From Streptomyces alboflavus (GTDB lineage: Bacteria > Actinomycetota > Actinomycetes > Streptomycetales > Streptomycetaceae): a stretch of DNA of 60,492 bases. Positions 1 to 60,492 of this stretch are shown here, in pieces (within the stretch, counting starts at the first letter, position 1; the number at the start of each line of letters is the position of its first letter). The position numbers were made by a program, and so were the translations under genes. Location of the stretch: assembly GCF_000716675.1 (NCBI RefSeq), contig NZ_JNXT01000051.1, forward strand, positions 1 to 60,492, read 5' to 3'. A model generated the notes under the pieces. It ran no database searches and was not told where the DNA came from. It was given only the letters and a program-made list of their open reading frames with translations.

Positions 1-51
1 CGATGGTACTGCAGGGGGGACCCTGTGGGAGAGTAGGACGCCGCCGAACTA
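1..51 (+). rRNA. rrf: 5S ribosomal RNA, 3' end only
   Basis: The first 51 bases match the 3' part of actinobacterial 5S rRNA: the helix around GATGGTACTGCAGGGG and the closing GTAGGACGCCGCCGAACT. The 5' part lies outside the window, so this is the end of an rRNA operon entering from the left. The exact 3' end is inferred from the start of the downstream terminator. Confidence 0.93.
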
Positions 52-62
52 AATTTAAGGGG

Positions 63-90
63 AACCCCCGCACCTTCTGGTGCGGGGGTT
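63..90 (+). terminator. rRNA operon terminator
   Basis: A 12-bp perfect stem (AACCCCCGCACC / GGTGCGGGGGTT) with a TTCT loop runs into a TTTTCT tail, 12 nt after the 5S RNA. This is a textbook intrinsic terminator closing the rRNA operon. Confidence 0.93.
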
Positions 91-111
91 TTCTGCGTTT
101 AGGGTCTAGGC

Positions 112-756
112 ATGCGATACGAATTGGTCATCTTTGACAACGACGGAGTCCTGGTCGACAGCGAGCCGATCTCCAACAAGATGCTCGCCGCGTATCTGAC
201 GGAAGTCGGGCACCCCACCTCGTACGAAGAATCCCTGCGGGACTACATGGGCGGCGCCATGCACCGCGTACACGACCTGGTTCTGGAACGGACCGGGCAG
301 CGGCTGCCCGACGACTTCGACGAGGTCTTTCACGAGCGGGTCTTCGCCGCCTTCAAGCGGGACCTCGAGCCCATGGCCGGGGCCATGGACGTGTTGGAGA
401 AACTGACCGCCGAGGGTGTGCCCTTCTGCCTCGCGTCGTCCGGCAGCCATGAGCGGATTCGGGTCGGGCACCGGAAGACCGGGCTCGACAAGTGGTTCGA
501 CGACGGGCGGATCTTCAGCTCGCAGGACGTGGGGCGCGGGAAGCCGGCCCCGGACCTCTTCCTGCACGCGGCGGAGTCGATGGGCGTCGCTCCGGACAAG
601 TGCGTCGTCGTGGAGGACAGCCCGCTCGGAGTGCAGGCGGCGCTCGCGGCCGGCATGGACGTCTGCGGCTTCACCGCCATGACCCCGGCGGAACGGCTCC
701 GCGATGCCACCCGGCTCTTCAGCGAGCTGCGTGCGCTGCCCGACCTGCTTGCGTGA
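112..756 (+). CDS. HAD-superfamily phosphatase, beta-phosphoglucomutase-like
   Basis: A 214-residue soluble protein of the haloacid dehalogenase superfamily. Motif I is F-D-N-D-G near residue 8 followed by V-D-S-E, motif II is the SSGSHERI region near residue 108, and the acidic motif E-D-S-P-L-G lies near residue 168. The second Asp of motif I is the general acid in phosphatases and phosphomutases, so the protein is predicted to act on a small phosphorylated sugar or nucleotide; the substrate cannot be read from sequence. A helical cap sits between motifs I and II. The gene starts 21 nt after the rRNA terminator and appears to be a single transcription unit. The family assignment is firm, the specific reaction is not. 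Confidence 0.9.
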   Translation: MRYELVIFDNDGVLVDSEPISNKMLAAYLTEVGHPTSYEESLRDYMGGAMHRVHDLVLERTGQRLPDDFDEVFHERVFAAFKRDLEPMAGAMDVLEKLTAEGVPFCLASSGSHERIRVGHRKTGLDKWFDDGRIFSSQDVGRGKPAPDLFLHAAESMGVAPDKCVVVEDSPLGVQAALAAGMDVCGFTAMTPAERLRDATRLFSELRALPDLLA

Positions 757-827
757 GCGCGCACCCGGGGCGGAGACGGACCGGGAGGCCCTCCGGGAGC
801 GGCTGGGGAAAGTCGTGGGGTGATCTA

Positions 828-843
828 TCTACCCACGGGTAGA
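828..843. promoter_or_regulatory. Operator-like palindrome ahead of the MFS gene
   Basis: TCTACCCACGGGTAGA is a perfect palindrome with a 2-nt centre, ending 23 nt before the MFS start codon. Its size and position suit a TetR- or GntR-type dimer blocking the promoter, but no such regulator is encoded next to it. Calling it an operator is inference. Confidence 0.45.
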
Positions 844-866
844 CCGGGGACCTACGCTTCGCGGTC

Positions 867-2123
867 ATGACGGAAACGCTGCGGCGCGGCAGGGCCTCCC
901 TTGCGTTCGGCTTCCTGGTGCAGGGAGTCACGTTCGCGCTGCTGGTGACACGGATACCCGCGCTGCAGGACCAGTACGGGATATCCGACGGCCTGCTGCC
1001 CGTGTTCCTGGCGGCCGTGCCGATCCTGGCGGGGGTCGGGAGCGTGTGCACCGAGCGGCTGGTGCGACATGCGCCGCCCAGCCGGGTGCTGCGGTGGTCA
1101 CAGCCCGTCGTACTGCTGTCCCTGCTCGGGGCCGGTGCGGGCGACTCGGTGTGGCAAGTCGCCGTCGCGCTCGGGGCGTTCGGGCTTGCCGTCGGGGCGC
1201 TGGACGCTTCCATGAACATGCTGGGAGTCAGCCTTCAGCGGGCGTACGGGCGCAGCATCATGCTCGGGTTCCACGCGGCGTACAGCCTCGGTGGGATCGT
1301 GGGAGCCTCGCTTGCGTGGGTGGGGGCGCACTGGGATCTGTCGCTGCTGGTGTCGTATCTGCCGGTGGTGATCGTGCTGTTGCCGGCCGCGTTGGTGGGG
1401 AGCCGGTGGTACGTCGACGCGGGTGGTGATGGAGAGAGCAGTGGGGGTGTTGAGGTCGGTGGGGGTACGGAGGCCGAGAGAGGTGCGGCAGAGGGTGCTG
1501 GTGGGGGTGTGGGGCTCAAGGTCTTGTGGCCGCTGTGTCTTGTGATGACGTGTGCGTACATCGGGGACTCGACCGTCTCCAACTGGAGCGCGAAGTATCT
1601 GCAGGATGTGCTGGGGAGTTCGGAGCAGCTGGCGACGGTCCCGTACAACGTGTACATGGTGATGAACCTGCTGGGGCGGGGAGTCGGGGACCTGGGGGTG
1701 CGGCGGTTCGGGGCGGTCGCCGTGGTGCGGTGGGGTGCGGTGATCGGGGCGGTGGGGTTCGGCGTGGTGGCGGTGGCGCCGGGGGCCTGGACGGGGATCC
1801 TGGGCTTCACGCTGCTGGGGATCGGGTTGTGCGTGATCGTGCCGCAGACGTTCGCGGCGGCGGGGCGGCTGTTCCCGGGGGCGTCGGACACGGCGGTGGC
1901 GCGGCTGAACATCTTCAACTACGTGGGGTTCCTGATCGGTTCGCCGTTGGTGGGCGGGCTCGGGGACGCGTGGAACTACCGCGGGGCGATGGTCGTTCCC
2001 ATGGTGTTGGTGCTTGTGACCTTCTGGTCGGCCAGGTCGTTCGCTCCCGGACCGGACCGATACGGTGACGGACATGAGCGGCCGCGCACAACTGATGTGG
2101 GACGAGGCAGTAACGGGCTATGA
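867..2123 (+). CDS. Major facilitator superfamily transporter
   Basis: A 418-residue integral membrane protein with about 12 hydrophobic segments in two blocks, separated by a Gly/Glu-rich cytoplasmic loop around residues 185-215. The N-terminal half contains a G-A-L-D-A-S-M-N pattern in the fourth helix region, common in the FucP/YbjJ-like branch of MFS permeases, which export or import small solutes by proton coupling. The substrate is unknown. The start is an ATG close behind a palindromic operator candidate with almost no leader. The 3' end overlaps the next gene by 50 nt in another frame, so the two genes are co-transcribed. Confidence 0.88.
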   Translation: MTETLRRGRASLAFGFLVQGVTFALLVTRIPALQDQYGISDGLLPVFLAAVPILAGVGSVCTERLVRHAPPSRVLRWSQPVVLLSLLGAGAGDSVWQVAVALGAFGLAVGALDASMNMLGVSLQRAYGRSIMLGFHAAYSLGGIVGASLAWVGAHWDLSLLVSYLPVVIVLLPAALVGSRWYVDAGGDGESSGGVEVGGGTEAERGAAEGAGGGVGLKVLWPLCLVMTCAYIGDSTVSNWSAKYLQDVLGSSEQLATVPYNVYMVMNLLGRGVGDLGVRRFGAVAVVRWGAVIGAVGFGVVAVAPGAWTGILGFTLLGIGLCVIVPQTFAAAGRLFPGASDTAVARLNIFNYVGFLIGSPLVGGLGDAWNYRGAMVVPMVLVLVTFWSARSFAPGPDRYGDGHERPRTTDVGRGSNGL

Positions 2124-3246
2124 CTTCGGTCCAGAGCACCCCATGGACCCGGTCCGGCTCGCGCTGACGAGAAGCCTGATCAACGCCTTCGGTCTCGACC
2201 GCGACCTGGACGTGGTCGCGGCGAAGCGTGCCGGGGAGTCGACGCTGGGGCTCGTGCACCGGGAGGACTACGTCGACGCGGTGAAGGCGGCCTCCGCGGA
2301 CCCCGCTTCGGCGCGCGGGGCGTATGGGCTCGGTACGGAGGACGACCCCGCCTTCGCCGGCATGCACGAGGTGTCGGCGCTGATCGCCGGGCAGTCGGTC
2401 GGCGCTGCCGAGGCGGTGTGGCAGGGGGACGCGCTGCACGCGGTGAACTTCGCCGGTGGGCTGCACCACGCCATGCCGGGGAGCGCCGCGGGGTTCTGTG
2501 TGTACAACGACGCGTCGCTGGCCATCGCGCGGCTGTTGGAGCTGGGGGCCGAGCGTGTCGCGTATGTGGATGTGGACGTGCACCACGGGGACGGGGTGCA
2601 GGCCACGTTCTGGGACGACCCGAGGGTTTTGACGATCTCGCTGCACGAGCATCCCCGGACGTTGTTTCCGGGGACCGGGTGGCCCGAGGAGACGGGGGCG
2701 GAGTCGGCGGCGGGGAGCGCGGTGAATGTGGCGCTGCCCGCGGGGACGGGGGATGCGGGGTGGGTGCGGGCGTTCCACGCCGTGGTGCCGGAGCTGTTGG
2801 CGGAGTTTCGGCCGCAGGTCCTTGTCACCCAGCACGGGGCGGACACGCACTTCGAGGATCCGTTGGCGCATCTGGCCGTTTCGTTGGACGCGCAGCGGGC
2901 CGTGCAGGTCGCCTGTCATGAGTTGGCGCATGCGTACGCCGATGGGCGGTGGGTTGCCCTTGGTGGGGGTGGTTACGCCGTGGTGGACGTGGTGCCGAGG
3001 TCCTGGACGCACTTGGTCGCGGTCGCGGCCGGGCGGGAGATCGAGCCTTCGGCTGAGGTGCCCGAGGGGTGGCGGCGGGAGGTGTTTGCTCGGACTCGGA
3101 TGCTTGGGCCTGGGCGGATGACGGATGGGCGGTGGCCTGTGGGGTGGCGGGGGTGGGACGAGGGGTACGACCCCGCGGATCGGGTGGATCAGGCTGTGCT
3201 GGCTGCTCGGCGGGCTGTGTTTCCGTTGCGGGGATTGTTGGCCTAG
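2074..3246 (+). CDS. acuC: Acetoin utilisation protein AcuC, histone-deacetylase-fold deacetylase
   Basis: A 390-residue protein of the arginase/deacetylase superfamily. The zinc and catalytic residues are visible: the His pair in G-L-H-H-A-M near residue 133, the D-V-D-V-H-H-G-D-G block near residue 170, and the later T-Q-H-G-A-D and G-G-G-G-Y segments that line the pocket. AcuC enzymes remove acetyl groups from lysines, classically on acetyl-CoA synthetase. The reading frame opens at GTG 2065, three codons earlier; ATG 2074 was chosen, and neither start has a strong ribosome site, consistent with coupling to the overlapping MFS gene. No acetyltransferase or acs gene is adjacent, so the target is unknown. 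Confidence 0.88.
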   Translation: MSGRAQLMWDEAVTGYDFGPEHPMDPVRLALTRSLINAFGLDRDLDVVAAKRAGESTLGLVHREDYVDAVKAASADPASARGAYGLGTEDDPAFAGMHEVSALIAGQSVGAAEAVWQGDALHAVNFAGGLHHAMPGSAAGFCVYNDASLAIARLLELGAERVAYVDVDVHHGDGVQATFWDDPRVLTISLHEHPRTLFPGTGWPEETGAESAAGSAVNVALPAGTGDAGWVRAFHAVVPELLAEFRPQVLVTQHGADTHFEDPLAHLAVSLDAQRAVQVACHELAHAYADGRWVALGGGGYAVVDVVPRSWTHLVAVAAGREIEPSAEVPEGWRREVFARTRMLGPGRMTDGRWPVGWRGWDEGYDPADRVDQAVLAARRAVFPLRGLLA

Positions 3247-3300
3247 GGGGACCCCCACGGCGGGCTGAGGTCTCGCCCGGGTGGGCTGGGAGGTGCGCGG
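3246..3300. repeat. Partial copy of an intergenic repeat
   Basis: The stretch around GACCCCCACGGCGGGCTGA followed by a G-rich GGTGGG tract resembles the tail part of the dispersed repeat seen complete at 7425-7680 and 17243-17510 (ACGGGCTGAAA followed by a GGGCGGGTGGGTGGGA tract). It looks like a truncated and diverged copy. Confidence 0.4.
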
Positions 3301-3436
3301 GCTGCGGCGGTTGTCGCGTTGTGGGCTGTGCGTTGTGGGCTGTGAGCTGTGGGGGAAGTGGGTGGGGTTAGCCCGACTGTGGGGTGTTTCTTGGGTTTTC
3401 GGGGTTCCGTGGGGGTATGTGCGGCAGCATCGGGGC

Positions 3437-4252
3437 GTGTTGAGCACCGGAGCGTTGCGCGCGCATCTGCTGGCGGCCCGGCTCGCCGGGCCCGTGGCCA
3501 CGTCGCGGGAGGAGAGCCTGCGGAGCTACCGGCTCTTCGCGGCGCGGGATCCGCGGATACTTCTCGGGCTCGACCCCGAATGGAGTTGGGGCGCGGCAGA
3601 CTTGCTGCGGCTGATGGCGGACAAGTGCGGGGTGTCGGACGACCCCCGGCACACCACGGGGGCCGATGTCATCGACCCGGAGCGGACGTTGGCGGCCCTG
3701 GACGCGTTCGCCGAGCGGCTGCGGGAGGCGGCAGGGCGCCGGGTTCCCGTGCTGCTCGGGACCGGACACCCGCATCGGCTCCTTGGTTTCTACGCCGCGT
3801 TGGCCGAGGCCCTGTCGGCGGCGGGATGCACGATCCTCACCCCCGCGCAGGGTTGCTGTGTCGACATAACGACCCGGTTCGGCCTACGCACGTACAACCT
3901 TGACTACGTACGAGGCGTCGCGCTGGTGCGCGAACCCGGCGTGCGTCCCACCGGGAGTGAGACCGGCGCACACAGCCATTCGCCACTCCCGGTTCGGCGG
4001 GCCCTGGCCGCCCAGGCCGAGTCCGGCGGGCCCCTGCCCGAGCTGGTCATCGGGGACCACGGCTGGGTCTGCGGGGCAGGTCAGCTGGGGTTTGAGGCGA
4101 TCGGTCTGGCGGATACGGACGATCCGGCGCTGTTCGTCGGAGAGGCGGAGGGGCGGGTGTCCGTCGTCGTTCCGCTTGATGACGCTGTGCGGTCTGATTA
4201 CTACCGACCGCTTACTCGCTATGTACTCAATCGAGCGTGTCTGTCACAGTAA
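3437..4252 (+). CDS. Phosphatase-like conserved actinobacterial protein
   Basis: A 271-residue soluble protein from GTG 3437; an immediately following TTG is also possible. It has no signal peptide or membrane segment. Recognisable blocks are G-T-G-H-P-H-R-L near residue 113 and the C-terminal G-D-H-G-W-V-C-G-A-G-Q-L-G-F-E-A-I-G with D-T-D-D-P-A-L. Proteins with these motifs are usually annotated as phosphatases in Streptomyces, apparently by distant similarity; I cannot identify a catalytic signature that proves the reaction. It lies alone between a repeat remnant and the HTH gene. Confidence 0.78.
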   Translation: MLSTGALRAHLLAARLAGPVATSREESLRSYRLFAARDPRILLGLDPEWSWGAADLLRLMADKCGVSDDPRHTTGADVIDPERTLAALDAFAERLREAAGRRVPVLLGTGHPHRLLGFYAALAEALSAAGCTILTPAQGCCVDITTRFGLRTYNLDYVRGVALVREPGVRPTGSETGAHSHSPLPVRRALAAQAESGGPLPELVIGDHGWVCGAGQLGFEAIGLADTDDPALFVGEAEGRVSVVVPLDDAVRSDYYRPLTRYVLNRACLSQ

Positions 4253-4381
4253 ACGGCCGATGGCAGCTCCTCTTCCCCACTCGCATCACCCGCCCCTACT
4301 CTGGGGAGTGAGCGCACAGCGACGAGGAGTCACCGGAAGGGGAAGCCGGTGCGCGTCATGTGCGGAAGGTTCAGGTGTGTC

Positions 4382-4591
4382 ATGGCTGCTGACCAGAGGC
4401 CTCTCAGCGAGGTTGCGTTTCTGACCGTGGCGGAGGTCGCCGCGGTGATGCGAGTCTCGAAGATGACCGTGTACCGGCTGGTGCACAGCGGTCATCTGCC
4501 CGCAATCCGGGTCGGAAGGTCCTTCCGGGTCCCGGAGAACGCGGTTCACGAGTACCTTCGCGACTCTTACGTGGGGGTGGAGACAGCCTGA
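4382..4591 (+). CDS. Excisionase-family helix-turn-helix protein
   Basis: A 69-residue protein that is essentially one MerR/excisionase-type winged helix: L-T-V-A-E-V-A-A-V-M-R-V-S-K-M-T-V-Y-R is the recognition helix-turn-helix and the I-R-V-G-R-S-F-R-V-P wing follows. This architecture is shared with BldC-like small regulators, which bind DNA as head-to-tail arrays, but the sequence is not BldC itself. ATG 4382 is chosen because the conserved part begins there. An upstream in-frame GTG at 4349 has a better ribosome site (GGAAGGGGAAG) and would add 11 residues. It directly precedes the bS22-like gene. Confidence 0.85.
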   Translation: MAADQRPLSEVAFLTVAEVAAVMRVSKMTVYRLVHSGHLPAIRVGRSFRVPENAVHEYLRDSYVGVETA

Positions 4592-4605
4592 TCGATGTCC
4601 CTCGA

Positions 4606-4635
4606 TTACAGGCTCGGCGCCAGGGCGGGTAGGCT
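4606..4635 (+). promoter_or_regulatory. Candidate promoter for the bS22-like gene
   Basis: TAGGCT at 4630-4635 fits a streptomycete -10 hexamer (TAnnnT) and TTACAG lies about 18 nt upstream. The promoter starts just after the HTH stop codon, so the ribosomal peptide gene could have its own transcript. Prediction only. Confidence 0.4.
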
Positions 4636-4722
4636 AGGCCGACGTAGGTCGTGTGGGCCCAGACGCCCCGCACCGATGTCCCCGCGATGTGGGGATGTTC
4701 CGAGAAGTGAGCGAGGGTAGTC

Positions 4723-4821
4723 GTGGGCTCTGTTATCAAGAAGCGGCGCAAGCGGATGGCGAAGAAGAAGCACCGCAAGCTGCTGAAGCGCACGCGCGTT
4801 CAGCGTCGCAACAAGAAGTAA
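4723..4821 (+). CDS. bS22-like (AURKAIP1/COX24-type) ribosomal peptide
   Basis: A 32-residue, extremely basic peptide beginning with [22 protein letters not shown] and ending R-R-N-K-K. A GAGGG ribosome site lies 6 nt upstream. The [17 protein letters not shown] pattern is the conserved AURKAIP1/COX24 core, identified as small-subunit protein bS22 in mycobacterial ribosomes. The peptide is predicted to sit in the 30S subunit near the 16S rRNA decoding region. It is followed by a strong terminator. Peptides this small are often left unannotated. Confidence 0.88.
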
Positions 4822-4850
4822 GCGACCGCTGACGTCAGCGAACGCAAGTG

Positions 4851-4898
4851 AACGTACTGCGGCCCTCCCATCGTCCGATGGGAGGGCCGCAGTACGTT
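4851..4898 (+). terminator. Strong intrinsic terminator
   Basis: Two 23-base arms, at 4851-4873 and 4876-4898, are perfect reverse complements (core CTGCGGCCCTCCCATCG), giving a very long hairpin 29 nt after the bS22-like stop codon. There is only a short T-rich tail, which is usual for streptomycetes. Confidence 0.88.
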
Positions 4899-5135
4899 CT
4901 GGCCAGAACTTTCCGGGGCGGTTCAGGGCTTGTCGTTCATAGGGGATTCAACAGTTCAAAGCCGGGCGAACGGCTTGATCTTTGCGACGGAGTGTGTCCG
5001 TCGTCACTTCGCTCGTCCCGCGGTCATCACAGCGCAACATCCACCCGCTAGCGTGGGGGCGGACGTGATGCTCGGACGTGCCGCGGGGCGGGAGCATGCT
5101 CGTGCCTCGCGGTCTGGGGAAAGGCGGCGCTGATC
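4899..5135. other. Intergenic region before the epimerase-like gene
   Basis: No gene is supported here. It holds a small perfect hairpin at 4985-5003 (CGACGGA / TCCGTCG, 5-nt loop) and a purine-rich GGGGAAAGG stretch near 5117 that may serve as the ribosome site for the TTG start at 5136. A promoter is expected but none is clear. Confidence 0.5.
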
Positions 5136-6263
5136 TTGGGCAAGGTCGTGCTCGTGACCGGGGTGGCCCGGCAACTGGGCGGCAGGTTCGTCCGCCGTGT
5201 CCAGCGCGATCCGGAGGTCGACCGGGTGGTCGCCGTCGACGCCGTCCCGCCCGAGCACCATCTCGGCGGCGCGGACTTCGTGCAGGCCGACATCCGGCAG
5301 CCCACCATCACCAAGGTCCTCGCCGAGCACCGCGTCGACACGGTCGTCCACATGGACGTGACCGGCACCGCGCTCGCCGGCGGCAGCCGGGGCTCGGTCA
5401 AGGAGACCAACGTCATCGGCACGATGCAGCTGCTCGGCGCCTGCCAGAAGTCGCCGACGGTCAAGCGCCTCGTGGTGAAGTCGAGCACCAATGTGTACGG
5501 TTCGGCGCCCCGCGATCCGGCCGTGTTCACGGAGACCACGCCGCCGAAGTCGCTGCCCAGCGGCGGCTTCGCCAAGGACACCGTCGAGGTCGAGGGGTAT
5601 GTGCGCGGTTTCGCGCGACGGCGGCCTGATGTCGCGGTGTGTGTGCTGAGGTTCGCCAACATCCTCGGTCCCGCCGCGGATTCGCCGCTCGCGGAGTACT
5701 TCTCGCTGCCCGTCCTTCCGACGGTCTTCGGCTATGACCCGCGGCTGCAGTTCGTGCACGAGGACGACGCCGTCGAGGTCCTTCGCCTGGCCTCGCACGA
5801 CCCGCGGCGGGGCACGCTGAACAGCGGCACGTTCAACATCGCCGGGGAGGGACTGCTGCTGCTCTCGCAGTGCGCCCGCCGGCTCGGGCGGCCGACGCTG
5901 CCGGTGCTGCTGCCCGCGGTGACGTGGGTGGGCACGGCCCTGCGTACGCTCGGAGCCACGGACTTCTCGCCGGAGCAGATCCGGCTGCTCACCCACGGCC
6001 GGGTGGTGGCCACCCGGCAGATGCGCGAGACACTGGGGTTCAGGCCCAAGTACACGACCGCGGAGGCCTTCGCGGACTTCGTACGCAGCCGGGGTCCCGG
6101 CCTGCTGCCCCCGGCCGCGCTCGCCGGGGCCGTCGACAGGATCGCGGCGCTGCCCTTCGCGGGGGGCGGTTCGAAGTCCGGCGGCACGGAACCCGGCGGT
6201 ACGGAGCCCGGGGGCGGGGCCGGACCCGGAGCCGACAACAGTGCCCACCACAGCGCCAACTGA
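5136..6263 (+). CDS. NAD-dependent epimerase/dehydratase-family protein, atypical active site
   Basis: A 375-residue extended-SDR Rossmann protein starting with TTG (M-G-K-V-V-L-V-T-G-V-A-R-Q-L-G-G). The nucleotide fold, the D-V-T-G segment and the S-S-T-N-V-Y-G strand typical of UDP-sugar epimerases are present. The catalytic Tyr-x-x-x-Lys is not: the aligned segment near residue 148 reads G-G-F-A-K, keeping the Lys but not the Tyr. A TxxGxxG-like motif is also degraded (V-T-G-V-A-R-Q-L-G). The C-terminus ends in a Gly/Pro-rich tail. The protein may bind NAD(P) or a sugar nucleotide without normal epimerase chemistry. It lies 14 nt upstream of the acyltransferase, in an apparent operon. Confidence 0.85.
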   Translation: MGKVVLVTGVARQLGGRFVRRVQRDPEVDRVVAVDAVPPEHHLGGADFVQADIRQPTITKVLAEHRVDTVVHMDVTGTALAGGSRGSVKETNVIGTMQLLGACQKSPTVKRLVVKSSTNVYGSAPRDPAVFTETTPPKSLPSGGFAKDTVEVEGYVRGFARRRPDVAVCVLRFANILGPAADSPLAEYFSLPVLPTVFGYDPRLQFVHEDDAVEVLRLASHDPRRGTLNSGTFNIAGEGLLLLSQCARRLGRPTLPVLLPAVTWVGTALRTLGATDFSPEQIRLLTHGRVVATRQMRETLGFRPKYTTAEAFADFVRSRGPGLLPPAALAGAVDRIAALPFAGGGSKSGGTEPGGTEPGGGAGPGADNSAHHSAN

Positions 6264-6277
6264 GGAGATCGTCAACG

Positions 6278-7423
6278 ATGGCGGACGCCAAGGTCATTCC
6301 GTTCGACGACGACCGGTCGCGCGGGGCCGGTCAGCGGCCGCAGCGTCGCAGGTCAGGGCCGCGCCGTCCGGGCGACGGGGCGAAGGTGCGCGAGGTCAAG
6401 GCGGTCCCCGGCCGGTTGAACGCGGACGTGCCGGAGGGTGCCGCTCCGGGCGCGGAGCCGCTGGACGCGGGCGCCGTCGGGTCGGTCGGCGCCGATGACG
6501 CGCGGCCCACCGGGCCCCGGGGTGCGGGGCAGGGCGCGGCGGCGGAGTCGGCTTCCGTGCCGGAGCCGCGCGGTGGGGGTGGCGGTGGCTGGGACCGGCG
6601 GATCGCGGGTGGCCTCGCGTTTCTGCGGCGGCGGCTGACGGGGGAGTACCACGTCGATGACTTCGGGTACGACGAGGAGCTCACCGACCAGGTCCTGATG
6701 TCGCTGCTGCGGCCGTTGTACGAGAAGTACTTCCGCGTCGAGGTGAAGGGGATCGAGAACATCCCCGCCGACGGTGGGGCGCTGATTGTCGCCAATCACT
6801 CCGGGACGTTGCCGTGGGACGGCCTCATGATGCAGGTCGGTGTGCACGACAACCATCCGCATGGGCGGCATCTGCGGCTGCTCGCCGCCGATCTGGTGTT
6901 CATGCTGCCGGTCGTCAACGAGCTGGCGCGCAAGGCCGGGCATACGTTGGCCTGTGCGGAGGACGCGGAGGCGTTGCTGGAGCGCGGTGAGCTCGTCGGG
7001 GTGATGCCCGAGGGGTTCAAGGGGATCGGGAAGCCCTTTGGTGAGCGGTACAAGTTGCAGCGGTTCGGGCGGGGTGGGTTCGTCTCCACGGCGTTGCGGA
7101 CGGGGTCGCCGATCGTGCCCTGTTCCATTGTGGGGGCCGAGGAGATCTATCCGATGATCGGCAACGCGAAGACGGTGGCTCGGGTGTTGGGGATTCCGTA
7201 CTTTCCGTTGACGCCCACGTTTCCTTGGCTGGGGCCTTTGGGGGCTGTGCCGTTGCCCACGAAGTGGACCATTCAGTTCGGGGAGGCGATTCCTACGGAT
7301 GGGTATCCGCCCGAGGCCGCTGAGGATCCGATGTTGATGTTCAATCTGACGGATCAGGTGCGGGAGCAGATTCAGCACACGCTGTACAAGTTGTTGGTTC
7401 AGCGGAGGTCGGTGTTCTTCTAG
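6278..7423 (+). CDS. Lysophospholipid acyltransferase-like protein
   Basis: A 381-residue protein of the PlsC/LPLAT superfamily. An Ala/Gly/Arg-rich, probably disordered N-terminus of about 110 residues precedes the catalytic domain. Motif 1 is N-H-S-G-T-L-P-W-D-G near residue 171, a wider His-to-Asp spacing than classic HX4D, and the P-E-G-F-K-G-I-G motif lies near residue 246. Such enzymes transfer acyl chains to glycerophosphate or related acceptors at the cytoplasmic membrane face. The start ATG at 6278 is behind a GAGGAG ribosome site. It is coupled to the epimerase-like gene and is followed by repeat DNA. Confidence 0.88.
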   Translation: MADAKVIPFDDDRSRGAGQRPQRRRSGPRRPGDGAKVREVKAVPGRLNADVPEGAAPGAEPLDAGAVGSVGADDARPTGPRGAGQGAAAESASVPEPRGGGGGGWDRRIAGGLAFLRRRLTGEYHVDDFGYDEELTDQVLMSLLRPLYEKYFRVEVKGIENIPADGGALIVANHSGTLPWDGLMMQVGVHDNHPHGRHLRLLAADLVFMLPVVNELARKAGHTLACAEDAEALLERGELVGVMPEGFKGIGKPFGERYKLQRFGRGGFVSTALRTGSPIVPCSIVGAEEIYPMIGNAKTVARVLGIPYFPLTPTFPWLGPLGAVPLPTKWTIQFGEAIPTDGYPPEAAEDPMLMFNLTDQVREQIQHTLYKLLVQRRSVFF

Positions 7424-7424
7424 G

Positions 7425-7680
7425 GGTGGTGGGGGCCCTGCGGGGCTTTCCCCAGTCCCGCCCCTTCCCGAAACCGGGGCTTCGCCCCTGGACCCCGGGG
7501 GTGGGTGTTCCCTTCGGGTGGGACAGTCCTCCGCCGAATCGGCGCTTCGCGCCTCGTCCTCAAACTCCCCCAAGCTCTTAAGGAGCAGGGGGTACCCCCA
7601 CGACGGGCTGAAATACAGCCGGGGCGGGTGGGTGGGAAAAGGGCCGTCCGTCGGGCTGGGGAGAGGTGCCCGACGGACGG
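7425..7680. repeat. Dispersed intergenic repeat, copy A, with a nested second repeat
   Basis: The block beginning GCGGGGCTTTCCCCAGTC and continuing through ATCGGCGCTTCGCGCCTCG to GACGGGCTGAAA recurs near 17243-17510 and, apart from its first part, near 60111-60430. In this copy the central segment is interrupted at about 7566-7601 by an insert with its own hairpin (CCCCCAAGCTC...GAGCAGGGGG). No open reading frame here is credible. It fills the space between two convergent genes and probably also terminates both. Confidence 0.8.
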
Positions 7681-7696
7681 TGGTTGGGGTGTGGGT

Positions 7697-8974
7697 CTAC
7701 TTCTGGTCTTCGCCCTCGATGCCCAGTTCTGGGAGCAGGCCGGGGAGCAGGGGTGGGAGTGTGACGTCCGGCTTTCCGGGCTTGGGGTGCTTGGTGGTGG
7801 GGCTGTTCTTCTCCTCGTGGGTGTCGGACGGCGAGGAGGGTGCCTTCTCGGAGGGCGGGTCGAGGAGGCCGTCGGTGACGCCGGGGAGCAGGCCTTCCTG
7901 GCTTTCCTTGTGGCCGGGGGAGGACGGCTTCGGCTTGCGGGGGGACTGGTCGCGGCCGGATTCGCCGGAGTCCCGGGGCGCGGGGCCTTCGCGGTGGGTG
8001 CCGGTGGAGGAGCCCTGGCGGGGGCCCTGGTCCGGGGTGCCGCCCTTGTCGGGCTTGCTGCTCGGGAAGAGGGAGCGCAGCGGCTCGACTTCCTGCTCCA
8101 TGGCGTCGAAGACGGAGCTGACCTGCTCGCCGACGTCGCCGAGCTGGACGGGGAGCCGTTCGCGCAGGGCGCTCCAACTGCCGCGGTGGGACTGGGAGAA
8201 GGCGGACAGGGCCTGGATGGGGCCGAGCGAACCGTCGCGTTCGTACGCTTCGAGGAGGAGGCGGTGGCCCTCGGCGGCGTCGTGGCGCATGCCGGAGAGG
8301 GCGCGGCGGACCTCGCCGACGGATTCGTGGTCGAGCTGGCCGGAGCGGGAGCGCTCCATCAGGCGGCGGGCCTCGTTCAGCCGGGTCGAGGCCTGGTCCA
8401 GATAGATCTGGCCGCGGTCGGTGTCGCTGTCGGCCATGCCGAGCTTGAGGTCTTCCATGCCGCGTTTGAGGCCGTAGAGCGAGTCGCCCGGGAGGGCGTC
8501 CCCGCTGGCCGCGGCCACGCCGCCGAAGGCTCCGGCCGCGACGCCCACGGTGAGGCCGCCGGCGGCGATGCCTTTGGACAGGCGGGTGCGGGGCTTGAGT
8601 TTCCGCAGGGGGCTGGCCCGGTGGGCGCCCTTGGCGCCTTTTCGGGAGCGCTGCTCCGGTACGGAAGGGCTTGTGCCGTCGCCCGCCGCCGTGCCCTCCG
8701 CGAACATGGCTTCCATGGCGGCCACCAGCTGGGCCCGCTGGACCACTTTGACCTCGGGGTCCAGCTGGGGCGCGGGCAGCCGTGCGAGTCCGTCGGCGAG
8801 CGCGAGCATCTGGTCGCGCTCAGCCGCGCCGGGGGGCGCGGTGTCGGCTCGGGCGGCCACCGAGGTCGCGGCGGAATCTTCGGGCTGCTCGGCCGCCGGG
8901 TCCTGGTCGGACTGCTCCTCCAGGGCCTGGGCGAAGGCGTTCGCCCGCCGGTGTGCCGATACGTTCGCGATCAC
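7697..8974 (-). CDS. rsbN: Anti-sigma factor RsbN for sigma-BldN (DUF5667 protein)
   Basis: A 425-residue single-pass membrane protein directly downstream of bldN. The N-terminal 130 residues form a cytoplasmic domain that in this family holds the sigma factor. One hydrophobic helix (about residues 170-195, G-I-A-A-G-G-L-T-V-G-V-A-A-G) is followed by an extracytoplasmic DUF5667 region, where G-D-S-L-Y-G-L-K-R marks the family, and a long Pro/Lys-rich tail. The start was moved to GTG 8974 because AGGAGG lies exactly 8 nt before it, whereas it abuts the earlier in-frame GTG 8983. Established knowledge: RsbN binds and inhibits sigma-BldN in S. venezuelae. A sigma-BldN-type promoter lies upstream at 9137-9165. 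Confidence 0.92.
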   Translation of the reverse strand: MIANVSAHRRANAFAQALEEQSDQDPAAEQPEDSAATSVAARADTAPPGAAERDQMLALADGLARLPAPQLDPEVKVVQRAQLVAAMEAMFAEGTAAGDGTSPSVPEQRSRKGAKGAHRASPLRKLKPRTRLSKGIAAGGLTVGVAAGAFGGVAAASGDALPGDSLYGLKRGMEDLKLGMADSDTDRGQIYLDQASTRLNEARRLMERSRSGQLDHESVGEVRRALSGMRHDAAEGHRLLLEAYERDGSLGPIQALSAFSQSHRGSWSALRERLPVQLGDVGEQVSSVFDAMEQEVEPLRSLFPSSKPDKGGTPDQGPRQGSSTGTHREGPAPRDSGESGRDQSPRKPKPSSPGHKESQEGLLPGVTDGLLDPPSEKAPSSPSDTHEEKNSPTTKHPKPGKPDVTLPPLLPGLLPELGIEGEDQK

Positions 8975-9007
8975 TGGCGGCACCTCCTCTCGTCATGACG
9001 GTCGACT

Positions 9008-9025
9008 CCCCAGGGGGTCCTGGGG
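9008..9025 (-). promoter_or_regulatory. Small hairpin in the rsbN leader
   Basis: CCCCAGG-GGGT-CCTGGGG forms a 7-bp G/C stem in the 5' leader, about 20 nt upstream of the rsbN Shine-Dalgarno sequence. It could affect translation or be incidental. Confidence 0.35.
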
Positions 9026-9136
9026 GTTGCACGCCCTGAACACTTCCACACGTTCGAGTGAGCGCATGGAGCCTCCCTCCGCTCTCGGAGAGCTCGGGGA
9101 AGGTCAGGTCGCAACCACAGGGAGCCTGCATCCCGC

Positions 9137-9165
9137 ACAACGAGCGTCGCGGCACTTGGGTTACG
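9137..9165 (-). promoter_or_regulatory. Sigma-BldN-type promoter of rsbN
   Basis: On the minus strand CGTAAC (9165-9160) and CGTTGT (9142-9137) are separated by 17 nt. This matches the published sigma-BldN pattern of a CGTAAC-like -35 and a CGTT-containing -10, and rsbN is reported as a sigma-BldN target. The implied leader of about 155 nt carries a small hairpin. It makes RsbN part of a negative feedback loop on its own sigma factor. Confidence 0.72.
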
Positions 9166-9202
9166 GACGAAAGATGATCGGACCGCGAAGGGCTCGGCAA
9201 AG

Positions 9203-9230
9203 TCCGTGACGGCCAGCAGGCCGTCACGGA
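9203..9230 (-). terminator. Hairpin between bldN and rsbN
   Basis: TCCGTGACGGCC and GGCCGTCACGGA form a perfect 12-bp stem with a 4-nt AGCA loop, about 50 nt beyond the bldN stop codon and upstream of the rsbN promoter. It is positioned to stop or attenuate bldN transcripts, separating the two genes. Confidence 0.7.
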
Positions 9231-9278
9231 TGGTGAGTTGGGCGTCACGCGGGGTCGCGGGGCGCCGTGCGGGCGGCG

Positions 9279-10052
9279 CTAGCGGGCGTCGTCCGGGAGG
9301 AGGCGGGCGAGGGTGCGGACCGCCCGGTACTGGAGGGTTTTGATCGCGCCTTCGTTCTTGCCCATGACGCGGGCGGTCTCGGCCACGGAGAGGCCTTGCA
9401 GGAAGCGCAGCGTCACGCACTCCTGCTGTTGGGGATTGAGGCGGCGGACCGCGTCCAGGAGCGCGGCGTTCGACAGGGACTCCAGGACGGAGTCCTCCGG
9501 GCTGCGCTCGACCTCGTTGGCGTCGAGCATCTCGCCGGTGGTGACCTCGAGGCGGAAGCGGCTCGACTTGAAGTGGTCGGCCACGAGGTTGCGGGCGATG
9601 GTGACGAGCCAGGCACCGAAGTCGCGGCCCTGCCAGGTGAACGTACCGATCCTGCGCAGGGCGCGGAGGAACGTCTCGCTGGTGAGGTCCTCGGCGGTCG
9701 CCTTGCCGCCGACGCGGTAGTAGATGTAGCGGTAGACGGTGTCGCTGTACTGGTCGTAGAGGCGGCCGAAGGCGTCGGACTCGCCTGCTTGGGCGCGCTC
9801 GACGAGTTCCATCATGCGGGCGCTGTCACTGTCCGCCGCGGGGCGGCGGTGGGTGGTCGTGGCGGCGGCGGAGCGCGTCCGTCTGCTCACAGCCGCACCG
9901 CCGTCCGCCAGGGCGTAGCACGGCCCGGCGGGTGCCGGGACGGCGAAGGCGGGGACGGCGTACGCGGTGGGGACGAAGCCGCGCAGGCGGTCCACGACCG
10001 TCGCGCGCAGCGTAGCCAGGCCCGAGGCGTCAACCCCGACGTGTGGGTACAC
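9279..10052 (-). CDS. bldN: Developmental ECF sigma factor BldN (pro-sigma)
   Basis: A 257-residue ECF sigma factor. Region 2 spans about residues 80-155 (L-V-E-R-A-Q-A-G through D-F-G-A-W-L-V-T-I-A-R-N) and region 4 about 190-250 (L-N-P-Q-Q-Q-E-C-V-T-L-R-F, then K-N-E-G-A-I-K-T-L-Q-Y-R-A). A roughly 80-residue N-terminal extension (V-Y-P-H-V-G-V-D-A-S-G-L) precedes region 2, which is the BldN hallmark: the protein is made as pro-sigma and processed. Start GTG 10052 was chosen over 10121 because GGGAG lies just upstream and the extension then has about the published size. BldN drives bldM, chaplin and rodlin genes for aerial growth. RsbN, encoded next, restrains it. Confidence 0.93.
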   Translation of the reverse strand: MYPHVGVDASGLATLRATVVDRLRGFVPTAYAVPAFAVPAPAGPCYALADGGAAVSRRTRSAAATTTHRRPAADSDSARMMELVERAQAGESDAFGRLYDQYSDTVYRYIYYRVGGKATAEDLTSETFLRALRRIGTFTWQGRDFGAWLVTIARNLVADHFKSSRFRLEVTTGEMLDANEVERSPEDSVLESLSNAALLDAVRRLNPQQQECVTLRFLQGLSVAETARVMGKNEGAIKTLQYRAVRTLARLLPDDAR

Positions 10053-10472
10053 GGGACTCCCAGAGGCAGAGCTTCCATCACTTGCAGTACTGGAACGTTC
10101 ACCCGTCGTAGCGATGTGCACGGTCCGTTATGCGTCTGAGGAGAATAACGCTTCGTACAGGCAGCGCTACACCCAGTTGCTCAAATCATCGATTACGTCG
10201 CTTCTGTTACCGATCGGCGGTCGATCAAGCACCGGTTATTGCACGGTTGTTGATCGGATTAGCGCGCATTCGGGGTGGGCGCGGGGCGTGTTGTGGCCGA
10301 GTTGAACGAACGGGACTGGCGGGGGGCGTGGCGGGTAAGACAGAACGATTGCCGTCGTTTCCGCGCGCGGCGGAGGGCGGAGGCCCGAATTCCGGGGCCT
10401 TCGCGCGAGATGGTCACCGAGAGTGGTCGCTCTGGGGTGTGCCGGGCGGCGCCTGCGGGGGGCCGGGCGGCG
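10053..10472. other. Long bldN upstream region
   Basis: This gene-free stretch is distinctly less GC-rich at 10122-10270 (for example TCAAATCATCGATTACGTCG), typical of a regulated streptomycete promoter region. bldN is known to be repressed by BldD in S. coelicolor; no unambiguous BldD box could be assigned by eye. The part nearest 10472 is the 3' side of the HAD-IB gene and carries no clear feature. Confidence 0.55.
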
Positions 10473-11456
10473 TCAGTGGCGGCGGCGGTGCAGGGCGATC
10501 GCGGCCGCCGTGCCGCCCGCGAGGGCGCCGACGCCCGCGGCGGCCGGGATGCCGACCTTCGCGGCCTTGCGGCCCGTGCGGTAGTCCCGCAGCCGCCATT
10601 CGCGGGCGCGGGCGTGCTTGCGCAGCTTGGTGTCGGGGTTGATCGCGTACGGATGTCCGACCAGCGACAGCATCGGGATGTCGTTGTGGGAGTCGCTGTA
10701 GGCGGCGCAGCGGGCCAGGTCCAGGCCCTCGGCGGCGGCCAGGGCGCGGACGGCCTCGGCCTTCGCGGGGCCGTGCAGGGGCTCGCCGACGAGCTTGCCC
10801 GTATACACGCCGTGCACGGACTCCGCGACGGTGCCGAGGGCGCCGGTCAGGCCGAGGCGGCGGGCGATGATCGTGGCCGTCTCCACGGGCGCGGCCGTGA
10901 CCAGCCAGACCTTCTGTCCCGCGTCGAGGTGGGCCTGGGCCAGGGCGCGGGTGCCGGGCCAGATGCGCTCGGCCATGTACTCGTCGTAGATCTCCTCGCC
11001 GATGGACATCAGCTCGGCGACGCGGTGGCCCTTGACGATGGACAGGGCGCTGTCGCGGGCGTCCTGCATGTGCTCGGGGTCCTCGATGCCCGCCATCCTG
11101 AACCACGCCTGCTGCCAGGCGAATCGGGCGAGCTCGCGGCGCTGGAAGAACTTCCGCTTGTACAGTCCGCGGCCGAAGTGGAAGAGGGCGGCGCCCTGCA
11201 TCACGGTGTTGTCGAGGTCGAAGAACGCGGCGGCCTTCTCGTCGCCGGCGACCGGGAACTCGGGGGCCTCGGGCTCGGCGGGCGCCGTCTCGTCGGGCGG
11301 GACGTCCGCTGCCCGGGCGTGGAGCTCTTCCAGCTCCTGCGACGACTTGCGCGCTGCCTCCGCCGAGGCCTCGCCTGCCAGGACGCTGCGCGCGGTGGCG
11401 GAGCGCCTGCGGGGGTGGAGCCAACCGAGAGCGGCCATGCCGTCGAGCATAGCCAC
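10473..11456 (-). CDS. HAD-IB family phosphatase, SerB-like, membrane-tethered
   Basis: A 327-residue protein. Motif I F-F-D-L-D-N-T near residue 78 uses the HAD-IB D-x-D-x-T signature, motif II is L-V-T-A-A near residue 172, and the D-S-H-N-D motif near residue 248 completes the magnesium site. A hydrophobic Ala/Gly-rich C-terminal helix (G-I-P-A-A-A-G-V-G-A-L-A-G-G-T) followed by H-R-R-R-H suggests a C-terminal tail anchor. HAD-IB enzymes include phosphoserine phosphatase and a CicA-like group; the substrate is unknown. Start GTG 11456 has in-frame ATGs at 11450 and 11438 as alternatives. It precedes bldN on the same strand. Confidence 0.88.
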   Translation of the reverse strand: MAMLDGMAALGWLHPRRRSATARSVLAGEASAEAARKSSQELEELHARAADVPPDETAPAEPEAPEFPVAGDEKAAAFFDLDNTVMQGAALFHFGRGLYKRKFFQRRELARFAWQQAWFRMAGIEDPEHMQDARDSALSIVKGHRVAELMSIGEEIYDEYMAERIWPGTRALAQAHLDAGQKVWLVTAAPVETATIIARRLGLTGALGTVAESVHGVYTGKLVGEPLHGPAKAEAVRALAAAEGLDLARCAAYSDSHNDIPMLSLVGHPYAINPDTKLRKHARAREWRLRDYRTGRKAAKVGIPAAAGVGALAGGTAAAIALHRRRH

Positions 11457-11579
11457 TCTGTTCGGTCCCCCTGTGAATGCGGGGATTCGAACCCGTCAAC
11501 GATCCGTGTCGCGCTGGTCACACCGGGGTGCGGCGCGGGGCGGTGCCGGGCGGGCGGAACCGCGTAGGAAGCTGGAGGC

Positions 11580-11867
11580 ATGAGTCCTCTTTTCCGCCGG
11601 AGCGGCGGCGCAGCGAAGAAGGCGCCCGGCGACCGCCTGGTGACCTTGATCGGCAAGCCCGGGTGTCATCTGTGCGACGACGCGGAGGCCGTGGTCCAAC
11701 GGGTCTGCGGCGACCTCGGGGTGCCCTGGGAGAAGAAGGACATCAGCGTGGACGAGGCGCTGCACAAGGAGTACTGGGAGCAGATTCCGGTGGTGCTCGT
11801 GGACGGGGAGCAGCACACGTTCTGGCGGGTGGACGAGGGGCGGCTGCGGCGGGAGTTGCTGGGGTAG
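11580..11867 (+). CDS. Glutaredoxin-like (DUF836) protein
   Basis: A 95-residue thioredoxin-fold protein. The redox motif is C-H-L-C at about residues 25-28 within I-G-K-P-G-C-H-L-C-D-D-A, followed by a conserved cis-proline segment Q-I-P-V-V-L-V-D-G. It is predicted to be a small cytoplasmic thiol-disulfide reductase. It is transcribed towards rex and starts with ATG about 120 nt from the divergent HAD-IB gene. Streptomycetes use mycothiol instead of glutathione, so the physiological thiol partner is probably mycothiol or thioredoxin, by inference. Confidence 0.88.
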   Translation: MSPLFRRSGGAAKKAPGDRLVTLIGKPGCHLCDDAEAVVQRVCGDLGVPWEKKDISVDEALHKEYWEQIPVVLVDGEQHTFWRVDEGRLRRELLG

Positions 11868-12199
11868 TACGGGGGTGTCGGCCCTGATGGCTGGTTATGA
11901 CGTCCGGAGCTGTCCGGAAAGTCGTTTAGCATCGGGGGTCGGTTTTGAGGTCTCGGGGGCGAGGATCGTGAGGAGTGTGTGCGGTTTTGCCCCCGTCGGT
12001 TGAGTGTCGTCGCTGGCCGTGCGCCGGTTCCAGGAAAGTGCGCCGGGGGCGCGTGACCCCGGTCACGTTGGGTGGGCAAATCGGACACCATCTTTGTGCA
12101 CGCGTTCACAAAGACATAGCCTGCTGTCGACGGGGCGGTCATGGGACACGACTTCGGGTGCCAGCCCGCCTTCAGCCCCGCTCTACCCGCAGGAGCACC
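11868..12199 (+). other. Regulatory region upstream of rex
   Basis: This 332-nt gap contains the Rex operator at 12094-12111. A GTCGTTTAGCATC stretch near 11922-11934 is a possible further -10 element. There is no open reading frame of note, and the long leader after the operator has no riboswitch that I recognise. Confidence 0.6.
12094..12111. promoter_or_regulatory. Rex operator (ROP)
   Basis: TTGTGCACGCGTTCACAA is a near-perfect match to the streptomycete Rex operator consensus TGTGAACGCGTTCACA, differing only in the left half at one position. Rex binds it when NADH/NAD+ is low and releases it when NADH rises. It lies 89-106 nt upstream of the rex start, giving autoregulation and redox control of the following haem genes. 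Confidence 0.92.
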
Positions 12200-12964
12200 G
12201 TGGCAACTGGCCGAACTCACCGACCGGCGACCCGCAGCCGAGGGATTCCCGAGGCCACCGTCGCCAGGCTTCCGCTGTACCTGAGGGCTCTGACCGCGCT
12301 GTCGGAGCGCTCGGTGCCCACGGTCTCCTCCGAGGAGCTCGCGGCCGCCGCGGGGGTCAACTCCGCGAAGCTGCGCAAGGACTTCTCGTACCTCGGGTCC
12401 TACGGGACGCGGGGCGTCGGCTACGACGTCGAGTACCTCGTGTACCAGATCTCCCGTGAGCTGGGCCTGACCCAGGACTGGCCGGTTGTCATCGTCGGTA
12501 TCGGTAACCTCGGCGCCGCGCTGGCCAATTACGGCGGGTTCGCCTCGCGTGGATTCCGCGTGGCCGCTCTCATAGACGCCGATCCGGCGATGGCGGGCAA
12601 GCCCGTCGCCGGGATGCCGGTGCAGCACACGGACGACCTCGAGAAGATCATCAGCGACAACGGCGTCTCGATCGGCGTCATCGCGACCCCGGCGGGCGCC
12701 GCCCAGCAGGTCTGCGACCGGCTCGTGGCCGCGGGCGTCACGTCCATCCTGAACTTCGCGCCGACCGTCCTGACCGTCCCCGACGGCGTCGACGTGCGCA
12801 AGGTCGACCTCTCCATCGAGCTGCAGATCCTCGCCTTCCACGAGCAGCGCAAGGCCGGCGAGGAGTCCGCCGCGGACGCCGACGCCGCGGCCGGGCCCGC
12901 CGTCACGAAGAACCAGCACCGCAAGGGACCCGACGGGGACGTTCCCGCCGTGATGCCGGCATGA
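12200..12964 (+). CDS. rex: Redox-sensing transcriptional repressor Rex
   Basis: A 254-residue NADH/NAD+ sensor. The N-terminal winged helix (about residues 15-85) includes L-R-K-D-F-S-Y-L-G-S-Y-G-T-R-G-V-G-Y, and the Rossmann domain begins V-I-V-G-I-G-N-L-G-A-A-L near residue 97. The C-terminal helix that swaps across the dimer carries A-F-H-E-Q-R. Start GTG 12200 follows AGGAG by 4 nt and matches the family N-terminus. The gene ends with ATGA overlapping hemA. Rex represses respiratory genes including cydABCD and its own operon; here the operator sits in front of it. Confidence 0.96.
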   Translation: MATGRTHRPATRSRGIPEATVARLPLYLRALTALSERSVPTVSSEELAAAAGVNSAKLRKDFSYLGSYGTRGVGYDVEYLVYQISRELGLTQDWPVVIVGIGNLGAALANYGGFASRGFRVAALIDADPAMAGKPVAGMPVQHTDDLEKIISDNGVSIGVIATPAGAAQQVCDRLVAAGVTSILNFAPTVLTVPDGVDVRKVDLSIELQILAFHEQRKAGEESAADADAAAGPAVTKNQHRKGPDGDVPAVMPA

Positions 12965-14628
12965 GTCTCCTCGTCGTGGGCCTCAGCCACCGCAGCGCTC
13001 CCGTGAGCGTCCTTGAGCGGGCCGCGCTCACCGTCGACGCGCAGGCCAGGCTGCTGCACGACACCGTGGCCGCCGAGCCCGCGGCCGAGGCCGCCGTGCT
13101 CGCCACCTGCAACCGCATCGAGCTGTACGCGGACGTGGACAAGTTCCACGCGGGCGTCGCCGAGCTGTCGACGCTGCTCGCGCTGCACAGCGGCGTGAGC
13201 CTGGAGGAGCTCACTCCTTATCTGTACGTGCACTACGAGGACCGGGCCGTCCACCACCTGTTCTCGGTGGCGTGCGGGCTCGACTCCATGGTCGTCGGCG
13301 AGGGGCAGATCCTCGGCCAGATCAAGGACGCGCTGGCCCGGGGGCAGGAGCTGCACACCGCGGGCCGCCTCCTCAACGACCTCTTCCAGCAGGCCCTGCG
13401 CGTCGGCAAGCGGGCGCACTCGGAGACCGGCATCGACCGGGCCGGGCAGTCGCTCGTCACCTTCGGCCTGGAGCAGCTGGCCGGGCGCGAGCCCGTGCAT
13501 GCCTGGGCCAAGGGCAAGCGCGCCCTGGTGATCGGCGCGGGCTCGATGTCCTCGCTGGCCGCGGCGACGCTCGCGCGCTCGGGCGTGGACGAGGTCGTCG
13601 TCGCCAACCGCACCCTGGACCGGGCCGAGCGCCTGGCCGAGATCCTCACCGAGGGCGGCACCGGAGTCGTCGCGCGTGCCGTGCCGATGTCCCAGGTGGC
13701 CGAGGAGCTGACACGTGCCGACGTGGCCGTGTCCTGCACCGGCGCGACGGGTCTCGTGCTGACCGCCGCGGACGTCGAGGCGGCGCTCGCGGGACGCGTC
13801 GGCGACGTGCGCGACGACGTACGGGACGGTCATGACGGATCGGCCTGCGATGACGACGACTGCGTGATCGCGCCGCACGCGACGGCCGAGCGGACCGCCG
13901 AAGCCGTGGCCCCGGACACCGTGACACCCGCCCCGGACACGGGCGGCTGCCCTGTCGGCCGCGTCGGCGACGAGACCGCGTACGAGCAGCACGCCGCGCT
14001 CGTCGAGAACAGCCCCGCTGTGGGCGGCGGACCCGTGCGGGTGGGCCGGGTGGCCCCCGCCGTGGTGCCCGCGGCCCGCGCCGCCGCGCTGTACCTGCTC
14101 GACCTCGCCATGCCCCGCGACATCGACGCCGCCGCGCACCGCCTCACCGGCGTGCGCCTGGTCGACATCGAGTCCCTCGCGGACGCCTCCGCCGACGCGC
14201 CGATGGCCGCCGACGTGGACGCCGTGCGCACCATCGTGTCCGACGAGGTCGCCGCGTTCGGCGCCGCGCAGCGGGCCGCGCACATCACGCCGACCGTCGT
14301 CGCCCTGCGCACCATGGCCGCCGACGTCGTCAGCGGTGAGATCGCGCGGCTCGACGGCCGGCTGCCCGGCCTCGGCGACAAGGAGCGCGCGGAGATCACG
14401 CAGACCGTGCGCCGCGTCGTCGACAAGCTGCTGCACGCGCCGACGGTGCGGGTGAAGCAGCTCGCCAGCGAGCCCGGCGGCGCCGGGTACGCCGACGCCC
14501 TGCGCACCCTTTTCGACCTCGACCCCGAGACGGTGGCTGCCGTCTCCCGCGCCGACCTGCTGAGCAACGCGGGCGGCCAGCAGAACCAGCTCCACGAGAA
14601 CGACGAACCCAAGCGAGGCCGCGCATGA
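12961..14628 (+). CDS. hemA: Glutamyl-tRNA reductase with a streptomycete insertion
   Basis: The 555-residue enzyme reduces glutamyl-tRNA(Glu) to glutamate-1-semialdehyde, the first committed step of C5 haem synthesis. The catalytic nucleophile is C50 in L-A-T-C-N-R-I-E-L-Y. The NADPH domain includes V-I-G-A-G-S-M-S-S-L-A near residue 185. Most bacterial enzymes are about 420-450 residues; here roughly 85 extra residues (about 285-370, acidic, with a C-D-D-D-D-C pair) interrupt the NADPH domain before L-Y-L-L-D-L-A-M-P-R-D. It overlaps both rex and hemC by 4 nt (ATGA), so translation is coupled. Confidence 0.96.
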   Translation: MSLLVVGLSHRSAPVSVLERAALTVDAQARLLHDTVAAEPAAEAAVLATCNRIELYADVDKFHAGVAELSTLLALHSGVSLEELTPYLYVHYEDRAVHHLFSVACGLDSMVVGEGQILGQIKDALARGQELHTAGRLLNDLFQQALRVGKRAHSETGIDRAGQSLVTFGLEQLAGREPVHAWAKGKRALVIGAGSMSSLAAATLARSGVDEVVVANRTLDRAERLAEILTEGGTGVVARAVPMSQVAEELTRADVAVSCTGATGLVLTAADVEAALAGRVGDVRDDVRDGHDGSACDDDDCVIAPHATAERTAEAVAPDTVTPAPDTGGCPVGRVGDETAYEQHAALVENSPAVGGGPVRVGRVAPAVVPAARAAALYLLDLAMPRDIDAAAHRLTGVRLVDIESLADASADAPMAADVDAVRTIVSDEVAAFGAAQRAAHITPTVVALRTMAADVVSGEIARLDGRLPGLGDKERAEITQTVRRVVDKLLHAPTVRVKQLASEPGGAGYADALRTLFDLDPETVAAVSRADLLSNAGGQQNQLHENDEPKRGRA

Positions 14629-15584
14629 CCGAGAAGGCACTCAGACTCGGGACCAGGCGCAGCAAGCTGGCCATGGCCCAGTCCGGGCAGGTGGCGAGGA
14701 AGGTCACCGAGCTGACGGGGCGGCCCGTCGAGCTCGTCGAGATCACCACGTTCGGCGACACCTCCCGCGAGCACCTCGCGCAGATCGGCGGCACCGGTGT
14801 GTTCGTCACCGCGCTGCGCGACGCGCTGCTCGCCGGTGAGGTCGACTTCGCCGTGCACTCCCTGAAGGACCTGCCGACCGCGCAGCCCGACGAGCTGACG
14901 CTCGCCGCCGTGCCGGAGCGGGAGGACCCGCGGGACGTGCTGATCGCCCGCGACGGCCTGACGTTCACGCAGCTGCGCGACGGCGCCCGCATCGGCACCG
15001 GCTCGCCGCGCCGCATGGCGCAGCTCAACGCCTACGCCCGCAACCACGGCACGTCCATAGAGGCCGTCCCGATCCGCGGCAACATCGACACCCGCATCGG
15101 ATACGTACGCGACGGGAAGCTGGACGCCGTCGTGCTCGCCGCCGCGGGACTGAACCGCGTCGGCAGGATCGACGAGGTGACCGACTTCCTGTCGGTCGAC
15201 ACCGTTCTGCCCGCCCCCGGCCAGGGGGCACTGGCGATCGAGTGCGCCGCGACCCACGCGTCACTCGCCGCCGCGCTCGCCGAGCTCGACGACCCGTACA
15301 CCCGGGCCGCCGTGACCGCCGAGCGATCCCTGCTCGCCGCCCTGGAGGCCGGTTGCAGCGCACCTGTGGGTGCGTTGGCCGACCTTCTGGCCGACGGGCA
15401 GGTTGTCAAGGAAATGCGCCTGCGCGGCGTCGTCGGTGCCACCGACGGCTCGACGCTGGTGCAGCTGTCCACCACCGGTCCCGTGCCCGGGACACACGAC
15501 CAGGCGATGGCACTCGGGCGGGAACTCGCCGCCGAGATGCTCGCCAAGGGCGCGGCCGGTCTGATGGGGGAGCGAGCACTTTGA
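14625..15584 (+). CDS. hemC: Porphobilinogen deaminase (hydroxymethylbilane synthase)
   Basis: The 319-residue cytoplasmic enzyme polymerises four porphobilinogen units into hydroxymethylbilane. L-G-T-R-R-S-K-L-A-M-A-Q is the N-terminal signature, V-D-F-A-V-H-S-L-K-D-L-P lines the active site, and C244 in L-E-A-G-C-S-A-P-V-G carries the dipyrromethane cofactor. Length is normal for the family. It starts at an ATGA overlap with hemA and ends at a TTGA overlap with the next gene, so rex, hemA, hemC and hemD are one coupled series. Confidence 0.97.
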   Translation: MTEKALRLGTRRSKLAMAQSGQVARKVTELTGRPVELVEITTFGDTSREHLAQIGGTGVFVTALRDALLAGEVDFAVHSLKDLPTAQPDELTLAAVPEREDPRDVLIARDGLTFTQLRDGARIGTGSPRRMAQLNAYARNHGTSIEAVPIRGNIDTRIGYVRDGKLDAVVLAAAGLNRVGRIDEVTDFLSVDTVLPAPGQGALAIECAATHASLAAALAELDDPYTRAAVTAERSLLAALEAGCSAPVGALADLLADGQVVKEMRLRGVVGATDGSTLVQLSTTGPVPGTHDQAMALGRELAAEMLAKGAAGLMGERAL

Positions 15585-17242
15585 GCCCCACCTCGAACCT
15601 TCCCGGCCTTCCCGCACACGGGCACGTCACCTTTCTCGGTGCCGGACCCGGAGATCCGGGACTGCTGACCCTGCGCGCCGTCGAGGCGCTGGCCCGAGCG
15701 GATGTGCTGATCGCCGAGCCGGATGTTCTCGATGTCGTACGTGTGCATGCCCGAGGGGGTGTGGACACACCTCTCCCGCAGGCCGCTGACGGCACGTCAG
15801 CGGGCGGCGACGGGCCTTCGGCCTCAGCCGCGGCCAATCTTGTCATGGAGGGCGCGCGCGGCGGCAGGCGGGTCGTGCGCGCGGTGAGCGGTGATCCGGG
15901 CCTCGATGCCTACGCGGCCGGGGAGATGCTGGCCTGCGCCGCGGAGGGCATCCCCTTCGAGGTGGTGCCCGGCATCGCGGCCGCGGTCGGTGTGCCCGCG
16001 TACGCGGGGGTGCCGCTGCGGGACGCGCAGGGCACGGACGTCCGGTTCGTCGACGCCCGTACGGCGTCCGAGCGCTGCTGGGGCGAGGTCGGTGCGTCCG
16101 ACGGGACCGTGGTCGTCTCCACGTCCCTGGACTCGGTCGCGGCCGCCGCCGGTGAGCTGGTGTCCGCCGGGCGCAAGCCCGACACCCCGATGACGGTGAC
16201 CGTCGCCGGTACGACGACGCGCCAGCGCACCTGGACCGCGACGCTCGGCACCATCGCGCAGGTACTCAAGCAGGCCAAGGTGCTGCCCTCGCCCGACGGC
16301 GGGCAGGCCGTCATAGCCGTGGTCGGTGAGCGTTCGGCCGCCGCGCAGCGCGACCAGCTGTCGTGGTTCGAGTCGAAGCCGCTCTTCGGGTGGCGGGTCC
16401 TCGTACCCCGCACGAAGGAGCAGGCGGCCTCGCTCTCCGACCAGCTGCGGTCCTACGGCGCGGTGCCGCACGAGGTGCCGACGATCGCCGTCGAGCCGCC
16501 GCGGACGCCGCAGCAGATGGAGCGGGCCGTCAAGGGGCTCGTCACCGGGCGCTACGAGTGGATCGCCTTCACCTCGGTGAACGCGGTCAAGGCCGTGCGG
16601 GAGAAGTTCGAGGAGTACGGGCTCGACGCCCGGGCCTTCGCCGGGATCAAGGTCGCCGCGGTGGGCGAGCAGACCGCCGCCGCGCTCGTCGCCTTCGGCG
16701 TGAAGCCGGATCTGGTGCCGAGCGGGGAGCAGTCCGCCGCGGGTCTGTTGGAGGACTGGCCTCCCTACGACCCTGTCTTCGACCCGATCGACCGGGTGTT
16801 CCTGCCGCGCGCCGACATCGCCACCGAGACGCTGGTCGCGGGTCTCATCGACCTCGGCTGGGAGGTCGACGACGTCACCGCCTACCGGACCGTGCGGGCA
16901 TCGCCGCCGCCGGCCGAGACGCGGGAGGCCATCAAGGGTGGTGGGTTCGACGCCGTGCTCTTCACGTCGTCGAGCACGGTGCGCAATCTTGTGGGGATCG
17001 CGGGGAAGCCGCACAACGTGACCGTGATCGCCTGTATCGGGCCCGCCACCGCGAAGACCGCGGAGGAGCACGGGCTTCGGGTGGATGTGATGGCTCCGGA
17101 GCCGTCCGTGCACAAGTTGGCCGCTGCGCTCGCGGAGTTCGGGGCGCGGCGGCGGGCTGCCGCGATTGAGGCCGGGGATGCTGTTACTCGGCCGAGTGAG
17201 CGGAGGCCGGGGGCGCGGCGGCGTAGGGCTGCGGCGCCGTAG
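15581..17242 (+). CDS. hemD: Fused uroporphyrinogen-III C-methyltransferase/synthase
   Basis: A 553-residue bifunctional protein. Residues 1 to about 255 form the SAM-dependent uroporphyrinogen III methyltransferase (CobA/CysG type), with G-A-G-P-G-D-P-G-L-L-T near residue 20 and V-S-G-D-P-G-L near residue 92. Residues 260 to about 525 are the HemD uroporphyrinogen III synthase, with two Rossmann-like lobes (P-R-T-K-E-Q-A and T-S-S-S-T-V-R-N). The start is TTG 15581, sharing TTGA with the hemC stop; the long upstream extension of the same frame lies inside hemC and is not coding. The fusion places the branch to sirohaem/cobalamin beside haem synthesis. The C-terminal 25 residues are Arg/Ala-rich. 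Confidence 0.94.
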   Translation: MSPTSNLPGLPAHGHVTFLGAGPGDPGLLTLRAVEALARADVLIAEPDVLDVVRVHARGGVDTPLPQAADGTSAGGDGPSASAAANLVMEGARGGRRVVRAVSGDPGLDAYAAGEMLACAAEGIPFEVVPGIAAAVGVPAYAGVPLRDAQGTDVRFVDARTASERCWGEVGASDGTVVVSTSLDSVAAAAGELVSAGRKPDTPMTVTVAGTTTRQRTWTATLGTIAQVLKQAKVLPSPDGGQAVIAVVGERSAAAQRDQLSWFESKPLFGWRVLVPRTKEQAASLSDQLRSYGAVPHEVPTIAVEPPRTPQQMERAVKGLVTGRYEWIAFTSVNAVKAVREKFEEYGLDARAFAGIKVAAVGEQTAAALVAFGVKPDLVPSGEQSAAGLLEDWPPYDPVFDPIDRVFLPRADIATETLVAGLIDLGWEVDDVTAYRTVRASPPPAETREAIKGGGFDAVLFTSSSTVRNLVGIAGKPHNVTVIACIGPATAKTAEEHGLRVDVMAPEPSVHKLAAALAEFGARRRAAAIEAGDAVTRPSERRPGARRRRAAAP

Positions 17243-17510
17243 GGTGGCCCTGCGGGGCTTTCCCCAGTCCCGCCCCTTCCCGGCTGTGACACTTTGCGGC
17301 TCCGCCGCGTGGGGGGCTCCGCCCCGGGCCCCGGGGGTGGGTGTCCCGTGGCGGGTGGGACGGTCCTCCGCCGGATCGGCGCTCCGCGCCTCGTCCTCAA
17401 ACGCCGGACGGGCTGAAATGTGCCGGGCTGTTGGCCAGTGAGTGCAAGTTCGGGCGGGTGGGTGGGAGAAAGCCCGTCCGGCGTTTGAGGACGAGCGCGC
17501 AGCGCGATTC
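17243..17510. repeat. Dispersed intergenic repeat, copy B, with 25-bp inverted arms
   Basis: It starts with the same GCGGGGCTTTCCCCAGTCC block as copy A. The arms at 17390-17414 and 17471-17495 are perfect 25-base reverse complements (core CTCAAACGCCGGACGGGCT), separated by 56 nt. The element sits between hemD and hemB, where it probably ends or weakens the rex-hem transcript, and it terminates 22 nt before the hemB start. Confidence 0.85.
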
Positions 17511-17532
17511 ACGGTGAGGTGGATTTCAGGCA

Positions 17533-18522
17533 ATGAGTACGTACGGTTCGTTTCCCGGTTCGCGGCCCCGGCGGCTGCGTACGTCCCCCGTCATGCGGCG
17601 CATGGTCGCCGAGACGCGGCTGCACCCGGCCGATCTGGTGCTGCCCGCGTTCGTGCGGGAGGGCATCAGCGCGCCCGTCGCGATCGGGTCGATGCCCGGG
17701 GTGGTGCAGCACACCCGGGACACGCTGAAGAAGGCCGCCGTGGAGGCGGTCGAGGCGGGGGTCTCCGGGATCATGCTGTTCGGGGTCCCGGAGGAGTCCA
17801 AGAAGGACGGGCTCGGCACCGCGGGGACCGACCCGGACGGGATTCTGCAGGTCGCGCTGCGGGACGTGCGGGCGGAGGTCGGGGACGACCTGATCGTCAT
17901 GTCCGACCTGTGTCTGGACGAGTTCACGGATCACGGGCACTGCGGCGTCCTGGACGAGCAGGGGCGGGTCGACAACGACGCGACCCTGGAGCGGTACGCC
18001 GAGATGGCGCAGGTCCAGGCCGACGCGGGCGCCCATGTAGTGGGCCCGAGCGGCATGATGGACGGCCAGATCGGCGTCATCCGTGACGCGCTCGACCAGA
18101 CCGAGCACGAGGACGTGTCGATCCTCGCCTACACGGTGAAGTACTCGTCGGCGTTCTTCGGCCCCTTCCGCGAGGCCGTCGGTTCCTCCCTGAAGGGCGA
18201 CCGCAAGACCTACCAGCAGGACCCGGCCAACAGCCGTGAGTCCCTGCGGGAGTTGGCGCTCGACCTCGAAGAGGGCGCCGACATGGTGATGGTCAAGCCC
18301 GCGGGCCCCTACCTCGACATCCTGGCCAAGGTCGCCGAGGTGTCCGACGTGCCCGTGGCCGCGTACCAGATCAGTGGCGAGTACGCGATGATCGAGGCGG
18401 CGGCGGAGCGCGGCTGGATCGACCGGGACAAGGCGATCATGGAGTCGCTGACCGGGATCAAGCGGGCCGGGGCGCAGATGATCCTCACCTACTGGGCCAC
18501 CGAGGTGGCGCGCAAGCTCTAG
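17533..18522 (+). CDS. hemB: Delta-aminolevulinic acid dehydratase (porphobilinogen synthase)
   Basis: The 329-residue enzyme condenses two aminolevulinate molecules to porphobilinogen. Active-site lysines lie in Y-T-V-K-Y-S-S and M-V-K-P-A-G-P-Y, and the G-P-F-R-E-A-V-G-S motif is conserved. The metal-site segment around residues 125-138 reads [14 protein letters not shown]: it has two of the three zinc cysteines (C127, C137) and an Asp at position 129 where zinc enzymes have the third Cys. Metal use is therefore uncertain. The gene is separated from hemD by a 290-nt repeat, so it probably has its own promoter. Confidence 0.96.
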
Positions 18523-18539
18523 CGGTTCTTGGCGGTGCG

Positions 18540-18590
18540 AACAGCGGTTGGAGTCTCTTGACTTCAACCGCTGTTGAGGTTCGAGGGTAG
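18540..18590 (+). promoter_or_regulatory. MerR/SoxR-type operator-promoter of the quinone oxidoreductase
   Basis: CTTCAACCGCTGTTGAGG at 18562-18579 differs from the SoxR box form CCTCAA-N6-TTGAGG at one base. It lies directly downstream of a -35 hexamer TTGACT (18558-18563), as MerR-family operators do between over-spaced -35 and -10 elements. A second inverted repeat (AACAGCGGTTG at 18540-18550, CAACCGCTGTT at 18565-18575) overlaps it and may also act as the hemB terminator. No MerR gene is adjacent. Confidence 0.6.
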
Positions 18591-18625
18591 GGGTATCGAC
18601 TCGATCCCACGTCCGGGAGGACCAG

Positions 18626-19618
18626 ATGCACGCCGTTGTTCTTCATGAGTTCGGGCCCGCCGCGAACCTCTCCTACGAGAGCGTGCCCGACCCGGTGCCC
18701 GGGCCCGGCCAGGTGCGGGTGGCCGTGCGGGCCGCCGGGGTGCACTTCGTCGAGACCGTGATGCGGGCCGGCGCGGCCAGCGATCTCGCGCCGCCGCTGC
18801 CGGAGCTGCCGGCGATCTTCGGCGGCGAGGTCGCCGGGGTGGTCGACTCCGTGGGGCCCGGCGTGGGGCAGGAGTGGCTGGGGCGGAACGTGGTGACCGC
18901 GCGAGGCGGTCCTGGCGGGTATGCGGAGCTGGCCGTCGCCGAGGTCGACGAGCTGCACGCGGTGCCCGAGGGCCTCGGGTTCGAGGCCGCCGTCGCGATG
19001 GTCGTCACGGGAGCCACCACCATGGGGCTGCTCGACGTCGCCGAACTGCGCCCCGACGACGTGGTGTTGGTGACCTCGGCCGCCGGGGGCGTGGGGCGGC
19101 TCGTGGTGCAGTACGCGCACGAGATGGGTGCCACCGTGGTGGGCGCCGCGGGCGGGCCCGGCAAGGTCGCCGCCGTACGCAAGCTCGGGGGCGGGGGCGG
19201 TGCCGAGGTCATCGGCGTCGACTACGGCGAGGACGGGTGGGCCGACGAGGTGCGCGCCCGGATCGGCGGACGGCGCGTCACCGTCGTCCTCGACGGGGTG
19301 GGCGGCGAGAAGGCCGCCGCCGCGTTCGAACTGCTCGCCGACGGCGGGCGGTTCGTGTCCATCGGGTCCGCGTCCCAGGTGGAGTTCGTGCCGGACGACG
19401 CGGTGCTCGCCGAGCGCGGCATCACCTACCGGAACGCGCTCCTCGAACTCCTCGGGAACCCCGAGGCGCGGCCCGACCAGGAGCGGCGCTCCCTCGCTGC
19501 CGCCGCCGCGGGACGGCTCACCCCCGCCGTCCAGTCGTTCCCGCTGGCCCACGCCGCCGAGGTGCACGCGGCGCTGGAGCGGCGGGAGACGACCGGCAAG
19601 GTGGTGCTGGTCCCGTGA
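18626..19618 (+). CDS. NADPH:quinone oxidoreductase, zeta-crystallin-like MDR
   Basis: A 330-residue medium-chain dehydrogenase/reductase without the structural zinc cysteines, as in the QOR branch. The cofactor site is seen in S-A-A-G-G-V-G-R-L-V near residue 152. The family reduces quinones or enones with NADPH in the cytoplasm. ATG 18626 follows GGAGGACC. The promoter carries a MerR/SoxR-like site, suggesting induction by redox-cycling compounds or electrophiles; that link is inference. It is convergent with the imine-reductase-like gene. Confidence 0.9.
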   Translation: MHAVVLHEFGPAANLSYESVPDPVPGPGQVRVAVRAAGVHFVETVMRAGAASDLAPPLPELPAIFGGEVAGVVDSVGPGVGQEWLGRNVVTARGGPGGYAELAVAEVDELHAVPEGLGFEAAVAMVVTGATTMGLLDVAELRPDDVVLVTSAAGGVGRLVVQYAHEMGATVVGAAGGPGKVAAVRKLGGGGGAEVIGVDYGEDGWADEVRARIGGRRVTVVLDGVGGEKAAAAFELLADGGRFVSIGSASQVEFVPDDAVLAERGITYRNALLELLGNPEARPDQERRSLAAAAAGRLTPAVQSFPLAHAAEVHAALERRETTGKVVLVP

Positions 19619-19646
19619 TGCCCTGGCGCCTCGGGCCGTTCGCGCC

Positions 19647-20555
19647 CTACGGGGTCCTGAGCGGCTCGGGGGCCTTGAGCAGGTCGACCATGCGGGACAG
19701 GCCGTCGGCGCCGTACCCCTCCGCGACCGCGCGCTCCAGGAGCGGCGTCAGCGAGGTGAACAGCTGGTCGCTGACGCCCTGTTCGGTGAACGTGTCGGTG
19801 AAGTTGGGCAGCACCGCCAGGTTCATCTCCAGGTTGGACACGTCCGTCAGGTGCTGCCCGGAGTCGATGGACTCGGCGGCGCCCGGCACGATGCCCTGGG
19901 TCATCGCGACGATCCAGTCCGAGAGGAACGGCGCGAAGTCCTTCGCGGGCACGCCCGCGCTGCCGACCAGCGCATAGGCCTGGGCGACGCCCATGGCCAT
20001 GCCGTACATGCCGGTGAGCAGCGACAGGTCCCACAGGGCGGCGAGGCCCGCGTCGGTGCCGACCCACTTGGTGTCGGCGAGCGCGGCGAGCGTGTCGCGG
20101 TGGCGTGCGTACGCCTCCTCGTCGCCGCTGTAGAGGATGTACGCGCCCGGGCCCGCGATCATCTGCGGTACGGCCATGATGCCGCCGTCGACGTAGGCGA
20201 TCCCGTGCTCCTCGGCCCAGGCCGCCAACTCCCGGGCCTGGGACGGCGTTCCGTTGGTGAGGTTCACCAGGGTGCGGCCGCGCAGCTCATCGGCGAGCGG
20301 CTCGAACAGCTCGCGCACGCTGTCGTTCGTCGTCAGGCAGGCGATCACGAGCGGGCTCGCGGTGACCCCGGCCGCAGGGGTGTCGGCCGGGGTCGCGCCC
20401 TGTGCGACGAGCGGTCCCGTCTTGGCGGCCGTGCGGTTCCAGACCGTCGTGGGGTGGCCCGCCTTCAGGAGGGCCGAGGCCAGGGCGGAGCCCATCAGGC
20501 CGAGGCCGAGGACGGAGACGGGGTGCTGGGTCGGGGTGTGGTCGGTGGCGGGCAC
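19647..20555 (-). CDS. Imine-reductase-like NAD(P)-dependent oxidoreductase
   Basis: A 302-residue 6-phosphogluconate-dehydrogenase-like enzyme. The cofactor motif G-L-G-L-M-G lies at residues 17-22, followed by G-H-P-T-T-V-W-N-R-T; N-L-T-N-G-T-P and D-G-G-I-M-A-V-P are signatures of the imine reductase group, with a C-terminal helical dimerisation domain. These enzymes reduce cyclic imines with NADPH. GTG 20555 was taken because AAGGAG lies 5 nt upstream; the longer frame back to 20657 reads through promoter palindromes and has no plausible protein composition. Homologues often sit next to an HxlR or MarR regulator; none is present here. Confidence 0.88.
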   Translation of the reverse strand: MPATDHTPTQHPVSVLGLGLMGSALASALLKAGHPTTVWNRTAAKTGPLVAQGATPADTPAAGVTASPLVIACLTTNDSVRELFEPLADELRGRTLVNLTNGTPSQARELAAWAEEHGIAYVDGGIMAVPQMIAGPGAYILYSGDEEAYARHRDTLAALADTKWVGTDAGLAALWDLSLLTGMYGMAMGVAQAYALVGSAGVPAKDFAPFLSDWIVAMTQGIVPGAAESIDSGQHLTDVSNLEMNLAVLPNFTDTFTEQGVSDQLFTSLTPLLERAVAEGYGADGLSRMVDLLKAPEPLRTP

Positions 20556-20616
20556 GGGGGCTCCTTCGAGGGTGCTTCGGAGAGGGCGCCGAGCGCCGGT
20601 CTCGCTGTTCTCGCTG

Positions 20617-20694
20617 AGGTGTTCCGAGGAACACCTAGATCCTCGCCGTGCCCGCACTCACCGACAAGTACCGACTATTTTGTGAGGTACTCAC
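20617..20694. promoter_or_regulatory. Two palindromic operators upstream of the imine reductase gene
   Basis: AGGTGTTCCGAGGAACACCT (20617-20636) is a perfect 9-bp palindrome with a 2-nt centre. GTGAG-GTA-CTCAC (20682-20694) is a second palindrome; ACTCACC also occurs as a direct repeat at 20656 and 20689. The AT-rich run ACTATTTTGTGAGG between them looks like a promoter core. Such dense sites suggest one or two repressors, whose genes are not in the neighbourhood. Confidence 0.55.
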
Positions 20695-20710
20695 CAAAAG
20701 GTAAGTGAGG

Positions 20711-20728
20711 GGCGGCCGTTCGGCCGCC
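20711..20728 (-). terminator. Hairpin after the first DUF4232 gene
   Basis: GGCGGCC-GTTC-GGCCGCC makes a short G/C stem 6 nt beyond the stop codon of the DUF4232 gene on the minus strand. It is probably its terminator. Confidence 0.6.
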
Positions 20729-20733
20729 GGGGG

Positions 20734-21270
20734 CTACCAGGACAGCGCGTCGGCCGCCTTGGTCTGCCAGTACGTGACGAACGCCGAGCTGTCCACGTAC
20801 ATGCCACCGGCGGGCAGCTTCGGCTTGGTCATGCTGCCGGCGCCGCCGTTCATCGCGCGGTTGGAGAAGAGCACGCCGAGCTTCTTGGTCCTGAAGCCGT
20901 CGGTGCCCTCGGGGGACTCCGTGCGGATGCCCGCGTACGCCGACTTGCCCGGCTTCAGGGTGACCACGGCCTGCGGCATGCTCTCGCGCAGGACGGCGGT
21001 CGCGGCCTGCGACTGGCCGAAGCGCAGATACGGGGCGTTGTAGGCGTAGCAGGTCTTGGTGCCGGTGTTCTTGGCCCGCAGGAGCAGGTGGTTGACGGGG
21101 CGGTCGACCTTCTTGACCGTCACCTTGGTGGTGGCGGCCGTGCAGGTGACCGGGGCGGCCTTGGCGCCGGTGCCGCTCGCGGCGGCGCTGCCCGCGAAGG
21201 CCGGGACGGAGACGGCCGCGGTCAGGGCGAGTGCGGTGGTGGCGGTGCGGATGCGGAGCGTGGTGCGCAT
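20734..21270 (-). CDS. Secreted DUF4232 protein
   Basis: A 178-residue exported protein. The signal peptide has a basic start M-R-T-T-L-R-I-R, a hydrophobic core and a likely A-F-A or A-A-A cleavage site near residues 25-33. The mature part is one DUF4232 domain with two Cys (V-T-C-T and K-T-C-Y-A-Y-N), which probably form a disulfide, and the ending Y-W-Q-T-K-A-A-D-A-L. The function of DUF4232 is unknown; members are common streptomycete secreted or lipoproteins. It is a tandem paralogue of the next gene, whose C-terminus ends Y-W-L-S-D-S-A-D-A-L. Confidence 0.88.
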   Translation of the reverse strand: MRTTLRIRTATTALALTAAVSVPAFAGSAAASGTGAKAAPVTCTAATTKVTVKKVDRPVNHLLLRAKNTGTKTCYAYNAPYLRFGQSQAATAVLRESMPQAVVTLKPGKSAYAGIRTESPEGTDGFRTKKLGVLFSNRAMNGGAGSMTKPKLPAGGMYVDSSAFVTYWQTKAADALSW

Positions 21271-21387
21271 GGGGTGCCTTTTTCTCTTGGGTGAGTGAGG
21301 GTGCGTCGGTCTGGGTGTGGTGGTGCGGTGGGGCGGTGGGGCCTCAGGGTGCGGTGGTGCGGTGGTACGTCAGGGTGCGGTGGCGCG

Positions 21388-22116
21388 TCAGGACGCGAGG
21401 GCGTCCGCCGAGTCGCTCAGCCAGTACGTGACGCGCAGCTTGTCGTCGATGTGCACGCCCTTGGCCTGGAGCGCCGCGTCGGCGAACTTGTCGCTGCCCT
21501 GGAAGCCGACCTGGAGGCCCTGCGCGGTGCGGCCCTCGCCGCCGCTGCCGTCGCCCGCCGAGAGGATCGCCGCCGCGTAGCCCTTGGCGCCGGGCTTCAG
21601 CGAGGTGACCGCCTGCGGCTTGCTGTCCTCGATGACCGGGGGCACCGACTGGGCGTCGTCGAACTTGAGGATCGGGTAGCCCGCCAGGTCGCACATCGTG
21701 GAGCCGGTGTTGGTGATCGTGATCAGCATGTAGTTGAGGGGGCGGGACACCGGCGCGGCGGCGACCGAGGTGTTGTCCGCCGTGCACGGGGTGCGATTGG
21801 CGGGGTCGTTCGGATCGGAACCCGTGCCGCCGCCCGTGTTCTCGCCGCCGCCGGACGAGCCGGAGCCCTCGCTGCCGGAGCCGCCCGAGTCGGCGCCGCC
21901 GAGCGCCTCGCCCGACTCGCTCTTCCCCTTGCCCTCGGAAGAGCCCCCGGCGGAGTCCTCGGCGGAATCCTTCGCGGTGGACGAGGAGTTCGCGGCTCCT
22001 TCGTCCCGCGTTCCGGACGCGTCGTCGTTGCCGCAGGCGGTGAGCGTGAGCGAGGCGATGGCGAGCGTCGCGGCGGCGAACAGGCGGGTACGGGAGCGGC
22101 GGGCGGAGGCAGACAT
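21388..22116 (-). CDS. DUF4232 lipoprotein
   Basis: A 242-residue lipoprotein. The lipobox L-T-A-C-G lies at about residues 25-29, followed by a roughly 80-residue Ser/Gly/Asp-rich disordered spacer and then a DUF4232 domain with two Cys (T-P-C-T-A-D and T-M-C-D-L-A). ATG 22116 was preferred to the open frame back to 22254 because the signal peptide begins M-S-A-S-A-R-R-S-R directly there. It is transcribed together with the secreted DUF4232 paralogue, 117 nt apart; the gap holds imperfect TCAGGGTGCGGTGG repeats. Confidence 0.88.
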   Translation of the reverse strand: MSASARRSRTRLFAAATLAIASLTLTACGNDDASGTRDEGAANSSSTAKDSAEDSAGGSSEGKGKSESGEALGGADSGGSGSEGSGSSGGGENTGGGTGSDPNDPANRTPCTADNTSVAAAPVSRPLNYMLITITNTGSTMCDLAGYPILKFDDAQSVPPVIEDSKPQAVTSLKPGAKGYAAAILSAGDGSGGEGRTAQGLQVGFQGSDKFADAALQAKGVHIDDKLRVTYWLSDSADALAS

Positions 22117-22339
22117 GGGTGATCTCTTCCTTCGGAATGTGACGGGGGCTACGTGCGCCGCTCCGAGGACTTGGCGGGAGCGGCGTGCTTGGATGACCCC
22201 AGCTTGTGCGGCGTGTCGTCCCGGTGGCCAGAGCGGCCGGACAACGAGGGACACTGGAACGCCCGTACCGGCTCTGACCTGCGGGAACAGGGGTTCCTTG
22301 GAACGGCCGGCTGGAATGGCGGACAGGGGTGGAGGAAGC

Positions 22340-23872
22340 GTGGGGTCGGGTGATCTCGCAGCGTTGCTGCGGGAATTGAAGGACCGGTCGGGGCTCAGCT
22401 ACGGAGTCCTCGCCAAACGGCTGCATGTGAGTACGTCGACACTGCACCGGTACGTGAACGGCACTGCCGTACCGACGGAGTTCGCGCCGGTGGAGCGCCT
22501 CGGCAGACTCTGCAGGGCGAGCCCCGACGAGCTGGTGGAGCTGCACCGGCGGTGGATCGTGGCGGACGTGTCGCGCGGGCGGAAGGCCGAGGGGGCGGCG
22601 GGGGCCGCCACGGGAGGTGAGGCTTCCGGCGTTGCCGAGGTCGAGGCCGGGGTCGCCGAGTCGGGTGAGGGTGCTGGGGCTGCTGGTGCTGCCGGGGCCA
22701 CCGAGGCTCGTGAGCCCGTCGCCGCCGACGAGCCGGTCGCGCCCGTCGAGGCCACCGCGCCCACCGAAGCCGCCGCCGCGTTCCGGCCCGACCCGCCCGA
22801 CCCGGACCCCCACCCGGAGCCCGAGCTCTCCCCCGTCTCAAGCACCCCCGCCCCCGGCGCCACCGCCCCCCGGGCACGCCGAGGCGGCCGCCTGTCCCGT
22901 CTGCGCCGACGGCAGCTCGCCGTGGTCGGTGCGGCCGGCGTCGTCCTCGCGCTCGGCGGCACCGCGCTCGCGCTGCAGAACGCGTCCGGCGGCTCGGACG
23001 GCGGCCGCGACAAGGCCGTCGACCGGGCCCTGCCCACGGCGGACGAGGCCCCGTCCGGGACGGGGCGGAGCCCGGACGAGAACCCGTCCGCCAAACCCTC
23101 CGCCAAGGAGGACCAGGACGACAAGGGCGACAAGGGCAAGAAGGACAAGTCGAAAGGGAAGGGCGAGGGGAGCCAGGGGAAGGACGGACAGGGAGGGGGC
23201 GGCACGTCCTCCGGCGGCGACCGGCCCGGCACCGGCTCGTCCGGCGCCGCGAAGGGCACCCCCGTCACCGCCCGCGTACGGCCCTTCCCCTACTACCCGA
23301 CCCCGTGCGCCCAGAACTTCCTCATCGACCGGGATCCGGACGAGGTGCTGCAGCCGCCCTCCGAGCGGGAGGCGCCGACCTGGGTGCGGGCCATGGGCGG
23401 GGTCCAGGCCGCAGGCGGGTTCGTCGAGATCACCCTCCAGGGCACCGGCGAGGACACCGTCGTACTGGAACGCCTCGACGTCGACGTGCGGAGCAAGAGC
23501 GCGCCGCTGAAGTGGAACAGCTACCAGTCGGGCAACGGCTGCGGCGGCCCCGTCGGCATCAAGTCCTTCGACGTCGACCTCGACCGGGCCCAGCCCACCG
23601 CCGTCCCCAAGTCCGGGCAGCGGAACTTCCCTTACAAGGTGAGCGAGTCCGACCCCGAGGTCTTCTACATCGAGGTCGGCACCAAGAACTACGACGCCCT
23701 GTGGTCCCTGAACCTGCAGTGGTCGAGCGGCGGGCGCAGCGGGGTCCTTCGCATCGACGACGGAGGCAAGCCGTTCCGCACGAGCTCGGACCGGGGGCGT
23801 CCGGAGTACAAGTGGCCGATCGGTGCCACGAAGTGGAGCAGGGAGGAGCCGCAGTCACCCGATCAGGGCTGA
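22340..23872 (+). CDS. Membrane-anchored HTH protein with extracytoplasmic domain
   Basis: A 510-residue protein from GTG 22340, behind GGAGGAAGC; ATG 22316 would add eight residues. Residues 5-65 are an XRE helix-turn-helix (L-S-Y-G-V-L-A-K-R-L-H-V-S-T-S-T-L-H-R-Y). An Ala/Glu/Pro-rich linker follows, then one transmembrane helix (A-V-V-G-A-A-G-V-V-L-A-L-G-G) near residue 205, a Lys/Gly-rich spacer, and a roughly 200-residue C-terminal domain with two Cys (T-P-C-A-Q-N and G-N-G-C-G-G) that should be outside the cell. The topology suggests a one-component sensor linking an envelope signal to DNA, like CadC or RodZ-type proteins. No target is known. Confidence 0.85.
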   Translation: MGSGDLAALLRELKDRSGLSYGVLAKRLHVSTSTLHRYVNGTAVPTEFAPVERLGRLCRASPDELVELHRRWIVADVSRGRKAEGAAGAATGGEASGVAEVEAGVAESGEGAGAAGAAGATEAREPVAADEPVAPVEATAPTEAAAAFRPDPPDPDPHPEPELSPVSSTPAPGATAPRARRGGRLSRLRRRQLAVVGAAGVVLALGGTALALQNASGGSDGGRDKAVDRALPTADEAPSGTGRSPDENPSAKPSAKEDQDDKGDKGKKDKSKGKGEGSQGKDGQGGGGTSSGGDRPGTGSSGAAKGTPVTARVRPFPYYPTPCAQNFLIDRDPDEVLQPPSEREAPTWVRAMGGVQAAGGFVEITLQGTGEDTVVLERLDVDVRSKSAPLKWNSYQSGNGCGGPVGIKSFDVDLDRAQPTAVPKSGQRNFPYKVSESDPEVFYIEVGTKNYDALWSLNLQWSSGGRSGVLRIDDGGKPFRTSSDRGRPEYKWPIGATKWSREEPQSPDQG

Positions 23873-23973
23873 GCGGACCCGTGGAGCCCTGCCGTCCGCA
23901 TTCCGGAAAGGGTGTTGCGGGCGGCGCTCCCATGTCTACCCTGCCGTGACCCACGTACCGGGAGGGACCCACG

Positions 23974-25176
23974 ATGACCGCCGCCAGCAGTGCCACCACC
24001 GCCCCCACGCCGCCGCTCGCCGCGCGCGCCGCCGCGATCGGGGGCTCGCCGGTACGGGACATCCTCGCGGTCACCGCGCGGCCCGAGGTCATCAACTTCG
24101 CGGGCGGCCTGCCCGCGCCCGAACTCTTCGACGCCAAGGGCGTCGCCGCCGCCTACCAGGCCGTCCTCGCGGACGCGCCCGGCCGTGCCCTGCAGTACTC
24201 CACCACCGAGGGCGAGCCCACGCTGCGCGCCGCCGTCGCCGAGCGCTACACCACCCGGGGCCTTCCCACCGGCGCCGACGACATCCTCGTCACCACCGGG
24301 TCGCAGCAGGCCCTCTCGCTGCTCGCCACCGCCCTCGTCGAGCCCGGTGACACCGTCCTCGTCGAGAACCCCTGCTATCTGGCCGCCCTCCAGGTGTTCG
24401 CCTTCGCCGGGGCGCACGTCGTGCCCGTCCCCGGGGACGCCGACGGCGTCGACCCCGACGCCCTCGACGCGCTCGTCGCCCGGCACCGGGCCAAGCTGCT
24501 CTACACCGTGCCCACCTTCCAGAACCCGACCGGGCGGACCCTGCCGCTGGCGCGGCGGACCGCCGTCGCCGAGGTCGCCGCCCGGCGCGGCCTGTGGATC
24601 ATCGAGGACGATCCGTACGGGGAGCTGCGGTTCGAGGGGGAGCGGGTGCCGTGGATCGCCTCCCGGCCCGGCGCCGAGGACCGGACCGTGGTCCTCGGGA
24701 GCTTCTCCAAGGTCATGGCGCCGGGGCTGCGGCTCGGGTGGCTGCGGGCGTCGGCCGCGCTGCGGCGGGCCTGCGCCATCGCCAAGCAGGCCGCCGATCT
24801 GCACACGCCGACCGTCAACCAGCTCGCCGCCGCCTGGTACTTGGAGCGGTACGACCTGGACGCGCATGTGGGGCGGGTGGCCGGGGTGTACCGGGAGCGG
24901 CGGGACGCGATGCTCGCGGGGCTCGGGGACGCGCTGCCCGCCGGGGCGGAGTGGAATCGGCCCGAGGGCGGGATGTTCCTCTGGGTGCGGTTGCCCGAGG
25001 GGTACGACGCGACCGAGCGGCTGCCTGGGGTGGTCGGGCACAACGTGGCGTATGTGCCGGGGGCGCCGTTCTACGGGGGCGCCCCGGACCCCCGGACGCT
25101 GCGTCTGTGCTTCGTGACGCAGACGCCCGAGGAGATCGCCGAAGGCCTGCGGCGGCTCCGGGCGGGGCTCGCCTAG
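23974..25176 (+). CDS. PLP-dependent aminotransferase, class I/II (LysN/2-aminoadipate type)
   Basis: A 400-residue fold-type I aminotransferase without the GntR domain of true MocR proteins. The substrate loop F-A-G-G-L-P-A-P-E-L-F lies near residue 45, T-T-G-S-Q-Q-A-L-S near residue 108, and the PLP lysine is in G-S-F-S-K-V-M-A-P-G-L-R near residue 248. These features match the branch annotated as 2-aminoadipate or valine-pyruvate aminotransferases; the amino donor cannot be fixed from sequence. It is convergent with argS, 23 nt apart. Confidence 0.9.
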   Translation: MTAASSATTAPTPPLAARAAAIGGSPVRDILAVTARPEVINFAGGLPAPELFDAKGVAAAYQAVLADAPGRALQYSTTEGEPTLRAAVAERYTTRGLPTGADDILVTTGSQQALSLLATALVEPGDTVLVENPCYLAALQVFAFAGAHVVPVPGDADGVDPDALDALVARHRAKLLYTVPTFQNPTGRTLPLARRTAVAEVAARRGLWIIEDDPYGELRFEGERVPWIASRPGAEDRTVVLGSFSKVMAPGLRLGWLRASAALRRACAIAKQAADLHTPTVNQLAAAWYLERYDLDAHVGRVAGVYRERRDAMLAGLGDALPAGAEWNRPEGGMFLWVRLPEGYDATERLPGVVGHNVAYVPGAPFYGGAPDPRTLRLCFVTQTPEEIAEGLRRLRAGLA

Positions 25177-25199
25177 GAGGCGTGGGGCTCGCCCAGGAG

Positions 25200-26963
<1,764 letters not shown>

Positions 26964-27168
26964 GAGCTTCCGTTCTGGTAAATGGCGTGCATCAGGGTGA
27001 GCGTCAAGTGTCCCATGGGGAGGGGCACCCGTTCGCCTCCATAAACGCGAGCGGGCCGCCGCGGCGGACGCGACCCCGGCGCCGCGGCCGGAGCAACCCC
27101 GGACCGAGTCCTTCCGTCTGGGACAATGGCTTCCGCCAGATTCCCTGAAACCCGAGGAACAAGAGGAC

Positions 27169-28917
27169 GTGCCGATCGTGGCTCAGAGCACCGATACCAC
27201 CGACTGGGTCTCCCGCTACGCGGACGAGGTCATCGCCGAGTCGGAGCGTCGTGCCCCGGGCAAACCTGTCGTCGTGGCCTCCGGCCTGTCCCCCTCGGGC
27301 CCCATCCACCTGGGCAACCTCCGCGAGGTCATGACCCCGCACCTGGTCGCCGACGAGATCCGCCGCCGCGGCCACCAGGTCCGGCACCTGATCTCCTGGG
27401 ACGACTACGACCGGTACCGCAAGGTCCCGGCCGGCGTCCCCGGCGTCGACGAGTCCTGGGCCGAGCACATCGGCAGGCCCCTGACGTCGGTGCCCGCGCC
27501 CGCAGGGTCGGCGTACCCGAACTGGGCCGAGCACTTCAAGGCCGCGATGGCCGCGTCCCTCGCCGACCTCGGCGTCGAGTTCGACGGGATCAGCCAGACC
27601 GAGCAGTACACGTCGGGGGCGTACCGCGAGCAGATCCTGCACGCGATGCGGCACCGCGCCGACATCGACGCGATCCTCGACCAGTACCGCACCAAGAAGG
27701 ACCCGGCCAAGGGCAAGAAGCAGCAGAAGCCCGCCGACGAGGCCGAGCTGGAGGCCGCCGAGGGCTCCGGCGCGGCGAGCGAGGACGACGGCAGCGGCGG
27801 CACCGGCGGGTACTTCCCGTACAAGCCCTACTGCGGCGGCTGCGGCAAGGACCTGACCACCGTCACCTCCTACGACGACGACTCCACGGAGCTCGCCTAC
27901 GTCTGCACGGCCTGCGGCTTCGAGGAGACCGTGCGCCTGAGCGAGTTCAACCGCGGCAAGCTGGTCTGGAAGGTCGACTGGCCGATGCGCTGGGCCTACG
28001 AGGGCGTGATCTTCGAGCCCAGCGGCGTGGACCACTCCTCGCCCGGCTCGTCGTTCGTCGTCGGCGGCCAGATCGTGCGGCAGATCTTCGACGGCGTGCA
28101 GCCGATCGGCCCGATGTACGCCTTCGTGGGCATCAGCGGCATGGCCAAGATGTCGTCGTCCCGCGGCGGCGTGCCCACCCCGGCCGACGCCCTGAAGATC
28201 ATGGAGGCGCCGCTCCTGCGCTGGCTGTACGCCCGCCGCAGGCCGAACCAGTCCTTCAAGATCGCCTTCGACCAGGAGATCCAGCGGCTCTACGACGAGT
28301 GGGACAAGCTCGCCGCGAAGGTCGCCGACGGCTCGGTGCTGCCCGCCGACGCCGCCGCCTACACGCGCGCCGTCGGCACCGCCGCGGGACCGCTGCCGAC
28401 GACCCCGCACCCGCTGCCGTACCGCACGCTCGCGTCCGTCGCCGACATCACCGCCGGCGCCGAGGACCAGACCCTGCGCATCCTGTCCGACCTCGACCCG
28501 GCCGACCCGCTCGCCTCCCTCGACGAGGCGCGGCCCCGGCTCGACAAGGCCGAGGCGTGGATCAACACGCACGTCCCCGCCGACCAGCGCACGGTCGTGC
28601 GGGACGAGCCCGACAAGGAGCTGCTCGGCTCCCTCGACGAGGAGGGCCGCGAGTCGCTGCGGCTGCTCCTGGACGGCCTGGACTCGCACTGGTCCCTGGA
28701 CGGCCTGACCCACCTCGTCTACGGCGTCCCCAAGGTCCGCGCGGGCTTCGCCGCCGACGCCGGGCCCAAGGAACTGCCGCCGGAGATCAAGACGGCCCAG
28801 CGGACGTTCTTCGCGCTCCTGTACCACCTGCTCGTGAGCCGGGACACCGGGCCGCGCCTGCCCACGCTGCTGCTCGCGGTGGGGGCGGACCGGGTGCGCA
28901 AGCTGCTCGGCGCGTAG
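27169..28917 (+). CDS. lysS: Lysyl-tRNA synthetase, class I
   Basis: The 582-residue enzyme is the archaeal-type class I LysRS, not the common bacterial class II form. [11 protein letters not shown] is the HIGH motif near residue 44 and [10 protein letters not shown] is the KMSKS motif near residue 327. C-G-G-C...C-T-A-C near residues 222-248 is a zinc ribbon. A low-complexity charged insertion rich in K and E separates the Rossmann halves around residues 178-212. Start GTG 27169 is paired with GAGGA 10 nt upstream; GTG 27178 is an alternative. A strong terminator follows. Confidence 0.97.
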
Positions 28918-28929
28918 GCGCAAGCCGAC

Positions 28930-28960
28930 GGGGGGCGGGTCCGCTGTGGACCCGCCCCCC
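28930..28960 (+). terminator. lysS terminator
   Basis: GGGGGGCGGGTCC pairs perfectly with GGACCCGCCCCCC across a 5-nt loop (13-bp stem), 13 nt after the lysS stop codon. Confidence 0.9.
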
Positions 28961-29053
28961 TTCGCGCGCTGCCGCCCTGTGCATCCTTCGGACTACCCCG
29001 GATTCGGCCCCCGGCACGACGTACCGGCTGGTCGAGCCGGAGATCCTTGATCC

Positions 29054-29257
29054 ATGAAGGAAATCATCGCCATCATCGGCTGGATCGTCGGCGTCCAGGG
29101 AGCACTCGGCCTCGCGGGACGCCTCTTCGGGGACGGCCCCTGGGGCCTGGTGCACAAGTGGTGGGACATCCCCACCGCCGGGTACGCGGTGCTGCTCGCC
29201 GTCGGCGCGGTCCTCGCGTTCTACGGGGAGCAGGGCAGGGCGCGGGCCCGGCGGTAG
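29054..29257 (+). CDS. Small membrane protein of unknown function
   Basis: A 67-residue protein with two hydrophobic helices: residues 4-23 (I-I-A-I-I-G-W-I-V-G-V-Q-G) and 42-60 (Y-A-V-L-L-A-V-G-A-V-L-A-F). It ends in an Arg-rich tail, so both ends are probably cytoplasmic. I do not recognise a family. The ATG is not preceded by a strong ribosome site, but third-codon GC is high, supporting coding. It follows lysS after its terminator. Confidence 0.72.
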   Translation: MKEIIAIIGWIVGVQGALGLAGRLFGDGPWGLVHKWWDIPTAGYAVLLAVGAVLAFYGEQGRARARR

Positions 29258-29337
29258 GGAACGTCCGTGGACATCAGGATTCCCACGGACAGGAGCATCA
29301 ATACGGCTCCGCTGTAGATGAGCCAGGAACTGCTCAA
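29221..29337 (-). CDS. Possible 38-residue hydrophobic peptide
   Basis: A short frame starting with TTG 29337 about 8 nt after a GGAG: M-S-S-S-W-L-I-Y-S-G-A-V-L-M-L-L-S-V-G-I, ending P-C-S-P. It would be a single membrane helix. Its 3' end overlaps the 67-residue gene on the other strand by 37 nt. Support is the hydrophobic pattern and ribosome site only. Confidence 0.3.
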   Translation of the reverse strand: MSSSWLIYSGAVLMLLSVGILMSTDVPYRRARALPCSP

Positions 29338-29370
29338 GGCCGTTCTCCACTCACTCGCAGGAACGCCGCT

Positions 29371-29508
29371 CTACTTGCAGTATCCGCCGGAATACTGGCC
29401 GGGAACGAAAATGCCCGCGGCGCACTTCACCTTGATGCACTTCTTCGTGTTCTTCGCCTTCAGCGCCCCTTGATTCCGGGGGTACTTGGGTCCGGGGTCC
29501 GCCGTCCT
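29371..29508 (-). other. Coding-like Cys/Lys-rich segment without a start codon
   Basis: Immediately after the stop codon of the 29507-30013 gene, the +2 frame reads 45 residues ending K-C-I-K-V-K-C-A-A-G-I-F-V-P-G-Q-Y-S-G-G and Y-C-K. Almost all third positions are G or C, and the three Cys, many Lys and Gly look like a real small peptide. There is no ATG, GTG or TTG at its head (only a CTG behind AAGGGG), so it may be a frameshift extension of the upstream gene, a gene remnant or chance. Confidence 0.3.
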
Positions 29509-30013
29509 AGGCGCGCCGCCTGCGTCGTACGACGAGGAAGGCGCCCGCTGCGGCCACGGCGACCGCGCCCGCCGCGACCGCGACGACGGCCGTCGTGTTC
29601 GACTCCTCGTCTTCCTGGGCCGCGTCGACACACCGGGAGCCGTCGGCGGGGCCGCCCGCCTCGACCGTCACCGTGCCGGCCTTCGTGTCCTCGCCGGGGT
29701 GCACCGGCTCCGCGAAACGCACGGCGTAGGTGCCGGGTGCGGCGTCGCAGCGGACCCTGGCGTGCGCCTCCAACGAGACCTTGCCCGTGGACCTCAGCTC
29801 CACCGCGTCCACGAACACCTCGGACCGTACGGTCGCGCCGTCGTCGAGCTCCGGGTTCACCGTGGACAACGTGACCCGCGCGCCCGGCGGTACCGAGCCC
29901 GGCGCGACGGTCAGTTCGCCCTTGCCGTCCGCATCCGCGGCAGCGCTCGGAATAGCCGCGAGAGAAAGAGCGAGCGTGAAAGCTCCGACGGTGGCGGCGT
30001 TTATGCGTGGCAT
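29507..30013 (-). CDS. Secreted protein with C-terminal membrane anchor
   Basis: A 168-residue protein. The signal peptide is residues 1-26 (A-F-T-L-A-L-S-L-A-A-I-P-S-A-A-A). The outside domain is beta-rich with two Cys (R-V-R-C-D-A-A and G-S-R-C-V-D-A), probably a disulfide. A C-terminal hydrophobic helix (A-V-V-A-V-A-A-G-A-V-A-V-A-A-A-G) followed by R-R-R-R-R-A keeps it in the membrane. There is no LPXTG sortase motif. The family is not recognised. It lies divergent from the protease gene. Confidence 0.82.
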   Translation of the reverse strand: MPRINAATVGAFTLALSLAAIPSAAADADGKGELTVAPGSVPPGARVTLSTVNPELDDGATVRSEVFVDAVELRSTGKVSLEAHARVRCDAAPGTYAVRFAEPVHPGEDTKAGTVTVEAGGPADGSRCVDAAQEDEESNTTAVVAVAAGAVAVAAAGAFLVVRRRRRA

Positions 30014-30097
30014 AGGATTGCAGTCCTCAGGTGCGGACGACCGGAGTTCATTCCGGCCGCAGGATCCGTTCGTCGCGATCCTACCCAGGGGGGTCTC

Positions 30098-30125
30098 TGA
30101 GCAGCTCTTTGACCGCTACTGCTCA
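30098..30125. promoter_or_regulatory. Inverted repeat in the protease promoter region
   Basis: TGAGCAG and CTGCTCA form a perfect 7-bp inverted repeat with a 14-nt spacer that contains a TTTGACC -35-like element. It lies between the divergent secreted-protein and protease genes, so it could be a repressor site for either. Confidence 0.45.
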
Positions 30126-30192
30126 GTTATCCGGAACGTGATCGAGTCCGTGCCGGGTGAGTTGTCAAAAACCCGCTAACAGAAGGTTTGTT

Positions 30193-32052
30193 GTGCGTAT
30201 TTCTCGTCGGCTCCGTACGGTCGCCGTGGGGGTGGGTGGCGTATTGCTCGCCGCTCTGGCGACCACCGCGTCCGCGGTGGAGAGCAAGGACCAGAGCAAG
30301 GACCAGAGCAAGGGCCGGAGCAAGGCCTCATGGACGGTGGAGGACGCGGAGGAGTTCTGGACGTCCGCGCGCATGCGGTCGGCGACACCGCCACCGGCCG
30401 CGGAGGGCGGGACACCGGGCGGCACCGACTCTGACATCGGCACCGGCACCGGCACCGGCCCCGCGAACGCGGACGCCGGCCCCTCCCACCCCGCGAAGCG
30501 CGGCGCCGCCCGCGCCTCCGGTCCCGCGCAGTACGCGGCGAGCTCCGAGACGTACTACGAAGGCTCCAAGACCATCGGCGTGCTCTACTACGTCGACAAC
30601 GGCATGGCCTCGCACCACTGCACGGCCAGCGTCGTGCACAGCCCCAAGGGCAATCTGATCCTCACCGCCGGGCACTGCGGCAACGGCAGCAAGTACGCCT
30701 TCGTGCCCCAGTACCGCACCGGCAAGCCCGCGTCCCGACAGCCCAACGGCATCTGGGCGATCGACCGCGTCTTCAAGGACCCCCGCCACACCGACACCGG
30801 CCCCGGTTCGAACCTCGACTTCGCCTTCGCGACCGTCAAGCCCGACAAGCTCGGCCGCCAGGTCGAGCAGATCACCGGCGCCAACACCCTCACGCGGACG
30901 CCCTCGTACACCGTGTGGGTCGACGTCATCGGCTACCCGAGGGTCAAGCACGACCCCAAGGACCAGGCGATCAAGTGCCGGACCAAGACGACGCGCCTCA
31001 CCGGATACAGGCAACTGCGCATGGAGTGCGGCGGGTTCCACGGCGGCACCTCCGGCAGCCCCTGGCTGATGAACTACGACAAGAGGAAGAAGACCGGCCA
31101 GGTCGTCGGGAACCTCGGCGGCGCGGGCGGCGGCGGAGCCACCTCCGACGTCTCGTACAGCCCGTACTACGACAACGAGGTGTTCAAGCTCTACCAGGAC
31201 GCCGTCGACAACGTGACCGCGGTGAAGCGGCCGCCGCTGCCCTACGGCCCCGGCACCGGCGAGACCTGGCAGCACGCCAGGCAGCTGGCCTCCGGCGACT
31301 ACACCGGCGACGGCAAGGCCGACCTGCTCGTCGTCTGGAAGGACGGCGAGGTCACCCTCTACACCGGCAACGGCACCGGCGGGTTCTCCGGCGAGCGCCG
31401 CCTCAAGGCGGCCAACAGCACCTGGAAGCACGCCACGACCGTCACCGGCGGCGACTTCACCGGCAACCACACCGCCGACCTCATGGTGCGCTGGTCCGAC
31501 GGCGAGGTCACCCTGTACCCCGACGTGAGCCCCGCCGGATTCGGCCGTGAGATCAAGCTCGCCGACGCCAAGTCCGTCTGGAAGCACGCCGACCAGATCA
31601 CCGCGGGCCGCTTCACCGCCGACAAGCGGACCGACGACCTCGTCGTGCGCTGGAGCGACGGCGAAGTCACCCTCTACAGCGACGTCGACGGCCGCGGCTT
31701 CAAGAAGGAGACCAAGCTCCAGAAGCCCAACGGCACCTGGAAGCACGCCACCCTGCTCACCGGCGGCGACTTCACCGGCAACGCCAACTGGGACATCATC
31801 GTCCGCTGGACCGACGGCAAGCGCACCCTCTACCAGGACGTGAACACCACCGGCCTCGGCAAGAAGACGCAGATGCAGGCGCCCAACGCCCTATGGAAGC
31901 ACGCCCAGGCGATGACCGCGGGCAGCTACACCGCCAACGGACGCCCCGACGACCTCATCGTCCGCTGGAGCGACGGCGAGGTGACCCTCTACGCCGACAC
32001 CGGCACCCGGCTCGGCGCCGAGCGCACCGTCGTCCCGCCGAAGACGTCCTGA
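30193..32052 (+). CDS. Secreted trypsin-like serine protease with five C-terminal repeats
   Basis: A 619-residue exported protein. GTG 30193 follows AGAAGG by 6 nt and opens a signal peptide (R-R-L-R-T-V-A-V-G-V-G-G-V-L-L-A). The protease domain carries the triad H161 (L-T-A-G-H-C), D209 (S-N-L-D-F-A) and S287 (G-G-T-S-G-S-P), with a C142/C162-type disulfide. From about residue 357 to 605 there are five repeats of roughly 50 residues, each with W-(Q/K)-H-A, G-(D/S/R)-(Y/F)-T and D-G-E-V-T-L-Y; they resemble VCBS/FG-GAP-type beta-propeller blades. The repeats probably bind a surface or substrate. It ends at a shared terminator. Confidence 0.92.
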   Translation: MRISRRLRTVAVGVGGVLLAALATTASAVESKDQSKDQSKGRSKASWTVEDAEEFWTSARMRSATPPPAAEGGTPGGTDSDIGTGTGTGPANADAGPSHPAKRGAARASGPAQYAASSETYYEGSKTIGVLYYVDNGMASHHCTASVVHSPKGNLILTAGHCGNGSKYAFVPQYRTGKPASRQPNGIWAIDRVFKDPRHTDTGPGSNLDFAFATVKPDKLGRQVEQITGANTLTRTPSYTVWVDVIGYPRVKHDPKDQAIKCRTKTTRLTGYRQLRMECGGFHGGTSGSPWLMNYDKRKKTGQVVGNLGGAGGGGATSDVSYSPYYDNEVFKLYQDAVDNVTAVKRPPLPYGPGTGETWQHARQLASGDYTGDGKADLLVVWKDGEVTLYTGNGTGGFSGERRLKAANSTWKHATTVTGGDFTGNHTADLMVRWSDGEVTLYPDVSPAGFGREIKLADAKSVWKHADQITAGRFTADKRTDDLVVRWSDGEVTLYSDVDGRGFKKETKLQKPNGTWKHATLLTGGDFTGNANWDIIVRWTDGKRTLYQDVNTTGLGKKTQMQAPNALWKHAQAMTAGSYTANGRPDDLIVRWSDGEVTLYADTGTRLGAERTVVPPKTS

Positions 32053-32102
32053 CGGACCACCAGGGACCACCAGGGCGTCGACGGACGCCCGGTGAGGCCC
32101 GA

Positions 32103-32149
32103 GGGCCTGTCCGATGGGTCCGCGCGGCATCGACCCATCGGACAGGCCC
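32103..32149. terminator. Bidirectional terminator between protease and tail-tube-like gene
   Basis: GGGCCTGTCCGATGGGTC and GACCCATCGGACAGGCCC are perfect 18-base reverse complements with an 11-nt loop. The right arm touches the last base of the stop codon of the minus-strand gene, so the same hairpin can end both transcripts. Confidence 0.9.
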
Positions 32150-32757
32150 TAGCCGACCGCCAGGCTCGCGAACCTGATCGTGACGATCTGGGTGTCGCCG
32201 GTCTGGGCGTTCTCGACCTTGACGACCCGGGGCTCCTGCAAGGTGTACTGCTTCGTCGGGTTGCCCATGGCGTCCAGCATGCTGAGGGACGCCGTCGCGG
32301 GCTGGGTCCTGCCGTCGACCAGGTCGGTGAACTGCTGGGACCGCTCGGCGCCGCGGACCACGGTCACCGTGCCCGCCCTCGGCTCGCCGGGGATGAGCTT
32401 GTTGGACGGGACCTGCTCCGTGACCTGGTCCAACTCGAGGCCGGAGACCGAGCTGAGGGGCTCCGTGGCGCCGTCGACGCTCCACTGGAACTGGTGATTG
32501 GCGAGGGAGTCGCCGCCACCCAGAAGGCCCGGCTCCCCGCCTTCGGCCCGGGAGGACACCTCCGAGCGGCCCTTCGCGCCCTCGGCGCCCTTGTCTGACG
32601 GCTTCGTACCCGACTCGGCCTTCTGGGACGCGACTGAGCCCGACGCGTCGGAGTCCGAGGACCCGGGCCCGCACGCGGTCAGCAGCCCCAGGGACAGCAG
32701 GACGGCGGTGGCCACCCCGGCCATGCGGCGGCGCGAGCTGATGGTGGAACGGGTCAT
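32149..32757 (-). CDS. Lipoprotein with a phage tail-tube (gp19/Pvc1)-like domain
   Basis: A 202-residue protein. The signal peptide and lipobox L-L-T-A-C-G place the lipidated Cys at residue 29. A charged Ser/Gly/Glu spacer runs to about residue 85. Residues 88-202 resemble contractile-injection tail-tube proteins: F-Q-W-S-V-D-G, then S-S-V-S-G-L-E, T-V-T-V-V-R-G, S-L-S-M-L-D-A-M-G-N-P and a final beta strand I-V-T-I-R-F-A. Tail-tube proteins are normally cytoplasmic and have no export signal, so a lipidated version is unusual. ATG 32757 has a GGAG site; the longer frame upstream adds nothing conserved. The assignment rests on motif spacing recognised by eye. Confidence 0.72.
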   Translation of the reverse strand: MTRSTISSRRRMAGVATAVLLSLGLLTACGPGSSDSDASGSVASQKAESGTKPSDKGAEGAKGRSEVSSRAEGGEPGLLGGGDSLANHQFQWSVDGATEPLSSVSGLELDQVTEQVPSNKLIPGEPRAGTVTVVRGAERSQQFTDLVDGRTQPATASLSMLDAMGNPTKQYTLQEPRVVKVENAQTGDTQIVTIRFASLAVG

Positions 32758-32914
32758 GGCGAGACTCCAACGGCTGGGTGAGTCGGACGACTTGAGTCTG
32801 TGAGCCGACCCGTCCCGGCCGCCACAAGCCGCGGGCAAGTTGGGAAGCTGGAACGCGCTGAACCCCGCTGACCAGGTGAAACGAAGCACGGATGGAATGC
32901 GGGGGCGGGACGCC

Positions 32915-34552
32915 CTAGGCGATGTGCTCGGCGTCCTCGTCGAGGGAGCGCTGATAGCGGTCGCGGAAACCGCGCAGGTACGGGCGCAGGGTGCTCTCCG
33001 TCAACGGGCCGCCGGACTGACCCGTCACGCCGTACAGATCCATCAGATACAGGCTGAACTGACGGGCGTTGGGGTAGTCACCCATCTCGCTCACGTACTT
33101 GCGGAAGGCGTTGAAGTACGCCTCCTCGCGGGTCATGTCGTCCGGGAGGCCGGAGCCCTCCGCCGCGGCGGGCTCCGGCAGGGGCTCCGGCTCGGAGGCG
33201 GGCTCGGGGGCCTGCTCCTCGCGCGGGCCGGGGATCAGGTGCGCGCCACCCGCGAGGGGGCGGGTGCGGCCGGGGCCCGCGGGGACGCGGAAACCGGAGC
33301 CGTCGTCGACCACGTCGGCCCGCTGGTCGTGGACCTGCTGAGCCTGCTGGGCGTGTTGAGCCTGCTGGGCTTGGGCTTGAGCCTGGGTCTGGGCCTGGGC
33401 GTGCGCCCGCCGCTCGTGGACCTGCTGCTCGTGGACCTGCTGTTCATAGACCTGCTGGTCGTACGCCTGCTGATCGGCGTACTGCTGCTGCTCGTACGCC
33501 AGTTGCTCGTCGTAGCCCTGCTGCCCGTACCCCTGCTGCTGGGCCTGCTCCTCGTACCACTCGTCGTACGGGGCCTCCGGGTCGTACGACACCGGTCCTT
33601 CGGCGTACTGCTGCGGCGGCTGCGGGGCCGCGAACCAGGGGCTCACGTGGGCGCCGGGCTGCTGCTCGCCGGGGTTCGGGTGCTCCTCGGCGGGCGGGTG
33701 CTCCTCGGGGGCGGGCTCCGGCTCCGGGGCGGCCTGGGCCTCCGGGCGGGGCTCCGGGGACGGCGCCTTGGTGAGGGCCGCAGGGGTCTGGGGCTCGGCC
33801 TTCGTCAGCTCCGGCTTGGGAGTGGGGGTGGGGGCGGTGGCCTGGACGGGCGGCAGGACGGGCGGCTCGATGCCGGCGGCGGCGAGGCCCGCGGGGGCGG
33901 TCTCCGCGAGCGGGACGCCGTAGCGAGCAAGGCGCAGCGGCATCAGGGACTCCACCGGGGCCTTGCGGCGCCAGCCGCGGCCGAAGCGGGAGCGCAGCCG
34001 GGCCTGGTACACCAGGCGCTCCTGCTCCAACTTGATGACCTGGTCGTAGGAGCGCAGCTCCCACAGCTTCATGCGGCGCCACAGCAGGAACGTCGGCACG
34101 GGGGAGAGCAGCCAGCGCGTCATGCGCACGCCCTCCATGTGCTTGTCGGCCGTGATGTCCGCGATCCGCCCGATCGCGTGCCGGGCCGCCTCGACCGCGA
34201 CCACGAAGAGCACCGGGATGACCGCGTGCATGCCGACGCCCAGCGGGTCGGGCCAGGCCGCCGCGCCGTTGAACGCGATCGTGGCCGCCGTCAGGAGCCA
34301 CGCCGTCTGGCGAAGGAGCGGGAAGGGGATCCTGATCCAGGTCAGCAGGAGGTCGAGCGCCAGCAGGACGCAGATGCCCGCGTCGATGCCGATGGGGAAG
34401 ACCATCGAGAAGGTGCCGAAGCCCTTCTTCTCGGCCAGCTCCCGCACGGCCGCGTACGACCCCGCGAAACCGATCCCGGCGATGACCACCGCACCGAAGA
34501 CGACGACCCCGATGAGTATCCGGTGCGTGCGTGTCAGCTGCATCGCGGCCAC
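32915..34552 (-). CDS. DUF2637 membrane protein with Gln-rich cytoplasmic region
   Basis: A 545-residue protein. Four hydrophobic helices lie in residues 10-125 (DUF2637, as in SpdB-like and related actinobacterial proteins), then a basic segment (L-W-R-R-M-K-L-W-E-L), a Pro/Glu-rich linker, a repetitive Gln/Tyr/Ala-rich stretch (Q-A-Y-D-Q-Q-V-Y-E-Q-Q and Q-A-Q-A-Q-A-Q) and a folded C-terminus (Y-F-N-A-F-R-K-Y-V-S-E-M-G) that looks like a small helical DNA- or protein-binding domain. GTG 34552 has GGGAGG 8 nt upstream; ATG 34543 is the alternative. Plasmid-spread proteins share the DUF, but no conjugation genes are nearby. Confidence 0.85.
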   Translation of the reverse strand: MAAMQLTRTHRILIGVVVFGAVVIAGIGFAGSYAAVRELAEKKGFGTFSMVFPIGIDAGICVLLALDLLLTWIRIPFPLLRQTAWLLTAATIAFNGAAAWPDPLGVGMHAVIPVLFVVAVEAARHAIGRIADITADKHMEGVRMTRWLLSPVPTFLLWRRMKLWELRSYDQVIKLEQERLVYQARLRSRFGRGWRRKAPVESLMPLRLARYGVPLAETAPAGLAAAGIEPPVLPPVQATAPTPTPKPELTKAEPQTPAALTKAPSPEPRPEAQAAPEPEPAPEEHPPAEEHPNPGEQQPGAHVSPWFAAPQPPQQYAEGPVSYDPEAPYDEWYEEQAQQQGYGQQGYDEQLAYEQQQYADQQAYDQQVYEQQVHEQQVHERRAHAQAQTQAQAQAQQAQHAQQAQQVHDQRADVVDDGSGFRVPAGPGRTRPLAGGAHLIPGPREEQAPEPASEPEPLPEPAAAEGSGLPDDMTREEAYFNAFRKYVSEMGDYPNARQFSLYLMDLYGVTGQSGGPLTESTLRPYLRGFRDRYQRSLDEDAEHIA

Positions 34553-34679
34553 CCGCGAACCCCTCCCTGCCTGTGCCCGCCCGGCTGTCCCGGTCCGGCG
34601 TGTTGCGAGCGACAGCCTGGCACATGTGTGCGTGCGCCTGTGTGCCGGTACGGCAGCCGGGGCGTGACCGGGCACGACA

Positions 34680-34709
34680 GGAGCCCGGCCGCGTGGGCGG
34701 CCGGGCTCC
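34680..34709 (-). terminator. Terminator of the DUF3558 gene
   Basis: GGAGCCCGGCCGC and GCGGCCGGGCTCC form a perfect 13-bp stem with a GTGG loop, about 60 nt beyond the stop codon of the 34768-35691 gene. Confidence 0.82.
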
Positions 34710-34767
34710 GGTAACTCCTGGGCGTGAGCGCCGAGTTGGTGCTGTCCTCCGGGTGAGAGGGCTCGGG

Positions 34768-35691
34768 CTACTCGCTCTTGGGCTTCGCGTCGGTCTTCGG
34801 CTTCGCGCCGGAGCCGTCCGAGGCCTTGTCGTCCTCGGCGGGCTTGTCGCCCTTGGGGTCCGCGGAGTCCTTGTCGTCCTTGGCCGAGCCGGACGGCTTG
34901 CCGGACTTGTCAGAATTGTCGGTGCCACCCGCCCCGTTCGCCGCCGCGACCGCCGCGACGGCCTCCTTCGCGGCCTTCTGGGTGTCCTTGGCGAGGGACG
35001 CCTCGTCGGGGGACTTGTCGCCGGCGAGGCCCGCGCCGTTGTAGTCGACCGTGACGACCGCGTTCTCCACGCGGGCCACGAGCGTCTGCTGCTTGAAGGT
35101 GTCCTTCTCCTTCTTGACGTCGTAGCTCACCAGAGTCGCCTGGTCGCCCACACCCGGCACCGGGGTGGTCTTGACGCCCTTGGCGTCCTTGGCCGCCTGC
35201 GCGTCGGTGACCTGCTTGGTGAAGTTGCCCTGGGCGCGCTTGGCGCCGCTGCCGAGGGACTGGTCGGACTCGAAGCGGTTCAGCGAGACGCGCAGCCAGC
35301 GGAACTGGGAGCCGTCGACGCCGTTGTTGTCGAGGCTGTCCCAGGTGCAGTTGCCGCGCGTCGAGACGTCGTCCGACGTGCCCGTCTTGCCCGCCTTGTT
35401 CTTCGTGGCGGGCACGAGGTCGCCGAGGGTCTTCTTGGAGAGCGTCGCGCAGGGCTCGGGCAGCTTGGCGAACGCGGCCTTCTCCACGGTCGCCGCCTTG
35501 TCGCCGGAGCCCGCGGAGCCCTCGGATCCGCCGGAGGCCGACGCGGAGGCTTCGCTGCCGGAGTCCTTCTTGTCCCCGTCAGAACCGGAGTCGCTGCTGC
35601 AGGCGGAGGCGAAGAGGATCACCGGTACGGCGGCCGCGCCCACCAGGACGCGGGTGAGTCGCTGACGCTGTCGCTGTGCGGGTCGGTGCAT
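34768..35691 (-). CDS. DUF3558 lipoprotein, first paralogue
   Basis: A 307-residue lipoprotein with lipobox A-S-A-C-S-S near residue 31, an acidic Ser/Gly/Lys spacer and a DUF3558 domain starting around A-A-F-A-K-L-P-E-P-C-A-T-L. Two Cys (E-P-C-A and G-N-C-T-W) are typical of the domain. An acidic, Lys/Asp/Gly-rich C-terminal tail of about 75 residues (K-S-G-K-P-S-G-S-A-K) follows. The function of DUF3558 is unknown; mycobacterial relatives are cell-surface lipoproteins. It is paralogous to the next gene, 124 nt upstream. ATG 35691 has a GAAGGA site. Confidence 0.87.
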   Translation of the reverse strand: MHRPAQRQRQRLTRVLVGAAAVPVILFASACSSDSGSDGDKKDSGSEASASASGGSEGSAGSGDKAATVEKAAFAKLPEPCATLSKKTLGDLVPATKNKAGKTGTSDDVSTRGNCTWDSLDNNGVDGSQFRWLRVSLNRFESDQSLGSGAKRAQGNFTKQVTDAQAAKDAKGVKTTPVPGVGDQATLVSYDVKKEKDTFKQQTLVARVENAVVTVDYNGAGLAGDKSPDEASLAKDTQKAAKEAVAAVAAANGAGGTDNSDKSGKPSGSAKDDKDSADPKGDKPAEDDKASDGSGAKPKTDAKPKSE

Positions 35692-35815
35692 GGTTCCTTC
35701 ACTCGTGTTCGCTCTTGGCGGCCGTGCCGTTCGATGGGGTCGTTGAGCCACCGTACGCGGTGTGCGACGCGGGTGACCCGGCTTCCGGAGAGCCCGTACG
35801 CCCTCGGAACGGCCC

Positions 35816-36766
35816 TCAGCCGTCGAACCTGTCGACCAGGTTCTCCGCCAGTTCCCGCGCGTTGTCCTGCATTTCCTTGGAGTCCGGGACCTCGGTCCTG
35901 CGGGCCGGCTGCTCGTCGTACGACACCGTCACGATCACGTTCGACGTGCGGAACACCACAGTCACGGTCCGCTGCCGGGTCGCCGACGCGGCCGTGGTCA
36001 GCACGTCGTCCAGGAACGCCTCGTCGCCGAGGTCGTCCAGGGTGCGCGGCTCGTACCCGGCGGGAGTCCCGTCGTCCGCCGAGGCCGCGCCGCCGTCGGG
36101 CTCCTCGTCCGCCGCGGCGCCGTCGCCCTTCTTCGCGGAGGCGTGGGCGGCGGCGGGGGCGCCCTGAGCGCGCGGAGAGCCGGAACTGTCTGATTTATCC
36201 GAACTGCCCGGCTTGCCGGAACCCTTGGGGCCGTCGGACCCGCCCGAACCCTCGGGCTCCTCCGTGTCGCCGCCGCCCCCGTCACCCTCGTCACCTTCAC
36301 CCGACCCCGAGGACGGCGGCTCCGGGATGCCCGCCTCCCGCAGCTTCGTCCGGTAGAGCTCCTGCGCCCGGGTGTCATCGCTGACCGTCCCGTCGTACGA
36401 CACCACGCGCTCGAAGTCGACCAGCAGATGATGCGTCGCGTCCGCCGACTCGGACTTCCAGCGGCAGCCCACACGCCGGTCAGTGTCGTACGTCACCGTG
36501 GCGGAGCCCGCGTACGCCTTCTCGCGCTGCTTGGCGTCCTCGATGTCCTTCAGGCCCGGCAGCATCGAGTCAAGGGTCGAGCTGTCGACGGCGCCGCAGG
36601 GCTCAGGCAGCGTGCGGTACTTGCCGGGCTCCGCGGCCGCCGTGGAGCTGCCGGAGTCGCCCGACTTGCCGTCGTCGCCCTCGCCAGTCCCCGAACCACC
36701 GGTACAACCGGCGAGCAGCGCCACCAGGAGCGCGGCTGTGCCCGGTACGTAGACCCTCCGCTGCAC
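35816..36766 (-). CDS. DUF3558 lipoprotein, second paralogue
   Basis: A 316-residue lipoprotein from GTG 36766 behind GAGGAG. The lipobox is L-L-A-G-C-T near residue 20. The DUF3558 domain (L-P-E-P-C-G-A-V-D and G-C-R-W-K-S) is split by a long Gly/Ser/Asp-rich insertion at about residues 160-240. The C-terminus ends with a helical R-E-L-A-E-N-L-V-D-R-F. The shared order of motifs with the neighbouring paralogue shows tandem duplication. Both genes are transcribed away from rtcB. Confidence 0.87.
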   Translation of the reverse strand: MQRRVYVPGTAALLVALLAGCTGGSGTGEGDDGKSGDSGSSTAAAEPGKYRTLPEPCGAVDSSTLDSMLPGLKDIEDAKQREKAYAGSATVTYDTDRRVGCRWKSESADATHHLLVDFERVVSYDGTVSDDTRAQELYRTKLREAGIPEPPSSGSGEGDEGDGGGGDTEEPEGSGGSDGPKGSGKPGSSDKSDSSGSPRAQGAPAAAHASAKKGDGAAADEEPDGGAASADDGTPAGYEPRTLDDLGDEAFLDDVLTTAASATRQRTVTVVFRTSNVIVTVSYDEQPARRTEVPDSKEMQDNARELAENLVDRFDG

Positions 36767-36999
36767 CGTGCTGGCTCCTCTCGACGTGGATCGACGTGGA
36801 CGGGTCCGGCCGACCCGTGCGGGCCGGACCACCGGGCCTGTCCGGCCTGGTTATTCGGTTGCCGCCGACGGACGGCCGGTGGACACAATGTGTATCGCAC
36901 GCGCCGCTGTGGATGCCGGTCCGTTATCCCATACGTCGACCTTGGCACCGGTATTTGCGCTTCAAGTCTTTTGTTGTTGTACGGGGGAAAGAGGAAGCT

Positions 37000-38193
37000 A
37001 TGTCGTACGTAGAGATGCCGGGGGCCAACGTCCCCATCCGGATGTGGGCGGACCCCAAGACGGTCGAGGGCGCCGCGATGCAGCAGCTGCGCAACGTCGC
37101 CACGCTGCCGTGGATCAAGGGCCTGGCCGTCATGCCGGACGTCCACTACGGCAAGGGCGCGACGGTCGGCTCCGTCATCGCCATGCAGGGCGCGGTGTGC
37201 CCGGCGGCGGTGGGCGTCGACATCGGCTGCGGGATGTCGGCGGTCAGGACGTCGCTGACGGCGGGGGATCTGCCGGACGACCTTTCGCGGCTGCGGTCGA
37301 AGATTGAGCAGGCTATTCCGGTGGGGCGGGGGATGCACGACGACCCGGTCGAGCCGGGGAAGTTCCACGGGGTGCCGACCGGGGGGTGGGACGACTTCTG
37401 GGGGCGGTTCGACGGGGTTGCCGAAGCGGTCAAGTTCCGTCAGGAGCGGGCCATCAAGCAAATGGGAACGCTTGGGTCGGGCAATCATATGGTCGAATTC
37501 TGTCTCGATGAGACAGGATCGGTCTGGCTGATGCTGCACTCCGGGTCGAGGAACATCGGCAAGGAGCTGGCGGAGCACCACATCGGTGTGGCCCAGAAGC
37601 TTCCGCACAATCAGGGTTTGGTGGATCGTGACCTCGCGGTGTTCGTCACGGACACTCCGCAGATGGCTGCGTACAGGAACGACCTGTACTGGGCGCAGGA
37701 GTACGCGAAGTTCAACCGCACGCTCATGATGGCGCTCTTCAAGGACGTGGTCCGCAAGGAGTTCAAGAAGGCCGCGCCGACCTTCGAGCAGGAGATCTCC
37801 TGCCACCACAACTACGTGGCGGAGGAGCGGTACGACGGCATGGACCTGCTGGTGACGCGCAAGGGCGCGATCCGCGCGGGTTCCGGCGAGTACGGCATCA
37901 TTCCGGGCTCGATGGGCACCAGCTCGTACATCGTGAAGGGGATGGGGAACGAGGCGGCGTTCAACTCGGCGTCGCACGGTGCGGGGAGGCGGATGAGCCG
38001 CAATGCGGCGAAGCGTCGCTTCACCGTGCGGGACCTGGAGGAGCAGACCCGGGGCGTGGAGTGCCGCAAGGACTCGGGCGTTCTGGACGAGATTCCGGCC
38101 GCGTACAAGCCGATCGAGCAGGTGATGGAGAGCCAGCGCGACCTCGTCGAGGCCGTGGCCAAGCTGAAGCAGGTCATCTGCGTAAAGGGCTGA
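37000..38193 (+). CDS. rtcB: RNA-splicing ligase RtcB, intein-free
   Basis: A 397-residue manganese- and GTP-dependent RNA ligase that joins 2',3'-cyclic phosphate to 5'-OH RNA ends. D-I-G-C-G-M-S holds the metal Cys at residue 77 and Asp at 74, L-G-S-G-N-H-M-V-E and H-S-G-S-R-N-I-G give metal histidines, and the C-terminal S-H-G-A-G-R-R-M-S-R block carries the GMP-binding His. Every block is uninterrupted, so no intein is present. ATG 37000 has an AGAGGAAGC site. GC falls to about 55 percent in 37441-37500, over the GSGNH motif. A homing endonuclease gene lies convergent, 46 nt beyond. Confidence 0.95.
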   Translation: MSYVEMPGANVPIRMWADPKTVEGAAMQQLRNVATLPWIKGLAVMPDVHYGKGATVGSVIAMQGAVCPAAVGVDIGCGMSAVRTSLTAGDLPDDLSRLRSKIEQAIPVGRGMHDDPVEPGKFHGVPTGGWDDFWGRFDGVAEAVKFRQERAIKQMGTLGSGNHMVEFCLDETGSVWLMLHSGSRNIGKELAEHHIGVAQKLPHNQGLVDRDLAVFVTDTPQMAAYRNDLYWAQEYAKFNRTLMMALFKDVVRKEFKKAAPTFEQEISCHHNYVAEERYDGMDLLVTRKGAIRAGSGEYGIIPGSMGTSSYIVKGMGNEAAFNSASHGAGRRMSRNAAKRRFTVRDLEEQTRGVECRKDSGVLDEIPAAYKPIEQVMESQRDLVEAVAKLKQVICVKG

Positions 38194-38197
38194 CCCT

Positions 38198-38234
38198 GTG
38201 GGTGAGGGCGGCTGTAACCGCCGCCCTCACCCAC
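38198..38234. terminator. Bidirectional terminator between rtcB and the homing endonuclease
   Basis: GTGGGTGAGGGCGGC and GCCGCCCTCACCCAC are perfect 15-base reverse complements with a 7-nt loop, 4 nt after the rtcB stop codon and 5 nt from the stop codon of the minus-strand gene. Confidence 0.9.
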
Positions 38235-38239
38235 CTCTG

Positions 38240-39067
38240 TCAGTCGGGTTGCGGAACCAGTCCGTTGCGGAGCTTCCGGCGGCGCGTCTGGCACGCACTT
38301 GGCGAGTAGCCCAACTCGGATGCGGCGTGCTTGAGCGTTGGCGCGGCCAGGAGCCTCTTGTCTTCGTCAGGTGTCCAGCGGATCCGCGGTGCCTTCACTT
38401 TGGAGCCTGCGGGGCGGGCCCAGCGCATGACTGACATGGCTGAGGACTGCTTGCGCTCAAGTGCCAGACAACCCGGGTAGTAGAGATTCGCCGCCAGTGC
38501 CTGTGCCGTTTCCGTGACGTAGAGGATGTTGTACACGCCGTCGCGCGTGTTACGGGTCAAGGTGCGGTGAGCGCCGGTGAGCGCGTGGGTGTGGTGGCTG
38601 AAGCAGTGGGCCACGGCAGTGCTGGCTGTCGTCAGGGAGATGAAAGGGAGGCCCTGGCCCGTGTAGCCGATCGAGCCGTCGGCGTCGACGATTCCTCGGA
38701 CGTAATCCCGTGGGGAGAACGCGACGCTTGGTGGACCCACCACTTTGGATTTGCGGCCGTAGGGCAGGCCGAGTTGGTTCAGCGTGGTCCTGGCTTCGAG
38801 GGAGTGCAGACTCCAGGTGGCCGAGGTGTGGGTCTCGGCGAAGTTGGTCGAGCGGGTCCGTTCCGTGATGGTGCTGTTGTACGGCGTCAAGCGCTGGAAC
38901 TCCCGCAGGATCCCGGAGTCCCGGGCGCTGATCTCGACCGTCAGCCTCCCCCTGTCCCGCGACTGCGCGGAGAGGTGCCCGTCCATCTGTAAGAACCCGA
39001 ACATGTACGCGTACTCGGGGACTTCGAGGTCCATGAACCGGTGGCCGCTAGGCTCGTGTTCAGCCAT
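38240..39067 (-). CDS. Free-standing LAGLIDADG homing endonuclease
   Basis: A 275-residue protein with two LAGLIDADG helices: G-F-L-Q-M-D-G at 24-30 and G-I-V-D-A-D-G at 125-131, each ending in the catalytic acidic residue. This makes a single-chain double-motif enzyme that should cut a long asymmetric site. A C-terminal helical segment (about 225-270, R-W-T-P-D-E-D-K-R-L-L) resembles a SANT/Myb or HTH DNA-binding unit. It has no splicing domain, so it is not itself an intein. GC is about 62 percent in 38461-38520, below its neighbours. It stands convergent with rtcB, a known intein host. Confidence 0.85.
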   Translation of the reverse strand: MAEHEPSGHRFMDLEVPEYAYMFGFLQMDGHLSAQSRDRGRLTVEISARDSGILREFQRLTPYNSTITERTRSTNFAETHTSATWSLHSLEARTTLNQLGLPYGRKSKVVGPPSVAFSPRDYVRGIVDADGSIGYTGQGLPFISLTTASTAVAHCFSHHTHALTGAHRTLTRNTRDGVYNILYVTETAQALAANLYYPGCLALERKQSSAMSVMRWARPAGSKVKAPRIRWTPDEDKRLLAAPTLKHAASELGYSPSACQTRRRKLRNGLVPQPD

Positions 39068-39257
39068 GAGGAAGTTGGCCTTCCTGTTTGGTCAGGCCCT
39101 CGGCCGGGGCTGCATCCCGGGCCGGGGGCCGTCTGTGTGATGTTGTCGGCTTGAGCCTAGGCAGGCCGGACATCAACTCGCATGGCGATAGGACGCGTTC
39201 ACCGGTGTGGGTGACTCGCGTCCGGGGTGGGGCAGGGTGCTGCGGAAGGCGGGACGC

Positions 39258-39470
39258 CTACTTCGCGTGCATGACCGCGTAGATCATGATGAACGCCACG
39301 ATGTGGATGCCGAAGAGGAAGTAGGCGAGGTACCACCACACCAGGCGTTCGTTTTTCTTCTCCTGGGCGAGTTGGCGGGACTCCTGCTCGTGGAGGAGGC
39401 GGTCCAGGGGGTCGGGGGAGTCGGGCGAGCCGCCGGGGGTGCCGGGGTCGTCGGCGGCGTAGGTCATCAC
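39258..39470 (-). CDS. Small membrane protein (DUF6126-like)
   Basis: A 70-residue protein: an acidic Pro/Ser/Asp-rich N-terminus, a charged segment (L-A-Q-E-K-K-N-E-R) and one membrane helix (Y-L-A-Y-F-L-F-G-I-H-I-V-A-F-I-M-I-Y) near the C-terminus. The K-K-x-E-R-x-V-W-W-Y pattern resembles DUF6126 proteins. It starts with GTG or the next ATG, overlapping the stop codon of the SDR gene by 4 or 1 nt, so it is translated from the same mRNA. Confidence 0.78.
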   Translation of the reverse strand: MMTYAADDPGTPGGSPDSPDPLDRLLHEQESRQLAQEKKNERLVWWYLAYFLFGIHIVAFIMIYAVMHAK

Positions 39471-40243
39471 TGCTCCCGGTGGACCTTCGTGTTGGACGCC
39501 TGGGCGCGGGGGCGGACCACGAGGAGGTCGATGTTGACGTGCGGCGGGCGGGTGACCGCCCAGGTGATCGTGTCCGCCACGTCGTCGGCGGTCAGGGGCT
39601 CGGCCACGCCCGCGTAGACCTTCGCGGCCTTCTCCTCGTCGCCGCCGAAGCGGGTCAGTGCGAAGCCCTCGGTCTTGACCATGCCGGGGGCGACCTCGAT
39701 CACCCGGACCGGGGTGCCGACGATCTCCAGGCGGAGGGTCTCGGCGAGGACGTGCTCGGCGTGCTTGGCGGCGACGTAGCCCCCGCCGCCCTCGTACGTG
39801 CCGTGGCCCGCCGTGGAGGAGACGACGACCACGGTGCCGTCGCCGCTCGCGGTGAGGGCGGGGAGCAGGGCCTGGGTGACGTTCAGGGTGCCGATGACGT
39901 TGGTCTCGTACATCTGGCGCCAGTCCGATGGGTCGCCGGTCGAGACGGGGTCGGCGCCGAGCGCGCCGCCCGCGTTGTTCACCAGGACGGCGATCTCGCG
40001 GAACGCCGTCGCGAAGGTGTCGACGGCCGTGCGGTCGGTGACGTCGAGTTCGTACGCCGTGGCGCTGTGCCCGGCGTCGGTCAGCTCGGCGGCGAGGGCC
40101 TCGATGCGGTCCTTGCGGCGGGCCGTCAGGACGACTCGGTATCCGGCTGTCGCGAGGCCGCGGGCCGTGGCCGCGCCGATGCCGCCGCTGGCGCCCGTGA
40201 CGACGGCGATGCCGGGCTTGCGGGGCGTTGCGGCGGCGGACAT
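39467..40243 (-). CDS. Short-chain dehydrogenase/reductase
   Basis: The 258-residue classical SDR has the cofactor motif T-G-A-S-G-G-I-G near residue 17, N-N-A-G-G near residue 89, the catalytic Ser in V-V-S-S-T-A and the Y-V-A-A-K motif near residue 157. An Arg-rich A-R-R-K-D-R after beta2 favours NADP(H). YdfG-like members reduce 3-hydroxy acids such as serine or malonic semialdehyde, but the substrate here is unproven. It is co-transcribed with the small membrane gene. Confidence 0.92.
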   Translation of the reverse strand: MSAAATPRKPGIAVVTGASGGIGAATARGLATAGYRVVLTARRKDRIEALAAELTDAGHSATAYELDVTDRTAVDTFATAFREIAVLVNNAGGALGADPVSTGDPSDWRQMYETNVIGTLNVTQALLPALTASGDGTVVVVSSTAGHGTYEGGGGYVAAKHAEHVLAETLRLEIVGTPVRVIEVAPGMVKTEGFALTRFGGDEEKAAKVYAGVAEPLTADDVADTITWAVTRPPHVNIDLLVVRPRAQASNTKVHREQ

Positions 40244-40557
40244 GCGGGCTCCCTGGGGGTCGGGCCGTGGCGGGCTGGTTCGGGCCGACTCGGGTGGTTC
40301 CGGTCGGCCCGGGGTGGGCCGGGTTCGTTTCGTACGTGCGTTCCTTGCTGCTCGGTCAGCATAGGCGCGGCCCGCCGGGTCCGGACGGGCGGCGCCGACC
40401 TCGAAGGGGCGGCGGAGCGGGCGGCGCGCGTGGTCAACAGGGTGGCATGTGGGGTGTCGGCGGGTCCGGAGCCGTGGTGGGTGGCATGGATGGGTCAGGT
40501 GTGGACGCCGGTGGTGTGGATGTCGGCGCCATGGACGTCGGTGGTGTGGAGGTAGTC

Positions 40558-41025
40558 GTGCGGGTGCTGTGTGTGGGGGCCGTGGTCGCGGGGGCGGTGC
40601 TGTGGGGGAGCGGGGGTGCCGTGGCCGATGGGGACGTGGTGCCGGAGGCGGATGTCGCGTATCACGGGCAGGTGGCCATGACCCGGGGGCTCGCGGCGGT
40701 GTCCCTGACGCCGGAGAACCACGGCCCGGACGACGTGCCCGGTGCCACGGTCCGCCTCGTCTGGTCGGTGCCCCTGGAGGACGGCATGCGGCTGCCGGAC
40801 ACCTGTGTGCGGGCCGGTGAGCGCGGGGTGCTGTGCCGCACGGGCGCTCTGCCCGCGGGCGGGCGCGGTGAACGGCTGCATCTGGCGGTCCGGCTCCGCG
40901 GGGCGCCGCGCGAGGTGACGGTGACGGTGGGCACCGTCTGGAACGGCGGCGCCGTCGACCACAATCCGCGCAACAACGAGCATGCGGTGCTGGTCCTGGA
41001 CACGGGGGACTCGTACTACTTCTGA
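40558..41025 (+). CDS. Small secreted protein, Cys-pair domain
   Basis: A 155-residue protein from GTG 40558, where GGAGG is 5 nt upstream. The signal peptide is V-L-C-V-G-A-V-V-A-G-A-V-L-W and the mature domain is beta-rich with two Cys (P-D-T-C-V-R-A and V-L-C-R-T-G), probably disulfide-bonded, resembling DUF11/CARDB-like beta sandwiches (N-H-G-P-D-D-V-P-G-A-T-V). The longer frame back to 40228 has repetitive G-V-D-V-G text and is not supported. Function unknown. Confidence 0.75.
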   Translation: MRVLCVGAVVAGAVLWGSGGAVADGDVVPEADVAYHGQVAMTRGLAAVSLTPENHGPDDVPGATVRLVWSVPLEDGMRLPDTCVRAGERGVLCRTGALPAGGRGERLHLAVRLRGAPREVTVTVGTVWNGGAVDHNPRNNEHAVLVLDTGDSYYF

Positions 41026-41072
41026 TGCGCCGCGGCTCGCCGGGCCGGGCGCCGTCCCGGGGCCGCTTCCGG

Positions 41073-41615
41073 CTACGCCTGCTGCCCCGCCCCGTCCGTG
41101 TCCGTCAGGTCGAGCCGCCAGTCGTTGCACCGCATCCAGTGCCCCTTCGGATACTCCATGTCCTCCTCCCCGAGCAGCGTGAAGCCCGCCTTGCGGCACA
41201 CGCCGTTGGACGCGGGGTTGTCCACGGAGGGGAACGCGTGCAGGTGGCGGTGGCGGGCCTCGCGGCGGGCCTCGGCCACGACCAGGCGGACCGCTGTGCC
41301 CGCGATGCCGTGGCCCTGGAACTCGGGGACCACGCCCCAGCCGGCCTCCCACACGTCCTCGCCCCCGTGGACGGTCTCCCAGAAGCCGACGATGCCCGCC
41401 GACGCCCCGTCGGGGCCCGCCGTGATCCGGAACATCCGGCCGCCGCGGCCGTCGTCCAGGCCCAGATACCTGCGGTGCCGGTCGAGCAGTTTCTCGTGGG
41501 TCTCGGGGCCGCCCAAGTGTGCCGTCATCTCGGGTGAGTTGTGCCGGACGAGCAGCTCGAAGTCGCCCTCCGACCAGGGCGCGAGGCGGACGTTCTGAGC
41601 CTGTGTTCTCTCCAT
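41073..41615 (-). CDS. GNAT-family acetyltransferase
   Basis: A 180-residue acetyl-CoA transferase. The acetyl-CoA loop is seen in G-V-V-P-E-F-Q-G-H-G-I-A-G-T-A near residue 96, and the family end strand in N-G-V-C-R-K-A-G-F. RimJ/RimL-like members acetylate small molecules or protein N-termini; the acceptor is unknown. ATG 41615 was used because residues before it show no conservation. Confidence 0.87.
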   Translation of the reverse strand: MERTQAQNVRLAPWSEGDFELLVRHNSPEMTAHLGGPETHEKLLDRHRRYLGLDDGRGGRMFRITAGPDGASAGIVGFWETVHGGEDVWEAGWGVVPEFQGHGIAGTAVRLVVAEARREARHRHLHAFPSVDNPASNGVCRKAGFTLLGEEDMEYPKGHWMRCNDWRLDLTDTDGAGQQA

Positions 41616-41707
41616 GACCTCACGGTAGGCGGAGGGTCTGACATTCACCGGCGCCGACGGCCGCGGCATCCCGTCGCCCGCCCCGCCTCACCGCGCCGCG
41701 CCCCGCC

Positions 41708-42541
41708 TCACCCCGGCGCGTACGCCGTCGGCGGCACCCCCACGGTCGCCGTGAAGTCCCGTACGAGATGCGCCTGGTCCGCGTACCCGAGCCCCGCCGC
41801 GAGGTCCGCCCAGTCCACCGCCGCCGCCGACTCCGCGCGCTCCAGGGCCTCGTGGATGCGGTAGCGCAGGACGACCCACTTGGGGCCGACGCCCACGTAG
41901 GCCGCGAACAGCCGTTGCAGCGCCCGCACCGACAGGCCCGCCTCGCGCGCGAGGTCGCCGACGCGCCGGACGGTGCGGTCGGCGCGGATGCGGTCGGCCA
42001 GCTCCATGGCGAGGTCGGCCTGCGGGTCGGGGGCGGGGCCGTGGCGCAGCAGGAAGGCGTCGAGGGCGGCCACGCGCGCGTGCTCGTCGTCGGGGCCGAG
42101 GACGGTGGCCGCCGCGTCCGGACGTACGTCGTCGAAGACGTCCCCCAGGGGCACCTCCCGCCCCGTCAGGTCCGCCATCGCGCGCCCCGGGGCGAACGGC
42201 CGGAAGCCGCCGGGACGGAACTGCACCCCGCACACCCGTCCGCGCCCGGTCAGCTCCTTGCTGAACAGGCCGAGGCCGATGCCCGCGACCTCCCCGAAGG
42301 GCCCGCGCCCCGGCAGGTCCTGGAAGACGACGTTCACCGACGGGTGCGGCACGACGTGTGTCACGTACGGCTCGGTGAGGTCCCAGTCGATCAGCCAGTA
42401 GTGCTCCAGGTAGGGGCGGAGCGGCTCGGCGGGCGTGTGGCGCCGGAAGCGTACGCGGGTGAGCAGGCCGGAGGCGTCGACGATGCCCCGGGTGTCGCGG
42501 CGGGGCGTGCCGGGGGGCGGAGAGGCGGAGGGGCCGGGCAT
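41708..42541 (-). CDS. AraC-family transcriptional regulator
   Basis: A 277-residue protein with an N-terminal DUF6597-type sensor domain (L-R-P-Y-L-E-H-Y-W-L-I-D-W-D near residue 44, followed by H-P-S-V-N-V-V-F) and a C-terminal AraC double helix-turn-helix (A-R-E-A-G-L-S-V-R-A-L-Q-R-L-F and G-L-G-Y-A-D-Q-A-H-L-V-R-D-F). It starts 104 nt from the divergent mycothiol-type maleylpyruvate isomerase-family gene and probably regulates it and itself. Confidence 0.9.
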   Translation of the reverse strand: MPGPSASPPPGTPRRDTRGIVDASGLLTRVRFRRHTPAEPLRPYLEHYWLIDWDLTEPYVTHVVPHPSVNVVFQDLPGRGPFGEVAGIGLGLFSKELTGRGRVCGVQFRPGGFRPFAPGRAMADLTGREVPLGDVFDDVRPDAAATVLGPDDEHARVAALDAFLLRHGPAPDPQADLAMELADRIRADRTVRRVGDLAREAGLSVRALQRLFAAYVGVGPKWVVLRYRIHEALERAESAAAVDWADLAAGLGYADQAHLVRDFTATVGVPPTAYAPG

Positions 42542-42644
42542 GGCGTGATCGTAGGGCGGGGGTCTGACAGCGGGCCGGGGCGCGCACCGGGGGTTGTCGT
42601 GTTTGTTCAAGACGGGCCGGACCCCGGCTGCTTACCGTCGTCGC

Positions 42645-43244
42645 ATGAACACCACCCACAAGACCGGAGACCTCCTGGCCGTCGCGGCCGCCCACGCCCT
42701 GCCCGTGGTGCGGAACCTCCCCGACGACCGCCTCGGCGCCCGCACGCCCTGCGCCGAGTACGACGTGCGGGCCCTGGTGAACCACCTCTTCCACGTCGTG
42801 GTGCAGTTCCAGGAGCTGGCAGCCAAGCGGAACGCCGACTTCGGCGGTGACACGCCCGACTATGTGGCCGAGGGCGACGACTGGCGCGAGCGGTTCGCGG
42901 CCGAGACGGAGCGGCTGGTGGCCGCGTGGTCCGCGCCCGGCGCCGACGAGGGCACCACGGGGGCGATGAGCATGCCCGCGCGGACGGTCGGTTCGATGGT
43001 CCTGCTCGATCTGACGGTGCACGCCTGGGACCTGGCGCGCGCGTCGGGGCAGGAGTACGGGACGGGCGAGGCGCCCGCGAGCGGCGTGCCGGACGTCGTG
43101 GACACGCTGCGCGCGGCCGTCGCGGACCTTGGCCCCACGGCCCGCGCGATGGGTGTCTTCGGGGAGCCGGTGCCGGTGCGCGAGGACGCGTCGGACTTCG
43201 ACCGGCTGCTCGCGGCGACGGGCCGTGACCCGTACTGGAGCTGA
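42645..43244 (+). CDS. TIGR03086-family (DinB-like) metal-binding protein
   Basis: A 199-residue protein of the mycothiol-dependent maleylpyruvate isomerase/DinB-like four-helix family. The metal ligands are typical: H near residue 48 in L-V-N-H-L-F-H-V-V, and H near residue 126 in D-L-T-V-H-A-W-D-L-A. C-A-E-Y-D-V-R is a family motif. Members bind a divalent metal and may use mycothiol as cofactor, but most have no assigned substrate. It is divergent from the AraC gene. Confidence 0.87.
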   Translation: MNTTHKTGDLLAVAAAHALPVVRNLPDDRLGARTPCAEYDVRALVNHLFHVVVQFQELAAKRNADFGGDTPDYVAEGDDWRERFAAETERLVAAWSAPGADEGTTGAMSMPARTVGSMVLLDLTVHAWDLARASGQEYGTGEAPASGVPDVVDTLRAAVADLGPTARAMGVFGEPVPVREDASDFDRLLAATGRDPYWS

Positions 43245-43281
43245 CCCTGGCCGCAGGGGGGCGCACCCCGAGCCGCACCCG

Positions 43282-43357
43282 CCCTCACGCCCGGGCCGCA
43301 TCCACCCTCACGCCCGGGCCGCATCCACCCTCACGCCCGGGCCGCCCCCGCCCTCAC
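43282..43357. repeat. 23-bp tandem repeat that includes a stop codon
   Basis: The unit CCCTCACGCCCGGGCCGCAT plus CCA recurs at 43282, 43305 and 43328 (last copy diverged), and its first bases recur at 43351, where the TCA is the stop codon of the minus-strand beta-lactamase-like gene. Replication slippage copied the gene's end region outward. Confidence 0.85.
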
Positions 43358-44229
43358 GACGGCGCCCGCAGCGCCTCCACCGCGATCCGCGCCGCCGTCC
43401 CGATCACCGCGTCCGCCGATGGCAGCGTCGCCGCCGTGCGGGCGGCGCGGGTGAAGACGGCGACGGCGTAGCGGCCGCCGTCGGGGTACTCGACGACGCC
43501 GACTTCGTTGCGCACGGTCGGCAGGCTGCCGGTCTTGCCCGCGACGTGGACGTCGTCGAAGGGGAATCCGGCGGCGAGGCGGTGCGGCCAGACCTGGAGG
43601 CCGAGGACGCGGCGCATGGCGGCGCCGTGCTCGGGGGTGCAGGCCTCGTCCCGCCAGACCGCGCCGAGCAGGCGGGTCATGTCGCGCGGGGTGCTGTGGT
43701 TGGTGCGGGCGGGGTCGAGGGCGCGCAGGCGGGCGATGACGTAGGGGTCGGTGAGGGCCTGCGCGCCGCCGGGGCCCGCGTCCTCGCGCATGGACGCGAA
43801 CATCTCGCGGAAGCTGTGCACGGCCCGGGTGCGGGTGAGGCCGAGGCGGGCGGTGGTGGCGTTGACGGCGTCCAGGCCGACGCGGTCCAGGAGGAGTTCG
43901 GCGGCGGTGTTGTCGCTGACGGCCATCATCAGGTACGCGGCGTCGCGCAGGGACATCCGTACGGGGTCGAGCATCGCGGCGAGCCCGGTCGGGCCGGACG
44001 TGCGGCCCTCGGGCGGGCACTCGATCTGCTCGGTCAGGTCGACGCGGCCCGCCGCGGCCTGCTCGTGCAGGGTGACGAGGACGCACAGCTTGTGGACGCT
44101 CGCGGTGACGACGGGCTGGTCGGCGCCGACGCCGACCTCCGCGCCGGAGTCGATGTCGACGGCGTGCAGCCGGCCCGTGACGCCGGCCTCGGTGAACGCG
44201 TCCTGGAGACGGATGGGGGTCGTGGTCAC
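43354..44229 (-). CDS. Class A beta-lactamase-fold serine hydrolase without signal peptide
   Basis: A 291-residue protein with the serine beta-lactamase/DD-peptidase motifs: S44-V-H-K47 (SxxK), S105-D-N and K232-T-G. The Omega-loop ExxLN that class A enzymes need for deacylation is not visible; the region reads H-S-F-R-E-M-F-A. There is no signal peptide, so it should stay in the cytoplasm. It may be a peptidase-like or esterase-like enzyme and not a resistance factor. GTG 44229 shares GTGA with the stop codon of the LysR gene, so the regulator and hydrolase are translationally coupled. Confidence 0.85.
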   Translation of the reverse strand: MTTTPIRLQDAFTEAGVTGRLHAVDIDSGAEVGVGADQPVVTASVHKLCVLVTLHEQAAAGRVDLTEQIECPPEGRTSGPTGLAAMLDPVRMSLRDAAYLMMAVSDNTAAELLLDRVGLDAVNATTARLGLTRTRAVHSFREMFASMREDAGPGGAQALTDPYVIARLRALDPARTNHSTPRDMTRLLGAVWRDEACTPEHGAAMRRVLGLQVWPHRLAAGFPFDDVHVAGKTGSLPTVRNEVGVVEYPDGGRYAVAVFTRAARTAATLPSADAVIGTAARIAVEALRAPS

Positions 44230-45194
44230 AGCCAGTACTCCGCGGTCGGACGCAGATGGAGCGGACGTGGGGGCGCGTCGGCGGTCAGGGCGGCGGTGTC
44301 GTGCAGGGCGCGCGTGACGGCCTCGGCGAACGCCACCACGGCGGTGTCGCCGCGCCCCTTCGGCCAGGCCACCGAGTGCCGCCAGGCCAGCGGGGCACCG
44401 GCGAGCGGCCGCCAGACGATGTCGGGTTCGGTGCCCGCGGGCGGGGCGGGGTGGGCGTCCTTGGGGCTGAAGGCGACGGCGTGCGCGGACAGGATCAGGC
44501 CGCGCACGAAGCTGGCGCCCTGGCCGTGCCGGACGGCGGTGGGGGTGTAGCCGTCGCGGGCGCAGGTGGTGAGGAGGTCGTCGTGCAGGGCGGGGGCGGC
44601 GCTGCGGTGGAAGAGGACCAGGTCGTAGCCGGTGAGGGCGGTGAGGGGGACCTCGGTGAGGGCGGCGGCGGGGGCGCCGCGCGGAAGGAGCACGCCGACC
44701 TCGCGGCGAAGGACCGGGCCGAGTTCGAGGCCGGTGACGTCGCAGGGGTGGTGGATGAGGCCGACGTCCAGGTCGTGGGCGGCGAGCTGGTCGAGCTGCT
44801 GGGCGGTGGTCAGCTCGCGCAGTTCCAGTTCGACGCCCTCGTGGTGGCGGCGGAAGTCGGCGAGGAGCGCGGCGACGGTCTCGCCCGCGATGTCCGGTGG
44901 GAGCGCGGCGCGCAGCAGGCCGCTCTCGCCGTCGCGGATGCGGCGGGCGGTGGCGAGCAGTGCCTCGGAGCGGGCGAGGAGTTCGCGGGCCTCGTCTAGG
45001 AGGAGCGTCCCGGCCTTGGTGATCGTGACCTGCCTGCTGGTGCGTTCGAAGAGGCGCACGCCGAGGTGGCGTTCCAGGCGCTGGACGCGTTGCGACAGGG
45101 GCGGCTGGGCCATGCCGAGGCGTTCGGCGGCCCGACCGAAATGTGACTCTTCCGCAACAGCCACAAAGCACTCCAGGTGCCGCATCAGGTCCAC
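44226..45194 (-). CDS. LysR-family transcriptional regulator
   Basis: A 322-residue LTTR. Residues 1-60 are the winged helix (H-F-G-R-A-A-E-R-L-G-M-A-Q-P-P-L-S-Q-R-V-Q-R-L-E), followed by a linker helix and a periplasmic-binding-like inducer domain from about residue 90. The start is GTG 45194. It is coupled downstream to the beta-lactamase-fold gene and lies divergent from the lipoprotein esterase gene, with GATATCG sites in between. Unusually, regulator and putative target are on the same mRNA. Confidence 0.9.
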   Translation of the reverse strand: MDLMRHLECFVAVAEESHFGRAAERLGMAQPPLSQRVQRLERHLGVRLFERTSRQVTITKAGTLLLDEARELLARSEALLATARRIRDGESGLLRAALPPDIAGETVAALLADFRRHHEGVELELRELTTAQQLDQLAAHDLDVGLIHHPCDVTGLELGPVLRREVGVLLPRGAPAAALTEVPLTALTGYDLVLFHRSAAPALHDDLLTTCARDGYTPTAVRHGQGASFVRGLILSAHAVAFSPKDAHPAPPAGTEPDIVWRPLAGAPLAWRHSVAWPKGRGDTAVVAFAEAVTRALHDTAALTADAPPRPLHLRPTAEYWL

Positions 45195-45204
45195 GAACAG
45201 GGAC

Positions 45205-45239
45205 GATATCGCAGATTAATGAGTACGTAAGTGATATCG
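45205..45239. promoter_or_regulatory. Paired GATATCG sites in the LysR intergenic region
   Basis: GATATCG occurs at 45205-45211 and 45233-45239, 28 nt apart, in a comparatively AT-rich stretch (GCAGATTAATGAGTACGTAA). The spacing suits two LysR recognition sites. It could control the LysR-hydrolase operon and the divergent esterase. Confidence 0.5.
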
Positions 45240-45279
45240 AACTTGGACATACGGTGCCCGGCGCTGATCTGCTCGGTGC

Positions 45280-46332
45280 ATGACCTCGCTCTCTTCGGTA
45301 CGGCCCGCCTCCGCCCGCGTACGTCGGCGGAGCACGGCGCGCCGCTGGTCCGGCGTCCTCGTCGTGGGCCTCGCCCTCACCGCGGGCTGCTCCACCGACG
45401 CCGACTCCGACTCCGGCTCCGCCACGTCCTCGAAGTCCTCCGATCCGTCGGCCGCCCCCGACACCCGCGAGCACCTGCGCGTGGACGGCACCACCCGCGA
45501 CTACCTCCTCCACAAGCCCACGAAGCCCGGCTCGGGCCCCCGCCCGCTCGTCGTCGCCTTCCACGGCCGCGGCGCCGACCCCGCCGAGATGCGCGAGCTG
45601 ACCGGCCTGAACGAGGCGGCCAAGGCGCGCGGGATGCTGGTCGCCTACCCGGAGGCCCTGCGCAAGACGTGGGGCGCGGGCGCGGCGCCGTCCCGCCTCC
45701 GCCCGGACCCCGACGCCGACGTGCGCTTCACGCAGGCCCTGGTCGACAAGCTGGTCCGCACGGAGCGGGCCGACCCCCGGCGGGTGTACGTCGTGGGGTT
45801 CTCCAACGGCGGCTCGATGGCGCTGCGGGTGGCGGCGGACCGGCCGAAGCTGGTGGCGGGGGCGGTGTCCGTCGCGGGGCAACTGCCCACCGGGCGGGAC
45901 GAGGTGCGGCCGACGGGGCCGGTGCCGGTGATGGTCGTCTACGGCGCCAAGGACCCGGTGCGGCCGGTGACGGGCCTGGCGAAGCCGGGGCCCGCCCCCA
46001 AGGGCCAGGAGCCCATCATGGCAACCAAGTCGGCCCGCTCGAGCGTCAAGGCCTTTGCCACGGCCGGTCGTACGAAGCCACCGGTCGAGCGGCCCCGGAA
46101 GGGCTACGACCGCACCGTGTGGCGGCCAGGACCCGGCACGGTCCCCGCCGAACTCCTCGTCGTGCGCGACGCGGGCCACACCTGGCCCGGAACGCGCGTC
46201 ACCCCGCCCGAGGGCTTCGGCCCCGCCAGCAAGGCGCTGGACACCACCGGCACCGTCCTCGGCTTCCTCACCGACCAGAGCCCCCGGCCCCCGCACGGGG
46301 CGGCCAAGACCCAGGAGCACAGCGACCGATGA
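45280..46332 (+). CDS. LpqC-like lipoprotein esterase (PHB-depolymerase family)
   Basis: A 350-residue alpha/beta-hydrolase lipoprotein. The lipobox is L-T-A-G-C-S with Cys37. The oxyanion segment is F-H-G-R-G-A-D near residue 95, the nucleophile elbow G-F-S-N-G-G near residue 173 and the His in D-A-G-H-T-W-P near residue 302. It belongs to the polyhydroxybutyrate-depolymerase/feruloyl-esterase family; mycobacterial LpqC is the nearest named relative. An insertion (P-A-P-K-G-Q-E-P to about 275) is rich in Lys/Arg. Its 3' end abuts the PBP gene in a duplicated junction. Confidence 0.88.
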   Translation: MTSLSSVRPASARVRRRSTARRWSGVLVVGLALTAGCSTDADSDSGSATSSKSSDPSAAPDTREHLRVDGTTRDYLLHKPTKPGSGPRPLVVAFHGRGADPAEMRELTGLNEAAKARGMLVAYPEALRKTWGAGAAPSRLRPDPDADVRFTQALVDKLVRTERADPRRVYVVGFSNGGSMALRVAADRPKLVAGAVSVAGQLPTGRDEVRPTGPVPVMVVYGAKDPVRPVTGLAKPGPAPKGQEPIMATKSARSSVKAFATAGRTKPPVERPRKGYDRTVWRPGPGTVPAELLVVRDAGHTWPGTRVTPPEGFGPASKALDTTGTVLGFLTDQSPRPPHGAAKTQEHSDR

Positions 46333-46351
46333 ACGTGAGCGACCGATGAAC
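46321..46351. repeat. 14-bp direct repeat at the esterase-PBP junction
   Basis: AGCGACCGATGAAC occurs at 46321-46334 and again at 46338-46351 with GTG between, a 17-nt period. The first copy holds the esterase stop codon in an ATGA overlap; the second holds the PBP start. The first ATG now reads a six-residue peptide M-N-V-S-D-R then stops. Confidence 0.9.
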
Positions 46352-47821
46352 AAGACCGTCCGCCGCGCAGCCGTCTTCTGCGGGCTGCTCGTCCTCGCCC
46401 TCCTCGTCCGCGCGACCTGGGTGCAGTTCGTGAGCGCCGAGACCCTCGCCGAGCACGACCAGAACCGGCGCGTGAAGATAGCCGACTTCGGCCAGCCGCG
46501 CGGCGACATCATCGTCGGCGGCGAGGCCGTCACCGGTTCCGTGACCACGCCGGGTTCGGACTTCAAGTACAAGCGGGTCTTCAAGGACGGCCCCATGTAC
46601 GCGCCCGTGACCGGCTTCTTCTCGCAGTCCCAGGGGCAGACGTTCCTGGAGGGCGTGCACAACGACCTGCTCACCGGCAGGGACAGCAGGCTGCTCGGCT
46701 CGCCCCTGGACACCCTGACCGGCGAGCGGCCCAAGGGCGGCGACGTGGTCACGACCATCGACCCGAAGGCGCAGAAGGCCGCGTACAAGGGCCTGACCGA
46801 CCTGGACGCCAAGGGCGCGGTGGTCGCCATCGACCCGCGCAACGGCAAGATCCTGGCGATGGCGAGCACACCGTCGTACGACCCGTCGGTGTTCTCCGGG
46901 ATCTCCGGCAAGGACGGCAAGGCCTTCGAGAAGCTGCAGAAGGACAAGGCCAAGCCGCTCAACAACCGGGCGTTCCGCGAGGCGTACCCGCCGGGCTCGA
47001 CCTTCAAGATCCTCACCGCGGCCGCCGCCCTGGAGCACGGCACGGTAGACGACATCAACGAGCGGTCCCGTGCGCGGGCCCCCTACCGGCTGCCGCAGAG
47101 CTCGACGGAGATCGGCAACGTCGTGCCGAACGCCATGTGCGACAAGGCGTCGATGAAGACCGCGATGCAGTGGTCGTGCAACAACGTCTTCCTCGATGCC
47201 GCGCTGCGGACCGGCAAGGACAAGATGCGCGAGACGGCGGAGCGGTTCGGCTTCAACGAGGAGCAGTTCATGCCCGTACGGACGGCCGCGAGCGGCTATC
47301 CGGAGAAGCTGGACAAGCCGGGGACGGCGCTCACCGGCATGGGCCAGGGCAGTGTCACCACCACGCCGTTCCAGATGGCCATGGTCACCGCGGGCCTCGC
47401 CAACGACGGCAAGGTCATGAAGCCGTACCTGGTCGAGGAGTTGCGCGGCGCCGACCTCTCCACGGTCGAGAAGGCGAAGCCCGAGGAGCTGGAGCAGGCC
47501 GTCTCGCCGGAGACGGCGCGCAAGGTGCAGGAGATGATGGAGTACACGGTCACCGACGGCACCGGCGACAAGGTGGCCATCGACGGCGTCACCGTCGGCG
47601 GCAAGCCCGGCACCGCCCAGCACGGCTCGAACGTGCGCGACCAGCGGCCGTACGCGTGGTTCGTGTCCTACGCCAAGCAGTCCGACGGCACCTCACCGGT
47701 GGCGGTCGCCGTGCTCGTCGACCCCGAGGACATGGACATCACCCGCTCCGAGATCGCGGGCGGCAAGCTGGGCGCGCCGATCGCCAAGGCGGTGATGAAG
47801 GCGGTCCTGAAGAAGTCCTGA
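46346..47821 (+). CDS. Penicillin-binding protein, class B (PbpA/FtsI-like)
   Basis: A 491-residue transpeptidase with one N-terminal membrane helix (residues 8-24), a dimerisation domain and the transpeptidase domain. The motifs are S218-T-F-K221 and S277-C-N279, but the third, normally K-T-G, is K420-P421-G422 (G-G-K-P-G-T-A-Q). The KTG threonine helps position substrate and beta-lactams, so this change should alter affinity. Class B PBPs cross-link peptidoglycan outside the membrane; FtsI-type enzymes work with a SEDS glycosyltransferase, which is not in this window. It is coupled to the esterase gene. Confidence 0.9.
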   Translation: MNKTVRRAAVFCGLLVLALLVRATWVQFVSAETLAEHDQNRRVKIADFGQPRGDIIVGGEAVTGSVTTPGSDFKYKRVFKDGPMYAPVTGFFSQSQGQTFLEGVHNDLLTGRDSRLLGSPLDTLTGERPKGGDVVTTIDPKAQKAAYKGLTDLDAKGAVVAIDPRNGKILAMASTPSYDPSVFSGISGKDGKAFEKLQKDKAKPLNNRAFREAYPPGSTFKILTAAAALEHGTVDDINERSRARAPYRLPQSSTEIGNVVPNAMCDKASMKTAMQWSCNNVFLDAALRTGKDKMRETAERFGFNEEQFMPVRTAASGYPEKLDKPGTALTGMGQGSVTTTPFQMAMVTAGLANDGKVMKPYLVEELRGADLSTVEKAKPEELEQAVSPETARKVQEMMEYTVTDGTGDKVAIDGVTVGGKPGTAQHGSNVRDQRPYAWFVSYAKQSDGTSPVAVAVLVDPEDMDITRSEIAGGKLGAPIAKAVMKAVLKKS

Positions 47822-47881
47822 CCGGACCCTGCCTGTCCGGGACCGGGACCGCGCTGCCCGGTGTGGCCGCTGCCTGCGGGC

Positions 47882-48313
47882 TCAGGGCCACACCAGGCAG
47901 TACGCCTGGTGCCCCGCGTCGTGCAGGCGGTGGCTGAAGTCCTGCCACTCGTGCAGGAGTTGATAGACGTTGAAGGCGTCCCGGGGGCCGCCGCGGTCGG
48001 GGACCGTGGACCAGATGAAGGCCGCCGCGCCGACCGACTCCTCGCCGATGCCGCGCAGCGGGTCGACGACCGTCATGGGGAGCTTGACGACGGCGTAGTC
48101 CGGGTGGAGGACGACCAGCTCCAGCGGGGGGACCTTGTGCAGGGGTATGCCCTCGATGCCGGTCAGGACCATCGCGGCCATCGTCTCCGGCTTGATCTTG
48201 GTGAACATGCCGCCCATGCCCAGCTCGTCGCCGCCGAGCTCCTCGGGGCGCATCGAGATGGGAACCCGTGCCGCCGTGGCGCCGTCGGGAGCGCCGAAGT
48301 ATTTGTAGGTCAC
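47882..48313 (-). CDS. Conserved hypothetical protein
   Basis: A 143-residue soluble protein from GTG 48313 (V-T-Y-K-Y-F-G-A-P-D-G). It is beta-rich with conserved-looking segments L-V-V-L-H-P-D-Y-A-V-V-K-L-P and H-E-W-Q-D-F-S-H-R-L-H-D-A-G-H-Q-A-Y-C-L-V. I do not recognise a family and see no catalytic motif. The longer frame back to 48478 is Arg/Gly shadow sequence. It is convergent with the PBP gene. Confidence 0.75.
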   Translation of the reverse strand: MTYKYFGAPDGATAARVPISMRPEELGGDELGMGGMFTKIKPETMAAMVLTGIEGIPLHKVPPLELVVLHPDYAVVKLPMTVVDPLRGIGEESVGAAAFIWSTVPDRGGPRDAFNVYQLLHEWQDFSHRLHDAGHQAYCLVWP

Positions 48314-48685
48314 CCCCACCCCGCCGCTCCTGTTTCCCGCCCGCTCACCCTGCACTCTGTCCGGCGTCCGCTGCTCGGGTGCCGGAACCGCCTCTGCCTC
48401 TCGCCGGTGCTTGCCCCGCCGGGCACGCCGGGGACCCAGGCCGTCGGTCCCCTCGCCCAGTCCGCCACCGCGCTGCATATCTCCACCCGACTGCTTTTCT
48501 AGAGCGCGCGGACCCCGCCGCGCAACCCGATCATCGTGTCAGTGACCTCCCCCACGGTCACCCGCCGAAACGTGGGGTGAAACACCAGTCCACAGGATTT
48601 CCGCACAACGGCCCCACGGCGAGGCCGGCAGCGCGGAAACCGCCGCACAGGAGGCCCGGCCAGGATGTCCGGACCCTCTGACACC

Positions 48686-50020
48686 ATGGTTCATGTGAGC
48701 TTCCCGTATAGCGCCCCAGTTTCGCAGACTCTTTTCGACCGTGCGGCGGCCGTGACGCCCGGCGGTGTGAACTCGCCCGTACGCGCCTTCCGCGCCGTGG
48801 GCGGTACGCCCCGCTTCATGGTGTCCGGTACCGGTCCGTACCTGACGGACGCCGATGGCCGCGAGTACGTGGACCTCGTGTGTTCATGGGGACCCATGAT
48901 CCTCGGGCACTCCCGTCCCGAGGTCACGGCCGCCGTCCAGGAGGCCGTCGCCCGCGGCACCTCCTTCGGCACGCCGGGCGAGGGCGAGGTCGCCCTCGCC
49001 GAGGAGATCGTCGACCGGATCGCCCCGGTCGAGCAGGTCCGCCTGGTCTCCAGCGGCACCGAGGCGACGATGTCCGCCATCCGGCTCGCCCGCGGCTTCA
49101 CCGGCCGCGCCAAGGTGATCAAGTTCGCCGGGTGCTATCACGGGCACGTGGACGCGCTCCTGGCGTCGGCCGGGTCGGGCGTCGCGACCCTCGGCCTGCC
49201 GGACACGCCGGGCGTCACGGGCGCCCAGGCCGGCGACACCATCGTCCTTCCGTACAACGACCTGGAGGCCGTGCACGAGGCCTTCCACACCCACCCCGGC
49301 GAGATCGCCTGTGTGATCACGGAGGCCTCGCCCGGAAACATGGGCGTGGTGCCGCCGCGCCCCGGCTTCAACGAGGGCCTGAAGTCCGCGTGCGCGAAGA
49401 ACGGCGCGCTGTTCATCTCCGACGAAGTCATGACCGGATTCCGGACAAGTAAAGCCGGATGGTTCGGAGTTGACGGGGTGGTGCCCGATCTCATGACGTT
49501 CGGAAAGGTCATGGGCGGCGGATTCCCCGCCGCCGCTTTCGGTGGCCGCGCCGACGTCATGGGGCATCTCGCGCCGGTCGGCCCCGTTTATCAGGCGGGC
49601 ACGCTGTCCGGGAATCCCGTGGCCACGGCCGCCGGTCTCGCGCAGTTGCGCCTCCTTGACGACGCGGCGTACGAGAAGGTGGACGCCGTCTCCGCCGAAC
49701 TGCGCGGCCTGGTGAGCGAGGCGCTGCACAAGGAAGGTGTCGCGCACCGCGTGCAGAACGCCTCCAATATGTTCTCCGTGTTCTTCACCGACCGTGAGGT
49801 GCGGAATTACGACGACGCCAAGTCCCAGGAGTCGTTCCGCTTCACCGCGTTCTTCCACTCGATGCTGTCGCAGGGCGTCTATCTGCCGCCGTCGGCCTTC
49901 GAGTCCTGGTTCGTTTCCACCGCCCATGACGAGCGTGCCGTCGAGCGCGTCGCCGCCGCCCTGCCGGCCGCCGCGCGCGCGGCGGCCGAAGCCACGAATT
50001 CCCCGGAGGCCACCGCATGA
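48686..50020 (+). CDS. hemL: Glutamate-1-semialdehyde 2,1-aminomutase
   Basis: The 444-residue PLP enzyme moves the amino group of glutamate-1-semialdehyde to give 5-aminolevulinate, the step after Hem[14 protein letters not shown] is the N-terminal signature and the PLP lysine is K274 in [12 protein letters not shown] 48686 was chosen; ATG 48665 and GTG 48695 are alternatives and none has a strong ribosome site. It ends at ATGA shared with the histidine phosphatase gene. hemL thus lies more than 30 kb from hemA-C-D-B, and has no visible Rex operator. Confidence 0.95.
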
Positions 50021-50715
50021 CCGCGGGCAGCACGAGCGCCGGCAGCGAGATCACCGTCGTCCATCTGATGCGCCACGGCGAGGTGCACAACCCCGACGGG
50101 ATCCTCTACGGCCGCCTTCCCGGCTACCACCTCTCCGACCTCGGCCGGCAGATGGCCGACCGCGTCGCCGAGCACCTGTCCACCAGGGACATCACCCACG
50201 TCGTGGCCTCCCCCCTGGACCGGGCGCAGGAGACCGCGACCCCCATCGCCAAGGCGCACGGCCTGGACCTGGCCTCCGACGGGCGGCTCATCGAGGCGGA
50301 CAACGTCTTCGAGGGCAAGACCTTCGGCGTCGGCGACGGCGCCCTGAAGAACCCGGACAACTGGAAGCACCTCGTCAACCCCTTCAAGCCGTCCTGGGGC
50401 GAGCCGTACGTCGAGCAGGTCGTGCGGATGATGGGCGCGCTCGACGCGGCGAAGGACGCGGCGCGCGGGCACGAGGCCGTGTGCGTGAGCCATCAGCTGC
50501 CGATCTGGATCGTGCGCAGCTTCGTGGAGAAGCGGCGGCTGTGGCACGACCCGCGCAAGCGGCAGTGCACGCTCGCCTCTTTGACGACGTTCACCTATCG
50601 CGGCGACAAGATCGTCTCTGTGGGTTACTCGGAGCCTGCCCGAAATCTTGTCCCTAAGCACCTTCTCGCTGGCGCTAAGCCTGTGAAGGGGAAGAGCAAG
50701 GCATTCGGAGCGTGA
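50017..50715 (+). CDS. Histidine phosphatase family protein
   Basis: A 232-residue protein of the phosphoglycerate-mutase-like superfamily. The catalytic block [10 protein letters not shown] lies near residue 16 and the second His in C-V-S-H-Q-L-P-I near residue 158. These enzymes dephosphorylate small molecules through a phosphohistidine. It overlaps hemL by 4 nt (ATGA) and so is co-translated with it; a role next to haem synthesis is unproven. Confidence 0.9.
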
Positions 50716-50756
50716 CGCTGGCGCTGTGCCTGTAGGACGGGCTCGGTGTGGGGGCT

Positions 50757-50855
50757 TGTATTCGCGGGGAATCTGCGGGCCGGTTGTGGCTGGTCGCGCA
50801 GTTCCCCGCGCCCCTTTCAGGGGCGCGCCCCCTGTCCGCGCTCCTTTCGGGGCGC
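50757..50855. repeat. Second dispersed intergenic repeat family
   Basis: GGTTGTGGCTGGTCGCGCAG followed by TTCCCCGCGCCCCTTTC is a widespread streptomycete intergenic motif. Here the later bases contain a small G/C hairpin (CGCCCC/GGGGCG-type). It is unrelated to the 25-bp-arm hairpin family seen elsewhere in the window. Confidence 0.6.
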
Positions 50856-50869
50856 GTCTGTCACGTCGG

Positions 50870-50935
50870 GTGTTCGCTATGCGTTGGCTGTGTGTTCGCT
50901 GTGTGCGGCGGGTAATTGAGTGAACACCCTATGAT
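50870..50935 (+). promoter_or_regulatory. Repeated GTGTTCGCT sites and -10-like TATGAT before the deacetylase gene
   Basis: GTGTTCGCT occurs at 50870-50878 and 50892-50900, 22 nt apart (two helical turns), and an inverted GTGAACAC lies at 50920-50927. A TATGAT hexamer follows at 50930-50935. This lower-GC region, upstream of the 51063 gene, is a good candidate for cooperative repressor or activator binding. Confidence 0.5.
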
Positions 50936-51062
50936 GCCGAATGTCTCTTCTCTGTAATAGACCCCATATTGGTGGTCCTGTTCGGAACCCGTGTCTTCGT
51001 CGCACCCTCTAAGGGGTTGTCCTTCAGCCAGGAGGACCAAAAGCGCGACGAATGGGGTTGGA

Positions 51063-52394
51063 ATGCGCGACGACAGCCGCACGGACCGGGGACGCGGAGT
51101 GCCGGCGATGCGCCGGACCTCCCTGAGTCGCCGGGGTGCGCTCGGCCTGGGGGCCGGCGCGGCGGCGGCCATCGGCCTTTCGGCCTGCGGTTCCGGTTCC
51201 GGTGACTCGGGATCGGCCGCGGACAACGGCAAGGGCGCCGGGAAGCCGGGTACGCCGAGCCGCCCGGCGAAGCCGATCGGCGACGGTTCCACGGCCTTCA
51301 CGGGCAAGCAGCCGAACCAGCCCGAGAAGCCGCGCCCGCTGGAGCCCGGCGAGACCCCGCCGCAGTTCGTCGTCTTCTCCTGGGACGGCGCCGGTGAGGT
51401 CGGCAACGGTCTGTTCCCGCGCTTCCTGAAGCTGGCGAAGGAGCACGACGCGGGGATGACGTTCTTCCTCTCCGGGCTGTATCTGCTCCCCGAGTCCAAG
51501 AAGCGGCTCTACCGGCCGCCGAACAACGGCGTCGGAGCCTCCGACATCGGCTACCTCACCGACGGCCACATCAAGGACACCCTGAAGTACGTGCGCCAGG
51601 CCTGGCTGGAGGGCCACGAGATAGGCACGCACTTCAACGGCCACTTCTGCGCGGGCACCGGCTCCGTGGCCAACTGGACGCCCGCCCAGTGGCAGTCCGA
51701 GATCGACCAGGCGAAGTCGTTCGTGACGAAGTGGCGCACCAACACCGGCTGGGACGACCTGCCGCCGCTGCCCTTCGACTACGAGAAGGAGCTCGTCGGC
51801 GGCCGCACCCCCTGCCTGCTCGGCCAGGACAACCTGCTGCCGACCGCCAAGAAGCTCGGCTGGCGCTACGACGCGTCCTCGCCGGGCGGCCGCCAGAAGT
51901 GGCCGGACAAGAAGATGGGCATCTGGGACCTGCCGCTGCAGGCGGTGCCGTTCCCCGGCCACACCTTCGAGGTCCTGTCGATGGACTACAACATCCTCGC
52001 CAACCAGTCGAAGAACTCCACGAAGGCCCCGCCGTCCAACTACCCGGGCTGGCGCAAGCAGGCCACCCAGGCCTACCTCAAGGGCTTCGAGCGCGCCTAC
52101 GAGTCCAACCGGGCGCCCTTCTTCATCGGCAACCACTTCGAGGAGTGGAACGGCGGCATCTACATGGACGCCGTCGAGGAGGCCCTGAAGGGCATGGCCG
52201 GGAAGAAGGACGTACGCCTGGTGTCCTTCAAGCAGTTCGTGGACTGGCTGGACGTGCAGAAGCCGGACGTCCTCGCCAAGCTGCGCGGCCTGGAGGTCGG
52301 CCAGAAGCCGGCCGGTGGCTGGAAGAGCTACCTGTCGGGCGGCTCCTCGGCCAGCCAGGGCGACGCCGAGAAGGACACCGGCAACGCGGCCTGA
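51063..52394 (+). CDS. Polysaccharide-deacetylase-like lipoprotein, probably Tat-exported
   Basis: A 443-residue protein. The signal region has a twin-arginine pattern (L-S-R-R-G-A-L-G-L-G) and a lipobox L-S-A-C-G, so export through Tat followed by lipidation is likely. The main domain resembles NodB-type carbohydrate deacetylases: F-S-W-D-G-A near residue 108 in place of the usual T-F-D-D-G, and G-T-H-F-N-G-H-F as the metal His motif near residue 188. The changed first motif leaves the activity uncertain. It lies upstream of the resA operon but after its own promoter region. Confidence 0.85.
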   Translation: MRDDSRTDRGRGVPAMRRTSLSRRGALGLGAGAAAAIGLSACGSGSGDSGSAADNGKGAGKPGTPSRPAKPIGDGSTAFTGKQPNQPEKPRPLEPGETPPQFVVFSWDGAGEVGNGLFPRFLKLAKEHDAGMTFFLSGLYLLPESKKRLYRPPNNGVGASDIGYLTDGHIKDTLKYVRQAWLEGHEIGTHFNGHFCAGTGSVANWTPAQWQSEIDQAKSFVTKWRTNTGWDDLPPLPFDYEKELVGGRTPCLLGQDNLLPTAKKLGWRYDASSPGGRQKWPDKKMGIWDLPLQAVPFPGHTFEVLSMDYNILANQSKNSTKAPPSNYPGWRKQATQAYLKGFERAYESNRAPFFIGNHFEEWNGGIYMDAVEEALKGMAGKKDVRLVSFKQFVDWLDVQKPDVLAKLRGLEVGQKPAGGWKSYLSGGSSASQGDAEKDTGNAA

Positions 52395-52460
52395 AAGGGG
52401 ACTTTCCGCTACCGCGGGGGGCGTCGAAGATCCCCGGAACGGGCATGCGAAACTTTTCAC

Positions 52461-53105
52461 ATGAGTGCCGCCCGTCGCGCCCCCCGCAGCCAGGACCGCA
52501 GCCTCCGCCGAAGCGTCCGCAGCCGTCGCAGTCGTGCGACGCTGCTGGCGGCGGGCGCCGCGGCGGCCGCGCTGACCCTCTCGGCGTGCGGCTCGGGAGG
52601 CACCTCCGGCGGCTCGGGGAAGACGAACTTCATCACCGGCAAGGACGGCATCGCCACCGTCAAGAAGAGCGACCGGCACGACGCCCCCGCCATCGACGGC
52701 AAGACCCTCGACGGCAAGCAGCTCAGCATCGACGACTACAAGGGCAAGGTCGTCGTCCTGAACGTCTGGGGCTCCTGGTGCCCGCCCTGCCGGGCCGAGG
52801 CACCGAACTTCGTGAAGGTCGCCGCCGACACCGAGGACGACGTCCAGTTCGTCGGCATCAACGCCCGTGACCCCGAGAAGGGCCCGGCGATCTCCTTCGA
52901 GAAGGACTACAAGGTCCGCTACCCGAGCCTGTACGACCCGATGGGCAAGCTGATGCTGCGCTTCCCCAAGGGCACGCTGAACCCGCAGTTCATCCCGTCG
53001 ACCATCGTCGTCGACCGGGACGGCAAGATCGCGGCGCGCTCCCAGCAGCCCCTCAACGAGGAGAAGCTGCGCAAGATGGTCGAGCCCTTGATCGCGGAGA
53101 AGTGA
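52461..53105 (+). CDS. resA: Thiol-disulfide oxidoreductase ResA-like lipoprotein
   Basis: A 214-residue TlpA/ResA-family thioredoxin on the outer face of the membrane. The lipobox L-S-A-C-G lies near residue 43 and the redox site W-C-P-P-C near residue 109 in W-G-S-W-C-P-P-C-R-A-E. It reduces the haem-binding cysteines of apocytochrome c with electrons delivered by CcdA. Its TGA overlaps the GTG of ccdA (GTGA). Confidence 0.93.
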   Translation: MSAARRAPRSQDRSLRRSVRSRRSRATLLAAGAAAAALTLSACGSGGTSGGSGKTNFITGKDGIATVKKSDRHDAPAIDGKTLDGKQLSIDDYKGKVVVLNVWGSWCPPCRAEAPNFVKVAADTEDDVQFVGINARDPEKGPAISFEKDYKVRYPSLYDPMGKLMLRFPKGTLNPQFIPSTIVVDRDGKIAARSQQPLNEEKLRKMVEPLIAEK

Positions 53106-53890
53106 GCGCCTTGTCCGCCACCCTCGCCACCACGACGCTGGCCGCGTACGGCCAGAACGACACCGTCATGAGCGGCGCGCTGCTGCTCGCCCTGCCGATC
53201 GCCGTCCTCGGCGGGCTCGTGTCGTTCTTCTCGCCCTGCGTCCTGCCGCTCGTACCCGGATATCTGTCGTACGTCACCGGCGTCAGCGGCACCGACCTCG
53301 CCGACGCCCGGCGCGGCCGGATGGCGGCGGGCGCCACCCTGTTCGTCCTCGGCTTCACCGTGGTGTTCGTCTCAGGCGGCGCCCTCTTCGGCTACTTCGG
53401 CCAGAACCTCCAGGACTACCAGAGCGTCATAACGCGCGTCCTCGGCGTCCTGATGCTCGTCCTCGGGTTCTTCTTCATGGGCCTGATGCCCTGGCTCAGC
53501 CAGCGCGAGTTCCGCTTCCACAAGAAGCCCGCCGTCGGGCTCGCGGGCGCGCCGCTGCTCGGCGCGCTGTTCGCCGTCGGCTGGGCGCCCTGCGTCGGAC
53601 CGACGCTCGCGTCCGTGAACGCGCTCGCGATGAGCGAGGCGAGCGCCGGACGCGGGGCCCTGCTGAACGTGGCGTACTGTCTGGGACTCGGGCTGCCGTT
53701 CATCATCGCGGCGGTCGCCTTCCGCAAGGCGCTCGGCGCCTTCGGCTGGGTCAAGCGGCATTACGTATGGGTGATGCGCGTCGGCGGCGGCATGATGATC
53801 GTGACCGGGCTGCTGATGCTGACCGGCGTCTGGGACAGCGTGCTTCAGCAGATGCAGGTCTGGAGCAACGGTTACTCGGTGGGGATCTGA
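53102..53890 (+). CDS. ccdA: Cytochrome c biogenesis protein CcdA
   Basis: A 262-residue membrane protein with six or seven helices. Two conserved Cys-Pro motifs are visible: S-F-F-S-P-C-V-L-P-L near residue 42 and W-A-P-C-V-G-P near residue 164. They transfer reducing equivalents from cytoplasmic thioredoxin across the membrane to ResA. GTG 53102 overlaps resA by 4 nt and resB begins 4 nt after the stop codon. Confidence 0.95.
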   Translation: MSALSATLATTTLAAYGQNDTVMSGALLLALPIAVLGGLVSFFSPCVLPLVPGYLSYVTGVSGTDLADARRGRMAAGATLFVLGFTVVFVSGGALFGYFGQNLQDYQSVITRVLGVLMLVLGFFFMGLMPWLSQREFRFHKKPAVGLAGAPLLGALFAVGWAPCVGPTLASVNALAMSEASAGRGALLNVAYCLGLGLPFIIAAVAFRKALGAFGWVKRHYVWVMRVGGGMMIVTGLLMLTGVWDSVLQQMQVWSNGYSVGI

Positions 53891-53893
53891 TCC

Positions 53894-55750
53894 ATGAGCA
53901 AGACCACAACCAGCGCCGCCAGCGCCGCCAGCGCCGACCGCGACACCGCCGGCGCCCCGGACGAACTCGGCGAGCTCGGCGCCGCGGGCGCGCAGCTCTC
54001 CACCGCCCCCCTCGACGACACCGCGGGCCCCACGCCCGGGCCCGGCATGCCCGCGCTCGGCGTCATCGGCTGGATCCGCTGGTTCTGGCGGCAGCTGACC
54101 TCGATGCGGGTCGCGCTGCTGCTGCTCCTGCTGCTCTCCCTCGGCTCGATCCCGGGCTCGCTGATCCCGCAGGAGAACCCCGACGCGCTGAAGGTCGAGG
54201 ACTTCAAGGCGGCCCACACCACGCTCGGGCCGATCTACGAGAAGCTCGGCCTGTTCCACGTGTACAGCTCGGTGTGGTTCTCCGCGATCTACATCCTGCT
54301 GTTCGTCTCGCTCATCGGCTGCATCGTGCCGCGCACCTGGCAGTTCGTCGGCCAGCTCCGCGGCCGCCCGCCGGCCGCGCCCAAGCGGCTCACCCGGCTG
54401 CCCGCGTACACGACGTGGCGCACCGAGGCCACGCCCGACGAGGTGCACGAGGCGGCGCAGCGGCTCCTGAAGCAGCGGCGCTTCCGCTCGCACCAGGTCG
54501 GCGGCTCGGTCGCCGCCGAGAAGGGCTACCTCCGCGAGGCCGGGAACCTGGCCTTCCACATCGCGCTCATCGTGCTCCTGCTCGCCTTCGCCGCCGGACA
54601 GCTCTTCAAGTCCGAGGGCGGCAAGCTGATCATGGAGGGCGACGGCTTCTCCAACACCCTCACGCAGTACGACGACTTCAAGTCGGGCAGCCTGTTCGAC
54701 ACCGACGAACTCGCGCCGTTCAGCTTCAAGCTGGACCGCTTCGAGGGCTCGTACGAGATGTCGGGTCCCGAGCGCGGCACCGCCCGCACGTACAAGGCGC
54801 ACGTCACCTACAGCGAGGGCGCCCACGGGCCGGAGAAGAAGAAGGCCATCGAGGTCAACAAGCCCCTCGAGGTCGACGGCTCGAAGGTCTACCTCATCGG
54901 CCACGGCTACGCGCCCACCGTCACCGTCCGCGACGGCAAGGGCAAGGTCGTCCAGCGGGTCTCCGTGCCGCTCCTTCCCATCGACTCGATGGGTACGGCC
55001 ACCGGCGCCATCAAGATCCTCGACGGCTACCGGAACAAGGACGGCAAGAAGGAACAGCTGGGCTTCAACGCCTTCTTCGTGCCGACCTTCGCCGGTGAGG
55101 GCAACGGCCAGATGTTCTCCCAGTTCCCCGCGCCCTTCAATCCGCGGCTCGCGCTGTCGGCGTACCACGGCAGCCTGGGTGTGGACTCCGGTGTTCCGCA
55201 GAACGTGTACCAGCTGGACACGCGGAAGATGAAGAAGTTCAAGGACGCGAAGGGCGAGCTGCTGAAGAAGCGGCTCAAGATCGGCGAGACCATGAAGCTG
55301 CCGAACGGCGCCGGGTCGATCACCTTCGAGAAGGAGCTCAAGCAGTGGGCGACCTTCCAGATCTCGCAGGAGCCCGGCAGCAGCTGGGCCCTGGGCGGCG
55401 CCATCGCCGCCATCGCGGGCCTCGCCGGATCCCTGTTCATCCAGCGCCGCCGCGTGTGGGTGCGGGCCACGGCGGGCGCCGACGGCGTCACCGTCGTGGA
55501 GATGGCGGGCCTCGGCCGCAGCGAGTCCGCCAAGGTGCCCGAGGAGCTGGGCGCGCTGGCCGCGCAGCTGCACGAACAGGCGCCGAGCGCGCCCGACGCG
55601 GACCCCGACCCGGAGCCCGCCGCTGACGCCGACCTGGCCCCCGACGCGGACGCCGAGTCCGCCGAGGCCAAGACCGACCCCGAGGCCGACACTCCGTCCG
55701 ACCCCGACCCCACCCCCGATGTTGTTCCTGCCGAAGGGGCTGAGAAGTGA
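53894..55750 (+). CDS. resB: Cytochrome c biogenesis protein ResB (Ccs1)
   Basis: A 618-residue System II haem-ligation protein. It has an Ala/Gly/Asp-rich N-terminus, then helices around residues 70-95, 130-150 and 215-235, a large extracytoplasmic domain and a fourth helix near residue 505 before an acidic C-terminal tail rich in D, P and A (about residues 550-618). Together with CcsA/ResC it delivers haem and attaches it to apocytochrome c. The acidic tail is longer than in most homologues. It overlaps the next gene by 4 nt (GTGA). Confidence 0.93.
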   Translation: MSKTTTSAASAASADRDTAGAPDELGELGAAGAQLSTAPLDDTAGPTPGPGMPALGVIGWIRWFWRQLTSMRVALLLLLLLSLGSIPGSLIPQENPDALKVEDFKAAHTTLGPIYEKLGLFHVYSSVWFSAIYILLFVSLIGCIVPRTWQFVGQLRGRPPAAPKRLTRLPAYTTWRTEATPDEVHEAAQRLLKQRRFRSHQVGGSVAAEKGYLREAGNLAFHIALIVLLLAFAAGQLFKSEGGKLIMEGDGFSNTLTQYDDFKSGSLFDTDELAPFSFKLDRFEGSYEMSGPERGTARTYKAHVTYSEGAHGPEKKKAIEVNKPLEVDGSKVYLIGHGYAPTVTVRDGKGKVVQRVSVPLLPIDSMGTATGAIKILDGYRNKDGKKEQLGFNAFFVPTFAGEGNGQMFSQFPAPFNPRLALSAYHGSLGVDSGVPQNVYQLDTRKMKKFKDAKGELLKKRLKIGETMKLPNGAGSITFEKELKQWATFQISQEPGSSWALGGAIAAIAGLAGSLFIQRRRVWVRATAGADGVTVVEMAGLGRSESAKVPEELGALAAQLHEQAPSAPDADPDPEPAADADLAPDADAESAEAKTDPEADTPSDPDPTPDVVPAEGAEK

Positions 55751-56886
55751 CTCTCGCCACCACCCTCGCCGCCGAGCCGAACGAGAACCTCGCGCACATC
55801 AGCAATGTGCTGATCTACTCCGCGATGGCCGTCTATCTGCTGGCCTTCTTCGCGCTCATGGCGGAGTGGCTGTTCGGCAGCCGCAGCAAGGTCGCCCGTA
55901 CGGCCGCCGCGCTCACCGAGCAGCCGGAGCGGGCCGGCGAGTCCGCCGCCAAGGCGTCCGCCGCGCCCGCTGTCACGGTCCGTTCCCAGGGCGGCACGGC
56001 CACCCTGGAGCGCCCGAAGTCGGCCGCCAAGGAGGCCCCGAAGGTCGTCACCCGCGCCGCCGCGGGCAGCCGCGACGTGCCGGACGGCCCCGGTGCCGCC
56101 GCCGGTGACGCGCAGGGCGACCTGTACGGCCGGATCGCGGTCTCCTTCATCGCCCTCGGCTTCCTCATCGAGGTGGGCGGTGTCGTCACCCGCGCCCTGT
56201 CGGTGCAGCGCGCGCCGTGGGGCAACATGTACGAGTTCAACATCACCTTCTCCTCGGTGGCCGTCGGCGTCTTCCTGACGCTGCTCGCCCTGAAGAAGAA
56301 CGTCCGCTGGATCGGCCTGCCGCTGATCACCTCGATCCTGCTCGACCTCGGCCTCGCGGTCACCGTCCTGTACACCGAGTCCGACCAGCTGGTCCCGGCG
56401 CTGCACTCGTACTGGCTGTGGATCCACGTGTCCACGGCGATCTTCTGCGGCGCCGCGTTCTACGTCGGCGCGGTCTCCACCGGCGCGTACCTCTTCAAGG
56501 ACAGCTACGAGGCCAAGCTGCAGGCCGGCGGGAAGCCCGGCCGCTTCGCCACCTCCGTGATGGAGCGGCTGCCCGCCGCGGCCTCGCTCGACAAGTTCAC
56601 GTACCGCATGAACGCGGCGATCTTCCCGCTGTGGACGTTCACGATCATCGCGGGCGCCATCTGGGCGGGCGACGCCTGGGGCCGCTACTGGGGCTGGGAC
56701 CCCAAGGAGGTCTGGTCGTTCATCACGTGGGTGGCGTACGCCTGCTACCTGCACGCCCGCGCCACGGCAGGCTGGAAGGGCCGCAAGGCCGCCTACCTGG
56801 CCCTGATCGCCTTCGGCTGCTGGCTGTTCAACTACTACGGCGTCAACATCTTCGTGAGCGGCAAGCACTCGTACGCCGGGGTCTGA
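55747..56886 (+). CDS. ccsB: Cytochrome c biogenesis protein CcsB/CcsA (ResC)
   Basis: A 379-residue membrane protein, the haem-handling partner of ResB. The tryptophan-rich WWD-type motif W-G-R-Y-W-G-W-D-P-K-E-V-W near residue 315 binds haem, and conserved His residues flank it (for example L-H-S-Y-W-L-W-I-H and Y-L-H-A-R). A low-complexity Ala/Lys loop lies at about residues 50-115. It is the last gene of the operon and is followed by a terminator. Confidence 0.95.
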   Translation: MTLATTLAAEPNENLAHISNVLIYSAMAVYLLAFFALMAEWLFGSRSKVARTAAALTEQPERAGESAAKASAAPAVTVRSQGGTATLERPKSAAKEAPKVVTRAAAGSRDVPDGPGAAAGDAQGDLYGRIAVSFIALGFLIEVGGVVTRALSVQRAPWGNMYEFNITFSSVAVGVFLTLLALKKNVRWIGLPLITSILLDLGLAVTVLYTESDQLVPALHSYWLWIHVSTAIFCGAAFYVGAVSTGAYLFKDSYEAKLQAGGKPGRFATSVMERLPAAASLDKFTYRMNAAIFPLWTFTIIAGAIWAGDAWGRYWGWDPKEVWSFITWVAYACYLHARATAGWKGRKAAYLALIAFGCWLFNYYGVNIFVSGKHSYAGV

Positions 56887-56901
56887 TCCGGCGGCCGACA
56901 G

Positions 56902-56939
56902 GGGCCGGTTTCTGTGGCGCGGGTCACAGGAACCGGCCC
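56902..56939 (+). terminator. Terminator of the cytochrome c biogenesis operon
   Basis: GGGCCGGTTTCTGTG pairs with CACAGGAACCGGCCC over 15 bp (one G-T pair), with an 8-nt loop and a following TTTG. It ends 16 nt after the ccsB stop codon. It argues that the sigma-factor gene does not begin at the in-frame ATG 56914, which lies inside this hairpin. Confidence 0.88.
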
Positions 56940-56964
56940 TTTGCGTACGGACAGACAAGAGGGC

Positions 56965-57600
56965 GTGGACACGAATCAGGGGGAACTCGCAGCACAGCGG
57001 CGGCAGGCGCGCGTACGGATCCGGGGCTCGGACCCCGACGCCTTCGGTGAGCTCTTCGACACCTACGCCCGCTCCGTCTACAACCACGCCTACCGCCTGA
57101 CGGGCGACTGGTCGACGGCCGAGGACGTCGTGTCGCTGACGTTCCTGGAGGCGTGGCGGCTGCGGGAGAAGGTGGACGCCGACGGCGGCTCGCTGCGCCC
57201 GTGGCTGCTCGGCATCGCCACGAACGTGACCCGCAACCAGCGCCGCGCCGCCCGCCGCCACACGGCCGCGATGGCCCGGCTCCCGCGTGACGAGTCCGTC
57301 GCCGACTTCGCCGACGAGATCGCGGGGCGCATCGACGACAAGGAACAACTCGCCCTCGTCACCACGGCCCTCGCGAAGCTGCGGCGCGCCGAGCGCGAGG
57401 TGCTCGCGCTGTGCGTGTGGTCGGGGCTCGGGTACGAGGCGGCGGCCGCGGCGCTCGGCATCCCGGTGGGGACGGTGCGGTCCCGGCTCTCCCGGGCCCG
57501 TACGAAACTCGCGAAAGCCATGGAACCGCCCAAAGGGCGCGGACAGGTGAGAGGTGACCGCGCGACCGCGGTCAGGCCCATCCAGGAGGGAAACCGATGA
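56965..57600 (+). CDS. ECF-type RNA polymerase sigma factor
   Basis: A 211-residue sigma factor from GTG 56965. Region 2 spans about 10-80 (D-P-D-A-F-G-E-L-F-D-T-Y and A-E-D-V-V-S-L-T-F-L-E-A-W-R) and region 4 about 125-180 (L-R-R-A-E-R-E-V-L-A-L-C-V-W and P-V-G-T-V-R-S-R-L-S-R-A). No SnoaL-like or zinc-finger domain is fused. It shares ATGA with the downstream membrane protein, which may be its regulator. The target promoters are not known. Confidence 0.92.
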   Translation: MDTNQGELAAQRRQARVRIRGSDPDAFGELFDTYARSVYNHAYRLTGDWSTAEDVVSLTFLEAWRLREKVDADGGSLRPWLLGIATNVTRNQRRAARRHTAAMARLPRDESVADFADEIAGRIDDKEQLALVTTALAKLRRAEREVLALCVWSGLGYEAAAAALGIPVGTVRSRLSRARTKLAKAMEPPKGRGQVRGDRATAVRPIQEGNR

Positions 57601-58535
57601 AGTCCGAAGCCGAACCCGACTTCCCGACCTCCCCGTCGCCGAGCGAGCGGGACCTTCCGCCGGGCCGTCACCTTCTGCTCAAGGAGCACCTGATGACCGA
57701 GATCCGGCAGTCCGAGACCCAGACCGACACCGTCACCGCCCGGCGGCGCACGGCATGGCTCAGGCCCGCGCTGGTCGCGGGCGCGGTGGCCGCCGCCGTC
57801 GCGGCGGGCGTCCTCGTCGCCTCGCCGTTCGGCAGCGAACCGGCCGAGGCCGGGCCGCCGTCGAAGGAGACCGTGCGGATGCTGGAGGACATCGCGGACG
57901 CGGCGCGGCGCTCGCCCGCGCCGAAGAACGTCAGGGACGACCAGTTCGTCTACATCAAGAGCAAGGTCGCCTACAGCTCCGATGAGGGCCTCGACCCGCT
58001 GCACCGGCGGGAGATCTGGATGTCCGTGGACGGCAGGCACACAGGGCTTCTGCACGAGCCCGTGAACGACCACGACAACGTGCGGATGGAGCCGGAGCTG
58101 CCCCTGTCCGACTCCGACGGCAACTACCGCAACCTGGAGAAGCTGCCGACCGACCCGGTCAACATGTTCGACTGGCTGAACAAGGTGGCCGACCGGGACA
58201 GCAACGGCAAGCCCTTCGTGGTCGTCGGTGACATCACGCGCGAGGCCCTGATGCCGCCGGAGCAGGCCGCCGCCCTCTACCTGGCCGCCGCGAAGATCCC
58301 CGGCGTGAAGCTCGACGACGACGCGGTGGACGCGGCGGGGCGGCACGGGGTCGCCATCGCGCACGAGGACGACGGGGAGCGCACGGAGCTGATCTTCGAC
58401 AAGAAGACCAAGGCGTACCTGGGTGAGCGCACCGTCCTCACGGAGGACAAGCCGTACGCCGAGAAGGGCGACGTGGTGGCCGACACCGCCGTCCTGGAGC
58501 GGAAGGTCGTCGACAAGGCGGGCGAACGGCCCTAG
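57597..58535 (+). CDS. CU044_5270-type membrane protein, putative sigma-linked partner
   Basis: A 312-residue protein with a short cytoplasmic N-terminus (about 50 residues), one membrane helix (A-L-V-A-G-A-V-A-A-A-V-A-A-G-V-L) near residue 65 and a roughly 230-residue extracytoplasmic domain containing K-S-K-V-A-Y-S and D-R-D-S-N-G-K-P. This architecture is found in the CU044_5270 family, which usually lies right after ECF sigma factors. Overlap with the sigma gene by 4 nt supports a functional pair, but the N-terminus is shorter than a classic anti-sigma domain. The role as anti-sigma factor is inference. Confidence 0.85.
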   Translation: MKSEAEPDFPTSPSPSERDLPPGRHLLLKEHLMTEIRQSETQTDTVTARRRTAWLRPALVAGAVAAAVAAGVLVASPFGSEPAEAGPPSKETVRMLEDIADAARRSPAPKNVRDDQFVYIKSKVAYSSDEGLDPLHRREIWMSVDGRHTGLLHEPVNDHDNVRMEPELPLSDSDGNYRNLEKLPTDPVNMFDWLNKVADRDSNGKPFVVVGDITREALMPPEQAAALYLAAAKIPGVKLDDDAVDAAGRHGVAIAHEDDGERTELIFDKKTKAYLGERTVLTEDKPYAEKGDVVADTAVLERKVVDKAGERP

Positions 58536-58588
58536 CGGGACGCCGCAGGGTGCGTGACCCCGGCGGGCGTGTGCGTGACTCTTGGCCC

Positions 58589-59098
58589 ATGACCGAAAGC
58601 AACGAAGCTGTCGAACAGGGGACGAGCCGGACACGCGGGGACACGCACACGCTCCACTGGGTGCTCGACCTGCCGCACCCGGTGGAGGAGGTGTGGGCGG
58701 CGGTGGCCACCCCGGAGGGCCTTCCGGGGTGGCTCGCCGCCGCCGACGTGTTCGAGCCGCGGCTCGGCGGGGCGGTGACGCTGCGCTGGCTGAACGCGAC
58801 GGACACGGCGGCGGGTACGCACTCGGGGCACATCACCGCATGGGACCCGGACGTCGTCGCCGAGTACACGGTCGACCTGCACGGGCGGTGCCGCTTCCAT
58901 CTGGAGCCCGCGGGCACCGGGCGGACGGCGCTGCGGTTCACCAACGAGATGGTCGGCGACGACTCGCTGCGGCGGGACTGCCTCGCCGGGTGGCACCAGC
59001 ACTTCGAGTACCTGGCGCGGGCGCTGGCCGGGCGGCCGATGGACTGGTCGACGTGGAGCCCGGAGCGGTTCCGGGAACTGCGGCGCAGCTACGACTAG
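58589..59098 (+). CDS. SRPBCC-family (AHSA1-like) protein
   Basis: A 169-residue START-like protein: H-T-L-H-W-V-L-D-L-P-H-P-V-E-E-V-W-A-A-V opens the first strand-helix, P-E-G-L-P-G-W-L-A-A marks the family loop, and a long C-terminal helix W-H-Q-H-F-E-Y-L ends it. The fold binds hydrophobic ligands in a deep pocket; members include stress-linked ligand sensors. No substrate is known. Confidence 0.85.
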   Translation: MTESNEAVEQGTSRTRGDTHTLHWVLDLPHPVEEVWAAVATPEGLPGWLAAADVFEPRLGGAVTLRWLNATDTAAGTHSGHITAWDPDVVAEYTVDLHGRCRFHLEPAGTGRTALRFTNEMVGDDSLRRDCLAGWHQHFEYLARALAGRPMDWSTWSPERFRELRRSYD

Positions 59099-59131
59099 TC
59101 GGCGCCGGGCCGGTCGCCACCGGGTCGGTTC

Positions 59132-59160
59132 GGCGGGGCCGAGGGAGTGCTCGGCCCGCC
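59132..59160. terminator. Hairpin between convergent SRPBCC and dioxygenase genes
   Basis: GGCGGGGCCGAG and CTCGGCCCGCC form an 11-bp stem (one bulged G) with a 6-nt loop, in the 66-nt space between the two convergent genes. Confidence 0.7.
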
Positions 59161-59164
59161 CTCG

Positions 59165-60097
59165 CTAGTCCACCGTGATCGCGTCCAGCTGCGCCCGCAG
59201 ATACACGTGCGAGTCCGTGCCGCGCACGTCCGTGCCCGGGTCGCACTCGTAGAAGTACACCAGCGACATCAGCTCCTCCGCCGGTGCGTCCGCCGGGGGC
59301 GGAAGCACGCGGTGGCGGCCCGAGCGCCAGCGGTCCCCCGTCCAACGCGCCATCAGGTCACCGACGTTGATCGTGAACGCCTCCGGGTCGTGCGGGGCGT
59401 CCTGCCAGCCTTCGGCGTCCGTGAACACCTGCAGGCCGCCGCGGCCCGCCTGCCGGTCGAGGACCGTGACCGTGCCGAAGTCCGTGTGCGGGCCGATGCG
59501 GAACTGGCCCGGCTGCGGCTCGCCGACGACGTCCCTGCCGGGGTACCAGTTGATGTTGAAGCCCCAGGTGGGGTTGTTCGTGTGCCGGGTGAAGAAGTCC
59601 TCCGGTTCGCCGAGGACCACGGCGAGGAGTTCGAGGAGCGCGTCGGAGAGGGCGCGCATCTCGGCGAGGTACGTCTCCACGTCGGCGCGGAGGCCCGGGA
59701 TCTCCTGGGGCCAGGTGTTGGGGGCGAACCACTCCGCGTCGATCTTCGGGTCGCCGGTGGGGGTGTCGGCGGCGAAGGAGAGGGATTCCTTGAGGTCGGG
59801 TGGGGAGGCGGCGCCCTCGGCGTAGCTGTTGGCCTCCGCGCCCGGGCCGAGCCAGCCCCGGCTGCCCACCTTCACGGCGTAGGGCTCTTTGGTGGTGGGT
59901 GGGAGGTGGAAGAAGGCGCGGGCCTCCTGGCGGATGGCTCCGCGTAGGTCCGGGTCCACGCCGTGGCCCTTCACCAGCAGGAAGCCCGCCGTGCGGAGCG
60001 CTTCGTCGATCGTTTCCCTGGCCTCGGCGGCCGTCCGCGCCCGTGCGTCCGGGGCGCCGGAGAGCCAGGCCGTCAGGTCGATCGTGGGGATCGTCAT
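59165..60097 (-). CDS. 2-oxoglutarate/Fe(II)-dependent dioxygenase
   Basis: A 310-residue isopenicillin-N-synthase-like oxygenase. The N-terminal DIOX_N region starts I-P-T-I-D-L-T-A-W-L, with G-F-L-L-V-K-G-H-G-V. The iron triad is H-T-D in R-I-G-P-H-T-D-F-G near residue 190 and the distal His in S-G-R-H-R-V near residue 251, and the R-x-S-type 2-oxoglutarate arm follows. Members oxidise plant-hormone-like or antibiotic precursors; the substrate is unknown. ATG 60097 is the first start that leaves a normal family N-terminus. Confidence 0.9.
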   Translation of the reverse strand: MTIPTIDLTAWLSGAPDARARTAAEARETIDEALRTAGFLLVKGHGVDPDLRGAIRQEARAFFHLPPTTKEPYAVKVGSRGWLGPGAEANSYAEGAASPPDLKESLSFAADTPTGDPKIDAEWFAPNTWPQEIPGLRADVETYLAEMRALSDALLELLAVVLGEPEDFFTRHTNNPTWGFNINWYPGRDVVGEPQPGQFRIGPHTDFGTVTVLDRQAGRGGLQVFTDAEGWQDAPHDPEAFTINVGDLMARWTGDRWRSGRHRVLPPPADAPAEELMSLVYFYECDPGTDVRGTDSHVYLRAQLDAITVD

Positions 60098-60110
60098 GCC
60101 TTCATGCTGC

Positions 60111-60430
60111 CCGCGTGGGACGCCCCGGTCCCACCCCTTCTCCGTTCCCGGGGCTCTGCCCCTGGACCCCGGGGGTGGGTGTCCCCTTCGGGCGGGACAG
60201 CCGCCCCCGATCGGCGCTCCGCGCCTCGTCCTCAATCGCCGGACGGGCTGAAAACACTTCGCCGAGGCGGACGGAAAGCTCGGCCGGGTCAGGCGGAAAG
60301 CTTCGCCGGGGTCGGGCTGAAGGGCTCCGGCCAGGCAGTGCGTCCCACCCGGGCCGAAGCAATAGCTGGGGCGGGCGGGTGGGAGAAAGCCGTCCGGCGC
60401 TTGAGGACGAGGCGCGGAGCGCCGAAACGG
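60111..60430. repeat. Dispersed intergenic repeat, copy C
   Basis: The segment at 60211-60249 matches the left arm of copy B, and its reverse complement (AGCCGTCCGGCGCTTGAGGA and on) lies at 60388-60424, about 140 nt away. It therefore has the same hairpin plan with a larger loop, containing degenerate GCGGAAAGCT-type repeats. No gene is seen in this stretch, and the window ends shortly beyond. Confidence 0.8.
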
Positions 60431-60492
60431 GGGCGCCCCGGTCGGGCTGACGGTGCCGGGCTGTCGGGCAGGCCCGCGACAAGGTTCGGGCG

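Follow-up and report, generated by a model that had tools for sequence, protein, structure and literature searches.

The lipoprotein gene and its product

The window, by which we mean the whole 60 492-nucleotide stretch of Streptomyces alboflavus DNA that was analysed, carries on its minus strand an ORF (32149–32757) that runs from an ATG at 32757 to a stop codon at 32149–32151 and encodes a protein of 202 aa, P0001. The initial annotation gave the correct coordinates for this ORF but omitted the strand. A longer product from a GTG at 32889 (246 aa) is unlikely, because the relatives start at the equivalent ATG, which is preceded by GGAG. P0001 is predicted to begin with a signal peptide (residues 1–28, including RRR) followed by the lipobox cysteine C29 (32671–32757, minus strand). 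Both features had been proposed earlier, and C29 does form the end of an LLTAC in the translation, where the motifs SVSGLE, TVTVVRG and LDAMGNP that had been singled out are also present. A linker (residues 30–85; 32503–32670, minus strand), predicted to be disordered as pLDDT is below 50 over residues 30–84, leads into a tail-tube domain of the gp19/Hcp fold (residues 86–202; 32152–32502, minus strand). Immediately downstream of the stop codon, a strong hairpin (32103–32148, minus strand) is a likely terminator, with a z-score of −4.5 against 200 shuffles for the fold of 32060–32170, computed for the window locus only.

The gene lies within a stretch of about 4 kb that extends from lysS (ending at 28917) to a DUF2637 gene (ending at 32915). 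In 7 of 11 loci in relatives, lysS is convergent to the DUF2637 gene at a distance of 66–352 bp, once with a small ORF between them, and lysS was not found in the examined stretch of the other four. The same 4 kb includes a plus-strand gene adjoining the lipoprotein gene (30157–32052), which encodes a trypsin-like protein with FG-GAP repeats, and a minus-strand gene (29507–30013) for a small protein with an apparent signal peptide, a hydrophobic segment at the C-terminus that leads into Arg residues, and a weak match to Gram_pos_anchor (E 0.068). Two lipoprotein-like genes, one with a weak match to DUF3558, lie upstream of the DUF2637 gene (all three within 32915–36832, minus strand); a similar lipoprotein gene adjoins DUF2637 in relatives, making this a conserved group.

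Relationship to tail-tube proteins

Tail-tube proteins are cytoplasmically made parts of phage tails, T6SS and contractile injection systems (CIS). When P0001 was searched alone, the Pfam family PF06841 (T4 gp19) matched residues 87–184 with an E value of 4.2e-5, at 23.8 bits and hence below the curated cut-off of 28.2, and TIGR02241 matched at E 0.0019, also below its cut-off. The best PDB sequence match was the CIS tube of Streptomyces coelicolor (E 3e-4), and PHROGs returned three weak matches to the N-terminal part, none of them to a tail family. At the level of sequence profiles, the likeness of P0001 to tail tubes is thus above chance. With the whole family in use the profile evidence for the relationship becomes decisive, because 26 of 31 members matched PF06841 at E≤0.001 (best 8.8e-13) and a profile built from the 31 matched the solved S. 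coelicolor CIS tube 8bl4 at E 8e-18, the next best match being at 8e-4.

The AlphaFold model of residues 86–202 is beta-rich with one short helix and has its strands between residues 89 and 201. In P0001, 77 of the 202 residues reach a pLDDT of 90, and the loop around residues 105–128 is poorly predicted in both models. Comparison by Foldseek and VIA-align gave the S. coelicolor tube 9gts_1a, Hcp, and the PVC and AFP tubes among the matches listed, all with the tube fold, and residues 86–202 are accordingly modelled as carrying the tail-tube/Hcp fold. Profile and structure therefore both bear out the earlier assignment of residues 88–202 to a gp19/Pvc1-type domain.

Distribution of the family

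A search from P0001 returned 28 proteins, and a second from the divergent member P0029 added six lipoproteins and four plain tubes, giving 35 lipoprotein-type rows with P0001 included. Three of these (P0024, P0026 and P0027) were dropped because their N-termini are altered, missing or damaged. All 32 full-length rows, including P0001 and the near-identical P0002, retain the LTAC and an RR pair. By pattern they thus have the features of a bacterial lipoprotein (positive n-region, hydrophobic h-region and lipobox), and they differ in this from tail-tube proteins, which are cytoplasmic and have no signal peptide. The earlier prediction of a signal peptide holds across these rows, and neither of the two results named beforehand as contradicting the initial annotation (no likeness to tail tubes, or no signal peptide in any orthologue) was obtained. 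The named lipoprotein rows are from Streptomyces, and some relatives appear in databases as 'phage tail protein' or 'Lipoprotein'.

The lipoprotein gene is rare in Streptomyces. Among the matches listed, down to an E value of about 1e-15 and with the best eight candidates per genome scored, a full-length gene (a match from model position 1, without stops, at E≤6.1e-53) was found in 7 of 392 Streptomyces genomes. The next matches in this set, from E 2e-32, start no earlier than position 4 and either span just the later part of the model or read through stop codons, and those below full length that were inspected are CIS tubes. Sampling 293 genomes of the order gave two full-length copies, both in Streptomyces and both already among the seven; ten matches outside Streptomyces (E 6.7e-14 to 1.2e-30) all start at position 43 or later, as is the case for tubes. 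Five loci suspected of encoding further lipoprotein tubes (L060–L064) turned out to encode plain tubes. In L064 the tube gene (6280–6720, minus strand) belongs to a second Streptomyces lineage, and none of the ORFs listed in the surrounding 12 kb is an obvious sheath gene; its relatives in L060–L062 adjoin sheath-like genes, as judged from ORF starts.

There were no matches among 50 697 phage records, and viral contigs searched with three peptide patterns yielded no relative. Sixteen plasmid records, all from S. clavuligerus, were considered as possible carriers. They match residues 83–202 only (37.6 %), and hence do not represent a full-length plasmid copy.

Genomic context

The initial annotation stated that no injection-system genes are found near the gene. 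For the window this proved correct; elsewhere in the genome, on a different contig (C18), there is a CIS cluster. Queries for the sheath, adaptor, spike and gp25-like proteins, taken from the CIS of the same genome, gave no match at E≤1e-3 in the window or in nine named loci of relatives (L041–L049, with 5 to 10 kb searched per side), nor was a second tube gene found in these ten loci, and in none of them is the lipoprotein gene encoded beside sheath and baseplate genes.

The DNA upstream of the gene (32768–32915, minus strand) is conserved and is a probable promoter or control region, being 83 % identical to L041 over 131 bp, to L044 over 148 bp and to L042 over 143 bp. Within the sub-group formed by the window and L041–L044, stretches of 131–165 bp (up to 231 bp in one pair) are 79–87 % identical, and in a second sub-group (L045–L047) identity is 74–76 %. 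Between the sub-groups the shared DNA shrinks to about 25 bp at the ribosome site, and no upstream similarity was found for L048 and L049. Downstream similarity among the loci was confined to the sister pair L042/L043, which also have their neighbours in common throughout. L049 has 12 gene groups in common with the region of the window at 7.7–25 kb, and there the lipoprotein gene adjoins hemD, about 15 kb from the position it has in the window; the region is therefore similar and the insertion site is not. Other pairs of loci have only single, paralogue-type neighbour matches. The conservation of the upstream DNA in differing surroundings indicates that the gene and its control region travel together while the site changes.

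The neighbours were scanned against Pfam using 29 proteins and the lysS product of the window, taking three or four genes around eight of the nine named loci (L043 was omitted as the sister of L042). They are unremarkable and include a racemase, an aminotransferase, two-component genes, PhoU, an ABC ATPase, LysR regulators and hem genes. Among the 29 scanned proteins, three of which had no match to any family, neither an integrase nor a transposase family was detected, so that no mobile element is visible around the gene, and none of the 29 is obviously a defence protein. As a check for a shared operator elsewhere, the upstream stretch was searched for in the same genome and occurs there only once; a 15-base motif from it has five matches in the genome, including itself, against one for the reversed control. 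Rfam returned only two animal microRNA models, both sub-threshold.

Origin and divergence from CIS tubes

In a tree of 73 rows, the 31 lipoproteins formed one clade (support 100/100) lying inside the CIS tubes of Streptomyces, with support of 94/84 and 96/98 for the forks that enclose lipoproteins and tubes together. The distant group in this tree consists of second, adaptor-type gp19 proteins, and the tree program issued a long-branch warning. Forcing all tubes into one clade costs 6.9 log units (AU test, p-AU 0.277), so that a sister position stays compatible. In view of this value and the warning, an origin within the Streptomyces tubes is favoured by the tree rather than shown. As the lipoproteins are one clade, the predicted signal peptide and linker were gained once by a tube gene. 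The alignment at the join places the fusion at the start of the tube itself: P0029 has LQPGDALASHNFGL after the linker and the tube P0037 starts MSLQPGDALASHNFGL. Tree and alignment thus support the earlier suggestion that the protein is an exapted tube of the CIS type.

The sequences also show how the domain has changed, with the predicted fold retained, most tube-conserved positions altered and loops shortened. A segment after the helix is missing in all 31 lipoproteins compared with tubes. In the basal lipoproteins this six-residue segment is lost and the loop that joins strands 2 and 3 keeps its greater length; the main clade, which includes P0001, has additionally lost about eight residues of the strand 2–3 loop and at least six near the C-terminus. 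The graded series from tubes through basal lipoproteins with the longer loop to a main clade without it would represent a path by which a machine part was repurposed. Of 95 positions conserved in tubes (in at least 90 % of 31 sequences), 24 persist in 80 % or more of the 31 lipoproteins, 60 are replaced and 11 are deleted in most lipoproteins. Sixteen of the 24 are Gly, Pro or hydrophobic/Tyr, and the others are D7, E24, R68, S73, D101, K108, K119 and T138. The tube motifs ARKN and RNAWCS and the C-terminal EE are lost. Since so few tube-conserved positions survive, a full stacked tube built from this domain seems unlikely, and a single ring is possible.

Selection

Codon likelihood estimates (F3x4) for eight main-clade genes gave an omega of 0.24 for the domain, 0.59 for the linker and 0.25 for the signal peptide. 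An omega of 1 was rejected for the domain (2dlnL 64.5, with branch lengths rescaled only). CIS tubes have an omega of 0.068, about 3.5-fold lower than the domain. The lipoprotein domain is therefore under purifying selection that is looser than that on tubes, and there was no sign of positive selection (M2a-M1a 0, M8-M7 0 to 0.4). Nei-Gojobori estimates gave a median dN/dS of 0.98 for the domain over 28 pairs, against 0.24 in tubes at pS 0.15–0.25. Diversifying selection or an arms race, which these values might have indicated, was dropped given the likelihood estimate of 0.24 and the lack of gain from M2a or M8; the ratio near 1 is an artefact of the extreme G+C content at third positions.

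Relationship with the resident CIS

A sheath gene was detected in four of the seven genomes with the lipoprotein gene. The other three gave neither a sheath match at E≤1e-10 nor a gp19 protein at E≤0.01, one of the three being a fragmented assembly of 1040 contigs with 95 % completeness. A clear sheath was found in 95 of 199 background genomes at E≤1e-160 and in 130 of 199 at E≤1e-60 (five of the carriers are among the 199), and PMC8505568 gives the higher figure of 94 of 116 completed genomes. An association with the resident CIS was therefore not found, as 4/7, albeit from a small sample (n=7), is not above either background (95/199 or 94/116) and the carriers are not enriched. The lipoprotein gene is not tied to a resident CIS.

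Possible roles

P0001 is probably a domesticated inner-tube subunit of a Streptomyces-type CIS, a probability that covers its descent, its architecture and its independence of the resident CIS together, but not its role. Judging from the sequences, a single fusion joined a lipoprotein signal peptide and a flexible linker to a tube-type gene where the tube starts, and the fused gene now stands free in differing chromosomal places across species, including genomes where no CIS was detected. It would be a tube subunit outside its machine, with a predicted export and lipidation signal, maintained by selection as a free gene in scattered Streptomyces. The protein would be exported, possibly folded via Tat as the RR pair is kept, and then anchored through a lipid on C29 at the outer side of the cytoplasmic membrane. 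From there the linker would let the tube-fold domain, a monomer or a single ring, reach out into the wall zone.

For a role there, we tentatively rank first a tethered tail mimic, which may engage incoming tails or CIS tubes at their distal parts and hinder penetration at the membrane. This ranking reflects the origin of the domain in the part that tail components assemble on, the precedent of lipoproteins outside the membrane that stop injection (Ltp, PMC3952083) and the distribution expected of a scattered accessory gene. It is weakened by the lack of positive selection, of phage-borne copies and of obvious defence neighbours among the material searched. About as likely is a generic envelope lipoprotein in which the tube fold is no more than a stable scaffold for binding a wall polymer, a metabolite or an envelope protein; purifying selection without diversification and the lack of any link to the resident CIS or phages fit such a role, but no neighbour or conserved partner points to a ligand. 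The lipoprotein is a testable candidate for a surface factor that matters when phages or CIS attack. That it is a tail-derived anti-tail device, a lipid-anchored surface ring derived from the organism's own injection machine that caps or jams incoming phage tails and rival injection tubes, is a distinctly long shot.

The initial annotation had proposed rings or tubes on the membrane. In such a reading the domain still oligomerises, and its hexameric rings or short tubes would stand on the outer face of the membrane and serve as a conduit or scaffold, but with 60 of the 95 tube-conserved positions replaced, 11 deleted, and the strand 2–3 and C-terminal loops shortened in the main clade, this appears rather unlikely. 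An accessory to the cell's own CIS, such as a membrane docking site or an exit ring for the resident particle, would suit a tube-type domain, and the membrane protein CisA is required for the S. coelicolor CIS to fire (PMC12237407). Such a role is nevertheless very improbable, given the three carriers (the 1040-contig assembly among them) with neither sheath nor gp19 protein at the thresholds above, the absence of CIS genes near the lipoprotein gene in ten loci and a frequency of 4/7 that does not exceed 95/199 or the 94/116 of PMC8505568. Least probable is a decaying duplicate without function. The sparse distribution, an omega 3.5 times that of tubes and the altered, missing or damaged N-termini in 3 of 35 rows (P0026 may have a wrongly called start) are compatible with decay, but the omega is well below 1, 32 full-length rows retain the lipobox and the upstream DNA is conserved within sub-groups.

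Comparison with known systems

The reuse of a CIS inner tube as a predicted membrane lipoprotein appears to be undescribed: we did not find a tube-derived lipoprotein in the literature searched, a scope that leaves aside most subscription journals and bioRxiv. In papers on the Streptomyces CIS, the word 'lipoprotein' does not occur in the main text of PMC12237407, PMC10066040 or PMC8505568 and occurs once, in a reference, in PMC10286715.

The closest counterpart is Cis1a of the S. coelicolor CIS, which PMC12237407 and PMC10066040 name as its inner tube (structures 8bl4 and 9gts), and with which the lipoprotein shares a homologous domain and a predicted fold. According to PMC10066040 this tube stays in the cytoplasm, whereas the lipoprotein has a predicted lipobox and linker. 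The CIS tube gene adjoins the sheath gene and the lipoprotein gene is solitary, and most tube-conserved positions are lost from the lipoprotein. P0025, P0028 and P0029 are 43–44 % identical to a Streptomyces CIS tube (L063). Hcp belongs to a T6SS and is not known to be a lipoprotein. It has the compact tube fold in common with the domain and gave the highest structural scores among the matches listed (7yw0, 9vne, 9qpe), where the Hcp rows are 9–15 % identical to it.

Ltp-type superinfection-exclusion lipoproteins are helical, whereas the lipoprotein here has a predicted tube fold. The two are alike in being scattered and tethered outside the membrane, a location predicted for ours and described for Ltp of TP-J34 in PMC3952083; the title of a reference cited there gives the tape measure protein as the Ltp target. 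In the same paper Ltp is phage-encoded, in the lysogeny module, in contrast to the tube-fold lipoprotein, for which no phage copies were found. It was likewise not prophage-borne in the material searched, with 0 of 50 697 phage records matching and viral contigs negative by peptide patterns. CisA is, to our knowledge, not tube-derived. It resembles the lipoprotein in that it is, according to PMC12237407, a membrane protein, and one connected with a Streptomyces CIS.
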